From: Clitopilus passeckerianus
Taxonomy: Eukaryota; Basidiomycota; Agaricomycetes; Agaricales; Entolomataceae
Direction: 5' to 3'
DNA: 64,000 bases
Assembly: GCA_944990035.1 (NCBI GenBank)
Contig: CALYLX010000136.1
Span: forward strand, 1,256,661 to 1,320,660
Shown: one piece after another, positions 1-64,000 of the stretch
Numbering within the stretch: position 1 is the first letter of the stretch
Layout: every line of letters starts with the position of its first letter
Translations under genes and position numbers: made by a program
The notes under the pieces: generated by a model
The model's database searches: none
What the model saw: the letters and a program-made list of their open reading frames with translations, nothing else
What the model was told of the DNA's origin: nothing

Positions 1-13
1 CAGATTGAGCTGA

Positions 14-3010
14 ATGGAGCCTAGGAAACGTCATGACGATCGTCCTCGCACAGACCGCACGGAGAACGAGAATATGGGTTGGCAACTGCAGATGGAATCC
101 CTTGTCGATGCCTTTCTCGAATGTCGTTCGCGGGACTGTGGGGATGGATTCCCGTTGCCCCCAGACTCATCCAGTCTTGCCAGCGAGCTGGAAAGTATTT
201 CTCTTGATGCACTAGATTCATTCTGTAAGTTGCTAAGTATCAAACTTGACAATGTCTTGCTAACTCCCAAATCTAGGCCGGAAAAAATTGTCTGTGCAGC
301 CATATCTCAATGACTGCTTTCCGAACAAATCCCTGCTCCATTATGGCTACCTGGGAGGGTCGCCTCTCCATCCAACTATGGCATTCTCCATTCGGTCGCT
401 TGAGTTATACCGACAAACACACCGCACCTCTCCTCAGTTTAGTATCGATGCGCAGTGCAGGATGCTCTCTCATATGCATAATGTATGTGGGTTCGCGCTC
501 TGTAGCAACATTTGCTTGACCACTTTCCGATAGGTTCCATATCATGATCACCTTCAAAAGCTGTTTTCCAGCGCGTATGATGCATATCTTGAAATTCAAC
601 GAAGAGTTGATCATCGCCTCAATGTTGAACTCGGCTACCATACAGTAGCTAAAAGAATTCGTCAGCTATGCCCACCCTGTTTCTATGCGCTTCAGGACGA
701 ACCAACCATGGAGTTTTCGTGCCTGATTTCCATAGACGGCAACAATTCCTTGAAGTGCCTTGACCCTTTGGTCCGCAAACGGCAGGAAGTTCAAGACAAT
801 CGGGTCCTGGTCGCCGACCACTGGGTATCTCCTTCCGAAGTGGATGCATTCAAGGATGAATCCAAAGAACAACACGTAAGTCATTGCCCACTGATGATGT
901 TCACGGAACTGATACATGTACACTATTCTCCAGGCAGACGAAGCAGGCGCAGAGCCAGCTGATCCCTCGCCTCAGAATGCCAAAACAGGCTCGCTCCCCT
1001 GTAAGGAACGGTGGAAGAATGCTGGCCCGGAGGATAGAAAGAAGATGTTTGCCCTTTTCGAGGAGGCTGGCATCTTCATTGCATCTTGTCGACACCGCAT
1101 GGTCCTTGCAACATGCAACATGATCAGAACCGGTGAGCAGTATGTATCCACAATCTGATTTTCTATTGCATTGAGCTGACTGGTATACGAAAAGAATGAA
1201 ATACCCCTTAGCAATCCTCGACCGTTTGATCGACGTCATTGGGCCCGACATCGGCTGTGCCTACGACATCGGCTGTTCCTTCGACACCACCCTACAAAGG
1301 TCCAGCTTGGCGGAAAAGGCTGCAAATAACAATACAGTATGCGAATGATGGTTGGATCTTTCCACGGCCATGCCCATAACCGTGAATGCCAGGTCTACTG
1401 GCATCCGTTGTATATTCCTGGGGCCGGGCTCTCTGAGGGTGAAGGCTGTGAACAGGTCTTTTCCTCTTCTAACGACCTAGCCAGAGGAACTCGGCATGCC
1501 TCACGTTTTCATCGACATCAGGCAATTGAGGAACATTTCCAATTTTGGGATATGGACAAGTATGCGAACCTGAGTATGTCCTCTCAACCTTTCCCACACT
1601 CGCACTGACACAGGCTGTATTTTGCAGGCACCTTCATCGTCAATCATTACAACGAGGCGAAGAAGATCATCGGTTCCCATGAACACGAACTTGCACAACT
1701 CAAGAAAGAGCTGAAGTTAAGCGACCATGACTTCGAACTCTACTTCGAGCAAGAACGTCAATACCTAGCCAATCTCAAGCCAGATTCTTCGGAGGGGAAT
1801 GTCAAGATTCGATATGTCATGGCGTTAAGAGAATTAGCAGCATGTCGGTGAGTACATAGCATGTTTTTCTGACTTCGCTGACCCTGATTTCACAGCCAAG
1901 CATGGTCCAATGCCCGCACCGCCGCAAATCAAGTTTTCTCATCAGCAGGATTATCAAATATCCATGAAAGCCTCAACACGACTCGTCGCCAAATTGATAC
2001 GGCCTACGCCAAGCTACAGAATGCCGAGGAGCTGGTTGGCTCCCTTGAGGCAATGCTGAACATTTCAGATCGATGGACAACAACTTTGCCCAAGTACATT
2101 GAGTATCATCAACAGACTGTTTTGACGAACTACGCCAATGCACTTGATAAGCTGGAGAGGCTATTGGTGATAAGGTTATTTGAGATGGCAAAGGTTGGTC
2201 GGCCGGGGACCAGTAAGTATTATTATTGAAGAGATTTATAGCACTCACTAACGATCATGGGCACCAGGCTACAAGCTCCGTCAACAAATTATGACTGCCC
2301 TTCAAAGGCGCTCTGCCGCTGTTAAAACTGCCATCGCTCAGTACAACACAGAAGCAGCCCGCCTTAGCCCTCCTCGTCCCCCGCTATCCTGGAAAGACAT
2401 CGCTGATTACGTGTTCCTTGCTGAATTTGACCTTCTGCGTGAATCTAATACCGGCCGCGACATTCGCACTGAAGCATGGGCTCAGCCTGCGCGACGGGAG
2501 GCAACAACCAAGCATTTCAAGCTTGTTTGTGCATGAGAGGAAATAGTCCGGCTGGAAGTAGAGATACGCCGACTATGCACCTCCATTCACGATGAGGGAA
2601 CACATGTTAGGGCGACCATTAATCACCTTTTAGTTTCTAGCCCCCACCTTGCATCAGAGCTGACACGACGTTGGAAACTTCGATCTGCTGTCAACGAGGT
2701 GCACTTGATGAGGCTGCATAAACTTTCGAAGTCAAGAGGCTTGAAAGTTGACGTCTGCCAACCTGGCATCTCCCTTCGGCGTCAACCAAACGGGATGGAA
2801 CCTACAGCTACACACGCCGATGATGATCAGAGCGAGTTGAATGAACGCCAGGGTGCCTATAGAGGCAAGGAGGATGGACAACCACCACCACCACACGGCA
2901 GTGGCCTCAGCATTGTTGATGATATGGGAGTTGAGGAATTAGGCGATGAGGATGAATCAGACGACCTTCTAGTAGATTTTACCGATATCATGCTTACATT
3001 GACAGATTAA
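14..3010 (+). pseudogene. KDZ-family transposase, degenerate, probably missing its N-terminus
   Basis: The spliced reading resembles Kyakuja-Dileera-Zisupton (KDZ) transposases, DDE-type enzymes common in mushroom genomes. Visible blocks are YGYLGGSPLHPTMAFSIRSL (about 334-395), the catalytic-core segment SIDGNNSLKC (about 727-760), a CAYDIGCSF block (about 1258-1285), and GEGCEQVFSSSN followed by ARGTRHASRFHRHQ (about 1437-1525). Introns of about 50 nt separate exons, for example at 227 and after the HMHN codons near 480. The first ATG at 14 is directly preceded by an in-frame TGA, and the cysteine-cluster N-terminus I would expect is absent, so the true 5' part may lie outside the window. 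Breaks: an in-frame TGA at 2534-2536 between FKLVCA and EEIVRLEVEIRRL, and frames that do not join around 1330-1345 (KAANNN versus RMMVGSFHGHAHN). The tail to 3010 is acidic. Family assignment is from recognised motifs. Confidence 0.85.
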
Positions 3011-3907
3011 GTTTGTACTGTAGTACTGTACTTGTACGTCTAATTGACTATACGTCTAAGCCTTTTACATCTGCTCGAACATTTCAGTGACGAATTGAGT
3101 GTCTGACGAAAGAAGCATCGATGACTGGCGAATGAACTGGGTTGGGTGGTATCGAAAACCCTGGGTGCAAGCAGATGTAGGGCAAGAACTTTGTCCCGGG
3201 TTTGGTGCTGTAAAACTCTTTGGGCAGGTGAAAAAGGTTTCAGCTAGGATTCCAAGGCATAACTGGCTAGGAATCTACTGACGGGATGATTCTGCCTGAG
3301 TGTTGATCCAAGTGTAATTGTATTCCTGCGCAACTTGACTTTGCCAAACAATCTCTCCACCGGAAGCTTCAAAAAGCAAAGTATTCTTATACGATACGTT
3401 ATCCGAAGAGAAGACTACAATGAAGCATCGTTTTTCCTGGATCCATCTTCAGTTGTTGATAGTGTTGCTTGACCTTGATCACGATGCTGTGGTGCGTTGA
3501 AAGTAATCCTCAGGCTGTTCATGTACATATATTCTGTAACTCATATGGCTAGACAATGACATTTAAAACTCTGGACATATCTTCCTTTTCCAAAGCCATA
3601 CCACTATCACACCCAGAACATTGAATGGTGCACATTAACTCAGAGTCCAAGTCTGAAATTTATCGGCAGGTAACGTGTCTACCTATTGGCTACTCAACCA
3701 GCTCGCCTGATCCAACGTGGTGAAATCTGAGTACCAACTGATTTTGTCAGGACATTTCATTGAGTTGAATATACATGTTGCCCTTTGTCAAAGTATCTGA
3801 GAACATGAACCATCGTGAAATCGAGACTGCATCAATCTAAGCGACGGAATTGATCTTCACATATTTGGTCAACAAACGTGAGTCCCGAGTACGTTCTTCC
3901 TTCCACC
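3011..3907. other. intergenic, no gene seen
   Basis: Between the KDZ transposase stop and the next ATG. Only short frames without motifs (for example 3099-3281) are present. I found no tRNA-like structure, clear terminal repeat or transposon end. The 3' boundary of the KDZ element is probably somewhere here, but no terminal inverted repeat could be recognised. Confidence 0.5.
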
Positions 3908-5375
3908 ATGTCTGAGAAAGCCCTCCTCCACACTCCAGTCAAGCGTCTGGCGCCTGCTTTGGCCACCCATATCGCAGGAAGAATCTTCAGTGACGAGTCG
4001 TATACTCTCACTCCTTCTCAGCAACTTGCAGCTACCAGAGCCCTCCTTTGTTTCAATAAACGCCTTGACACTGCTGGCGAAAACTTGACAGACACCACCT
4101 ACACATATCTCAATAGGAATCAGGAGAGGTCTTCCCTTGGTATCAATGGATTCATCAAGGACCACTTCAGGGACCTGGTAGATGCTGTGAGTTGTAGCGG
4201 CGGCCAATATACATTATGCACGTGCTGACAAGAGTATAGGCGAAGATGCTCGATGCACTTGACGGAGAAGTAACCATCATTCTTCGCACTGGTGGCACCC
4301 ATTTTGGGCCCAATAATCGCACTGAAGATGTGGTGGTGGACTTATACGCAACAGCATCTGAGTTGGGGCATGGTGGCAGAGGAGTCAGCAGCCACATTGC
4401 TCGCCTCGTCCAGGACTTCGGCCAACGAATTGCTGTTCCGCATCTTCGTGCATTGCAGAGGCAATTGTTCTTCGACAACATCACTCCCCCACCTTTACCA
4501 TCTGCAGGTTTGTGTATAGCATTTCTTCGGTTTATTCTGTCAGTCTCATTGACACATACGCAGCTGATGTACCACATATCATTATCGATGGCCAGTCTCA
4601 TTTGCCCGAAGCTCAGAAGGGCTCAATTCGAGTTCGCTGCCTGCCTGATGGAACAATGTTCCCTGGCCGAGGGATTGTGAATGTAGTACCTATGGGTGTG
4701 CCTACCTCTCCTGTTCCACCTAATACTGAGGCTACCTCCAGCACATCAACTGGCTCTACAGGTACCACGGAGGCTGATTCCACATGGGGATCAGAGGAGG
4801 AAAGGGTCGCTGCTCAATATGATAATGTACCCACTGCTGGCAACAATGAGGGGGGGAATCTGTCAGGTAAACACATTTTCCGTCGAACCCACACTCGGCC
4901 TAATAATAGTTTTTAGCGACTGAGCGACGATACCGCGCACATTGCAGCAGTGGCTGGGACCGTTTCCATGGGAACATAGTCACCATTGGTGCTTGTTCAG
5001 ACAAGTTGGTGGACGTCTACGGTGAATCTGACGCTCTCATTCCTCGCCTTTGACGGATGTGTGAGACCGTCTGAAATACACGATGGGAACAAACTCTCAC
5101 TGGACCTCAATTTCAAATGCCTGCGGAAAAGGCGCGTGCCTTTGCAGCTGCATTGGAACAAGATGTCCACGACGGTGCTTATGGATATAACCGGTACAGT
5201 ATTCCTGCCCAGGTTCGTAGTTAAGATTGATTCCAAGCTGATAACTAATGGCCTTATTCAGGTAACTCGCGTCGGAGAATTCTGTATGTCATTCTCTGCG
5301 TACATCTTGATGACTGTTCTGGCAGTAATCATTGTCGCAATCTTTGCCGTCGACTCAAGGGTTGATACACTCTAA
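3908..5375 (+). CDS. hypothetical multi-exon protein of the mobile-element island
   Basis: No family recognised. The reading starts MSEKALLHTPVKRLAPALAT at 3908. Coding-like exons follow: about 3908-4190 (helical, ending near FRDLVDA), about 4240-4507 (with HFGPNN and a basic, Arg/Gln-rich helix LRALQRQL), about 4564-4866 (with PDGTMFPGRGIVNVVPMGVP, then a Ser/Thr/Gly/Glu-rich linker) and about 4917-5053 (ERRYRAHCSSGWDRFHGNIV). They are separated by short introns with GT donors and YAG acceptors. The frame stops at 5053. A further coding-looking stretch at about 5120-5215 (MPAEKARAFAAALEQDVHDG in part) may be another exon or a decayed tail. It lies between the KDZ gene and another element-associated gene, so it may belong to the same mobile neighbourhood. 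The 3' end is uncertain. Confidence 0.45.
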
Positions 5376-5997
5376 TTAGATAGCTCCCGAGTTTTGGAAA
5401 ACAATTCATGCGCTCTTCATCTCGGTCTCCTCTTTTCGCAATGCAACTCCGGCTCCTGGAAACCTCTGGACAGAACATTTGGATCCCAGTGGCTGCAACC
5501 CTGTCACTTGTACATGGTGAATTTCCAATTCGGTCCGTATGCCTGTGCTGATAGCCGCTTGAGTTTTAGAGATTATGCATGGTGAATCCATATTTCCGCA
5601 TCTAATACTCAACAATTACTCAACAATCATTATTTCGGTTGTTTTACCCCCCCATTTATTTGTATTTCTCACTTTTTCCATGCAATGATCCTCGAGGGTA
5701 TGAGGATCTTCCAGTACCTCCCTCTCAAGCGAGGTCAGGAAGCCATTGTCTCCAAGGCTGATACACAGGCATTTCCAATATGTCCCTTCGGCATTCTGTT
5801 CCACGTCTATTGTGGGGGTAGGTGTCAAAATTTATCTGAAAATCAGTAAAAGGTACGCACATTCATTGGTTTGGGGTCCACATGGTCACTTTGCTATGGG
5901 AAACTTTGGATTTGATTTTCTGTTGTAGCGAAGATATATTATTCTTGTAAAATTGTTGAATATATTCATACAGCTTGAGTCTACAAGTCGTCCACCC
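5376..5997. other. intergenic, no gene seen
   Basis: AT-rich stretch between two hypothetical genes. Frames here are short, overlap on opposite strands, and carry no recognisable motif. Confidence 0.45.
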
Positions 5998-6962
5998 ATG
6001 TCGTCACTGTCTGACCAAAGACAGACGAGCAGTACTCGAAACACACTCCATCCTGATGCCCGGGCAGCCATTCAACGTTCTCGGCAAGAGCGCACTCAAC
6101 ATTACAGCGTGGCATTGAATGGTGTTTGGGAAAACATGCAGAAGCAGTCGGCTGAACTTGCTGAGGCGCATCACAGGAGCGTCCAGCGTGTTCAAGCCGA
6201 CCTGGCCATGGGCCAACGTGTCTTCCACTCTAAGCAGTCGAAGTCTAACTGCTGGAATGCTTTTACTTGGAGTAAAGCCTTGGCAGTGGATAAAGAGAAC
6301 CTTCGTGCATCCTTGCACCCTTTCATTCCCAGTGATGTGTTATTAATTCCAGAGCAACAGAACCTCGAGCTCGTGGAACATCTCTTCTACCATCGATTGT
6401 ACAGACACACAGGGCTGAATATCAGCAACTTTCAGAAGCTCAATGAAATGCCCTTCTTGAGAAATTTGAAGACCATAAGAGGCAGTCAGCATCTGATCGA
6501 GTCAAACTAGCATCCTCGCAATCACGAAGCAATACAGCGGCAAAAACTCTCAAGAGGGTCGAGTCAGAGGTATGTTATATATACACTTTATGCACCCACT
6601 GTCGCTGGTCCTAAAGCCATGTTCTCTAGCTCATCAATTTGAAAGCATGCACTGGCACCGAGCATATCCTACTCACCACTCCGGGTACAACCAACCTAGC
6701 TTTGAGGAGCTCCGCATTTCATACATCAGGAGTCGAACGCTTCTTGGGCACAGGCCTAAGGGTTGACCCATAGGACCTCCTGGGGAGAATGGAAGGCTAT
6801 GCGATACAGGGTATTCGAGGTGCGTTGTCGGGGGTAATCTGATGTCATGATTTTTTGCACGTCATTGAACACGTACTTTATCAGGGGCTGCCAAGAATCA
6901 CCAAGAACGAGTGGCCCAACTTCAAGCAGCCATCCGGGAGAAGATTTTAGACGGCCTAAGTA

Positions 6963-7174
6963 CAGTGACTCAAACAATTGTCCCAATGTTTCGCACTTTT
7001 TGAGTGTTTGGTTAATAACTTTAGACCAAGTACAAATAACACTAAGGTGTAGGTATATATCTAAAAGCATTTGATCCCAGCTTCTAGAATATATAAAAAT
7101 ATTATAACTCCGATGAAAACCGATGGAGATATAGTGCAAACAAAATAGAGAAACATTGGGACAATTATTTGGCT
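6963..7174 (+). repeat. left terminal inverted repeat of the Tc1-like element
   Basis: About 212 bp. It pairs with 8370-8580 in inverted orientation with few mismatches. Within it, an outer motif (CAATTGTCCCAATGTTTC near 6976) recurs in reverse orientation at the inner edge (GAAACATTGGGACAATT at 7150-7166), so each arm carries two oppositely oriented copies of a likely transposase-binding motif. Confidence 0.93.
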
Positions 7175-7323
7175 GTGCCTCAGAAATACCAGAACAGCCT
7201 TATTGCAGTGCACATAACCTTTGGCAGTGCAGTACAGCCTCTGAGGCTATACACCACAGCCATATGGCAGTGCTGGCCATCCATATAAGCAGCTGAAATG
7301 CTCTAAATTTCTCATAATCCACC

Positions 7324-8340
7324 ATGCACCCTATTCCTTCTGCTCAAAAGGAAAATATCATTGCTCTAGCTTCTAATCAATACTCTATTCGTGCTATTGC
7401 CTCCAAACTCAGTGTGGGCAAGTCTACTGTCTCTAGGGTACTTCAAGAAACCTGTCCCAACCACTCTAGCCTCTCCTCTGGCCGCCCCTCCAAGCTTTCT
7501 TCTACTGATGAACAGGCTATTATGGCACAACTCAACACTGGCAGGTCCCTTAACGCTGTGCAGGTCACCAAACACATTAACACCATTATCTCCAACCCTG
7601 TCTCCTCACAAACAGTCAGAAATGTACTCAAGAAAAACAATTTCTATGCCATTGTGTTGAAGCCAAAGCCATTGCTTACTGCTAAACAAAGAAGAGCATG
7701 AGTAGCTTGGTGCCACAAGTACAAGGAATGGACTGTGGAGGACTGGAAAAGGGTGGTATGGTCAGATGAGACCAAGATCAATAGGATTGGGTCAGATGGA
7801 AGGCAATGGACATGGAAACAGAAGGGCCAGGGCCTGATTCCAAGAGAAGTCAAAAAAACAGTAAAACATGGTGGAGGAAACATCATGGTATGGGGCTGTA
7901 TGGGGTGGAATGGAGTTGGGCAACTTTCAGAAATTGAGGGTATCATGGACTGCTTCCAGTATTGGGATATTTTGGACACCCAGCTTCTGGTCAGCATGGA
8001 GAATTTGGACATTCCAGAAGATGATAGAATTTTCCAGCAGGACAACGACCCCAAGCACACCTCCAATGTGGTCCGAGAGTGGATGGAGGACAATAATATT
8101 GATCTTCTAGATTGGCCTGCACAATCCCCTGACCTAAACCCTATTGAACACCTCTGGGAACATATCAAACGAAAGCTTAATGAACATCCAACTCATGCTA
8201 AGGGAGTCTGGGAGGTTTGGGAGAGAGTTGCAGCTGTATGGGAGGATATACCAGCAGAAGTGTGTCAGAACTTAATTGAAAGTATGCCTAGAAGGATAGA
8301 TGCAGTACTCAAGGCCAAGGGAGGCAATACCAAGTACTAA
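7324..8340 (+). pseudogene. Tc1-like transposase (DD34E), one nonsense codon
   Basis: Single-exon frame of about 338 codons. The N-terminus has a helix-turn-helix DNA-binding region (IRAIASKLSVGKSTVSRVLQ) and a second HTH-like part with an SSGRPSKLSS linker. The catalytic triad is visible: first Asp in VWSDETKI, second Asp in FQQDNDPKHTS, and Glu in SPDLNPIEHLWEHIKRK, with Tc1-like spacing. A TGA at 7699-7701 interrupts the frame between AKQRRA and VAWCHKYKEW. Family members usually have Arg or Lys near here, so CGA to TGA by a single C-to-T change is likely. The rest of the frame is intact, so the copy was probably functional recently. No intron signals are needed. Confidence 0.9.
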
Positions 8341-8369
8341 TTGCTTTATTTTGTATATTTCTGGGACCT

Positions 8370-8580
8370 AGCCAAATAATTGTCCCAATATTCTCTGTTT
8401 TGTTTGCACTATATCTCCATCAGTTATGATCGGAGTTATAATATTTTTATATATTCTAGAAGCTGGGATCAAATGCTTTTAGATATATACCTACACCTTA
8501 GTGTTATTTGTACTTGGTCTAAAGTTATTAACCAAACACTCAAGAAGTGCGAAACATTGGGACAATTGTTTGAGTCACTG
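8370..8580 (-). repeat. right terminal inverted repeat of the Tc1-like element
   Basis: About 211 bp, inverted copy of the left arm. Differences include CTTCTTGAG in place of CTTTTTGAG and a short cluster near the GATCATAACT segment. It ends CACTG next to the right TA duplication. Confidence 0.93.
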
Positions 8581-9107
8581 TACGTGCATTTAGCTTTGAA
8601 GCTTCTTACTGAGCTTGAGGTGGAGTGGCGCATGCTGACAGCGAGAATTTGGGATTCTCAGGGGTGATCACTGGTGATGATGAGATCCGAATGGAGTGGG
8701 AAGGATATTGGAAGCACATTGTTGAGCATCATCGTGTCAAGGTTGAAGGGTGGCCTGAAGGTTGGCCTTTCAGGAATCTCAGCAGCTATTCAACCTCTTT
8801 ACTCAATCCCGAGACGATGCTATCAAACTGGGAGAAGGGTATCACATTCTGGCGCACAATCAGTGAAGAAGAATACCAGAGTTTACTTGTGGATAGGCTA
8901 AAGGATATTGCCAATGGGAAATTGGTGGAACGGAGCCGTTCTCGATGTTCCGACGCTGGTCAGAAACGTAGCAAGCCACCCACTGCAGCTACCGGCTCGT
9001 CTAAGCGCTGCAAGAGTAAGGAAGTTGTAGATGATGAGGATGAAGAACCTGGAGAGCCGGGGAATGGTGGAGAGCAGCCTGCTCCAGCTGGTAATGTGTT
9101 GGGGTAA

Positions 9108-10397
9108 GAGTACTGGCAGCATACGAGTACCTGTAGATTAGGTAGAGTTGTTTCTAGTGGTGCAATCAATTTATTTGACTACATAAATATACATTTGTTC
9201 AGTGTCACTTCAAAACGAGTAGTTACTTGTACGGAGTGGATAGGTGTGGGACACGAATAGATGCAAACGACGCTGACAACGTCGAGCACAGCAACGGGTG
9301 CGATGCCGGCGGTGATCATAATGCCCATGTGGTGATGACAAAGCTGGATGTGCGGAAGGAGTCGGTGCGTGAGGCCGGTTGATCTTGAGTGGGAACAGCC
9401 TACCTAATTGGGAGGAGAGGCCTTTCAACGAAATTTTGCAAAGGCAAAGCTGGTTTTATCCCAGGTTTTATTGCTGGTTTGCGAAATCAGCCAAAGTGAA
9501 GCCTAATGAGGCTTGCTTGCCTTAATAGTAAACCAGCCTGATGGAGGCTTGATGTGTGGGAACACTAGGTGGTTCCCCGCCAAAATCTGCGCTGATATCT
9601 TGTAACCTATAGAGCTCGTTCTACATAGCGTTTGGTGCTTAGAGGTCAGTGAGAGAGTTGCTCGTAGCTACTAATAGAATGGCTGCTATGTTGTATATTT
9701 TTAAAATTCGCCTTAAAAGGGGTCTAAAAGGGCTAAATATTGCCTAAAATCCGGTCTTGCATGAGACATAGGAGATATATAGAAATTTTGTAACATGAGA
9801 AAGAAAGATATCGAAGAGTACTACAATTTCGTCCCTTACATCTTTTGCGTACGATGAGCCTGTGAGGAGATCTATACTTTTCAAGCTTTTGGTCATCATT
9901 TGGCTGGGGATTCCCGGGTTTGACGGCACCGAGTGCATTTAAAAATAGGTAAGCTCTACTAGATTACTTATTATACCATTAAAGTAGGATTTTCACTTGA
10001 ATTCAGGGCGATAGAGCAATATAGCGAATACAAAGTGGGTGGGTCACTTGTAGAAGGGGGTGCATGCATCTACTCGCTTACATAATCTATCAAACCCGCG
10101 TCGGCCCCAACGGGGATTGCCCACTCCCACTAAATAAGAGCTAAACGATCTAAGCGCCCTGACACGTGACTTTTGACCGGCGTTAATTCCCCTTGACCGG
10201 TCAAGACCATCCATCAATGGGGTCAGTCGAAGTTGACGTTGACTTTGTTTTGACGAGTTTGACGGGTCAAGCCAACACTGCCAATGTTGACCGTCCCTAG
10301 TAAGATTCCGATGTAGCAGCTTTGAGGGCGACAATTCAGGGGGACAAGATGGTAGACTTTCAAGCAAAATACTCAATATCAGATGCTACATGAAAAT
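9108..10397. other. gene-poor stretch between the mobile island and conserved genes
   Basis: About 1.3 kb with no supported coding region. Short frames on both strands lack motifs and overlap one another. Around 9460-9570 there are short repeats of accagc/gctggt and gaggctt type but no clear element ends. The right part holds a TTGAC cluster, listed separately. It probably includes the 3' flank of the mannosyltransferase gene. Confidence 0.5.
10173..10291. repeat. cluster of TTGAC/GTCAA motifs with two 12-bp palindromes
   Basis: Within about 120 bp TTGAC occurs at 10173, 10193, 10233, 10239, 10250, 10259 and 10287, and its complement GTCAA completes two near-identical palindromes: TTGACCGGTCAA at 10193-10204 and TTGACGGGTCAA at 10259-10270. 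The density is far above the surrounding sequence. It may be a regulatory-site array or an element remnant. It lies beyond the 3' end of the mannosyltransferase gene and no promoter assignment can be made. Confidence 0.6.
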
Positions 10398-13300
10398 CTA
10401 CACGGTACCAGGGAATAACTCTTGTGCTACTTTTTCCGCCTCGAGTTCGGCTTCCCCTATAGGGCCTGCAACCTTCTGCTGATCCGCTATGCTTGTCGTT
10501 GCCTCAAGGATATCATCTGTGGCATGGTTATGGGATTCCGTAGCCGCGTCTTTGGATTGTTCGCCAGAACTTGGCTCCTCTGACGTGCCCTCATTTTGAG
10601 CTGATGCAACGCCCTCAGCTTCCACTGACTTGCTCTTATCCATAGCGGCATCCTTTTGAAATGCAAATACATCAACGCCCGGTTCGGCTTTCCCTTCTGC
10701 AATGACTGTTGTGTGCGTATCGGCAACTTCATGGTTGATGGCTGCCGCACCACCGGCACCCTGCTGAACTTGATCAGCAACGACAATCGGCGGACGGCCG
10801 TTGACGTCACCACCAACAGTCGTCGAGACTGGAGAGGGGAGGGGCGTTGTCGCTTTGCTACCATAGAGACTATACTGTAAGAAAGAATCAGTGACAGGTA
10901 ATTTTTTTTATCAGAAACGGAAGCCACTCACGTTATCATAGAAATCATTGCTGGAAAATGTTTACTTAGTATGGACACGCAATCTAAGAACAGAGAGACG
11001 CACCATGAAAAGTCCCATGTCCGTAGCCACTGCGAACTGGTACACTCGGATTTTATCCAAGGGCTGCCGTAAGCAAGTGATGCGAAATGTCGGAAGTGCC
11101 ATACAGCGAGAAGAATCAGGACTGCGGCAATCTGTAAACGGACCCTCAAGCGGAGGTTTGAGGTCACTAAATCAAATACAGTGCAGGACAAGAGGATAGC
11201 GAAGTAGAGAGCGGGGAAATAGTGGTGGAGGAAGAGTTGACGGGTCATGATAAAGAACGGGAAGTAGTGCATTGCCCATCCAACAAACAGGAAGCCGCAA
11301 ATTGTATCGTATTTGACGACCTTGGCTATAAGAGGTGGTTAACGAAAGAGACGAATACAATTGTGTGCCAATACTCACTGTTGTTGAAATCTTTGTACCC
11401 TCGCTGTGCTCGAAGAACCATGAAACCCCGGGTCGCACAATACACAACTACTGCGAAGCTGCTGAGCCACCAAACCATGGGATTGCCCGTCAAGTAGATC
11501 TGGCGATGATCTTTGACCCAGAAATTCTGTTCAAAATTATCAGTCTCATTTAGTCATCAGACTGCAGAGGATTCAGTCGAACTTACGATACCGCGACGTA
11601 GAGTGGGCCACGCCTGGGGCCGAGAATCAAAGGTGTGTCGATCGGTGAGTCCATTGTTGGTCGTCCACATAACAGACTGGAGTTCAAGGAATTTGGAGAA
11701 GAAACCGGGGAGTTTATAGTTAACTTTGGGCGCATCGGGAGACACTGGAATGATATAAGTCGCCAATAGCCCATCAATGATCTCAGTAGGCAACAGACGT
11801 ACAAGCTTCATGAGTAGATGTTTCAATGTACCAGAGAGAATTGGCTCGGACGGCATTCTGGTTGCAGGTAACCTCTTGCTGTTCAAAACCCCAGTCCGGC
11901 AATTTGACTTTGTGCGAGAACAGGTAACAGCCTTTAAGTGGATGCTTCAACCTGAAGACGGTTCGAAGGGTCCTAAGACGCTTTGCAGACTCCTTGTCTC
12001 TCCTGTCTCCTCGTTCGATTTCCACGATCCAATCATCGTTGGCATCGCCTGGAAAGCCCGGTTCACCATAAGCCGATACCTCATTCTGGAAGTCCACGTC
12101 GGAGATGGGTGGCCTAAAATCGTGCGAGTGGAGGTGTCTTTCGGTGGAAACATGCCGCAACTTGATTCTGGATCCAGTCGTGAGGAATGAAAGCGGTGAT
12201 TGGCTGATGTCTTGGTGGAGGTCGCTTGCGTTGTAGATGCGCCAGTCGTTGTTTGCGTCCCGGTGGGGATACAACGTGATTTGTTGCTCTGCGAAAAGGA
12301 AAACATAAGGATAAGTTTACTGCAAGGAGGAAGGCACAAACGTTTACTGCCGCCAGGATAAACATGGGGGTGAGAGTGAAGGTAACCTCCTTGAGTATTG
12401 ACATGACGGATGGTAACAACGGAGCCGACACCAGTATCTGGAGTCGCCAGGTTAGAATAACTGAGGAGATTGCGAATCGGATATAGACGTACCAGCAAAT
12501 GTGTCAGCCATACCCCTTCCGCCCAAAGTGTGCTGGAATTCGGAGCTCATGAAGCCATCGCCGTCACCTGAATTCTCAAGGATGAGGAAGTGGATTTGGA
12601 ACATTGCCATGTAGAACACGAGGGTATCGCAATCAGGCAAATGGCACGGGCGATGAAATGCCTAACGAAAAGGCGAGGAGGGACCCGGAGGTCGCCCAAT
12701 AGGTTCCAAAGCTGATGCAACGTGCTGAGGCCGACGGTCGCAATCGTGAAGAGACCGACCCATTTGCAGCTGACAACAGCTCCAAGAGAGAGGCCGGTTA
12801 GTGATAACCAAGTCCACCATGAAGGGGTAAAGGGTTGATGCTTGTCCTCGTTGCAGAAGCCACACCACAAGAATACAGTGAGGGCGGTAAAGAATATGAG
12901 AGGCGAATCCAGAAGGATGTGCCTTGACTGAGTAATCAGGCCATTTTCGAAGGTGATAAAGAGCGATGCGAGGAGAGCCGTTGTCGCTCGGCACTCCAGT
13001 GCGCGAAGAGTGAGGTAGGCGAGAGGAACAGTCGCAACACCCATTAGAGCGGGTACCATTCGCATGGCGACATATGGGACGTGTTCGTAGGTTCTTAAAC
13101 GGGCATAAGGATTGCATTTACCCTTTTAAGATATGAACCAGACTTACTTTCCGATGTCTTTGAAGTCAAACTGGCCGTCATATCCAAAGATAAAGGCAGC
13201 AAGGGTAATCAAGAGCTTAGCCAGAGGTGGGTGCACATCCACGAAATACTGAGTTTTGATATATTTCGACGCAAATTTGCCAAAGTGAACCTCGTCAAAG

Positions 13301-13624
13301 CTAGGAGTCGTTGAGAATGAGGTTCAAACTGGTAGACGAGTGCACTTACACAACACTGTCTGGTTTAGATAGGCGAAAGAGGCGAACCCCTGCAGCCAAC
13401 AGAATGATACCAAACAACAATTTCCATTCCCCACTCGTAATGTTGAGACCCCCGGAAGCAAAATGCTTCATTCTTCCTGGACCAAGGCCTTTAGACGCAG
13501 CGGCTCTTCGTGCGTCGGCATCGAGGTGGTCCTCGCGTGGGTGAGGAAATCTTTGTGATGTAGGGGCTTTGTCGAAGCCTGGCGGAGGAGACGGTGGCCG
13601 CCGCACTCTGACGTGAGCAGACAT
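10398..13624 (-). CDS. protein O-mannosyltransferase (PMT family)
   Basis: ER membrane enzyme transferring mannose from dolichyl-phosphate mannose to Ser/Thr of secretory proteins. The start [20 protein letters not shown] at 13624 is preferred over an upstream in-frame ATG at 13651. The N-terminal cytoplasmic tail is followed by a first membrane segment ([17 protein letters not shown]), then the catalytic luminal loop with [19 protein letters not shown] and [11 protein letters not shown] (about 13290-13170); the acidic residue and HPP motif are PMT hallmarks. Further membrane segments include [20 protein letters not shown] and [23 protein letters not shown]-type repeats ([19 protein letters not shown] near 12170) follow, then the C-terminal membrane block and an unusual acidic, Ser/Glu-rich cytoplasmic tail of about 150 residues. 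Many short introns. The choice between PMT1 and PMT2 subfamilies is unresolved; it does not look like PMT4. Confidence 0.9.
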
Positions 13625-13905
13625 AGAATATACGATAGAGAAAGAGAACAAGAAACGGGGAATAGAGGGAACGAAAGGGCACGGTAAGTGTTGCCGCCGT
13701 CAAGGCAGACGTGTAAGTATTGGATTGCCTAATTCAGCCAATCACTGCGCATTGCCGCCCCCTGTGCACCGCCACATTTCTGCGAACATGGTCAAACTAT
13801 GAGAAAGTTTGCAGTACTCGACGTTTCAAATCCTCGAAAGAATGTGGTGATAAACGATATGAATAGCTTGGTTGAATTACTATCTATTACATGTAATCAG
13901 TCCAT

Positions 13906-15913
13906 TCAAACTGCCTCTCTCCTTCGGGGGGTAGCACGCAAGATATCGTCAACTCTGAAATAACATCGGAAAATTAGCTCGCACTTTTCGAGGCGTCAAG
14001 AGACTCACCGGATAATCATCTCTGCTGCCTCGCTAGCACTCGATACAACCTGCCTCTTCAACTTGAAGCTTTCTGTAATACCTAACTGTTTCATAGAACC
14101 AATGGATCCCTCTTCCATATCTGAAGAAAATATTGACATCAACTTCTTGTCCTCCAAAGAAAGGGAGAGGCAACTCACCAAGGCCTGCATCAGAGTGTCC
14201 TTCGTAATGGGCTGCCCTTAGTCTTGTGACGAGATCAGAGGAATCGTAACCCGCATTATCAGCAAGTATAATGGGGATTTGCCGCAAAGCTCGGGCGAAC
14301 GCTTCAGTGGCCATCGCCTTCTTGCCTTTAATCTTTCGTGCCTCTTCCTCAATAGCACAGCTCATCAGCATCTCCGAACAACCTCCACCTAGAACTGTTC
14401 GTGTCTCCTTGACCGTCTGAGATAGCACCGACAACGCGTCGTGTAATGAGCGTTCCGCTTCGTCCACCATCTGGTTCGTAGATCCACGCAAGACAACCGT
14501 GCAAGCTTCTCCTGCAGCGACACCAGAGAACTTGATGAGCTGCCAAAGGTACTGTCAGCATCACTGAGTTCCCGTTGACAGGATTGCTTACCTTGTCTTC
14601 ACCGATCATGACCTCCTCGATGAGTTCACAGTGCCCAAGGTTAACGAGATCAGGCCTGTCGAAGGTGCTCACAATCTCACCCCCTGTCACCAAGGCAAGC
14701 CGTTCGACACCCTCGAAGTCCGCGTGCTCGATAACCAAGATGCCCTTCTCAGCTAGTAATGATTCCGGATAGTTGTAGATCAACTGCCGGTTGACAAAAA
14801 CATTGATTCCATGAGCTGCAATGGCGTCAACCTTGGCTTTCATTTTTTCCTGAAGAATGAATCTTAAGACGAAAGCGACTTGAGTTTTATGCGAGTACGT
14901 ACCCTCTCTGCCCGTTCCAGTTCAGCCAGCTTGCCGGTTCCATCGACCTTCACTCTGGCTCCAAAGACTTTGATCTTATCCGTATCCATAGCTTTGTAAA
15001 CGCGTCAGCAGAAGATTAAATGAGGTCCAAATAGCACGTACAAGTGTTAGCAATTAGGATCTTTGCATTTTCCAACCGTTTGGGTGAGTTCACTGCGATT
15101 GTCTTGTCAAGGATGAAACCTTCATCAAGGTAGGAGTCGGTGAGCTTTCCGCCAACTTTCTTGATTATCTGGATATGTTCCAGGTCTACTGAGCCCTATA
15201 ACGATAGCCGAGCTGAGCAAATATATCATCGTGCCATCGGTGGTGAAACTACCTTGAGCCTCAACACAGCGTCCACCGCCAGATTTGCAAAGTAATCCTT
15301 GTCCTGAGATAGAACTTTTGATGAAAGCGTTGTCCGTGCAATGTTAAAGAGGTCTTGACGGAATGCATGGGGATTTGAGCTGAATCAAGATTAGGCTGGT
15401 GTAAGTTTGGGACGGGATGAAGGAGCCTTACAAATTGTCTACCGCAGCCTTCTCCAAGGCTTTTAGCGCAGTTTCGCTGGCAATTCGATAACCCTCCACG
15501 ATGGTCTGTGGATGTATCTTCTGCGCAATCAATTTTTCCGCCTCCCTCAGCAGCTCTGCGGCTAGGACAGTCACAGAGGTCGTCCCATCGCCGACTTCGT
15601 CATCCTGGACTTTGGAGATGTTGACAAGTATTTTTGCAGCTGCATTGTCGAGCTGTATGGCCTTGAGAATGGTTGCTCCGTCGTTCGTCACGTTGATATC
15701 GCCTGTCGACCCCGACTGAAGAATTTTGTTCATGCCTTTCGGCCCAAGTGTAGATTTCACGAGATCACCAAGGGCCAACGCGCCCACGAACGAGGAAAGA
15801 CGCGCATTTTCAGCCTTCTCTTCAGTGGCCTGCCCCACTGTTAGTTATTGTCCATATTCCCCTCGTCTTTGAGCTTTTCTACACACCTGTTCTCCAAAGA
15901 TCTGCATCGACAT
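13906..15913 (-). CDS. CCT2: T-complex protein 1 subunit beta (CCT2)
   Basis: Subunit of the cytosolic group II chaperonin TRiC/CCT, which folds actin and tubulin among others. The start MSMQIFGEQ at 15913 is on a tiny first exon, spliced into [16 protein letters not shown]. Motifs: [17 protein letters not shown], the nucleotide-binding NDGATILK and the catalytic [20 protein letters not shown], followed by [16 protein letters not shown]. This spacing and wording match the beta subunit rather than the other seven. The C-terminal exons contain [19 protein letters not shown] and end [15 protein letters not shown], the usual beta-type ending. Length is as expected (about 530 residues). At least seven short introns. 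The next gene upstream on the same strand (KGD2) ends about 170 bp away. Confidence 0.95.
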
Positions 15914-16081
15914 TTTGGCAGACGCGAAAGAAATGTGTGCTCAATCAGATTTCCCACGTTCAAGATATAGCCTGTCCATGCTCCATTCCCGATCACTTTC
16001 CGACCGCAAGCTATGGGAAGCAGTAAATTGTAATTAAATAGGGTACGGTATTGATTAGTGTATGCACAGGAGTTCGATTGT

Positions 16082-17841
16082 CTAAGCCAGTAACATCTTC
16101 CGAGGGTCTTCGATATAATCGCGGATTTTCACTGCAGAACACCAGTCAATTTATCGTCAAAATAGCAAAAAAATACATCACATACCAAGGAATGTAACAG
16201 CTTCACGGCCATCCAACAGTCGGTGATCATACGTTAAAGCAACGACCATGATTGGGCGGATGACAATCTGGCCGTTGACGACGACAGGACGTTCCTTGAT
16301 TGAATGCATGCCTAGAGCAGGTTCAGCGCGATGCGCCTGGTGTAGCACGGGTTCACTCACCAAGGACGGCCGCTTGAGGCAAATTGATAATGGGTGTACC
16401 GTATAGTGAGCCAAAGACGCCGCCGTTGGAACTATAGATTTACGGTAAGATGTGGCATGTAAGAAAACTAAGTTCAACCTTACATAGTGAAGGTGCCTCC
16501 AGCCATATCCTCAAGGGTGAGTTTACCGTCTCGTGCCTATAGGAATTCCATGTTAGCTACCGATATGTATGTGCATAGAGGAAATATCTGCGAACCTTCT
16601 TGCCGAGGGCAGCAATTTCCCTCTCGATATCGACGAAATTCATAGTTTCAGCATTGCGGACGACGGGAGTAACGAGTCCTTTAGGCGTGGCAACTGCAAC
16701 ACTAAGGTCCACGTAGTCTCGGTAGACGATCTCGTCTCCTTCGATGGAGGCGTTCGCAACAGGAATTTCTTTCAGAGCAAGGGTAGCCGCCTTGGCAAAT
16801 GCACTCATGAAGCCCAGCTTGACATCATGAGTCTTTAGCACCTCATCCTTGTATTTCTTGCGCATCTCCATGAGTGAGGACATATCAATCTCGTTGAAGG
16901 TGGTGAGCGAAGCAGCGGAGTTCTGGGACTCCTTGAGACGCTCAGCAATACGGAGGCGCATTCGGTTCATCTTGACCTAACAAAAAAATGAGCAAAAAAT
17001 CTTGGAAGTATATATTGGATTATGCTTACCCTCGTCTCGCCGCGGCTACCAGCGACCGGTGTCGGTTTAGGCTTATCCTTGTCTTCCTTCTTTTTGTCAG
17101 AAGCCTTGGAATCTTTCTTACTCTCCTTAGCGGGCTGCTCTGACGACGTCTGCTTGTCCTTTGTCACAGGTTTTACAGCGTCAGTTTGCTTATCTTGTTC
17201 CGTGGGTGCTGGGGAGGGAGGAAGCTTCTTGTCGACTTGTTGGTCGGCAGGCTCTGAAGCATCCTTGGGCTTGGAAGGGGAGGACTCTTCGGCCGCGCCA
17301 AACTCGATCACAAAGAGGTCCTGGCCAACTGTAACGGTGGATTCTTCCTCGACGAGGATCTTGACAATTTTGCCGGCTTGTGGGGCATTAACCGATACGT
17401 CAATCTTGTTTGATGGTCAGAGAAAAATAGAGTGGATGCTCCGGATAGCATGTACCTTGTCGGTCTCGATAGTGGCAATCTCCTCGTCAGCTGCAACAGA
17501 ATCACCAACTTGTTTTGACCATGACTTGAGAGTCCCTTCGGTGATGGACTCTGCCATTTGAGGGACCTTTATGGTCTCGGCTACATACGTAATAAGGTCA
17601 AAAGAAGGCTGTAAGTGGATTACAAGCTTGACATGCCTTGCAGAAGCCTGGTCGAGTGAAATTGGGCGGCTCTGATGTTCGAGCGAGATAACTCCCTACA
17701 AGAGGATACCCTGAGTTCATTAAATTTGGGTGACATAACCACGACGACATACCAGGCTTTTGCAAGACTAGGAGCCGTAGCATTGCGTGAAGCCAAGAAA
17801 GCCTTGCCACGAGCAACAGCAATGATACGTTTTGAAAGCAT
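16082..17841 (-). CDS. KGD2: dihydrolipoyllysine succinyltransferase, E2 of mitochondrial 2-oxoglutarate dehydrogenase
   Basis: E2 core of the 2-oxoglutarate dehydrogenase complex in the TCA cycle; it transfers succinyl from E1 to CoA by a lipoyl arm. Start [20 protein letters not shown] at 17841 is a basic, acid-free mitochondrial presequence. Next is the lipoyl domain with the lipoylation motif IETDKIDVSV, then a long Lys/Glu/Pro/Ser linker (17020-17280). The catalytic domain begins [20 protein letters not shown] and includes [20 protein letters not shown]. The active-site motif [11 protein letters not shown] is near 16200. The end is [16 protein letters not shown]. As in other eukaryotic E2o proteins, no peripheral subunit-binding domain is apparent between linker and catalytic core. 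It shares a promoter of about 145 bp with the divergent CLIP-like gene. Confidence 0.96.
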
Positions 17842-17985
17842 TGGAAAAAAAAGGGAATGAACGGCGTTGGCAACTGTAATACTCTGAAGCTCCGGGGACC
17901 ACTCCGCCCTAAGGACTCCGAGGTGGATACACAACGCCAAACAACCTCTATTGGACCAACGCGAGAGGCACGTGATGCTTTAACG

Positions 17986-20900
17986 ATGTCGTCGACAACG
18001 CCTGCTAAAGCGCGAAGCTCGGGGATTCCTGGCCCAAGTCGCGTTACTGGCATTCCAACGCCAGGAAGATCTCGTTCATCGTCTAGTACAATCACCCCAC
18101 AACCACCAGAAGATGTCGATTACATGACAAGGGCTCTCGCCGATGCCATCAAAGCTAATGACCCAGCACACCACCAATCTACAGCTCCTTCAATTGCAAA
18201 TCTCTCGCCACCTTCTCTATCCGGTCGCCGCTCTGCAGCTGGTAGATCTGTCTCAGTGGCCTCAACAGCATCCTCTGTATCTTCCGCGTATGCCAGAGAA
18301 CGAGCCAAAACGCCGGTGTCCGCTCGTCCACTCAGTCGATCTTCAAGCAGACAATCAGATGTCTTCTCTAAACCCAGACCCAAGGCATTCGACATTGGAG
18401 ATAACGTCTGGATTGAATCTCTGGGTTTTGAGGGTGTGTTGCGATACCTCGGTGAAATTGATGGAAAACCAGGTCAATGGGCTGGGGTTGAGTTGAGTGG
18501 TGGATTTGCAGGCAAGGGCAAAAACAATGGGACAGTAAGCGGGTAAGCATTAAAAATGCCTTCTGAAAGTCCAACACTCACTCATTCACTCCATGCTTCT
18601 TCCTGAATATACAGGAAGCAATACTTTTCCTGCCCAGAGACATGTGGCGTATTCGTCTCTGCCTTGAAACTATCCCCTGCTACTGTGGGGTCGACCACAG
18701 CGGCTGCGACGAGGCCAACTTCTGTGACGACACGAAATGGACGCGTTACCCCTGCAAATTCAAGTGGACAGCTTGGTCCCACCACACTATTCGGCTCTCG
18801 TCCCTCCCTCTCCAACGGCAGAATTACGCCTTCTACAAGTACGAGTACAAGTGGAAGACTTTCACCCTCCATATCCACCAGCTCTTTTGGCCGAATCACG
18901 CCAGGCCTCACTCCATCCGCACGATCAGGTCCAAAATTAACCAAGTCCCTTTCCCAGTCCGAGTCCCCGTTCCTCGCAGACAAGATTACTGCCGGTTCGA
19001 GAGCGTCAAAATACATGGGTTTGACGGCGAAACAACTAGGCTCCCGACCACCCGTCCCTCAAAGTCCCACTCGCCGCAGCTTAGGCTCCGCCAGCCCAAT
19101 TCGCCCTTCTTCAGTCACTTCCAGATCAGTCGAATCACCGACCTTACCGCCCGCATCGCCCTTCGGCACTCCCAAGCTAGGCCTATCCAGTAGACCTTCT
19201 ATCGGGAAAGGGATGCCATTAAGCCCAACCAAAGGTAGAGCATCATTGAATACACCAAGAGCTCGTGTTCCAAGTGGTGTTGCGATGCCTCCCCCTGCTT
19301 CACCCATGTCCGCCCGTTCTGCATCCATGGATCATCACAGGAGCAGCCACTCCATTGACAGCGACCACAGTTTCGAGCGAGGACTCATCAGCTCTGACAG
19401 CCCCCTGTTCTCAACAAGTCGGCCACCTTCCTCCGCAGCGAGGCGTTCCCTGGCAGAAGCCGACTCGGTCATGCTTGAACAACTTCGCTCGCGTATCCAA
19501 GCTTTGGAATACGACAACGAGCGTTTACGCAATCTAGGAGAAACTGCTGACAGCTCTCAACCCAAGGCCGAGGATCTCGAGGCCGCCAGGAAAGAGCGTG
19601 ATGAAGCAGTAAGCCGCATCACTGAACTGCAAGCCTCGCTCGAGGCTGCCGAGACCCGTTTGAAAAGTCAAGAAGTCGACGCGGCAAACTCGGCAACTAG
19701 CCACAAGGAGGCTGTTGCTTCCTACAGTCGGAGAAGGCGGCGATTGAGCAAACAATGGACTTTTTGCAGCAGAAGCTAGTCGAACAAACCCAGCTGATTG
19801 CAGGACTGGAAAGCAGAGCAAAGGAACACGAGACCATCAGCCAGGATGCTGAATCTCGAGTTAAAACCAAGGAGGCGGAGGTCGACGCAGTCAGCAACAA
19901 ACTACAGGCGCTATCTACAGAATACCAGAATGAGCGTACCGAGTTGCTAACCCAAGTTGACGAACTCAGGCATGCTGGTCAGGTACGTGTGTAGAAGCAA
20001 GGCGTCGTTCTTGAAACTTACGCCAACGCGGATAGGAAACGATTGCTTTGTATGAAGAACGGCTCAATGCATCTGACAGCCAACGCTTCGAGCTCGAATC
20101 TCGAATCTCAACCCTAGAAGCCAGCCTCGCTGCCGCCCAAGCCAACTCTTCTGATCTGCCGCCAGCACCTACACAGGGAGGCATCTCGGCAGCTGAGATC
20201 GACAACGAAAATCTACGCGAGCAGGTTGTGCACTTGCAACGCCAGATATCGAACTTAGAGGATCAACTCGAAGACGCTCAAGCCGCCTCGATGAAGGAAG
20301 AGGATGCGTTTAGGGAGAGGATGCAGCGCCTGCGAGAGAAGGAGGAGTCCATGAAGCAGGAGTTGAGCGAAGGGAAGAGGGAAGCAGAGAGGATGAGCAA
20401 GTCTGAAGCGCGGGCTCTTTCTCGACTAGAGGAGAACGAAGAGGCTCTACGCGAGAGCACCATTACCCTGGAAAATGCCCGAGCAGAGGTAGAAAACCTC
20501 CGGTCTGAACTGGCAGTGCGTGTCAGAGTTGCTTGTTCATGGTCCCAATTAGCCTGACATTCTATACAGAACCTGGACAGCCTGGTTGTCAACCGAAATG
20601 GCGGGGACCTCTACTCCAGAGTTGCAGAACTTGCAGACCGCGCATCCAAGGATCAAACTAGATACGAGAAGGAGCTCACAGAACTGAAGGAGGCGCTTGA
20701 GCAAGCACGACGTGGCGGAGCAAATCCCGAGGAGATTTCAATACTCAGAGAGGAGAATTATAAGGTCGGCGTCATTGGAAAACCTTGCATTTTCCTACTG
20801 AAGTCGCCATGTCCAGCTCCGCAACTCTGTATCAGATTACGACGAGCGGGTGGCTGCTCTCACTGAACAACTCGAAGAACGCTCACACGAACTGGAGAGC

Positions 20901-21971
20901 ATGCGAAAGAAGGGGAACCGAGAGGTTCCAATCCACAACGGTATTGACATAAACAAGCCACCGCACTCTCCTACCAGGGCAGAGTCCTCCACAAACCGGG
21001 AAGAGATTACAGGACTCAAGTGCGTACTTCGCTTGGTATGCAAGCAAACACACGTCCCTGATGATTTCGTTAGGCACATTGTACAAGAACTTCAGAAGGA
21101 GAACTCTGCTTTGACACAACGCATCAAGATTTTGGAATCAGAAAACCAACTTCTGAAGTCGGAAGCTGACCAGCTGCGACAGGTGAGGATAGCCTCGGAT
21201 AGTATCCTTGCAGGAACTTATGCATGACACAGGAGGTTCAGAATCTGGAGGATAATCTGGACAAGAGCCTAGCTGAGGCGGAAGCGGAAGAAACGGAGCA
21301 AAGGAGCGTCACTGATGATTCGCCCAGAAAGCTGAAGGAGCAACGGTCGCGTCTGGAGGTGAGGAAGCAAGCCTGGACCTTGTTATGTTTTCTGAATTCT
21401 TGTCAGGTTGAACGGGATCAACTACAGAAGCGACTGACGGAAGCGGAGATGAAGAGTGCGAGGACCATCCATGACGTACGTATGAACATTGGACGTTGCC
21501 GACAATGTTCCTGACGATGTTTCCAGTTGAACAAGGAGATTAGCGAGCTTGAGGCATTGATTGAATCTAAGGTGAGAGTCACTCTCCGTTACTTTTTGTG
21601 TGTGTGATTCTGACAAGTTTGGGTACAGATATACCGCGAAGTATGTGCATTCATCAGACGACCTAGGGCTATAACTAACACTTGATTGATGACAGGATGA
21701 ACTCGAGCAAGAGGTAGAACGCCTCAAAGACAAACTCGCTCGCCACAAGAGATCTAAAGGCAGCACTGACACTATAGACGCACGACGAGCGAGCAAGAGT
21801 ACCGCACCCGACGTTGTGGTGTGCGAGATCTGCGAACGACCCGGCCATGACATTTTCAATTGCGACGTTTTGAATAAACCGGATAAGGGAGTGGAGAATC
21901 TATTCTGCGAAGATTGTGAAAGTTACGGACATCAAGCATCTGACTGTCCTTCCTCATTGGATGTATTTTGA
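17986..21971 (+). CDS. CLIP-170-like microtubule plus-end tracking protein
   Basis: Cytoskeletal protein that binds growing microtubule ends (fungal Tip1/Bik1 type). Starts MSSTTPAKARSSGIPGPSR at 17986; an in-frame ATG at 17857 would leave only 15 bp to the KGD2 start and is disfavoured. Order of parts: Ser/Pro/Arg-rich basic region; CAP-Gly domain (GDNVWIESLGFEGVLRYLGE, GQWAGVELSGG and the tubulin/EB-tail pocket GKNNGTVSGKQYF); a second long basic Ser/Pro region; an extended coiled coil (about 19450-21860) rich in Glu, Lys, Leu and Gln; and two C-terminal zinc knuckles, CEICERPGHDIFNC and CEDCESYGHQASDC, the dynactin-binding signature of CLIP-170. Ends SSLDVF. Several introns split the coiled coil, two of them flanking very short exons near 21540-21700. 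Confidence 0.93.
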
Positions 21972-22059
21972 TTATGTAAGCTATGACGCACTGGCATGAC
22001 ATCATGACTACTTTAATATAAATTCTTTTCGGATTTCTCTTCTGTGTCTTTATCCAAAC

Positions 22060-23018
22060 ATGTCCTACGCTGAAGTCGCTGCTACAAACGTTCCTCCCCT
22101 GTCAGAACAGGTATTATTATTTTCCATTTCTCAAATAATCATATTCATATAATAATCTCAACGACAGCCTCAACCTGACCCAGCGTTGCTCAATACCTCG
22201 AGCTCGCCCGCCCCCCCTGCAAATACCGTCGATGGCACGTCCGCAAAGGTCAATGTAGTCTCTCCACCAGCTAGCAACGGCTTTGAAGACGACGGCTCCG
22301 AAGACTTTAACGATGATCGAAGCCGCAACAGAAAGAAGAAAGTGAACAGACGCCTGGCTGAGGCAGAAGCTGAAGGACTTTACCTTTGGGACGTTACCAA
22401 ACACTATCTGTTCCGACCAGGCGTCGCCGGTGGCCTCATTGGCTTGTGTGGGTTATTTACTTCTGGCACCAACGAACCAATTTTGAACTATCTTACTTAG
22501 TAAATATCGGTCTGCTCGCGGGTGCTGGTCGCGCTTTCTACACACAGCCAGAATTGCGTCGCGATAAGGCCCTCGTTTCCAGCACAATTGCTGCTGTTAT
22601 TACCATTTTCGGCATTGAGGGCTATGGTGCAGAGAAATACAGGCAGACCCCTCAAGGCCAAGAAGAGGAACGCCGTGCACGAGAGGAAGGCACGTTGATA
22701 TACAAGCATGTACGCGAGCATCTACTACGACCTGGTGTCCTTGGAGGGCTCGTTGGCCTTTGTAAGTTTATCTGCCGACATGGTACACCAATTCAATCTA
22801 ACAGGCTCTCAGTCAATACAGCAATCGTAGGCACCGTTGGGTATATTGCCTATAACAATTGGCACAAGCCCACTTGGGATCGCCGTGTAGTTTCATCAAT
22901 TTCCATTGGTCTCGCGACTCTGTGGGGAGCTGAAGGGTAAGTTTCTTTTTGCTACTATTTCTTCACACCCTGACATCTGCTTAGATATTTCGCTGAGCGA
23001 TTCAGGAAAACACATTAA
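22060..23018 (+). CDS. small membrane protein with an internal tandem duplication
   Basis: Start MSYAEVAATNVPPLSEQ at 22060; first intron after codon 17. After a Pro/Ser/Asp-rich N-terminus and a basic stretch (RSRNRKKKVNRRLAEAEAEG) come two homologous units. Unit 1 has HYLFRPGVAGGLIGL, an intron, then IGLLAGAGRAFYTQPELRRD and a GIEGYGAEKYRQT end. Unit 2 has EHLLRPGVLGGLVGL, an intron at the equivalent place, then TAIVGTVGYIAYNNW and a GAEGYFAERFRKT end. Each unit holds about two hydrophobic segments, so four membrane passes are likely. Function is unknown; resemblance to yeast OM14-type mitochondrial outer-membrane proteins is only a guess. Stop 23016-23018. Confidence 0.8.
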
Positions 23019-23153
23019 ACCTCTGGATAATGTAAAATAGGATAATAATTATATTTCTTCAAATCATCGGAGTTTGAAACGTAAGGGACATCACCGAACC
23101 TGTAAATTTCTGCTCGTCGCCTTCGGTGCCGTCCTCATCGTCAAAACAGCACA

Positions 23154-26044
23154 ATGTCGCGATTCTTCAGACAAGCAGGAGACTCTGATTCAGATACCGA
23201 ATCTTCCGAGGATGAGCTTATGTCCAGCGGAGAGGACGAGGCCCCCTCCAGACCGGCCCCATCGACCACGGCTAAAGTTGCGATGTCACGATTCTTGAAG
23301 ACCGCAGGAGACAGTGATACTAGCTCATCGGAGTCAGAGGACGAGAGCCAAAGTGATGAGGACATGTCAGATGGATCTGGGGATGAGGATGAGGATGAAG
23401 AAGAGGCTCAGGGTGTCAGGATCAAGAGTGCTGCTGAGAAGAGGTTGGACGAGATGAAGGCTACTGGCAAGCTGATCGAAAACGCGGTCAAAATCAACGA
23501 CTGGGTGGCCATCTCGAACGGTGCGTATCCTTGCGTATTCAGAAGTTATTAAACCCTAATACTCATACTATTACAGAGTTCGATAAGCTCGTACGGATGA
23601 TCCAGAAACAACAGAACATATCCGAGCCTGTTCCACCTGTCTTCATCCAGGCTCTTGTCAATCTCGACACTTCCCTGACTCAAGCCCAGGCAAAGGAGAA
23701 AGAGGCCAAGAAGAAGATGAATGCTACCAATGCCAAGGCCCTCACGGCTACAAAGTCAAAAGTGAAGAAGGCGTTCAAGGAATACGAGGAAGAGGTCAAG
23801 AAATATCAGCAGGTATGTATATGCCGAACGTCCTCCAGATTCTGATACTCAGACCTGATTTAGGATCCCGAAGCATTCCAACGCGAATATACTGAGCGCG
23901 TTGCCCCCGAGCCTACTGCTACCCCTGCTGCAAGAGCTGCTGCAGCCGGTGCCGCGCCTGAAGACGATCAATTTACTACCGTCGGAAGGGGTGGAAAGAC
24001 TGTTCAATATACCACTGAAGGTATCTTCAAGCATCTACAGGCGGTGCAAGAGGCTCGTGGTAAAAAGGTCAGTGCCTACCAATCTTTTCTTCCAGTTGGA
24101 CCATTACTGACCGACCTCCAGAACACCGACCGCGCCGACCAAATTCGCACATTAGAGAAGCTCCTGGAAGTCTCTGTCACCTCATACCAGCGTATCCGTG
24201 TACTCCTTTCTCTGATTTCCTCAAGATTCGACTATAACTCCTCGATCACATCTCACATGCCTGTCGATCTGTGGATTGCTGCCCAGCGCGAGGTCGATCA
24301 GCTTATCTCCATCGTCGCCGCAGAGGACGGTTACTCAATTGAGGAGACAACAGAAGACTATGACGAGCTCATCGAGAGGACTCCTTCAGACGGAAAGGTT
24401 GTACGGATTCGGGGCAGCATCATCAGTTTCATTGACCGCCTCGACGACGAGTTCACTCGTAGTCTGCAAAATATCGACCCTCATGGCACGGAATATATTG
24501 ATCGCCTGAAGGATGAGCAAGTCCTTTACTCGACTATATGCCGTGCACAGGCCTTCTATGAGAAGACGAAACAAAACGAACCCCTTGGCCGGGTCGTCAT
24601 GCGGCGTCTCGAGCATATTTATTCCAAGGTATGGGAATTCATAAATTACACCCTACTGGAATATGGCTAACTTGCCTTAAGCCCGACCCCGTTGTCCAGG
24701 CACTGGAATCCTCGCTTGATAGCTCTCAGATCCGTCCCAATATGACACTCTCAGCGCAGAAGACAACATCTGCCCTTATTCATTCCCTCTGTGTATACCT
24801 TTACAAGTCTGGCAACTCTCTTCTCCGAACGCGAGCGATGCTCAGCCACATTTATCACCATGCCTTGCACAACGACTACTACACAGCTCGCGACATGCTC
24901 CTCATGTCACATCTTCAGGAGTCGGTCCACTCGGCGGACGTTACCACTCAAATCCTTTACAACAGGACCGTCGTTCAGCTTGGTCTCTGTGCCTTCCGAT
25001 CTGGTCTGATTAAGGAAGCCCAGGCCACCCTCCAGGACATCTTTACCACTCAACGGGTCAAAGAACTTCTGGCCCAAGGTGTCCACCAACAAAGGTTCCA
25101 ACAAATCACTCCTGAACAAGAGAAGGCCGATAAACAAAGGCAACTACCTTTCCACATGCACATCAACACTGAGCTCCTTGAAGCCGCCTTCTTAGTCTCA
25201 AGCATGTTGGTCGAGATCCCTCTCCTTGCCAGCATCGACTCGGAAGAGCAAAAGCGCAAGGCGATTTCGAAACCATTCCGTCGTCTCCTCGACTTCGCCG
25301 ACCGTCAAGTCTTTACAGGGCCGCCCGAGAGCACCCGTGACCATATCATGCAAGCTAGCAAGGCTTTGCAGGATGGAGAATGGGAGCGATGTCGCGATCT
25401 CATCCAGAGCATCAAGATCTGGGGTCTGATGCCTGAAGCAACGTCCGTGAAGGAAATGCTTGCCAAGTATGTCATTAATTTTAACTTTCGCTTTGTAGCT
25501 GATTTCCTGTACAGGCGTATACAAGAACAGGGCTTGCGCACTTATCTCTTCACGTATGCACCACATTACCAAACACTCTCGATCTCCCTCCTTTCACGAA
25601 CCTTCTCTCTTTCGCCTCGTACTGTCACCTCAATTGTTTCCAAGATGACCTGGAATGAGGAACTTTCGGCATCTCTAGACCAATCCGGTGGTGTCATCGT
25701 CTTTCATCGCATCGAGTTTTCCCGGAATCAGCAACTTGCCCAGGTAGTGGCAGAGAAGATCGCTGCTATGGTTGATCAAAGCGAGAAAGCCCTTGATATT
25801 AAGATGGGAGGTTCAGGAGGATGGGGTGACCGGGCTGATGGTCCCAAAGGTGATAAACGTGGCGAGCAAACTCAAGAAAGGCGTGGACGGGGTGAGCGTA
25901 CACGGGGCGCTCGAGGTAAGTTATATCAGTCTCTAATTGATGACTCTCTGATTTTCTCTTCTCAATTCAGGTGGAGCAAGGGGTGGTCGTGGCGGACGAT
26001 TCTCACAAGGCCTGGGTAACCAGATGCCTCAGAGACAAGCTTGA
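23154..26044 (+). CDS. NIP1: eukaryotic translation initiation factor 3 subunit c
   Basis: Core eIF3 subunit that contacts eIF1 and eIF5 and helps assemble the 43S complex. Start MSRFFRQAGDSDSDTESSED at 23154 gives the acidic Ser/Asp/Glu N-terminal tail with a duplicated MSRF...AGDSD unit (again at 23284), typical of fungal eIF3c. Following parts: VKINDWVAISNEFDKLVRMI, a Lys/Glu helix, TEGIFKHLQAVQEARGKK, then the long helical domain (ISSRFDYNSSITSHMPVDLW; RAMLSHIYHHALHNDYYTAR) and a C-terminal PCI/winged-helix region (LSRTFSLSPRTVTSIVSKM, VIVFHRIEFSRNQQLAQVV). It ends in an RGG-rich tail, stop 26042-26044. At least six short introns. It is convergent with eIF2B-gamma, 121 bp away. Confidence 0.96.
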
Positions 26045-26165
26045 TCTGGCGTGTTTCAATCTGATCTTGATAGTCGAACAAAAACCGTCCTACTTCGGCC
26101 TTCTGTTTCCTTCGTTTCCTTACTGCTTGTCATTACATACATACGTATCGCATACCAATGAACTT

Positions 26166-28106
26166 CTAGCCATCCTCTTCGCTCTCGCTTGCATGCTTAC
26201 TGGCAGTTTCCTCATCCTCGTTCGAGCCGTCATCCTCTTCATCATCACTAGCAGGTGCAGTCCAATCTGACACATCCAACTTCTCTCCTTTGACGGTTTC
26301 TGAGGGCGGAAAAATCAGAAAGTTGAGGTATGCAAACAAAAGGATCACTTTACCTCCTGCATCCACCTCATACCCTGCTTGAGTTATACATTTCTGAAGC
26401 TCTGCCTTCGCGCCAACTGTCGTGTTTGTCCCTAGGATGGAACCATCTAGTTTGGCACTGGCCACCATCAGTCAGAATGGAACGCTTAGATGCCAGACCG
26501 AGTCTCTCACCCATCGGCAATGACACAATGGTCGAGTAATATGCACCCAACAATCTTAACCATTTTCCCTATGATACAGTGGCGCCCTATAACGGATTTC
26601 TTGATCGTGGTGCGCTCAGATATTGATGTCGAGTCCCCCACAATTGAATCGGTGGAGATTTGTGCCTTATGATCAATTAGAGACCTACTCTTGGGGTCAG
26701 AGGAAAGGACATATGTTGTTTGCGATAAGATCTGACGGAAAGAATTTAAACAAGCGTATTATTCAATGTCAGAGGGCTCTTACCCGTCGGTTCATCTCAA
26801 GATAGCTGGGTATAGTGTTCACGCGAATGGCAAATCCGGATGCTGCTCTGTGAATTATGATACCAACCCTGAAGGTTGTGAACGCGCCATAATCAGGCTC
26901 CTCGTCCTCCGGTTCCTGTGGTTCCTCGTGCTCTTCTTGCGATTCATCGTCCTCCTTGTCCTTTGGCCACTCCTTTCCGTCATATTTTGAAAGGGTAGAG
27001 GAGTGATTTAGGGCTAGTTCTTGTACAGGTGGCTTTTCCTGTGGCATTAGCACTGAATCCGAAATTAGCTAAGTTAAGTGGTCAGTCCGATGGCTTGCTT
27101 ACACTCTGCATATTTTGATCTCCTCGTCTTCTGATACTGGATCTTCAATAACCATGGCAAGAATTCCTCGCGGAAAGAGTCCATATGTTTCTTCTCCCGT
27201 AATAGGTCCAGTACCACACGTTTGCAGACATAGACATGCGAATCTTCAAGCCCTGTGGAGAGCTTCACCCGAGGGTATCTGCCTGTCATTAAGACTTTAA
27301 ACACGATACTAAGATCGCGAATATTCACCTTGACAGTAGAGACATCCTCAGCTCCATCTCTTCCGAGTTCTTGTCCTGTTCATCGAGGGTATCGACATGA
27401 AGGAGAGTCCCGGTGGATTCTTCCCAAATGATCGATACCGGGCGCGCAGAGGGACCCCAGTCTTCCGGGAAAGCACCCTTGTCTGGTCGATGTCCGGTAA
27501 ACCAGCATGAAGTGGCAATCGAGCCAAAAGACATAGCTTCAACGCGAAACTTGTTCAAAAGAGTTGACAGGGGAAGAGATGAGGGTGGCATAAAGTCGCA
27601 AGAGAGCAGCACGAAGTCCTCAGATATTCGGTCTGCGAAATGACGCAACAGATTACAGGTCCCAGTATTGCTATCTTGAGACTCGTCAAAAGTTTGTATG
27701 TCTACCTGAAGATTTGAAGATAGCAGCGATGTTTCCGAGTGTAAATGGTGATATATCGCTGGTCGATGAACCGCTGGACATATGAGGAGGGCATCTGTGG
27801 TCATACTCAGTACTTTGCTCACTGCACAGGCTGATCATTGGCGTAACTCAGCACCTACTTTTGATTCCAGACTGTTCCACCCAAGCCAACACATAATCTA
27901 CCATCGGTTTATTTGCTACAGGCAGCAGAGCTTTTGGACAAGCATCATCCCCATGATCGTTGGTCAATGGTAATAGCCTGGCAGATCCTGAGTCGTTATC
28001 GGAGTATATTTTTGCGTAAATTAGCTTACTCGTTGCCAAATCCTGCCAATATAACGGCGACGAATTCCTTCCTTGCGAGGCCAACTGTTTCTCCTTCCAG
28101 GTCCAT
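26166..28106 (-). CDS. translation initiation factor eIF2B subunit gamma
   Basis: Part of the catalytic half (gamma-epsilon) of eIF2B, the guanine nucleotide exchange factor of eIF2. Start MDLEGETVGLARKEFVAVIL at 28106. After a first intron the nucleotidyltransferase-like domain reads LLPLTNDHGDDACPKALLPV then ANKPMVDYVLAWVEQSGIK. Middle exons include FADRISEDFVLLSCDFMPPS and a C-terminal left-handed beta-helix with AKLDGSILGTNTTVGAKAEL. The protein ends in an acidic Asp/Glu/Ser tail (stop 26166-26168). Several introns. Gene symbols differ between yeasts (GCD1, tif223), so none is given. Its ATG lies 110 bp from that of the divergent kinase, and a CACGTG box sits between them at 28158-28163. 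Confidence 0.92.
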
Positions 28107-28216
28107 ATTACAGTACTCATGGCATTGAAATCTTTTGACTCGAAGTATAATCGCAGTCACGTGTCTTCAATACGCCCGCCTCGTGACCCGGACCGTGGAT
28201 TGACCCCTTCAATGTC

Positions 28217-30929
28217 ATGTCTTCCCAGCCATCCGTTCACCAGCTCTATAAACGGCTAGAAGCTATTGGAAAGGGCAGCTTTGGATCTGTACACAAGGGA
28301 ATACAAGTTGCAACAGGAAATGTGGTAGCTCTCAAGATAATCGACTTGGACAAGAGCGACGATGTCGACGAGATCCAGCGGGAGGTTGCACTCCTCTCTC
28401 AGCTTCGAGATGCACCCAACATCACCAGATACTACGGGTGCTACCTTGATGGTCCACGAGTGTGGATAGTCATGGAGCTTGCCCAGGGTGGTAGCGTCCA
28501 TGCCTTGATGAAAGCTTCGCCGAGCGAGTGCTTGGATGAGCGATACGTCGGCATTATTGTTAGAGAGGTTCTCAAAGCGCTTGCCTATCTTCACAAGGTC
28601 CCCGTCATTCACAGAGACATCAAATCTGCCAACGTCCTCATAACATCATCCGGCAAAGTGATGCTCTGTGACTTTGGCGTATCCGCACTCCTTGCCACCT
28701 CCTCCAGCAAACGAAACACTTTGGCAGGAACTCCGCACTGGATGGCCCCGGAGATCCTACAAAGTACTCCGGCATATGACACGAAGGCAGACATCTGGAG
28801 CTTGGGCATCCTTATCTACGAGATGGTCAAGGGCACACCACCACATTCGAACATGGAGATCACACAACTAATGGATTACATACCGAAGGCCAAGCCGCCT
28901 CGACTTCTAGAGAATGAAGCTAGCAAGGATCTTCGAGACTTTATGGCCATGTGCTTGAAGGAGTCTCCGAACGAGGTAACGTTGTCTATCTTGTCCAGAT
29001 GACACTTGCTCATCGGAACATTTAGCGCCTTCCAGCAGATGAACTCCTGAAGTCGAAATGGATGATCACGAAGACAGTACAGAGAGTCGGCGTATCTATA
29101 TTGAAGGAGTTGCTCATACAATATGAATCTACGAAGAGCGACAAGTCTCAAACGGACGATGAGGATACGGAGTATGTGCAGAAATTAACAGCTTCTCAAC
29201 TATGCTAACACCTTTCAGGTCTATACATGAGTTCGAAGAAGAGGATACCTGGGAGTTTGACACGGTGCGAGGCCGCCCCTCCGCAGAACCCATCCATGAA
29301 GCTAGGGCAGAATCCCCTGAAGATGACTCTACCCCAATCCACCCAACCGTCAGGCCAACACCCTCAACACCTTTACCATCGTCTTTGCGGCTGTTGTTTG
29401 ACGATGACTCTAAACCTGAACAAGAAATACTACGGCCTCCTCCTCCTATCCAAGCCACCCATTCTGCATCTCCCAGCCCCCCAATCTCATTACCTCCTTC
29501 CCTATCCTCCTCTCCCGCAAAAGACCGAGTCCCGCTCAGAAAACCCACGCTGGAAGTACCAACGCCAACTCAGGAAGAGGCAACGGTGAAGCCAGGGACC
29601 TTCGTATATCCCCCGAAGAGTCGGGGTCGCGCACGTATGAAGTCACTGTCCAATACTTCTCGACCAGAGGAGGAAACACCCTCTACGTCGCCTCGGATAC
29701 CTCCACCCCTTCCCCTTACATCAAGCAACACTGAACCACTGCCGGAAGCTAAGAATGGATTGCTCGACCCACTTTACGAGGTATTGCACCATTTGCCCCA
29801 AAGAACGTATTTCTGAATTTCCCGTAGAATACGGTGCACTTGACAGCATCACCTTCCGTGCTTCTGTCCACGTCTGGGCTGACTTCTTCTAAGCAATCCA
29901 AGTTCGTAAGCCGGAGGAAAAATGAGAGCACTGGACAGGCTGCAGCTCCAAACTCCGACCTCTTAACTCCCCAGGAAACCGCCCACCCCTCCACATCATC
30001 GTTCCAGTTCCCTTCCATACGGGGGCCATCGGATCCGTCTCGAGGAAATGATCAAATTCCACGGAGGATGCATAACCGTCTATCCCCCACACATTTAAGT
30101 ACTTCATCTCTAGCAAGCTCTCCCAGCTCCCACCAGCCTACATACTCTTTGGACAACTCATCCCGACGTCCCACTATTCCAGGTTCATCAGTGCTCCCAT
30201 CGATTCATAGGACACGATCCGCCACCGCACTTCCTGAGGCCGCAATGCAACCTGGGACATATTCGACTCGCAAAGGATTTGCCGTTGACCAATCCCCTCT
30301 CGTCCCACCCCTCAAACCATTTGCCAAGCTGAGCAGGAATAGAAGCGACAGTGCAACGAGTCAGAATACGCCTGGAACCCCAAGCTTGAAAGATGTGCTG
30401 AAGGTGAGATTATAAACTCTTTTCTACAATTGCCTCTGACAACGGCACTTGTCAGATCCCCTCCCTTACCTCGGAGCACCGCATTGGAATGAGTGACCTA
30501 TTACCACCTTCCCCTTCAGCATCAGTGTACATGCCAAAGGCGTTCGCCCCAGCACCGAGTCTGCTTGGCCCCAGGGAGAGAACAGGCTCAAGTTCTAACA
30601 GTATTGACCTCCAAGATTCACGCAGGTTCCCAACAGACCCACCTTCAAACCTAGCAACTGCATGGCCTTCCCTAGGTCCTGCCATCCTGCCACTGGACTA
30701 TTCATCTCTGTCCACCCCCGAAAGGGCTCACGCAGCTTTGTTGGAAAAGATGGGAAATCTAAGTCAATGGCTTTTGGTCATCGAGTCCGGCCTGAGTGAC
30801 GTGCTAAGTTCGGCTTCAGGAGATACAATCCAGGAAGAAAGGGAAGGTGCAGACCCCACCGCGGAATCCGCTAGAGGCCCTCTCGTAACAACTGATGGAC
30901 TCAGGCCACGTTTGGGAACTATACGATGA
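28217..30929 (+). CDS. Ste20-related protein kinase, germinal-centre kinase type (Nak1/Kic1-like)
   Basis: Serine/threonine kinase with an N-terminal catalytic domain and no CRIB domain before it, so GCK rather than PAK type. The start at 28217 is followed by VHQLYKRLEAIGKGSFGSVH. Motifs in order: glycine loop GKGSFGSVHKG, VALKIID lysine, IHRDIKSANVL catalytic loop, CDFGVSALL, activation segment with TLAGTPHWMAPEIL, and DIWSLGILIYEM. GTPHWMAPE is the Ste20 signature. After an intron near 28977 the reading continues RLPADELLKSKWMI and then a long Ser/Pro-rich tail (29200-30900), which in this group mediates regulation; Nak1/Kic1 homologues act in the RAM/MOR polarity pathway. A short out-of-frame ATG overlaps just upstream (28212). 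Stop 30927-30929. Confidence 0.88.
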
Positions 30930-31005
30930 CAATATGACGTTAAATTTTTGGTCTAGGATGTGCTGGTTTGGGTATATCAAACTTTGTCCGTCTATCCGCC
31001 ATGTA

Positions 31006-31836
31006 TTATACGGTAATATAGGTTTGTGCAATTAAGTATTCTACGATGATGCGCACACTTTCAGTCACGTCTGCTTCGTTGGTCTTGATATGAATTTCTG
31101 GTTTGGCAGGTGCTTCGTATGGTGCAGAAATGCCAGTAAATTCTGATGAGTCCAAAGTTCTTCGTCAACTCTGAGCTCCTTATAATGATAAACCCTCTCA
31201 CCTTTGATCTCTCCAGCCCGTGCTTTCTTGTACAGGCCCTTGGAATCTCTTTGCTCGACGACCTCCAGGGGTGCGTCCACAAAGACCTCGACGAAGGGCA
31301 ATCCAGCTTGTTCGTGCACACTCCTTGCCAAAGCACGATCGGCAATGTAAGGCGAGATGAAGGCCGTCACTGTAATACAAGATGAATCCGTGAAGAGTTT
31401 TGCAACCTATGCCGAGCGGTTTAAGTTCCATCTCAATGTAAAGAGGTGGCCAAGATGCTGACCTCGCCGATCCTCCGAATATTTTCATTTCTTGACGCCT
31501 CGTCGAAGCCAAGATCCTTGTTCAAGCCAAACCTGATATTGTCGCCATCCAAGCGGTACACAAATTTGTGCAAATGCAGAAGGTGCTGCTCCAACGCACA
31601 TGCTATCGTTGACTAAGGACGTAATGTTCAGACATGAATGCGTGGCAATAGGTGATGAAGTCAACCTTTCCACTAGCGCTCAGTCCAGTCAACCAGATCG
31701 TAACTCCTTTTTGCTGGAGAAAGTCGCTTCTTTCAGTAGCTGTTACGGATCCTTTACGAGGCTTTGATCAGGCGAAAGAATTTCCATGAGATGTAGTATT
31801 GGGCTCACCAGGGTGGAAGGTGATATTAGTGGCCAT
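31006..31836 (-). CDS. MET14: adenylylsulfate (APS) kinase
   Basis: Phosphorylates APS to PAPS with ATP in sulfate assimilation, supplying sulfur for cysteine and methionine. Start [11 protein letters not shown] at 31836. Motifs after splicing: [13 protein letters not shown] then [12 protein letters not shown], that is the P-loop GLSASGKST, with an intron exactly between GK and [34 protein letters not shown]; and [20 protein letters not shown] with [20 protein letters not shown]. The end is [19 protein letters not shown] followed by [16 protein letters not shown]. Length about 200 residues, as usual. It is convergent with the kinase gene (77 bp between stops). A CACGTG box at 31997-32002, about 160 bp before the ATG, is the type of site used by Cbf1/Met4 in yeast sulfur genes. 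Confidence 0.95.
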
Positions 31837-32267
31837 TTCGACAAGAGGTGGGTGCTTCAGAGAAAGTTTCTAAGCTTTATCATCTTTAAATCTTCATCGC
31901 TAGTTTTTCTGCTAACAAATCTTTTCGGCTTTAAAGGACGCTGGGGGCGATGAGCAAGAGTCGCGCGATCATGGTCAAGTGATATTCAAGATGGGGCACG
32001 TGTTTGAACGGGCACCATGCTATTTAAAATGCTTCAAGTTCAGCGTCGTGGTACTTGGATTGCAAGAAGCATTGAATTGGGAAACAGACGTGAAAAGTCA
32101 ATTGCAAGGAGATGGTAACCCATAGTCCCATATGAACCGAGAGAGAAGCGAATCGTTGTGTACCGTCCGCTGAATCTGATGAAATGATAACCAGAACCCC
32201 ATGAAATCTACAAAGCCCCGAGAAGAAAGAGAAGTGAAAATAGATGCACATGCTAAATATCCAATAC
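31837..32267. other. intergenic, MET14 promoter region
   Basis: About 430 bp between the MET14 start and the next stop on the same strand. Apart from the CACGTG box I see no gene or repeat. Confidence 0.5.
31997..32002. promoter_or_regulatory. CACGTG E-box upstream of APS kinase
   Basis: A perfect CACGTG lies about 160 bp before the MET14 ATG. In Saccharomyces, Cbf1-Met4 binds such boxes in sulfur-assimilation promoters. Whether the same regulator acts here is inference; similar boxes occur in other promoters of this window. Confidence 0.4.
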
Positions 32268-33351
32268 TCAGTTCCTCGATGGAGCTACAGAAACAACATC
32301 AACAGTCGCGTCGGACTCGTCCTCAATCTGTATCTCTCTACAAACCCATACGATAATCCGTTTGATGGCATCCGTGACCTCCTCTGTGCTCAGAGGCTGG
32401 TTGACTGGTGGGCAATGTAGGAAGAGGACTTGTGGGCTCCTCCTCTTGTCGTATGGTTTCGCGAGACGCCTTGCTTCCGCAAGCGAGCAATAATAGATGT
32501 AGTCGGAGAGGTAATGCCCAGCATCCATGGAAGAGTATATTTGCTACAAGAAGGAAATTACGGTGTGTCAGGAGAGAAAGATATGACTCGAAGGCCATTC
32601 ACCTCAACACCGCTCCTCCTTAAATCGTGAACCAATCGGGTTACGTCGATATCAGTCGTGATTTCTTCGGGGAAGTTCTCGTAGCCAGGCCCAAACCCAC
32701 GGGTCGGCCTGCTCGAAGTGTCCGTGGTCGATGATTCGATCATACTGTCCAGACCACCTAGCCGGATCCGTTCCATGACTTCTTCAGCAGACGGTTCATC
32801 TGGCCCGTGGCCAAATTCTTTGTGTGGTCGAACGAGAGGTGCATAGTTGCCTTTCGCGTCCTTCATCTGATAACCAAATTTGTGGCCCTGACGTTCCATG
32901 CGCAGAGGTCCTCGACCAGCGACGCCAACATGGAACATGAAGTCGAATCCTGACGGTGGGGGAGTGGGGAAGTCATCAGGTGCGTTGGGTATCACAGGCG
33001 GTCGTCCATGTAGCTTTGGAACGGTCTCGATCACTTCTTCGTATACGATGGGTATCTCCAAGGCGGAGACATGAATTGAACGCGGGGTGAAGGGGGCAGA
33101 TCCAGGTGCATCGGCATCACTGGCGACGGGTTCTGGGTGCAAGATCTTGTTGTGCAGTGGTGCTACGGCCAACCACGATGGGTTTTCTGTATATTGGGCG
33201 AATGGCTAAGCTTGCGATGATTTGAGCATCGCGGTCGACGGTTTTGCCAATAGTCGAGACTTACACCCGAACCAGTCAACAGCACCCGAAGAGGTGACCT
33301 TCCATTAGATGTTTGACGCGAACTTGAAGAATTCCTAGGCGTTGCTGGCAT
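32268..33351 (-). CDS. pyroglutamyl-peptidase I-like protein, catalytic Cys apparently replaced by Ser
   Basis: Resembles peptidase family C15, which removes N-terminal pyroglutamate. Start MPATPRNSSSSRQTSNGRSP at 33351; then RVLLTGSG, an intron, PFAQYTENPSW, matching the family G-FGPF....NPS opening. The second conserved block is FMFHVGVAGRGPLRMERQGH, with the likely catalytic Glu in MERQGH. The C-terminal exon reads SSMDAGHYLSDYIYYCSLAE and later VLFLHCPPVNQ, which holds the likely catalytic His. In characterised enzymes the nucleophile is the Cys in an AG-Y-C motif; here that position is Ser (TCC), with a Cys six residues further on. The protein is longer than bacterial enzymes, as in other fungi. 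It may be inactive or have changed activity. The join to the last exon around 32530-32600 is not certain. Confidence 0.75.
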
Positions 33352-33473
33352 TACGGTATCGTGAAAGTTAAAAGGTATGGAAGATTATAGACGCTCTAAT
33401 AAAACGTTGCTGCTGTCGGTCTCATTGTCCCTATCGCCCGTCATCGTCTCACGCACGGACCGAGACCGTTGAT

Positions 33474-35710
33474 TCACCTCCGCGAACCTCGCCCCTCCCA
33501 TTCCTTCCCTCCGTTCACTTCAAGCTCCCACTGCATAAGTGCTTGTTCATCCCATACCTTGTCCGACTTATCATCACCATCTTTCAAGAACTTCTCACCT
33601 CTGAATTGGATAGGGAGATAGGGATTGTGGACGGGATGCCTGAACAGGGTTGGTCACACGATGGCCGAAAAACAGGAAACTCGTAAACTTACGCGTATTC
33701 TGGGTTGTACTTGTACGCCTCACCATATCCAAGCTCTTTCATCAACTTCGTCGGCGCGTTGCGAATCTGCATCGGCACAGGGATCGTCGTGTCAAGTTTG
33801 GCTGCTGCTTCGGCCCGGGCATATGCTTCATAAGCTCGTGTGGATTTCGGTGCTTCCGAGAGATATGCTACCAAGTGTGCAATATTGATACGACATTCTG
33901 GCATGCCTATTTGCTGGCAAGCATGAAGCGTTGCGACGGCCTAGCTAATGTTAGTGTCGAGGCAACAGAGACGACGGAAAGCTCACCAAGGGCAGGGCCT
34001 GAGGATCTGCAAGGCCAATATCCTCGCTAGCACAGACTACCATCCGCCGTGCAACGTATAACGGGTCTTCTCCAGCAACTAGCATTCTGGCTAGCCAGTA
34101 CATCGCTGCAGTTCCATCACTTCCCCTCACGCTTTTATGAAGGGCAGATATCATATCATAATGACTATCTCCCGAGCGATCGTAAGATGCTGAGACTGAT
34201 CTCCGTGGGGTGCTCAGCAACAAATCCTCTGAGGTGTCCTGAGGTGCCTTGATAACCAACTCCAACAAGGACAGGGCTACTCGAGCATCTCCGTTCGCCA
34301 AGGCAGAAATTGTGGTGACGATCTTCTCCGTTAATTGAGGAAATTTGGCATTTGTGACTTGCGAAGTTTCTTCGCACGTTGGCTGTGAACTTCCTGGAGG
34401 TGTCGGTGGCCGGTCAGGCAGCTCATCCGCTGCAGGGGAAGCTGCTACTTCAGAGGCAAGACGGTTTGCCGCGTTGAGGACAATCGTTCGGATCTCCTCA
34501 TTTGAAAGCCGTTCCAGAACAAAGACTCTGGGGCAAGCAAACTTCAATCAGTTCAATGCCTCAAGTTAGGTTGATTAACCAGCTTACCGACATCGACTTA
34601 ACAAAGCTCCTGTGAGCTTGAAAGATGGGTTTTCGGTTGTAGCCCCAACCAGCTGTTAGCTTTGTTCAACATGACGTGCGAAATGAAAAGAGAAAGAGAC
34701 AATGTGCCTGAATATGTCCTCGTTCGACGAAGGGAAGAAATATGTCCTTGGATTAGAGTATAAGCTCTTTTCGAATAGATAGACGATTGCATTACCTGCT
34801 GAGCTTTGTTAAACCTGTGCACCTCGTCTAGGAAAAGAACTGTCTTTCTGCCCAAAGTTTCAGCAGAGCTACTTGACGCGAGACGAATACTACAGACCTT
34901 CCTGTGAGGGCTAACGTATTTTTTGCTTCCTCCATGACTGCTCGCACCTCATTGGTCCCGACGTTAGTGGCACTAAGTTCTTTGAACACCGTTTCCGAAT
35001 GCTGTGCAAGCAAACGAGCGAGTGTAGTTTTGCCGCAGCTGCATACGAGAGCATCAAATTAGCCATCTCCAATGCAAGCTGCCGATTTAACTCACCCTGG
35101 AGGGCCCCAAAAAATAACGGAGCCTGCTGAGCCTGCACTAGCAATCGTTTTCATAAGCAAAGAATCTGGGCCAGTGAGATGCTGCTGTCCCATATATTCG
35201 GAAATAGATTCTGGTCTCATTCTTTCTGCTAAGGGTGCAGCGTTTTGGAAATGCGCATGTTTGGTACGCTTTCTGCTGGTATCTATAGGCATAGGAGCTT
35301 TCCCGAGAAGAGACATATGTTCATCATCATCAAGTAGCTTGGACGAGGATTGAGTGGGGGTATGGGGCCTCTTCAATGTTTGCGTAAAGACTGGTGCAAG
35401 AGGTGAAGATGGAGGGCCGCTGGAGGTAGCAAGTCGTTTTTGACCAAGTTGAGAGGAAGATGGTGTTGCTTTTAAAGCCACGGGTTGCATGGAGCCGTCA
35501 ACAACGTATTTTTTGCATCCGCTGTCGATGTGTTCATTGATGGAGCGTGAAAGGACGTCTTTAGCACAAATGGGACTATATCGACGCGATATGAGTTAAG
35601 TCAACTCTCTTTCAGTGTTGAACGCACGTACCAAGAAACTTTAGGAGAGTCAGCACGCGTTATTGTAGAGATAAAGACCAAAACATACCGGACTTGGTCG
35701 TCGAAAGCAT
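33474..35710 (-). CDS. Mgs1/WRNIP1-type AAA ATPase with UBZ zinc finger
   Basis: DNA-dependent AAA+ ATPase of replication-fork maintenance, related to bacterial RarA. The proposed start MLSTTKS at 35710 splices through a 7-nt exon to give VSCPICAKDVLSRSINEHID then SGCKKYVVDG, a UBZ4-type ubiquitin-binding zinc finger (C-x2-C...H-x3-C). After a Ser/Pro linker comes RPESISEYMGQQHLTG and the AAA core: FWGPPGCGKTTLARLLAQ (Walker A, split by an intron), ATNVGTNEVRAVMEEAK, and VLFLDEVHRFNKAQQ (Walker B). Then a helical domain with DGTAAMYWLARMLVAGEDPL and YVARRMVVCASEDIGLADPQ, and the tetramerisation tail with MPECRINIAHLVAYLSEAPK, YAPEYNPKYA-like residues and HPVHNPYLPIQFRGEKFL. Stop 33474-33476. 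Confidence 0.93.
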
Positions 35711-35898
35711 GCAGCACGTAATTGAATCGTTACGTAAAGTTCGCCTTCATGCACGTTGTCAATGCAAATGCAGGGTTCATCGAGCACGCTTTCTCCAAGA
35801 AATAAATGTATTGATTACAAGGGGTACAAGCCGAATTCTCGGCACCTCACAGAGCACGTCGTACAACAAAATTCCGCCCTTACAAAACCAGTACAATC

Positions 35899-36722
35899 CT
35901 AGATGACACCAGGAATTAAACGATATGGCACATGTGCCGCCCAGTTGTCCCACTGATCCCCAAATGTCTCTTTAAGAGCACGATCTTCCTTTGGCATGCG
36001 AATCATTAGCCCGGATCCGATGAACCCACTCAGGAGCAAGAAGACTCCGGTCGCTACTCGCCCCACAGTCGTGTCGAATATACCGCATTCTCGCGCCCAC
36101 GAGCCCTAGCGGAATGCCATCAACGAGACGCATATCATGAGAGAGATCTGTCAACTTACAGGCGAAGCATGCATGCACACCGTACCGGCTATGGTGAGGA
36201 TAGCACCTGTGTATCCAGGGTGTCGAACAACCGAGTATGGGCCAGACGTCACAAGGGTATGATCCTTGCGGATAACCATCTCAAACGTGAAGAATCGTCC
36301 CAAAGTGCGATAGCACTTCCAGCGTATGAAGCCTCCAAGCCCTGCGAGGAAAGCTCCAAAGAAGAATATCGGAGTGGGCTTAATATTGGCTGCGGTTCCG
36401 CGCCGGACCAGCCTGTCAAGCACCTTGTGGGCTATTTCCGATTTGTGCCAGTGATGTGCAGCGATGACTGCGCTCTCGGCGAGTGCAGCACCCCATGTAA
36501 TCAGCTATGGATAGGACGTTAGATGTTAGATGTATGTCACCAGCGCATCTCTAAGAGCCTCACCTTGACGCTGAACGGGAGTGATCGATGCTTCATCACC
36601 CCATTCTCCATCCTAGTCTTCATTTGCTTGTCCTCTTGGGAGGGGCGAGGAGTCGGAGGGGTAGCACCTACGTGCAGCCCGACGGCTGCAACCAAGATAC
36701 AAGGGATTCTGACCAGAGACAT
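35899..36722 (-). CDS. isoprenylcysteine carboxyl methyltransferase-like integral membrane protein
   Basis: Start MSLVRIPCILVAAVGLHVGA at 36722, a hydrophobic segment, then a basic loop. After an intron come membrane segments around TPIFFFGAFLAGLGGFIRWK and the conserved cofactor-binding block TSGPYSVVRHPGYTGAILTI, the RHPxYxG motif shared by ICMT and related phospholipid methyltransferases. The last exon reads GSWARECGIFDTTVGRVATG, then a membrane helix and MIRMPKEDRALKETFGDQWD, ending RLIPGVI. The E-D/E-xL-x-x-x-F-G-x-x-W end is also typical. True substrate is unknown: CaaX methyltransferases (Ste14) share this fold, and basidiomycetes carry several such paralogues. Three or more introns. 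Confidence 0.8.
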
Positions 36723-37511
36723 CCTGCAGGAGTTGGTGAAGGGGAAGGGGTGCGGGGAGTTTCCTCGTCCGACTTGTTTATCGAGACTGTCACCTTCACA
36801 TCGTGTTTTTATACGCTTTCAGCCAGTGCCAGGTTCGGTTTCTAGAGCGATGGATATCTCGGAGACACAACCAAATTCTGTCCGCATATTTTTGAAGCGA
36901 GGTACCAGATCAATCAGAATTTTTGCCGACGGAATAAGGTAGAAGATGAAAGGGAAGCGAGCCCCAGAAAGCAACCTTATGAACCGTCCAGTAGCTGGTC
37001 AGGGTTGAGAGTCTCATGAAAGGACTGGTAAGTCCATAAGAAGGATTGAAAGGGCGCAGCGTGCCCTCTTAGCGTCATTGCGGCGAGGAACGTGTCGAGG
37101 GTTCAAAGAAATAACCCATTGATCCTGTGTTACCTCGTGGTGACAGGCCCAGACGAAACCGCTTGATGTGGACACACAGGCCCAATAAATGACTGGTGAT
37201 AACTACATGAAAGGGAGAATTTGACTAATGAGATCTGAGAGCCTGTGGAACATGCGAGAGCATATGAGCCAATAATGCCAATCCTGGGCGCTTGTTTATT
37301 CGGAAGGCTATGAGAGGAGTAAGAATGACGGACCGGGGCCCGAACTCAACCCGATTTTCAGTTGTTCCTTGTTGGGGCACGATTGTGAAGGAATGGTAAT
37401 CGGACGTCGTTGCAAGGAATGTGCGTAGTACCAGATTATGATAATTATGCTAGTCCGACAGCAAATCTATAGGAGCCTTCGACTATACACTGATATGTTC
37501 CGTGTAGGAGC
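36723..37511. other. intergenic, no gene seen
   Basis: Almost 800 bp between the methyltransferase start and the OSCP stop, both on the minus strand. A 139-codon plus-strand frame (36523-36942) overlaps the methyltransferase N-terminus and has no motif. I see no tRNA cloverleaf or repeat. Confidence 0.45.
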
Positions 37512-38263
37512 TTAGACGGATTCTGTGGTGAGGGTTAGTAAAGTGTGCAAAGACAACATTGAAGCACGAACGTTGAAGAGCATTGTTAAGCTTAGTGACC
37601 TGGGATTGAACAGAGAGATCAATGGTCTTGTCACCGAAGTCGACAATGATTCCACCAAGGACGGAGGGGTTCACCTATTCCATACAAATGCCGTCAGCAA
37701 CATGACTCAAATGAGTAAGAGATCCCACTGCGTACTTTGTTGGAAATTTTGAGGACCTTAGCCTTCTGACCAGCCTGAGATTGCTTGAGCGAAGTCTCCA
37801 GACGTGTCAAGACGTCCTTTGCGAGGGGTGTTGCAGACGTGACGATGACGTTCAACTCTCCTCGATACTCCGCCACGAGTTCATTGAAACCCTCAATGAC
37901 GCCCTGCGTCTCTCCAAGGCGACCATTCTGAGAGAGAACGTTGAAAAGGTTCTTGGTGATCTCCGAGACGGGTTCCTTCTTTGCACCGGCTCCTTCCAAC
38001 TTGGTGAAAAATTGTGAGAGAGCATTCGACCTTTCTGTCGAGGAGAGAGTGGGGTTGGAAAGGAAAGAGCTGTTTTCAGGCTGGGTTTTAATGGAGCTGG
38101 AGATATTGTTCAACTCCGTGTGGACCTTTGTGAGAGTCTGTGGTGACTTGGCGAGTGCTGCACCATAAACGGCCTGCGAGTACTTGGTAGCAATGGCAGA
38201 CGCTGCACGACGTCCCAGGCCAGGAGCAGCGCGAACTGAGCGAGTGGTGGCGGAGAGTATCAT
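37512..38263 (-). CDS. ATP5: ATP synthase subunit 5 (oligomycin sensitivity-conferring protein)
   Basis: Peripheral-stalk subunit linking F1 to Fo of mitochondrial ATP synthase. Start MILSATTRSVRAAPGLGRRA at 38263 is an Arg-rich presequence. The body reads SAIATKYSQAVYGAALAKSP, KVHTELNNISSSIKTQPENS and ELVAEYRGELNVIVTSATPL; after an intron, NKVNPSVLGGIIVDFGDKTI followed by DLSVQSQVTKLNNALQ, the delta/OSCP C-terminal signature. The last intron can be read in two ways. A GTTCGT donor gives LNNALQQSV and a stop at 37512 in an 11-nt exon, which matches the usual OSCP end. A GTGCTT donor would extend to 37483. The first is preferred. A CACGTG box lies at 38344, about 80 bp upstream. Confidence 0.93.
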
Positions 38264-38759
38264 GGTTTACAGTTTTTATGAACGACAGCAACGACGGAGG
38301 AAGACCAGACCAAAGTGCAGAGTTCGGAGTCCGCCGGGTTGGGCACGTGACCGTATCGCTTAATGACATTGACCAAAGGAGATCGAACATCGGATCAACG
38401 GCGAGTGCGAGACACTGACTAAAATATGGGTGGAGTAAAGGAGCGCTGCGGTAAAACGTGCATTTGTCGGTCCACTGTTAGTCCTCGTTTCATCAGCCAG
38501 GCAGCCAGCAATACCCCTACCAGCCATATACAGGCTGTTTAACGCGTGGCTGCCAAGTTTCCTGCCAATACAACGACGTGGGGAGGCAAAGAACCCTTCG
38601 TCAATCTCTCAGTGACCGCAGTACAAAGAACAATAACATCGGCAAGGTACTCTTATCTGTTTTGGGCACAAAAGACTAGGGCGTCCGCTGAGTTTCCTAT
38701 AAGAGAGGCTTAGTTGAACCTAATCACTCCCCGACTGTGTCTACTTGTTTTTCCAACCT
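38264..38759. other. divergent promoter region, OSCP and TRP-like gene
   Basis: About 500 bp between two divergent starts, with a CACGTG box at 38344-38349 close to OSCP. No coding frame with recognisable motifs. Confidence 0.5.
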
Positions 38760-41132
38760 ATGTTCTTTCTCCTCGCCAGGCTGCGAGCTTGCACCTTCCT
38801 TCTTCTTCTCCTTTGCGTGGTTGGCCATGCACGCGAAGATTCACTATGTAAGTCATATTCACTCTTGGATTAGCTCTTGGGCTCACTCGCTATAGTCACT
38901 TCTTCCGTCACCTATTGCGAACCCCCAGAAACACTCCTTATCCAACGTTTCGAACTTGCATACTTTGCCAAGAATCAGTCCATCACATTCAACATTTCCG
39001 CAGCCAGTGTGGTGAGTTCCCCCAACGCATCGGACCAATTGCATGTCCACCCTCTAACCTCTTCGCTAGGAACCCAACGTCAATGTCACTGCCAATGTTC
39101 TCCTCAATGTTTATGGACTTCACCCCGTCAACGTCACTCTTGACCTGTGCTCCCTCTTCGGTGGAGCACTTTGCCCATTACCCATGTATAACTTCACTGG
39201 ATCAGACTCTATATCGCTGCCAAAGTCTCTTGGAGTCGCCGACCGGATTCCAGGGATAGCGTTCAAGATTCCAGATCTCGAGGGTGTTGCTCAACTGGTT
39301 TTAGCTGAGGTTGGCACCGGCAAGGTCAAAGCCTGTGTTCAGGCCACGCTTTCAAATGGCTGGTCTACCCATCAGCTCGCTGTTGAATGGGTAGCGGGAG
39401 GGGTAACAATTCTGGCTTCTCTCCTAGCCCTGTGGCATTCCTTTTCACCTGATTCAATTTTTACTTTCCGATTTTTGGAGCTCCTGTTTCTCTATCAATC
39501 GATAGCATCCACATCATTCCTTAACCTCAACTATCCATCAACTTACCGCGCCTTCACCCTCAACTTTGCTTGGGCTATGGGCCTAATTTCAGCATCTTCA
39601 CGTTCGTCGATCCAAGTCGCTATTGATAACATGCGCCACCTCACCGGAGGGAAGCTGGCGGACGCGACCTCTGAATCCGCCGTTGGCTATGTCAATCGCA
39701 AGCTTAGCCCCTACAATTTCCTCTTCGATGTCAATTCCAATACCCTTACAACGCCAGCTGCATTTAAGTCCTTCAAATCGCTAGCCACCGATGCTAGCTC
39801 CAGCGGAGTTCAGACAGTCACGACGAGCTCCTCCAATGTCCTTCAAGCCGGACTCCCCATCTACGTGAATTCGTTGCACATTGCGACAGCAAACACCTTC
39901 ACGACAGCTTTCCTAATCATGCTCATTTTGGTTGCAATACTTCTCGCCCTTGCTCTGTTAGGATATGGGATACTATTTATTCTGCGCCGACGGGGTATGA
40001 ACGGTGCCGAGAACTTCAACTACGTCGCATTCCTCAAATCATGGTCTATCCGACTTGTATGTGTTCTTTCCCGATTTTGACGTCACTCACGCTGATTTCA
40101 GTCTGCCTGTAGCTCTTATTCGTGTTTTCTCCGATGATGATATTCTCACTATACCAATGGACGTTGAAGGATTCGTGGCTAGCAGTGCTTCTTTCTGTCA
40201 TCACCTTCCTAGCTGTTACCAGCTATGCGCTTTACCTGGCCATCAACACTGTGCTGCGGGGACCGCGTTCAACCACCGAAGGCCTTTATGTCGATAAGGC
40301 GCAGCTACTCTCGAATGGCCCGCTCTACAATCAATATCGAGCTCCCTACTTTTTCTTCTTCATCCCTCTCCTCGTCGCCACATTCCTCAAAGCAATTTTT
40401 ATCGCCTTTGCAAGGGGGAACGGGGAGGCTCAAATTATCCTCGTAGTCATCCTCGAGGGATTGGTCCTCATTTCGCTCTTGGTATTCCGCCCCTTTAAAA
40501 CCCGAGGAGCCGACGCCTTCTCTAGCTTCTTAGCGATATCGCGGCTAGTCTGTTCTGGCCTCACCATTGCTTTCATCGAACGCCTCAACGTGGCGCCCAT
40601 ACCTCGTGTGGCCATTGGGCTAGTCATCGCAGTCATTGCCTCGGCGACTATCCTAGTCATGTATGTCAATCTCATAATCAACTCTGGCATTCATAGACTT
40701 TGGAGACGGGATGCGCCTTCATCTTCTCGTTCCTCGAGTACCTTGGTGCACGAAACAGAAAAAGGGTCGAACGAAAGTGACGATGGTTCTAAGGAAGGCG
40801 TCCACAGGCCGTATAACCCAACACCTCAGCAAAACATCCCTCTTGATCCCCAATATCTGCAGCCATATCCCGTTTCTCCGACTGTTTCCCCGACAACCAC
40901 CGGGCACCCCAGCGTAAACACTCGGGATTCTGGTACAATCACCATCGGATCCCTCCTTCCCCGTAGATGGTCCTTCACACCGCTCAGCTCTCCAACGCAA
41001 TCATCTCAAGCACATGAACCTGCATCCCCTCATTCACCACCTCATTCTCAAACGCACTCATACATAGATCCACGACTCTCTACAATCTCTTCGCATTCGG
41101 ACATTTCGCAATCACTCAATCACCGTCATTGA
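38760..41132 (+). CDS. fungal TRP/Flc-like membrane protein with N-terminal lumenal domain
   Basis: Start MFFLLARLRACTFLLLLLCV at 38760 is a clear signal peptide. Short exons encode a secreted-type domain with SVTYCEPPETLLIQRFELAY, a pattern of the ML-like domain in fungal TRP/Pkd2/Flc proteins. From 39184 the protein is polytopic: WVAGGVTILASLLALWHSF, a long loop with GGKLADATSESAVGYVNRKL, then about eight more membrane segments including TAFLIMLILVAILLALALLG, SVITFLAVTSYALYLAINTV and ISLLVFRPFKTRGADAFSSF. The C-terminal 140 residues are a cytoplasmic Ser/Pro/His-rich tail. Flc proteins have been linked to FAD transport into the ER, cell-wall integrity and calcium flux; which applies here is unknown. 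Introns near 38850, 39005 and 40060. Stop 41130-41132. Confidence 0.85.
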
Positions 41133-41310
41133 CCTAGAACTACCAAACTAAATAGACAACCACTACAAATGGAACCATTCTTCGCATTAGGTACTCGATT
41201 CGCTACTCTATCCACACTTAGTTGCTGTATATCGCAAGCATTGACTTTATCATATTTTTTCTTGTTTTGAAATGAATTCGATCAGTGATTTTTGCCTTTC
41301 TTGCACGTGA

Positions 41311-42063
41311 ATGCGCATCATGTTCAGGCTTTCCCGGAGCACATTGCCTCCTTGTCAATGTCGAAGGATTCCGTCCGTTCTGGCAACGCCTAGACGGTCA
41401 ATACAGCAGACGGTGCCAACTAGAGCCCCCAATCCTTATCCATTTCCGAAGAATGCTCGTCCTACGCCTCACCAAATCTTTCACCTTCCCCACAATGCCT
41501 CACAAAGCGACATAAAAGCCCGATGTTAGTCCCAGTCCTCTGCTTTGCATAGATTGTGTCGTTCTGATCCATCTTTCTGAATAGACTACGACCTCGTTCG
41601 TATATATCACCCCGACAAGGGCCACCAAGACCTTACACCGGAAGCAGCGCATGCACGCTTTCAGACCCTCACGGCTGCATATGATGCACTTCGGGGCAAG
41701 ACACCACTGAGTGCGGCTGGTGTCGCAACGGGTTTCCGAGCAAATGAAGCTCCGTCACCACAAACTACGACGGCATGGCGGGCACGAAGCCGGCGGGAAG
41801 CATTGTATTCTGGCGGAGACGACCGGTGGAAGGATCGGGTTATTTTGGCAGGAGTTATTGCAGTACGTGCTCAGTGGCTTTGATTCCTCATATCCTACTT
41901 ACTTGTTGGAAAGACTGTTGTTATTTTGGTGATCCAAACCTTCACAACGAGAAGGCAGGCCCTGGCTGAAGCCGTAGCTGCTCAGCGACGCAGTGCAGCC
42001 GCCAACCGAGGTCCAGCGCCCTCTGTCTCCACCGCCGATCCGGATAGCAGGCTCAGCGCGTAA
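41311..42063 (+). CDS. J-domain (DnaJ-like) protein, probably mitochondrial
   Basis: Start MRIMFRLSRSTLPPCQCRRI at 41311 (a second Met is three codons on). The N-terminus is rich in Arg, Ser and Pro and lacks acidic residues, so it looks like a mitochondrial presequence. After HQIFHLPHNASQSDIKARYY, split by an intron, comes DLVRIYHPDKGHQDLTPEAA with the HPD tripeptide needed to stimulate Hsp70. Then FQTLTAAYDALRGKTPLSAA and a short C-terminal part with a likely hydrophobic segment around VILAGVIA, interrupted by an intron, ending SVSTADPDSRLSA (stop 42061-42063). The J domain is less than usual in length before HPD because of the intron position. The Hsp70 partner is unknown. Confidence 0.8.
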
Positions 42064-42155
42064 CAGTGGCGAAAGGCTCGACCAACATTATCTTAGATGC
42101 CTTGTAATCATCCCCTAATAGTCCATGTATTGGCAAACTAAAGACTACGGAACAA

Positions 42156-43542
42156 CTAGAAGTAAAGTCCCACCCACCCGTCCGACTTGACAATCACCCT
42201 ATCATCACCTTGCTTGTTCCCTGCCCAATGTGTCCAGTCCTGCTTCTCGTCGCGGCTTTTGCGCGTTGTGGGTGTGAAGGATTGAAGGTCAACTGTGGTG
42301 AAACCTGGGGACTCCATTGACACTTTGCCTCCGAACTCAGCTTTCTTGTAATGCAGGTACATATCACTCTTGCCTGCAGAATGACGGCTCGAGATTGGTC
42401 GCTTAAAAACCTTGGAACTTAAATAGAAGATATCGGTTTGACCTGTTCCGGTATTCGTCCTAAGTATGGCCGGTTCGGGGCTGTCCATGTCTCTGGGTTC
42501 GGAAGGAATAATATGGAGATTGGTGATGCCACTAGCCCTGGTGGTGATTTGCGTTTCCTCAACCACAGCGACGTCCCCTACCATCCACCCGTGCCCTATC
42601 TCCAGCGTCGTCTTCTTGCCGCGGATACCGTCAGTCGGTAAGAGCATGTTTTGGGGGTCCCTCCGCTTCAAGTTAACGGAGAGGCTGTCCAGCTCGACAT
42701 TCGCATCGGGATCGAATTTAAGATGTGTCTTCGTGTAGGTGGCGATACGAAGGTTCTTCAGCGTTTGCGGGACATACATCTTGATGTCATACCGTATACA
42801 TGACTTGATTGCACGGGGTGTAGATATCTGGAATTGCCCCGCAATGGATTCCTTGGTGGCCGGTTCAGGTTCTCGGATATCGACCATCTTCAGGAGTGCA
42901 TTGTCTTCGGTGCGTATGGTCACCTCGTACTTGACATCGGTCGCGTCGGGGGCACCTTGGGCAATGACCAATGTTCCAATGGCCTCGCCGATTGTTTCAA
43001 ATGAATGGCTGGCCGAGGAAGCGTGGACGGGTATATTAAACGTAGCAGAGGATTTGAAAGGAGCCTCTCGACAAACGAGAGAAGTGCTGAAAGCAGGCAT
43101 ATCTTCCAGACCTGTCGGTGATCCCTGTAATTGGCGTTGTAGAACCAAGAACATAAACTCAAGGACTCTACTAACAATGAACGACCAGAAGAATATCTTC
43201 TTGGCAATGAGACCGAGTATGAGAATACCGGTAGCTTTCCAGAATAGACCACAGCTAGATATAAATATAAATTTTCATTCCTTAAAGGCCTGATTGACAT
43301 GACTTACTCGATCCCCATGCAAACGCAGCAGTTGGCCTTCCTCACGGGCCGCCTTCGATTCAAAAGTTCAATGTCAATTCTCGGCTCATTGTTACCAGAG
43401 GCATCACGTCGGGCATTCTCCACGCGTGCCTCCTGGACAGTCATGGTATGTTGGTCTGTGTAGACTCAAATCAACTGGCCGTATTCACTTTAACCAAGTA
43501 CTTACAATCATTCCAAGTTTCCCTCAGCTTCAGAGCAGCCAT
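42156..43542 (-). CDS. membrane-anchored protein of unknown function, tandem paralogue A
   Basis: Start MAALKLRETWND at 43542, intron, then an acidic linker with NEPRIDIELLNRRRP and a cysteine motif near ANCCVCMGI that could be palmitoylated. A hydrophobic segment (CGLFWKATGILILGL) is the likely membrane anchor. The rest is a beta-rich domain of about 320 residues: SPTGLEDMPAFSTSLVC, SHSFETIGEAIGTLVIAQGA, SCIRYDIKMYVPQTLKNLRI, HGWMVGDVAVVEETQITTRA and the ending DGWVGLYF. Homologous along its whole length to the gene immediately upstream (43875-45300). I recognise no domain of known function; such paired proteins appear to be basidiomycete-specific. Stop 42156-42158. Confidence 0.8.
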
Positions 43543-43874
43543 GATAGCACCTATTGTGGCAAGGTAGACCAGCCATGTGCGGTTTGCCTCTGAAGATACA
43601 TTCACCCCAATATTGGCCCCTGTCATGGTTGCGGTTAGTAGCTGAAAGCAATTTCACTTCGCGCTTGGAGAACGGCGATTGGTCTTTGGCATTGCCAACA
43701 GACACGCTGACCTTCGAACCGAGCTACTCGGACAGACGTCATCCAGGGATCTCGTTTCGGTTACTGACAACTGACAGTGTGTGGGATTTAATTTCCATGA
43801 TTCTATACAAGATTGCCTAATGCCCAACAGAATGGTAATTAAACGATAAGTTATTGTCCATGCAAAGTGAATAT

Positions 43875-45300
43875 CTAGAAGTAGAGCCCGGTCCAACCCC
43901 TCGAGCTGACGACAATCGAGTCACCACCATCCTTGTCCCCTCTCCAATGGGTCCACTCGGGAGTTTCACCACTAACTGGCTCGTTGTTCATGAACGGGGA
44001 GAGGCCAGATGCACTGAAGGACTTGGAATCCAACTGGACACGGCCATTAAATTCGGCCTCTTTGTATGTCAAGTATACATCGCCGTTCCTCGAGGACATG
44101 TGGGAGCTGGTGATAACACGCTTCCAAGCCTTGGAAGCAATGTAGAAAATGTCAGTCCTTCCAGCACCGGTGACGGTACTCAAGTTGGCAGATTCGGGGT
44201 TGGATCCATCAAGAGGCTCCCAAGGGTGGACACGGATGTTAGCGACACCATCGCCTCGCTGGGTTTGGATTTTGCTCTCCTCGACAATTGCGACGTCTCC
44301 CACAATCCAGCCACGGGTAACTTCAAGGGACATGGCCTTCCCGCGAATGCCGGTAGTTGGGAGGATCATGTTCTCTGGGTCCGTCTTGTACATTGTAACG
44401 TAGAATGAATCGAGGTCGACGTTAGCGTTAGCGTCAAATTGAACGTGCATCTTGGCATGTGAAGCGACATGCAATCTCTTGAGGGTCGAAGGAATGTACA
44501 TCTTGATATCGTAGCGCATGCAAACCTTGATAGGGGTGGGGGTGGTAATGCGCAACTGGTCAACAGTGGGATTGCCGGGTACGGGGTAGTGAATGTCGAC
44601 GAAATTGAGTAGGGACTCGTCCTCAGTACGAAGAGTCATTTCATACTTGACGTCCGTCGCATCTGCGTCACCCTGAGCGATGATGAAGGTTCCAACTGCG
44701 TCGCCTTTGATGTCAAAAGTGTGGCTTGAATGTTCACTGAGAGGAACAGTAAAGACAGTGGTCGATTGGTTATAAAGGTAAGGAGCGTTTTTGCAGCCCA
44801 GAGAGCTGCTGAAAGCTGGCATGCCTTCAAGGCCGGTGGGTGCATCCTACGTGGAAATAGATAAGCCCCAGCTCTGAGCGCAGATGTGAATAAATGGCGT
44901 ACAGTAACAGCCCACCGGATGAGTTTGATGGCATTCCATATTGCCACCCCGAGAAGGACGATACCAAATGCCTTCCAGAAGAGTCCGCAGCTGGATGAAT
45001 AGTTCAATAATCTGAACATGAATCCCTGGTTACTACGTACTCGATTCCGCAGCACATGCAGCAGCTCTTCTTTTTCTTGGGACGAACATTGGTCGGCAGT
45101 TCGGTGTCCAGCAAAGCAATGCGGGCTTCATCTTCACCAGCAGCATCCCGAAAAGGCGAAGTCAAGGCCACACGACCTTCCTCTTCATCAGTCGAAACCG
45201 CCTTGTCTACACGCATGCCCCATCAGCCAGAGATAAATACTCTGGATAGAGACGATTACTCACACTCATCCCACTTCTCTTTCAGTTTGAGGGCGGCCAT
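43875..45300 (-). CDS. membrane-anchored protein of unknown function, tandem paralogue B
   Basis: Start MAALKLKEKWDE at 45300, nearly identical in form to paralogue A. Then an acidic linker (DKAVSTDEEEGRVALTSPFR), a basic-Cys motif (KKKSCCMCCGIE) and a membrane segment (CGLFWKAFGIVLLGVAIWNA). The beta-rich domain begins APTGLEGMPAFSSSLGCKNA and includes SSHTFDIKGDAVGTFIIAQG, CMRYDIKMYIPSTLKRLHVA, RGWIVGDVAIVEESKIQTQR and the ending SRGWTGLYF. Exon boundaries match those of paralogue A, so the pair arose by tandem duplication. Conservation is strongest in the beta domain and its two ends. Function unknown. Confidence 0.82.
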
Positions 45301-45665
45301 GACTGCTCCCACCATTCCAAAGAACGAGAGTCCATTACGAGCAGGCTGTAAAGGCATGGTGAATCAAGGGGGAATAGAGTGTACCTGCTTGCGGAATGAC
45401 CCTCTGGGTTTTATCTCCATCATGGTCTTGTTCACACCAGGGACCGTGGCTGACGCGCTCTGACGGCTGGCTACGTTATGCGAAGGCGTTTCAATCCCGA
45501 CTCAAAGGATCATTGCGAGGCACAAAGGACATACATGCCCCAGGCACCGCGTTTCGCGATGAAAACGGTCGAACGGTAATCTGTGGTAATCCGTAAAGCC
45601 TCAGAAGTACACATTCATTGTTGTGGCAAATACAACGGTCAATAGTCATAACGTATACGGAGTAT

Positions 45666-47484
45666 CTAGGCCAAAGTTCCCTAGACAGCTTTTTAGGATA
45701 CAATTAAAGATTTGGACAAATATGCCACTTACCATAGGGTCCCAGGGAGGCAGAACAACCTTCTCGCCAGAATTGAACACATCGACCAACTCCTTAGGTG
45801 CAAAGGCCTTCGGAACAACCACCTGGTATACAAATCTATAAATGGCGTCAGCGCTCGAAAAGCGGACCCGAAGCTCTTTGAAATATACTCACTGCTCGAA
45901 CCAGCGATCAGTCATGACAAAGTATCCATCCTTGCCGGCATCTTTGCCCCACGAGTTTTCGACCTTGTACCGCACGGGTTTCCCGTTGTCATCAAGGTGA
46001 ACACCTGAAATTACCATGGCGTGAGTCATTGCAGACTCATTCACACGCAGACGATCTGCTTTCGTGAGACCAAGAGTGATGTCGAAGGCATTCTGAATGG
46101 AGAGGGCATTACTTCACTAACATAGGTCTGAGGGTAACCAAAGAAATATACCTCATATTCAAACAAAGCGGTATCCATGATACCGCCAGCGTTCTCGGAG
46201 AACTTGCCAACATCACAGCCAAAGAAGACCGGATGGCCTGCTTTGATCATCTGCACGCAGTTGGCTGAGTTAGATAGTGTTTATTGATGGCATATGGGTA
46301 TCATTACCTTGATCACGGCGTTCTTCATGTTCTCAATCTCGGTGTTGACATCTACAGATCAAGTTAGTAAACTTTTGAGATGGAACGCTGAACAAGCTTA
46401 CATAGAACAGGTCGAGCGCCCCAGATGTTGCCCAACTTGTCAACAGTGTAAAGCTTGGAGTACCCATTACGGGGATCGTTAATCAGGGAGAACGAATCCG
46501 AGACTGGGTATGGTTTGGTCGCGAACTGTTTGGCGAATTCCAACGGCGTTCCTTCCCATTTGCCGACCTTGTCATCCTTATCGATGTACTCCCAGACAAA
46601 CGTCTTGTCGGCGCTAGGAGGAACGCCCAGGGTGGCGGTCATGATGGTATAAATCTCCTTTACAAGGCCCTCCTTCTTGGAGCGCAGAGTCGACAGGGCA
46701 ACCGCCTCCGGGACAGAAGAGGCCTTCAATGAAGATGCCAATCTCCTCAATACCAAAGAGTGCTCGCGGAGCTTGGTCTTAATAAGGGCGTTCAAAGGGC
46801 TGGAGAGGGAAGAGTGGAAAGACTCGGGATAGACGGTCTGGGGAACGATACCGTAGTGCTCGATAAGGTTGACAGCCATGTCCCATTGACCACCATCGCT
46901 GATGAGGTCATCAGAAAGATGATTGACCAACCTATCCTCGATGGGAAGGTCGGCATTCTCGATGGAGAGCTCGAGGAAATAATTGGCCTTGTTGAGCTTG
47001 TCCCAGAAGAACAGGTAGGACTGGAATCGGAGGAATACGGCGTCAGCGCTAGGGAACTAAAGCGAACAATAAATTATACCTGAGATAGTTGGAAGTCTGA
47101 GAGCTTCAATGTCTTCATGATGTTGTATCTGAGGACATTGGTGGTAGCAAATAGCCAACATCTGCCACTGCTCTTCTGGTTGGTCACAGGCCCAGTCTTG
47201 AAGTCGACGACGTGGTTGAAGACGTGAGCGTCGTCAATGCGTGCAGCGCGCGACGCCAATGCTTGGCGGATGTCCGAATGAGATAGGATTGTCCTAGCCA
47301 GCTGCACTTTGGGATTCGCAGCAAGATCTCCCTCCCAGGAACCCAACACCTGAGCAGTCAGAGCTCCGCTGGAGGAAAGCGGAGAAGAAAGCTGAAGCGA
47401 GGACATAGCAGTGACAGCGTCAATGTATTTCTCGTCGACAACTTCCTGGGAAGCGTCAGTAGGCTTGGAAGGCTGGGAACCCAT
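45666..47484 (-). CDS. LAP3: bleomycin hydrolase, cysteine aminopeptidase
   Basis: Papain-like cytosolic aminopeptidase of family C1B; it forms a hexameric barrel and inactivates bleomycin and homocysteine thiolactone. Start MGSQPSKPTDASQEVVDEKY at 47484. The nucleophile is in TNQKSSGRCWLFATTNVLRY, the His in NESAMTHAMVISGVHLDDNG, and the Asn in YKVENSWGKDAGKDGYFVMT. Between them are ISDGGQWDMAVNLIEHYGIV and GHPVFFGCDVGKFSENAGGI, all family hallmarks. The penultimate exon ends WDPM and a 15-nt last exon (45666-45680) adds GTLA, matching the conserved C-terminus that sits in the active site of yeast Lap3 and is trimmed there. About eight introns. N-terminal MGS could be myristoylated; not shown. 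Confidence 0.96.
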
Positions 47485-47875
47485 AGTTCTGTCCGAGGTT
47501 GTTATGGTAGGAGTCAGAGATGTGTACCGGCACAGTTGGCCTGTCCGCTGCGGTTCCCCTATCTCGCTTTATGAGCAGTGATAAGCCCCGTGTCGCGTGT
47601 TTGACAGACCATATGGACGGCATATTGATCCGCAATAACCATAGTCCCTGCGCCTCCCCCGCCAAAACTTACAAAAAGGGCTCTCAGCACCCAGCTGGTT
47701 CTGTTCATGGAGGTAAAGAGGAAATCAGGGCAGATCTGCGAACTCTTACCGAAACAAACGCCTCTCGTTTTCTCAGGCTTCAATTACAGTGCTTAGCTCA
47801 AGTAAGATGGTACAACAAACAAGGATACAGTGGAAGGTTTGCCACAAAAACCTTCCGACCATGTTTTTACGGTGA
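47485..47875. other. intergenic, no gene seen
   Basis: About 390 bp between bleomycin hydrolase and the SmD1 stop. Frames on both strands here are short and carry no motif. Confidence 0.5.
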
Positions 47876-48362
47876 CTAGAAGCCCCGCCCTCTGCCGCGA
47901 CCACCCCTACCGCGACCACCTCTGCCTCTGTCCAGGCCACCCCGACCCCTTCCTCCTCTGCCTCTGGCATCATCCTTCTTTCTCCCCTTAGGTTTTGGTG
48001 CATCGTCCACGAGGAGGGTATCTAGTGGTAGAGCATCGGGCAAGATGAAGTATCGAATATTGTTTCCGCGAATAGATAACGAATCGAGTGGGGTGGTGTC
48101 CTTATTTCTTAGCACAAGCTTGACAGTTTTTAGATGGGTATTCATCTGCATATCCACACCTTTGCCAGGGGTCAGAACACAGCGTTATATACAACCGAAA
48201 AACTTGCCTGTGATCGTTCCATGAACAACCGACCCATTCTTGAGCTGTATGGTAACAGTCTCGTTGTTCAATTTCATCAAAAATCTATGCGAACGAGTAT
48301 GAGCATCCTGGGACGAATCTGATCGAGAAACTAGAGTAGAACACGTACCTTACGAGCTTCAT
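47876..48362 (-). CDS. SMD1: small nuclear ribonucleoprotein Sm D1
   Basis: Core Sm-ring protein of spliceosomal U1, U2, U4 and U5 snRNPs. Start MKLVR at 48362, then an intron after the fifth codon and [20 protein letters not shown]. Sm1 motif continues into [20 protein letters not shown]; Sm2 motif is [20 protein letters not shown]. The C-terminus is the RG-rich tail of D1 ([20 protein letters not shown]), which is symmetrically dimethylated in other species. About 120 residues, as expected. It shares a promoter of about 157 bp with the divergent paraoxonase-like gene. Confidence 0.96.
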
Positions 48363-48519
48363 GGCTGCTGGCCTATGCTGCGCCTGGAATTAAACAGAAA
48401 CAGGCGTCGAATAGGAAGATAGGCGTTAACACGATGAACGACACTAACAAGAGCTCAGGGCGGAGTCTCAATTTCAGCTTCACGTCGCGCAGCCCAAGGC
48501 GCCTGCTGCGTTCGTCACG

Positions 48520-50019
48520 ATGGGTCGAATTTCCAGTAGCCTTGTCGTGCTCATTGCAGTCCTAGCCGGCGTATTCCAACTCTATTTCCGGCCAATTCTT
48601 GGAAAGCTAGGGCACGGTAGAGTACTTGAGCCCGTAGGAAACACCGACTGTAAAGTTGTTCCTGAACTCCAGGCCTGTGAGAGTTAGTGCCATCCCGTGT
48701 ATCCTACATTACCTTCCGCTGAGACCTCAAATTCAGAAATTGTGATACACCAACCATCGGGGCTTCTGTACCTCGCATGCTCTACAGTGTCAAGACGGCT
48801 TCAATGGATGCCTGCTCTGACCCGGTACAATGCCAATGGTGCTACCGGAGATGACTATGTGGCCACCTACAACCCCAAGACCCGGGCTATCACTCGCCTG
48901 AAATTAAAGAACTTCGCCGATTCAAGGGGCTTGTCCACTCATGGGATGGACGTCGTCCCTTCTGCAGCTTCTTCTTCCGAAGCTTTCGTTTACCTGGTTA
49001 ACCACCGTGTCCCCGAAGGACCTGAACCGGCCCACAAAACCGGTGCAGACTCTTGTATAGAAATATTCAAGACCACATCTGGTGGGGATACGTTGACACA
49101 TGTGAAGACTATAGAGAGCCCTGTTATTATCGCACCCAACGATGTGGTCGGCTACCCGGACGGAGAAAGCTTCTACTTCACCAACGACCACAGCACCAAA
49201 TCTGGTGGCTTCGTAAGTGTCCTACTCCCCGTGTGATTAATGCTCCCGATTGCTGAAGTCTCTCCTAGCTTCGTGAAATCCAGCCCTTCACACGCTCTAG
49301 CACCTCCGTAGGCTTCTGCCACGCTGAAGAGGGATGTAAGTATGCGATCACCGGTTTGAGAGGCAGCAATGGTATTACCCGTGCTTCTAACGACACTATC
49401 TACGTCGCAAACACAGCGGATAACAAGATTAGCATGTTGGAGAGGCAATCCGACAACTCGCTTGTAGTCACAGATGTTGTCCAGACCAGTAAGTTACCTT
49501 GCTTTTAGTTTGCCGTCCAGGAAATGAGCGCTTTTGTTTTTCCAGATCGAGCTCTTGACAACCTATCGATGGACGCTGACGGGGCGTTGTGGGCAGCAGG
49601 TTCGTATCCCGTGCGGCATCGTTAAATGAAGCTTCCAGTAACATTTGCCTGCAGGCATCCCTGATGTTATCGCTACGATGAGGAAGCAACTTCAAGACCC
49701 ACCCCAACCTGTTGGTTCCACAGGCTTGCGCGTCACTTTGAATAGAGGTGAAAGCTCGTTCTATGGAGAGAAGTACAAGATCGATAAGGTGAAAATTCTT
49801 AGATGTTAAGAGATAATGTCACATAACTGACCTTGACTGGTGCCAGGTGTTTGAGGACGATGGAACAGTTGCGCCTGGTGCCACCACTGTAGCTTACGAC
49901 AGCGAGCGTAACCTACTTTACTTGCATGGTGAGGATACTGCTTGTTTTTAGCAGCACACGAGTTGAAAACCTTTTTTCCAGGCTTGTTATCATTCCAACT
50001 GGCTATTTGCAAGCTCTGA
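48520..50019 (+). CDS. paraoxonase/arylesterase-like protein
   Basis: Calcium-dependent six-bladed beta-propeller hydrolase family (PON-like), acting on lactones and esters. Start MGRISSSLVVLIAVLAGVFQ at 48520, a membrane anchor or uncleaved signal. Conserved propeller motifs appear in the family order: SEIVIHQPSGLLYLACS, LSTHGMDVVPS, APNDVVGYPDGESFYFTNDH (Asn-Asp metal ligands), GSNGITRASNDTIYVANTAD, and DNLSMDADGALWAAG. The ending is VAYDSERNLLYLHGLLSFQL followed by AICKL. Introns near 48690, 49214, 49489, 49600, 49790 and 49930. In-frame joins were checked for the first and last introns. Substrate unknown; many fungi carry such genes. Confidence 0.85.
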
Positions 50020-50419
50020 GAAGGATGATTTACTTGCATGTTTGACCTGTAGACGCGACGAACGTGCGTACCAGACGCTATTCGGGGTACCCTGATGGTA
50101 TGGAAGGCGGCCAGCATGCAGAATACGGCTTGGGGTCTTGGCAATAACATGATGTAGTGTAGTGGTGTGCACTGTGGTGTGCAGATATTCCTAAGTGATC
50201 GCAACAATAGACAGCCTAGCCGGCCCTAGCGAACTTTATAGGGCTTAGTGGAATGGAAGTTGCAATGAAATTTGACAGGAAGCCAACATGCCGGACCTCC
50301 GTGCCGTGTGTGGTGGTCCAGGATAAAGCTGTGACACCGAGCAAATTGTTTATCACATACCTGCTTGACCTTGGCTATTTCTATCTCGCTGCTGACCCAA
50401 AAAAACGTCGTTACGCCCA
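50020..50419. other. intergenic, promoter of the antiporter gene
   Basis: About 400 bp between two plus-strand genes. No supported coding frame. Confidence 0.5.
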
Positions 50420-52631
50420 ATGGTAGAACTCTTAGAGGTCAGCAAAGTCCAGTTTTCCCGCTCATTCTAGTTGCTGAAAAGACGCAGGTGACGACGCCGG
50501 GTCTGATATACATATGTCTCGGTGGCTTTGTGGTCGCTGTAAGTCGCTTGGCACTCCCAAGAAAAAAGGGACCTCTCAACACCAAATTTATCCAGTTCTC
50601 GATGGTCTCGCTGCTGATGAGAGAAAAGGTCAGATTTCACAGTTCAGTCCGCAACTATGATTTCATACAATCCCCTATTTGGTTCATCCAGCTTTTCGTC
50701 AATGAGGTCGTTCTGGGTACTGCATTCGGCGTCATCATCGGCCCTCATGTGGCTGGCGTATTCGACCCGAGATCCTGGTCTGGGGATATCATCTTTATTA
50801 CTCGTGAAGTTACTCGTATCGTGCTTGCAACTGGCCTTTTCGCCATAGGAGTAGAGTTACCCGGTTCGTATATGGCACGCAAAGCGAAGAGTTTATTTGC
50901 TATGGTCGTTCCTACCATGGCTATCGGCTGGGGAATTGTGTCTGGTACGTTACAGTCATCTTGTATATGATGTATATATTGTCTAACGTTTCATGTGCAG
51001 GCATCATCTATGGTTTATTCCCTCAAATACATTTCTTCGGGTGCCTCGCCATTGCGGCCTGTTTGACACCGACAGACCCGATCATCTGTGCTGCCATTGT
51101 AGGCAAGTCTCCGCAAACCAGATTGAGAATCACGCGGTTGCTCATTGCATTTGCAGGTGGAAAGTACGCTGAAGACCATGTTCCAAGGGAACTCCGTCAC
51201 ATTCTGTCAGCGGAGTCCGCTGCGAACGATGGCCTTGCTTTCCCATTCTTGACAATCGCTCTCTATCTTCTTACGGATTCCACACATCGTGAAGCTGTCA
51301 CTCATTGGGTGGTTATCGGCTGGCTGTGTAAGCTTTTGGTTGTGTTTTCATAGGCTCTCAATCTCTGATTAAAGGCTGATAACTATTCGCAGACCAAGTG
51401 ATTATGGGTACAATCGTCGGGGCCGTCATGGGTCAGTACCAAGTTTTACAGCTGCCTTTCAAAGCTTATCGTGTGTATAGGCCTCCTCTTCTCCCGTTTA
51501 ATGGGGTTCGCCTACCGACACCGCTACATTGACCGACAGTCCTTTGTTGCTCAATACCTCGCCTTGGCCATCTTTATTGCAGGTGTCGTCAGTGTCATTG
51601 GCAGTGATGATCTATTGGCTGCCTTTGCTGCAGGTAATTCTCTTCACGTAAAGTCCCTCCCCATTCTCCTAAAAGACAACACAGGTTGCGCCATCTCTTG
51701 GGATGAGGAATTCAACAAGAGAACAGAGAATGAATCATTTGCCTCTGTTATCGACCTCGTTCTCAACTGCAGCTGCTTCATCTACATTGGAGCCTGGCTC
51801 CCTTTCACGAGCTTCAATAGTCCTGAACTCGGGATAGTCCCTTGGCGGCTCGTCGTCCTATTCCTGTGCATTCTGGTCCTCCGTCGGATTCCTGCCATCT
51901 TCGCCCTATACAAGTGGATCCCAGAGATAGCCTCCTGGCGTGAGGCCTTCTTTTGTGGACACTTTGGACCTGTAAGTTGGTTTAAACTACACAATTAGAT
52001 GGATCACTAACCCTTGGATGGGCAAGATGGGAGTTGGGGCCGTCTTCATCTCCAGTCTGGCTTTGCATAGACTTCCTGAACCTCAAAATCCGCCTCAAGG
52101 GCGTCAAGAAATGACTGCTGCTTGCCTGGAACCAATCGTGTCCTTCGTTGTTCTGGGATCCATAATTATCCGTGAGTCTGGAGCCTGATTGCGGCGCACC
52201 AGACATTCCTCATTCACCTTATAGATGGCCTCTCCATACCCTTCTTCTCGCTAGGAAGAACTACTTATACATACTCCAGGACAATAACCAACCGCTCCTC
52301 CACCAAAAACCCAGACTGGCTCACTGCCGTAAAAGATATAACGATGATAAAGCGCGAGAGCGAACCTGGCCGCACAGACATCGAGGCCGTCGAGGTGAAA
52401 GAAATCACATCCCCCGCACCTTCCGTGCTAGCCAGCCGTCGCGTCCAAAGCAACTCAAGCTCAGCCAGCGTATCCGCCACCGAATTCAATAAGACCACAG
52501 CAAGCCGTGACTCTCCTTCAGCCATCGAAGAAATTACCATCAGTGCCCGAACACCCAAGGCTTCTCCAAGACCATCTCGTACCGGTACCCCGCTGCAGGG
52601 TGTCCGTTTCCCGCCCGCTGCTGCTCAATAA
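50420..52631 (+). CDS. NHA1: plasma-membrane Na+,K+/H+ antiporter, Nha1 type
   Basis: Fungal CPA1 antiporter exporting Na+ or K+ in exchange for protons; needed for salt tolerance and pH homeostasis. Start MVELLE at 50420 splices with a GTCAGC donor to VTTPGLIYICLGGFVVA. The next exon gives MVSLLMREK then LFVNEVVLGTAFGVIIGPHV and AGVFDPRSW, the typical fungal signature. Later blocks include the ion-binding ACLTPTDPIICAAIV and SAESAANDGLAFPFL, which carry the expected Asp pair region, and VIGSDDLLAAFAAGCAISWD. A hydrophilic Ser/Pro-rich C-terminal tail follows, shorter than that of Saccharomyces Nha1. Exons are separated by several 50-60 nt introns. Stop 52629-52631. Confidence 0.93.
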
Positions 52632-52907
52632 CATTGGTCTATAGTCCTCTCCAGGTGCTTGAGGTGGACTATAATAACAGCGGTTGAATTCTTCGGTTAC
52701 GGATATTTGTGCATTTGGATATCTTGTTGGCTACGTACTACATATGTACTCGTTATTACAAAAATGAATTATACATCTCGTCTCGGAAAAGAGTCCTCTG
52801 TCAATAAGCATAAATGGTTCTAACTCCTCAGAAGAATGAAAAATGGTATTTGTCGTATCTGAAGTCGGTCGGTCCCAACAAAATATTTCTTAGATGGAGC
52901 CAGTCCT

Positions 52908-53933
52908 CTATTCCAATGGATTAGTACGGCCAGACTTATAATAAAGGAGCTCGTCAGTACATGCCCGTTAACCTCGTCAACGTAAAATACATACCTGATG
53001 ATCACCGCCCCTATCGGGGCCTTCACTGCATCCACAGAGCCAGTCATGCCACCATCTTACGTCCTTCGGGGGCTCGGAGGCCCTTTCCGAGGACGGTGTC
53101 GGAGAAGGAGAAGAGACTGGTCTTGGCTGGCCGTTTATAATAGTCGGGGGAGTTCTCGGCGAAGGCAAGTCCAGCGGCCTCGGAGGCGGTGGTTTCCGCA
53201 GTTCAGAGCCATGTCGAGATAATGAAGGGGTCACACTGAGTGTGTCGGAAGACGTGCTGCCCTTGGACTGTGGGTCTGCAAAAGGAGACGTCGCTATGTC
53301 CATCTCGTGTGTATTCATGAAGGGGTCATCAGACTGTCTTGGAGGGGGTGATATAGATGGCGAATGTAGAGGACTAGGGGTCGGGCTAGCGTTGATATCC
53401 TGCATGTTAACACTAGAAACGTTCTCCTGCGATTGCAGAGCAACATGGGTCCCAAGAGAACTGCGATGTGTTGCATTCTGTGTCTTTTTGCCTGGCCAGA
53501 GCAAGCTGGCGCGGCGGGTAATGTCTCCCAATAGTGAACTTGACGTCGACTGCACAGATTCTCGTGCTTGTTTTCTTCTTTGTCTTTCAGCCACCTCCCA
53601 TCTCCTTAGATTCTAAGTTGAGTTGTGAGCAAATTGCATTCCGGTGTTTGAATGGCAACGGACCTCTTGCACGCGGCGTGTCTCCGCCTCATCATCGTTG
53701 ACAGGAGGGTATGTGAGGGAGTCAGCCGTCGTAGGGGTCAGTGGTTCATCGTCATTGACGAAAGGATCAGCCTGGACGTCGTCAGTCGCCTTCTGCTTGC
53801 CCTTGGAGCTCTGAGGGTTCCCGTTGAGCCAAACCCGTTCGCTACTGTTGCTTGCGCTCGTTGATGGAGACGGTGAGGGTGAGTTTTTACTATAGGGCGT
53901 CACCGTCTCCATGGACGATCGTGGCGAGGCCAT
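52908..53933 (-). CDS. hypothetical Ser/Pro-rich protein with conserved GRTNP C-terminus
   Basis: Start MASPRSSMETVTPYSKNSPS at 53933. Mostly low complexity, rich in Ser, Pro, Thr and Asp, with a short basic helix (RWEVAERQRRKQARES) after the first intron. The C-terminal part is distinctive: DVRWWHDWLCGCSEGPDRGG, then DHQ and, after a last intron, SGRTNPLE and a stop at 52908-52910. The WWHDWLCGC-EG...GRTNP ending looks conserved enough to be functional and might bind a partner or be lipid-modified at Cys. No domain recognised. Three exons are supported; low complexity limits certainty. Confidence 0.7.
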
Positions 53934-54273
53934 GACTTATGACAAAGGAATGCAGTGCTTCACCGTCGTGGCTGGCTGCGACGATGGATGGTCGGCGGAG
54001 TGGTGGCGGCTACTTACAGGGAATAACTATAAGCGGAATCATATTGCCATCCTCTATGACGAAAACTCTACGCGGAGTCCGACGCAACCAGGGTTGCTCT
54101 CACTCCAAATTTTTGTATACATGCTCCTAAGATAGTGGTATAGTAAATTTTTTAGATTTGTCCGTAGAACTGTTCTACAAATGTCATTAACCAGCGACGA
54201 GCGAATGTAAGAAACGGCAGTTGAAACAAAACAAGAATTATCCGAGGGCAGTAGGAACCGAAGAAATCCAAAA
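53934..54273. other. intergenic, no gene seen
   Basis: About 340 bp between two minus-strand genes. Short frames without motifs only. Confidence 0.5.
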
Positions 54274-55661
54274 TTAGAACCGATTCTCATTTTTCCTCAT
54301 CGCCAAGCCGTCGTCGTATTCGGAGCTGCCGTCGTCATTATAGTAGTTGTTACGCAAGCCCGATGATTTGGGAGCACCACTCTGCAAAATAGGTTGTGCA
54401 TCGTCGGTGTAGGTGCTGCTGCGCTGACTGTTGCCATTGCCAGGTAGAGAGAGGATGGAAGCGCGTGCGGTCTCCCGCATTTGTTGGAGGTTCTGATGGA
54501 AGGCATTCTGAAGAAAGGATGAGCGTGTGTAACTTTGGACAGCATGCCAAGTACATTACCTGTTCTCTCCAGTATTGCATACGCTTCTCGCGCTCTTGGT
54601 CACGCTGCTTCCTGTGTGTGAAGTAGAGGGCAAAAAGTGTGCCAAACATGCCTATGGCCGACTATAATTGAGACATCATATGATATCACCAAGAGGGATA
54701 CATACCACCGAAAATACCCAGGCCGACAACAATGTAGACCCAGACACCAAAGTGATGAGGAATCGACTCGCTAACACCACAAACACCGGAGGACAAGCAA
54801 TTCCAGGAAGCACACCTAGATTCCATCACTAAGTCCAGCTCCATGGTGTAGAAAGGAGACTCGACCACTCACTCCTTGTCAGCAGTGCAGCTGTCACCAA
54901 GATTCTTCTCGGGCTTGCATACTTCGGTGGCGGCATCACAGTAGAGTCCGAGTATGCAATTGCCGCTGTTGAAATTGATTCAGTTACGAGCAGAAGGGTA
55001 GAAGGGCCAATGCGAACTGACCGAGAAACGATATCAATGAATTCGCCGTTGGCTCCATAGGCGATGTATGGGGTGTTCTCAGGAACACAAGGATTTCCGA
55101 GAGTCACGTTGGCCCATCTATGATTATCCGTTCAGAAAAGGACATATGAGCATAACAAGGCAAATGACATACCTGCAGATGTTCTTGATACAGACAGCTC
55201 CATCGACGTTGATACCACGTCCCGAGGTGTCTGCTAGGTCCTTGGCGTTTGGCGGGGGCTCACATTGATCTATGAAACGAATGCTTGTCAGTATCCCTGT
55301 TCAATTGAGACATGTATGTCGTGGTTTGCTCACCATCACGATTCAACTGGCAAGGACTGTCGACGGGCAAGATGGGTTGGCATCCACTCTCCTCATCAGG
55401 GCAGAAGAAGCCCTTGTCGCATTTTGGCGGAAGAGTCTGGTCTTTTGTATATCCAAACGGGTATTCGTCCCTTCTGCATTTCCTGGCTTTACAAGTGCCG
55501 TTGTCACAGAAAGTTGTCGAGTCGCATTCGCTCCAAAACTGAAAGGTTCCTGCTTGGAGGCGGTTCTCTCCTAGATTACAGGACTGGCCTTCTGTGTAGG
55601 TACCGGCCCAAACGAATGAAGATGTTGAGAAGAAAAAGAGTGTAAAGGGTAGCAGCAGCAT
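54274..55661 (-). CDS. Cys-rich type I membrane protein, function unknown
   Basis: Start MLLLPFTLFFFSTSSFVWAG at 55661 is a signal peptide. The lumenal or extracellular part is Cys-rich with repeated spacing (GQSCNLGENRLQAGTF, CDSTTFCDNGTCKARKCRRD, CDKGFFCPDEESGCQPI, VCIKNICRWANVTLGNPCVP), then DNCILGLYCDAATEVC and KNLGDSCTADKEC. A single membrane helix follows (VWVYIVVGLGIFGGM region, then MFGTLFALYFTHRKQRDQER with basic stop-transfer residues). The cytoplasmic tail is Ser/Asn/Asp-rich and ends MRKNENRF. This type of secreted-Cys plus one-helix protein is widespread in basidiomycetes. No family of known function recognised. Several introns. Confidence 0.8.
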
Positions 55662-55806
55662 CGTTGTTGGAAGTCTTGAAGGTAGAGTGGAAAACTACAA
55701 GCTGCGGCCAAAATCAGTCGACGCAGCAACGACACTGCTTAGGTAAGCTGCCATTCGGCATGTCCGGCTTCAGTCTCCTTGCTCTGCACCTCAACGTGTA
55801 TCCAGC

Positions 55807-56829
55807 ATGTTCAGGCAGATTCTCAATGCTCTTGTAAATCTTATCTGTGGTTCCCCAGAGCCACAAAAACCACCTCAGCAGCATTATCCACCCCCTCAGC
55901 ATCACTACCCGCCCCAGCATCAACAACCGGTACCCCATCAGAAACCCAGTAGCCCCCCTCACCGTCCCCCCGGCAAGAAGTATGAGGTAAGTCCATTCTT
56001 ACTATTCTGAGGATCGTATACTCATATTTTCACCACCAGGATGATAACCAGATCAACCAACATAATGAATGGTATATCAACACACGTGCCCAAGCTAACC
56101 AAGAAGGAGATGCAATGTCCAGATGCTTCGACCAAAGTCACAGGGCATACGAAAGTGGAGACAAGGCCGGTGTAAAGAACCTCTCCGAGCAAGGCAAAGA
56201 GCACCAACGTAAGATGCAATCTCTCAACAAGCAAGCAGCCGACTGGATCTTCATTGGTGCCTTTTCAAATACACCTTCTGTATCGTTAGTTGATCTTAAC
56301 AATGAACCATTTCCTCTTCTTCTTCAGAGAACAATAAGGTCTTTATACCTTTGAATTACTGGCGTTCCGACTGCGATTATAACGTGTGACCCCAGGATAG
56401 CCGAGACGGAGAAGTTGATCTTCATGGTCTCTATGTCAAGGAAGCCATTGAGCGCACTGACGTAGCAATTGAAGAAGCAAAGAGGTCTGGCAGATCCAAA
56501 GTCCATCTCATTGTTGGTATGTGTACGAACGCCCAATTAATTTGGGCCCGGTCTTACGAATCCTGTTAGGCAAAGGTCTTCATTCCAAAGGCGGTGTGGC
56601 CAAGTTGAAGCCAGCCATTGAGGACCTAATGAGGAAGTAAGTTGGCTCAATGCTACCTTGAGGAACCTTCTAAGGAATATAAAACAGGCATAGCCTCCAG
56701 GCTGAGCTTGACCCTCACAACGCAGGTGTCCTCGTTGTGCAGATCAATGCAAGTCGCGACAGAGGCGTTGGTGCAGACGAGATTGCACGCCGTCTTGACA
56801 GACAGGACGAAGGCTGTATCATCATGTAA
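55807..56829 (+). CDS. DUF1771/Smr-domain protein
   Basis: Start MFRQILNALVNLICGSPEPQ at 55807 leads into a Pro/Gln/His-rich linker (QQHYPPPQHHYPPQHQQPVP). Exon 2 encodes the DUF1771 helices with NEWYINTRAQANQEGDAMSR and SHRAYESGDKAGVKNLSEQG. The C-terminal Smr domain, found in MutS2-like and RNA/DNA endonuclease proteins, reads GEVDLHGLYVKEAIERTDVA with the LDLHG-type motif and VHLIVGKGLHSKGGVAKLKP (GxGxHS motif). The final exon adds HNAGVLVVQINA and ends in a Met after DEGCII. Fungal homologues (Cue2 group and others) act in mRNA surveillance, but single-domain proteins like this are uncharacterised. Stop 56827-56829. Confidence 0.88.
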
Positions 56830-57005
56830 TTCTTAGAGCCAGTGCAGTTAGAAGAATGACTACCTCAGTAAAATAATAATTGGGTAAATATATGCTAGAG
56901 TGTATGATACTACATAGCCTCGTTGAAACTTTTGGGTTTCAAGAGGAAAAGCAAGGTGAAAAAACTAGGCAAGTAAAAAGAGTTTCGATAAGCTCCAGCG
57001 TCTCC

Positions 57006-58093
57006 TCAAATCTCGAGTCCAACAAGAACATAGGCGGGGTCGACTTGATAAACAGGCTTTGTGACCACAATTCCGCCAACATACATGAGAGAATGAAGGA
57101 GCGAGCTTAATTTTGGAGAGGAACGCTCCAACACAATCAAAAGCGCCGAACAACCAAGCTGCTCATCTGCCAAATCCAGTAGGGCAACAATGCTACAAAA
57201 ATTTTCGTTAGGTGCAAGGAACGCGGATGGTGATAAGGATGATAGGAAAGCGTGGGCCTTGACGCACCTTTCTCGAAGACTGACGGCTTCAGCACTTTTA
57301 CCATCTACATAGAATGTCTTGGGTTGATTAGGGAGTTCCAATACAACACCGTCGAATGCAGCACCCATGTTCGGAGTAGAAATGGATACCTTCTGTGCAT
57401 AAGGCAAAGCTTGAAGTCCATCGCGTGGGAAGAGGTTCATCAAGAACTCGAGCGAAGCTTGCTCCGCGTCTTTTCGTGCTTTGATAGGGGCGTTGGTTGG
57501 TGGTGTCTGGACATCAATGCTGCCACAATCGCTTCCATCGCTTCCATCGTCTGGAGAGAGTGGGGGTGTCGAAGCGTTGGAGCCAGTCCTCGTGGTAACC
57601 ACGCGCGGGATAGGTACAGGTCGGCCGACGTTGTTGAACTTGTTGATTTGCTGAGAGGTTGCGGAAGGGTGGAGTTTAGAAGAAAAATAAGAAGAAGGTG
57701 AGGTAGAGAGAACAGGCGCCGGACTGTCTGTCACCCAGTCCGACGACCCCCGGTCAGGAGGGCATTTCACTTTGGGGGTGTCAAAAGCGCCACTACACGA
57801 ACGCATCCAGTCAGTTCGACGCGCTTGACAAGAAAAATAGATAAGCCCTTACCTCGGGTCCCCCAGAGAACGTAGTAGAGTAGTAGTATTTATCGTTCGT
57901 GCCCTGAAGGTGGCACACAGCGATCACACTGGCATCGGTGTCGAAAGGAAGAGAAGCCCCATCTCCAACGGCTTGACGGCCGTTGCTGTGAATATTTATG
58001 AGATACATTATCGTAGTGAAGTTTAGCAGATACGTACGTGGGGCAAAGACTAGATGTCCGATTTATAATATTTGTCATTGAATTCAGCGACAT
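57006..58093 (-). CDS. OAZ1: ornithine decarboxylase antizyme, two frames joined by +1 frameshift
   Basis: Antizyme binds ornithine decarboxylase and targets it to the proteasome, limiting polyamines. Frame 1 starts MSLNSMTNIINRTSSLCPT at 58093 (exon 58038-58093) and continues in exon 57853-57985 to FSGGPE. The next exon (from 57792) begins TGG CGC TTT TGA, so frame 1 ends after 66 codons at 57781-57783. The antizyme domain is in the +1 frame of the same exon: GAFDTPKVK, then a Ser/Pro region, STPNMGAAFDGVVLELPN, and after an intron (57193-57267) SIVALLDLADEQLGC, LLIVLERSSPKLSSLLHSLM and YVGGIVVTKPVYQVDPAYVL. No alternative acceptor fixes the frame. Reading T-TTT-GA with one base skipped gives WRF-DTPKVK. 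Stop near 57006. Confidence 0.9.
57781..57786 (-). promoter_or_regulatory. programmed +1 frameshift site TTT-TGA of antizyme
   Basis: On the minus strand the zero frame reads CGC TTT TGA C. The TTTT run allows the P-site tRNA to re-pair one base forward, after which GAC ACC CCC AAA continues the antizyme frame. The in-frame stop next to the slip codon is the conserved feature of antizyme shift sites; UCC-UGA is the commonest form, and other codons before UGA are known in invertebrates and fungi. Elevated polyamines raise shifting in characterised cases. Confidence 0.85.
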
Positions 58094-58586
58094 GTTCTGC
58101 CAATTTGATAGCTTGTAACTGGGTGAAGATAAGGGGTTGATTGGGCTGCCGAAGAAAAACTTTATTAGTACGTGGCCACAATGTTCCGGACTTTAGAACG
58201 TACGTTTGATACGGCTGCACGTTGGCTAGATGGTGAGTCGATGTAAAGAGCGGAGCAATGAACAAAGCGTCCTAGTCTCAGCTGACTCCTCCAATCCAAA
58301 CACCCGACAACAACAGGCTCGGCAATCGCCGGTTGCGCACGTTTGCTGTCTGATAGCAAGAATTTGAGTGTAAGGAGGCTCAACACCGTTGAAGACAGCG
58401 ACCTCAAGACCTGTGAGTAACCCCTTCATGCCTCTGAATGCTGCAAACGGGCGTATAAACGTCTGTTGCACCGTATTACGGACACATCTGCTGAACTTCA
58501 CCGTTTTATCGGATGGATTCGAATCCCACTATCTGGATGACCTTGACTGACCATTCGATCTTCTAGATTTCGCCAAATACTAAAAC
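58094..58586. other. divergent promoter region, antizyme and RPS2
   Basis: About 490 bp. Open minus-strand frames overlap the antizyme start in another phase (58050-58265) and run up to 58501; the longest lack an ATG or any motif. They may be part of the antizyme 5' leader. A T-loop-like TTCGAAT at 58509 is not part of a tRNA. Confidence 0.45.
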
Positions 58587-59468
58587 ATGGCTGACGCTGC
58601 ACGAGGACGTGGTGGATTTGGACGTGGACGCGGAGACCGTGGACGTGGACGCAGGGGACCTCGCCGTGGAGGACGCAAGGATGAGGAGAAGGAATGGTGA
58701 GTTCGGCGTCCAGGACTCCCAAGGATCCAGAAGTCAATTTTGTTACAGGGTTCCCGTCACCAAGCTCGGCCGTCTCGTAAAGGACGGAAAGATCAAGTCC
58801 ATGGAGGAAATCTACCTCTTCTCACTCCCCGTCAAGGAGTACCAAATCATCGACTTCTTCCTCCCCAAGCTCAAGGATGAAGTCATGAAGATCATGCCCG
58901 TTCAGAAGCAAACTCGTGCCGGTCAACGTACCCGTTTCAAGGCTTTCGTTGCTATCGGTGACGGTGAAGGCCACGTCGGTCTCGGCGTCAAGTGCGCTAA
59001 GGAAGTCGCAACTGCCATCCGAGGTGCTATCATTCTTGCCAAGCTCTCCGTCATCCCCGTCAGGAGAGGTTACTGGGGTGCTGCTCTTGGTGAGCCTCAC
59101 ACTGTACCCTCAAAGGTCAGCGGAAAGGTCGGCTCCGTCATGTGCCGCCTCATCCCTGCCCCCCGTGGCACTGGTATCGTTGCTGCCCCCGCATCGAAAC
59201 GTCTGCTACAGCTCGCTGGTGTTGAGGATGTCTACACACAATCAAAAGGTTCAACGGCAACTATGGGTAACTTCTTGAAGGCCACCTTTGCTGCTGTACG
59301 TGGGCATACTTCATCCGTTTTCCGCACTGCTGATATTCCCTTGTGTAGATCACCAAAACATACGCATTCCTCACCCCCGATCTCTGGCGCGAAATCCCTG
59401 TGTCCAAGTTCCCCTACGACGAGCACAGTGCCCACCTGCAGCTTGCAGCAGGCAAGAAGGCATACTGA
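58587..59468 (+). CDS. RPS2: 40S ribosomal protein S2 (uS5)
   Basis: Small-subunit protein at the mRNA entry and decoding region. Start [20 protein letters not shown] at 58587 gives the RGG-rich eukaryotic N-terminus, ending KDEEKEW before the first intron. The S5 domain reads [60 protein letters not shown] and the ring-forming [21 protein letters not shown]-terminal exon: [20 protein letters not shown] ending LAAGKKAY. About 260 residues. The gene is strongly C-ending in codon use, as expected for highly expressed genes. A second intron (about 59295-59348) lies near the 3' end. Convergent with the small frame at 59482. Confidence 0.97.
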
Positions 59469-59481
59469 GCGTTTATGGATG

Positions 59482-59958
59482 TTATTCGGCACATTTCTTT
59501 CCTTTGATCATGTATATCTTCAGAATCATAACCACGCTTTGAATCTGCACTGCATCTCGGCCTGTTGAACGTTTGACATTTTCGATTGATAGATGATGGC
59601 TTTGATTGAACAGTTCCGTTGATTCATCCAGCTGACGTTTGCATCTATCTTGAATGGGCTCAAGCCATATGCTCCTGTCTTCGAGGAAGCGGAGTATGAC
59701 ATGAGCTGAATGTTGAGAGTCGGCCTGGTGATTTGCTTGTTGGGACACATTTGCTCCAGAGGCCCTTGGCACTTGACCACTGGTTTCGACCAGACCTTCA
59801 TCATCTTCTGTCCTTTTTTCGCTGCTCTGGCCAGCGTTCAAAGCGTTTTCACTTGTGAGTAATGGCTTGTATGCGCGAACCTTGCTCCTGATTTTGCCCG
59901 CCTTTAGCATTCTTGGCTGGACTGGATCGTTCTGCATCTTTGTATTCTCATATTTCAC
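59482..59958 (-). CDS. hypothetical protein, single exon
   Basis: An uninterrupted 158-codon frame starting [20 protein letters not shown] at 59958 with a basic N-terminus ([16 protein letters not shown]), a polar middle rich in Gln, Ser and Asp, and a helical C-terminal part ([20 protein letters not shown]). No family recognised. It ends only 14 bp from the RPS2 stop and so overlaps the RPS2 3' UTR on the opposite strand. Length and start are plausible for a real gene, but base composition alone cannot exclude a chance frame. Confidence 0.4.
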
Positions 59959-59976
59959 GACTTTCTTCCCGTTTTA

Positions 59977-61531
59977 ATGGCCTTGGTGTCCGCCAGTCGA
60001 GCACCAGAATTACGAACAAGCTCTTCAATACCACGTTCTCTTCGATCTTTTCAAAATCGTTCTTTGCGTGATCTCCAAGCGAAGGCAACGCCACCGCCAC
60101 CCTTTCCGCCCCCGAAAACCCTCAAATACGTACCACACAGGCTGCTCCAACACGATCTGTGCGGCGAGTCGACCCGCCACCTCTGGACGCCCCCTGCAGT
60201 GCTGAAATCGTCGACATGCTCTCTGTGTCTCTTGATCAGCGGTGAGTTGGTGCCTTCAACCTCTCACATCGCCAACTAATGCCTTCGTCCTAAGTTCACT
60301 TCTATCATCTTCCGGTCAGAGGCGGGACGCCTTTGAAATCAACCGGCAAAGCTGCCGCAACCTGTCCAATACATCCACGAGAACCGATTCCACAACCCAT
60401 GATAGCCTAATGTCTGCGCACGAACGCCAACCACCCACTGACCCTCGTAAATCTAGGCGATATTGCACGGACTTCGGCTTAGGGCGTGCTGAGTTGCCCG
60501 CTATCCCAAGTCTGCTCCCGTCGACCTCGACACCACCCATCACGGATATCTCCAGTCTTGCCTCAACTCCAGTGACCGCATATACCGACACGGATGAAAC
60601 GGAATCCATAGCCTCAATCCTTGGCTATCCGTTTCCTCAGCCGCCTTCATATGAGGACCAATTCCGCCTTCGTCGTATGCATAGCTCTCCGAGCATTGTA
60701 GGAGAAGATACAAATTATAAGCATATCATGGCGAAGCGTTATAGCGCGTTCGTTGCAAGGGCTGATATGCCCCATGATAATACCCCATCTCTCCTCGCGA
60801 CTATCCACGATGAAGGTCCGATGTTGGAAGGCGCGGACAATGCAGCAACGCATACATTTATACCTCCTGTCCCCATATGTGGTCCCACCAAGTGCGCCAC
60901 ATCTTTTCAGCGAAATCAACGCGTAGAGCCGCCTACACTCCTACCAGAGGACCCGCTCTATTCCCCAAAGCGTTTTGCGCCACACGTACATGACTCTGCC
61001 TCCATGGAAGGTCGATCTTTCATCAGCCTCAAACCAAGCCTGGAATCACTACATCGCTTTCACGCAAGCATGGATAAACTGAAGAAGTGGGACCCCCAGC
61101 GTCCAACTCAGAACGAACCACTTCCGCCCTTGGGCAACCGCCGCGATTCTAGCAGACCCGCTAGGCGCGGTCCGACCGTGGTCAGCTTCCAAGGGCCACC
61201 TCCCTCTTGCTGCCGCTGGCCGTCAAAAGCCTACACATAGAGCACACCTGTCCACAGCATTGACGGGGTTGGGCCTATCTTCATCCGCGGCAAACAAGAC
61301 GAGTCTAGGAGCGCCTTTCCAACATCGCTCTACACGCAGCCATCCTGCCCTCCGCACTTCTGCACAGAAGGAACCCCCAATCCCCAAATCTTTCATTGAT
61401 ATTACGCCCGAACGACCAGAGCCTCAGGCCCACCTCTGGGCGCAAGCGGAAAGAAAGACCGTATGAAGAAACTTCTCCATCGAGCGAGTACGATGTTCAA
61501 CTGGAATAAAGCGTTCGGTCGAAAGAAATGA
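59977..61531 (+). CDS. hypothetical Pro/Ser-rich protein
   Basis: A plus-strand gene with a long open region at 60315-61240: HERQPPTDPRKSRRYCTDFG, LGYPFPQPPSYEDQFRLRRM (contains a PPSY, PPxY-type motif), HSSPSIVGEDTNYKHIMAKR and LKPSLESLHRFHASMDKLKK. Upstream coding-like exon text includes RRVDPPPLDAPCSAEIVDML, and downstream a basic end in another frame (ASGKKDRMKKLLHRASTMFN then WNKAFGRKK, stop 61529-61531). Exon joins between these parts are not resolved: the main frame does not join the upstream one in phase with the obvious acceptor at 60317. The first ATG (59977) is provisional. No domain known; the PPxY motif could bind a WW-domain or Nedd4-type ligase. Confidence 0.5.
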
Positions 61532-61719
61532 TTTTGCATCTCTTAGACCATCAATAAATGTCGATATAGACTCTATAGTTGTACATCATATTATTTGTAT
61601 ATGAAGCAAATTGCCCGTGTATATTAGCCATGAAATAGAGTATCTACACACGAAAGGACTGGGGGCAACGTGTATCTGGGTCATAATGCCATGGATGAAA
61701 TAATTGAGATGTGGGATCT

Positions 61720-62020
61720 CTAATACGTCCCACCCCTCGCTCGACCAGCTCGACGCCGGTTGCCGCAGCGGCAGCAGAGGATGTCGCCAATGAAGTTAAA
61801 GATGGTGACAATCACCTGAAGAAGCCAGTCAACCAATAGCAGCTTGGGGTCATCGGGAAGGACGTACTGTGGTGATAGCGCCAACGATAGCCATTATGAC
61901 TGAGGCTATAGCCGAAATGACGGCGTTAATCCCACGACCGATTGCAGAGAAGATTGAACCCTATACATTCACTGGTCAGCATAGTATTCACCAAGGCCTT
62001 AGTAGAGTGGCACTAACCAT
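61720..62020 (-). CDS. 63-residue hydrophobic protein, agaric-type
   Basis: Built from three exons. The ATG (62018-62020) is cut off by an intron directly after it (donor GTTAGT). Exon 2 (from 61960) reads GSIFSAIGRGINAVISAIAS then VIMAIVGAITT; a second intron (GTACGT donor) leads to VIVTIFNFIGDILCCRCGNR and RRAGRARGGTY, stop 61720-61722. The mature start MGS-IFS suggests N-myristoylation, a hydrophobic core of about 40 residues suggests membrane insertion or peripheral attachment, and the CCRC is a likely palmitoylation site, followed by a basic tail. Very similar small proteins are common in mushroom genomes, function unknown. Confidence 0.8.
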
Positions 62021-62148
62021 CCTAGATAGAACTTGAACGTTATGATACCAGATACAGAGTTTGAAACTTGTTATATACCTCCCGCACCCCGAGCTTCCCG
62101 TCATGAGTGATGTCATCCGAGGCTTCCGGAACCACTGCCTGGTGGCTA

Positions 62149-64000
62149 TTACACATATCGAGAAACCAACATCGGGCATTGGCTCCCCTCTCGATACTTT
62201 CCCGAATGAAGGGCCTTGTCAGTACCCTAGGAAATCATGAGGTCTTACACCCTGCAAAAGGAGACTTGAACTTACACATTGGCCTTGATTATCTGGTCTT
62301 CCGTTGGTGCAAAGGCGAAATTGGTTAGGAGAAGGTAGAGAAACGTCTTGATTTCGATCAGGGAGAAGCGCATCCCTATGCAAGACTTTGGGCTGGGTCA
62401 GGATCGTGGAGTCAGGATCGGAAGTATACACATACTCGGGGACCGGCTGAGAAACTCAACGTGTTGGAAAACAGGCCTGGTAGCTCTGCTGCAGCTTTAG
62501 GGAGGTTATCCCATCTGTCCGGACTGAGATCCCTATCAGAAACGGTTTCCTTGTCCGCGGAAGGGAAAAGTGCTCACACAAACTCCCAAGCGTCTTCTCC
62601 CCAAAAACCCTTGTCAAGGCTGAACCCTTCAATGGCTACGTGCACGAAGGTACCTTTCGGTACTGTTACGCTTCGCTTCTCATCAATGCTCCCATCTCGT
62701 CTATGAACCGGATGCATTGTCGGAACTTCATCATCCTCAGTAGCCACACGTATCGAAGAATGGACCGCAGGAATCAGACGCAAAGACTCCCGGATGACGT
62801 TGTGAAGAAAGGGGAGGTCCGCAATTTCGTCATATAGCGAACGAACCTCCTCGTCTGTAAGTCTAGACACTTCGCTTGGCGTGAGCGATGACACTGAAAG
62901 GAGTTCCTGTCTTAAGCGGGTTTGTAACTCCGGGTGTTGCGCAAGGAGAAGCAAAGTCCATGTCACTGTCAGCGATGATGTATCGGAGCCTGCGAACATG
63001 AAAGTATTGATGTTGTTGAGAATGTCTTCGTCTGATATCCGTTGTTCGGGTGGAGGTCGGTTGCCATGTTGGATTTCACTGAACGTTATCCCACATTTAG
63101 TAAAGGTCTCCCAAAGAGAAAGAGAGAGTTGCATACTCAGAAGACTCAGCAGGTCTTTGCCGCCAAATGTCTTTTCCGCTTTTTCTGCCTCTTCTATGCG
63201 CCTTTTTCGTTCTTGGATCAATTGACCAGCAACACGGTGTATAGTGTTCTGACATCGCTGTACAAGTCGTGTAGTCCCGTCGGGCTGCATATACAATTAG
63301 AGAAGAACATCTTGACAACTAATGGACGTACGAAGAGTTTGAGTAAAATAGGCATGTGGACACTGAGCACGCCTCTAAGCATGCCACCTTGTGATATAGC
63401 CTGCTCGAACATATCTTTGTATGCACAGAAAAGTTCGTTGGATTCGTTCTCAATGGCATTGAATTCGTAATCGAATCCTGAGTGATGTCGTCAGTAAAGG
63501 TCATGTACAAAGGGTTTTGAAACGTACCAGCCGCCCCAATCACATCGAACGTCGCTCTGCTTATCCAGTGGCAAATGTCTATTCTGAGTGCATCTGAAGA
63601 GCCAGCACCTCCGCCTTCTGCCATCAGGATGGACCATCTGTCCTTCAGCTGAGTCCCTTTGCAAATACCACAGGCACAAGCTCCCGGAGGTTCTGTATCG
63701 AAAATGCAGGTGTTATAACTCGGCGCTGACGCTTGTGGACATGGCCTTCAGCGGCAAGCATGCCAGTCCCAATCAAGCCTGAGATGAGCCGTCGTGACTG
63801 CCATGGCTTTTCATAGACTGTTGATTTTTTCAGGATATGCGACACCGATACCGGATCCAGTGTTAGCAGCCTATCATCAAGCTTGGTTTGAAGTTAGCAG
63901 AAATCCAGCCACTTTCTGGGTTATTTTGGTTACCGGAAATAATCCCCGGATTCGTATAGTTCGTCCATATCGTTTCACAAGGGTTTCGTGAACTTTAGAA
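62149..64000 (-). CDS. cytochrome P450, 5' end beyond the window
   Basis: Heme-thiolate monooxygenase, presumably ER-anchored; the N-terminus is cut by the right edge. Readable parts: ETLVKRYGRTIRIRGLFP, LLTLDPVSVSHILKKSTVYE, then GMLAAEGHVHKRQRRVITPA (C-helix W/R-type region) and ICHWISRATFDVIGAAG. The I helix is NTFMFAGSDTSSLTVTWTLL with the AG-x-D-T-S motif. The K helix has VIRESLRLIPAVHSSIRVAT (ExxR). The heme motif FSAGPRSCIGMRF (FxxGxRxCxG) is formed by splicing across 62367-62432 with an AAG acceptor. The last exon end is unusual: the expected frame is disturbed by one base (see findings). The preferred ending is SGKYREGSQCPMLVSRYV, stop 62149-62151. CYP family not assigned. Confidence 0.85.

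What the first reader, a model, noticed from the sequence alone, without database searches (positions are those of the whole stretch)
57006..58093. Antizyme gene with a TTT-TGA +1 frameshift site a few codons after a splice junction
Frame 1 (66 codons) ends in TGA at 57781-57783; the antizyme domain continues in the +1 frame of the same exon. The shift codon TTT lies in a TTTT run, which makes forward slippage of the P-site tRNA possible. The third exon starts only 12 bases before the shift, so the sequence context 5' of the site depends on splicing. Standard annotation pipelines would split or mis-join this gene.
Basis: partly seen in the sequence, partly recalled or inferred. Interest (0 to 1): 0.85.

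Follow-up and report, generated by a model that had tools for sequence, protein, structure and literature searches.

The report
Mushroom antizyme gene with built-in frameshift
This is the antizyme gene of a mushroom-forming fungus, whose protein should be made only when ribosomes skip one base at TTT-TGA; that frameshift is already well described in such fungi, and the one fresh detail is that two introns cut through the signals thought to drive it.

Summary
On the minus strand, four exons (58093-58038, 57985-57853, 57792-57268, 57192-57006) encode a 66-codon ORF1 ending TTT-TGA (TGA 57783-57781) and a +1-frame ORF2 carrying the antizyme domain PF02100. Exon 3 starts 9 bases before the TGA (6 before TTT), not 12. 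This is the programmed +1 frameshift of Agaricomycete antizymes, studied by Yordanova et al. 2015 (PMC4505036), who report UUU-UGA in all 34 Agaricomycete sequences and one Dacrymycete. The published elements are recognisable here: nascent peptide, module A, 14-bp 5' stem, AAAU plus two adjacent 3' stem-loops 19 nt after the shift site. So it is a new member of a known kind. Not found in the papers I could search: intron 1 falls inside the 5' strand of the 14-bp stem, and intron 2 after the first base of module A. Public protein models suggest that intron 2 is conserved in several Agaricomycete orders: of 104 retrieved proteins with the peptide, 69 run on into V, 55 of those followed by S/R/C/G, as a GTRNGT donor predicts. 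Only 3 of the 104 continue [GE]WRF. Splice-gated frameshifting is possible but untested.

The parts
58038..58093 (-). Exon 1, start of ORF1 (ATG 58093-58091; second in-frame ATG at codon 6); its last 7 nt GCCCCAC are part of the 5' strand of the 14-bp stem
57986..58037 (-). Intron 1, 52 nt, GTACGT...CACAG; interrupts the 5' strand of the 14-bp stem
57853..57985 (-). Exon 2: rest of the 5' stem, Ala-Val dipeptide, nascent-peptide signal, first base of module A
57956..58044 (-). 5' stem-loop (14 bp, 3-nt bulge), CDS 50-86, assembled across intron 1
   Evidence: -24.9 kcal/mol, z -5.63, 0 of 200 shuffles as stable (published stems: at least 30 kcal/mol)
57856..57888 (-). Nascent-peptide signal, codons -15 to -5, YYYSTTFSGGP
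   Evidence: positions as in PMC4505036
57793..57852 (-). Intron 2, 60 nt, GTAAGG...GTGTAG; lies between base 1 and base 2 of module A; if retained, frame 0 stops after 13 further codons
57787..57792 (-). Module A bases 2-7, TGGCGC (base 1 is the G at 57853)
57781..57786 (-). Shift site TTT (57786-57784) and ORF1 stop TGA (57783-57781)
57718..57767 (-). AAAT (57767-57764) and two directly adjacent stem-loops, starting 19 nt after TTTT
   Evidence: -25.9 kcal/mol, z -1.77, 13 of 200 shuffles as stable; in a longer stretch stem 1 is replaced by another pairing
57268..57792 (-). Exon 3, shift site and most of ORF2
57193..57267 (-). Intron 3, 75 nt, in frame and without stop
   Evidence: PF02100 scores 34.7 bits (profile 45-91) on the unspliced ORF2 frame and 44.6 bits (12-91) on the joined protein
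57006..57192 (-). Exon 4, end of ORF2 with stop TGA 57008-57006

Best explanation
This is the ornithine decarboxylase antizyme gene of an Agaricomycete, probably an agaric. Ribosomes read ORF1 to UUU with UGA in the A site. Slow termination, the nascent YYYSTTFSGGP peptide in the exit tunnel, module A and the downstream stem-loops let a fraction of ribosomes move one base forward, more when polyamines are high, and continue into ORF2. The product inhibits ornithine decarboxylase and sends it to the proteasome, closing a feedback loop. Shown here: the two-frame gene, the cassette elements in the predicted spliced mRNA, their conservation. Inferred from the published Coprinopsis cinerea work and from antizymes in general: frameshifting, polyamine response, ODC targeting. 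Neither shown nor tested: that tRNA-Phe re-pairs in UUUU.
For: Gene model and PF02100. 508 relatives; the top one, Hypsizygus marmoreus P0001, is 68% identical over 98%, and the unnamed P0002 76% over 80%. UUU-UGA in all 34 Agaricomycetes plus one Dacrymycete, and reporter tests of the elements (PMC4505036). Peptide exactly YYYSTTFSGGP in 67 of 70 relatives that a regular expression could parse; the expression itself allowed only three variable positions. 14-bp stem with 0 of 200 shuffles as stable. 19-nt spacing to the 3' structure as published. Ganoderma lucidum P0028 reads GGPGWRFDLPTAKCPP; PMC9604110 (passages) describes a cloned G. lucidum cDNA with a 66-aa short chain and 333-aa product, and I infer that P0028 (332 aa) is that product. 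P0121 and P0124 end at GGP[GE]WRF. ODC-type domain PF02784 in the genome, 2 matches. Exon 1 + intron 1 + exon 2: 0 of 241 columns with a substitution among four copies versus 59 of 1430 elsewhere, Fisher p 8.6e-5.
Against: No RNA or protein data from this organism. The 3' structure is only modestly more stable than shuffles (z -1.77, 13 of 200; z -1.35, 21 of 200), and with the upstream C-run included the best fold replaces stem 1 by another pairing. Its second loop folds as 9 nt, where the paper describes 7. The 5' stem computes to -24.9 kcal/mol, below the published 'at least 30'. Codon -2 is CGC; the paper text I saw tested CGA and AGA (both reduced) and UGG (unchanged), not CGC. No PDB antizyme matched: 0 at E 0.01 with the profile; the single sequence gave 14 entries up to E 10, best 3.2e-6, named Bagel, Cake, cell surface protein, netrin receptor DCC and a quinone protein, over residues 46-75 or 96-143. 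Two of four copies are not intact as assembled: L003 has single-base gaps in exon 2 and after the TGA and further indels in ORF2, L001 a two-base gap in ORF2. Fisher's test ignores that the copies are related, and gaps were not counted.
Confidence: 0.95

Rival explanations
1. No frameshift: an alternative splice around intron 2 joins ORF1 to ORF2 in frame, as many public gene models assume.
For: 18 GT-AG combinations (introns of 30-220 nt, intron 1 removed first) would fuse the frames here, e.g. donor 57829 with the normal acceptor, or donor 57871. Ten of the 120 listed models leave the peptide early, nine of them as YYYSTT|G[AGV]F[DN], as donor 57871 would do here; 59 of 120 run into the V of the intron.
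Against: Donor 57829 leaves a 37-nt intron with GTCAAG; donor 57871 is GTTCTC and removes 5 of 11 residues of the conserved peptide; in the range searched the predicted donor 57852 fuses only with introns ending at 57651 or 57639, which delete the 3' structure. The inserted peptides in the public models differ from species to species (39 listed). Spliced forms ending in WRF, or compatible with it, exist. Published reporters show frameshifting (PMC4505036).
Confidence: 0.03
2. The frame break is an assembly error or the gene is a decayed copy.
For: Small indels in two of the four assembled copies.
Against: TTTTGAC is in four of four copies, the window copy is open in both frames, and relatives share the arrangement.
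Confidence: 0.01
3. Splicing gates the frameshift: because introns 1 and 2 divide the stem and module A, only fully spliced mRNA carries a working cassette, and the cell regulates this.
For: Positions of both introns. Intron 2 position apparently shared by many relatives; intron 1 read-through visible in 6 of 120 models and in P0123 and P0128. Retained intron 2 stops frame 0 after 13 codons here.
Against: Any intron inside a coding region must be removed; no sign of regulation was seen or could be tested. Unspliced RNA can still pair both halves of the 5' stem (-24.6 kcal/mol). Intron positions may be conserved by inertia.
Confidence: 0.08

Closest known systems
Agaricomycete antizyme mRNA frameshift cassette (Coprinopsis cinerea; Yordanova et al. 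2015, PMC4505036)
   Same: UUU-UGA, conserved peptide at codons -15 to -5, module A, 14-bp 5' stem, AAAU and two adjacent 3' stem-loops 19 nt downstream
   Different: Codon -4 is GAG (Glu) rather than GGG, a variant the paper notes in at least two mushrooms and found similar to the parent construct; codon -2 is CGC rather than CGU; the 5' stem ends 109 nt before TTT, the paper gives 106
Ganoderma lucidum GlAZ (PMC9604110, passages; P0028 by inference)
   Same: 66-aa short chain, join GGPGWRF-D, PF02100
   Different: Gly at codon -4; longer product (332-333 aa against 299)
Animal and yeast antizymes (UCC-UGA recalled; GCG_UGA seen)
   Same: +1 frameshift at the ORF1 stop, antizyme domain
   Different: Other shift codon and other stimulators

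Membership tests
ODC antizyme (PF02100) | Antizyme domain above the curated cut-off | tested here: met
   44.6 bits against 24.2; the same family gave no match in 14 control genomes
ODC antizyme (PF02100) | Two overlapping frames, ORF2 in +1 at the ORF1 stop | tested here: met
   by sequence
ODC antizyme (PF02100) | The frameshift takes place in vivo | not testable with these tools
   needs a reporter or mass spectrometry
ODC antizyme (PF02100) | Binds and destabilises ornithine decarboxylase | not testable with these tools
   ODC-type domain present in the genome
Agaricomycete antizyme cassette | Shift site UUU-UGA | tested here: met
   57786-57781
Agaricomycete antizyme cassette | Conserved peptide at codons -15 to -5 | tested here: met
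   YYYSTTFSGGP, same in 67 of 70 parsed relatives; the paper's own letters are in a figure that is not held
Agaricomycete antizyme cassette | Module A, 7 nt next to the shift site | tested here: met
   GTGGCGC; C. cinerea G-UGG-CGU pieced together from the text
Agaricomycete antizyme cassette | 14-bp stem in ORF1 | tested here: met
   energy -24.9, less stable than the published 'at least 30 kcal/mol'
Agaricomycete antizyme cassette | AAAU abutting two adjacent stem-loops 19 nt after the shift site | tested here: met
   spacing and AAAU exact, fold only z -1.77
Agaricomycete antizyme cassette | Loop 2 of seven nucleotides, six of them invariant | tested here: inconclusive
   the computed fold has a 9-nt loop; published letters are in a figure
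Agaricomycete antizyme cassette | Polyamine-responsive frameshifting | not testable with these tools
   needs a reporter

The most novel reading that the evidence does not exclude
In Agaricomycetes two conserved introns are placed so that the complete frameshift cassette exists only in spliced mRNA: intron 1 divides the 5' stem and intron 2 divides module A, parting it from the peptide signal. Intron 2 retention would switch off, or in species with a stop-free intron of suitable length bypass, polyamine control of antizyme, and the cell uses this as a second layer of regulation.
Probability: 0.08. Interest if true: 0.6.

Novelty: new member of a known kind. Interest (0 to 1): 0.28.

Why it matters
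It adds one more species to a well-studied regulatory frameshift and shows how public gene models fare at the shift site: of 104 retrieved proteins holding the peptide, 3 continue [GE]WRF, and one of those (P0028, Ganoderma) goes on into ORF2 (the sample is 120 listed of 508 found, plus 10). The intron placement gives a concrete, testable question about splicing and recoding.

Tried and rejected
Rfam gave no match to an antizyme element in 56500-58500; the two weak hits are below gathering score, outside the gene and on the other strand. The PDB profile search found nothing, and the single-sequence hits are not antizymes. Viral contigs: 61 pattern matches, none a relative. A first look for the shift site in the four loci read one strand only and found it in L002 alone; one search read both strands and found it in all four. 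Ivanov and Atkins 2007 (NAR), which may discuss introns, is not held, so the statement that I did not find the intron placement in print rests on the listings, on 0 occurrences of 'intron' in the main text of PMC4505036, and on passages of PMC9604110, which mentions a GT-AG intron in one Ganoderma gene model without saying where. No relatives' genomic DNA was read; intron conservation is inferred from protein models. The four copies were first taken for paralogues: ribosomal S5 DNA next door also has 4 matches, a stretch about 27 kb away 3, ODC 2, so haplotypes and overlapping contig ends look likelier; not settled.

Full report
What is there. The minus strand holds a four-exon gene (58093-58038, 57985-57853, 57792-57268, 57192-57006) with GT-AG introns of 52, 60 and 75 nt. 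Frame 0 runs 66 codons to TGA 57783-57781. One base on, the frame is open for 233 codons to the TGA at 57008-57006. The joined 299-aa product matches PF02100 (ODC_AZ) at 44.6 bits; the unspliced ORF2 frame matches at 34.7 bits over a shorter part of the profile, which supports removing intron 3 although that intron is in frame and stop-free.

Copies. The assembly (64.8 Mb, 160 contigs) holds four matches to the family, one of them the window. Four of four carry TTTTGAC. Exon 1, intron 1 and exon 2 have substitutions in 0 of 241 columns among the four; the other segments aligned have 59 of 1430 (Fisher p 8.6e-5; the copies are related and gaps were not counted, so this is a guide only). L003, at the very start of its contig, has single-base gaps in exon 2 and after the TGA and further indels in ORF2, and L001 a two-base gap in ORF2. 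Ribosomal S5 DNA next door gives 4 matches, a stretch about 27 kb away 3, and ODC 2, so haplotypes and overlapping contig ends are more likely than a gene family; this was not settled.

Known cassette. Of Yordanova et al. 2015 (PMC4505036) I saw the abstract, the first of two parts of the introduction, the whole results section, and passages of the rest. All 34 Agaricomycete sequences and one Dacrymycete use UUU-UGA. The stimulators are an 11-residue nascent peptide at codons -15 to -5, module A of seven bases, and AAAU followed by two adjacent stem-loops starting 19 nt after the shift site; a conserved 14-bp stem lies 106 nt upstream. Here these read YYYSTTFSGGP; GTGGCGC; AAAT after exactly 19 nt with two stems without a gap (-25.9 kcal/mol, z -1.77, 13 of 200 shuffles as stable); and GCCCCACCAACGGC pairing within GCCGTTGGAGATGGGGC (-24.9 kcal/mol, z -5.63, 0 of 200), ending 109 nt before TTT. 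Codon -4 is GAG, a natural variant that the paper notes and found similar to the parent. Points that fit less well: the 5' stem is less stable than the published 'at least 30 kcal/mol', loop 2 folds as 9 rather than 7 nt, stem 1 gives way to another pairing when the upstream C-run is included in the fold, and codon -2 is CGC, which the text I saw did not test.

Relatives. Of 508 proteins found, 120 were listed and used, plus 10 found with ORF1 alone. Of these 130, 104 hold the peptide: 69 continue [GE]V, 3 continue [GE]WRF, 32 continue otherwise. In 55 of the 69 the residue after V is S, R, C or G, as a GTRNGT donor would be translated (binomial p 5e-19 against 17 of 61 codons; relatedness ignored). 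So these models have apparently read into an intron that sits where intron 2 sits here. The 69 include species of Agaricales, Polyporales, Boletales, Russulales, Corticiales and Jaapiales (names; one species per order looked up). Six of 120 models, and P0123 and P0128, show a read-through at the place of intron 1.

Evidence for the spliced form. P0121 and P0124 end at GGPGWRF and GGPEWRF. Eleven of the 120 were classed as reading the +1 frame over the join; 10 of them are compatible with YYYSTTFSGGP[GE]WRF in frame 0 at all 15 codons, and P0115 at 8; among all 2685 windows of the same proteins 10 reach 15, one reaches 8 and the rest 4 or fewer, so I take the top eleven to be those same sites. 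Nine of the ten lie on contigs of 962 to 1859 bases, which I infer to be assembled transcripts; P0040 is a genome annotation. Ganoderma P0028 has GGPGWRFDLP and is probably the cloned cDNA of PMC9604110 (passages).

Intron placement. Intron 1 splits GCCCCAC from CAACGGC, inside the 5' strand of the 14-bp stem; intron 2 splits G from TGGCGC, inside module A. The word intron does not occur in the main text of PMC4505036; the listings showed nothing on it in titles and abstracts; PMC9604110 mentions a GT-AG intron in one Ganoderma gene model; the 2007 comparative paper is not held. Whether the placement matters is open. Unspliced RNA can still pair the two halves of the stem across the intron, and a retained intron 2 ends frame 0 after 13 codons. 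In some species the public model reads through a length that looks like the whole intron in frame with ORF2 (17 or 18 residues in P0010, P0011, P0042, P0073 and P0082), so retention there could bypass the shift; beyond donor-like first residues the inserts differ, which speaks against selection for it.

Mechanism. Re-pairing of tRNA-Phe from UUU to the overlapping UUU is possible in TTTT and fits the fixed shift codon, but was not tested. The review PMC5009743 (passages) says that a big majority of frameshifting involves re-pairing, and also discusses the Agaricomycete nascent peptide. Verdict: real, well conserved, already understood in outline; the intron placement is the only part that I could not find described.

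Noticed in passing
window 58567-59568 (+): Divergent neighbour encodes a ribosomal protein S5 family member (PF00333 and PF03719); its DNA lies beside the antizyme gene in all four copies.
   Followed up: partly
window 56390-56569 (+): Exon with an Smr domain (PF01713, 25.8 bits, just over the cut-off 25.7), tail to tail with the antizyme gene.
   Followed up: no
L003 and L001: Indels in assembled copies: single-base gaps in exon 2 and after the TGA plus others in ORF2 (L003), two bases in ORF2 (L001); assembly error or decay not settled.
   Followed up: partly
window 58093-57853: ORF1 exons 1-2 with intron 1 show no substitution among four copies (0 of 241 columns, intron 1 itself 0 of 52) while flanks and ORF2 vary.
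   Followed up: partly
window 57267-57193: Intron 3 is 75 nt, in frame and stop-free, so retention would add 25 residues inside the antizyme domain; it begins about 513 nt after the ORF1 stop, where it could mark unshifted mRNA for nonsense-mediated decay (inference).
   Followed up: no
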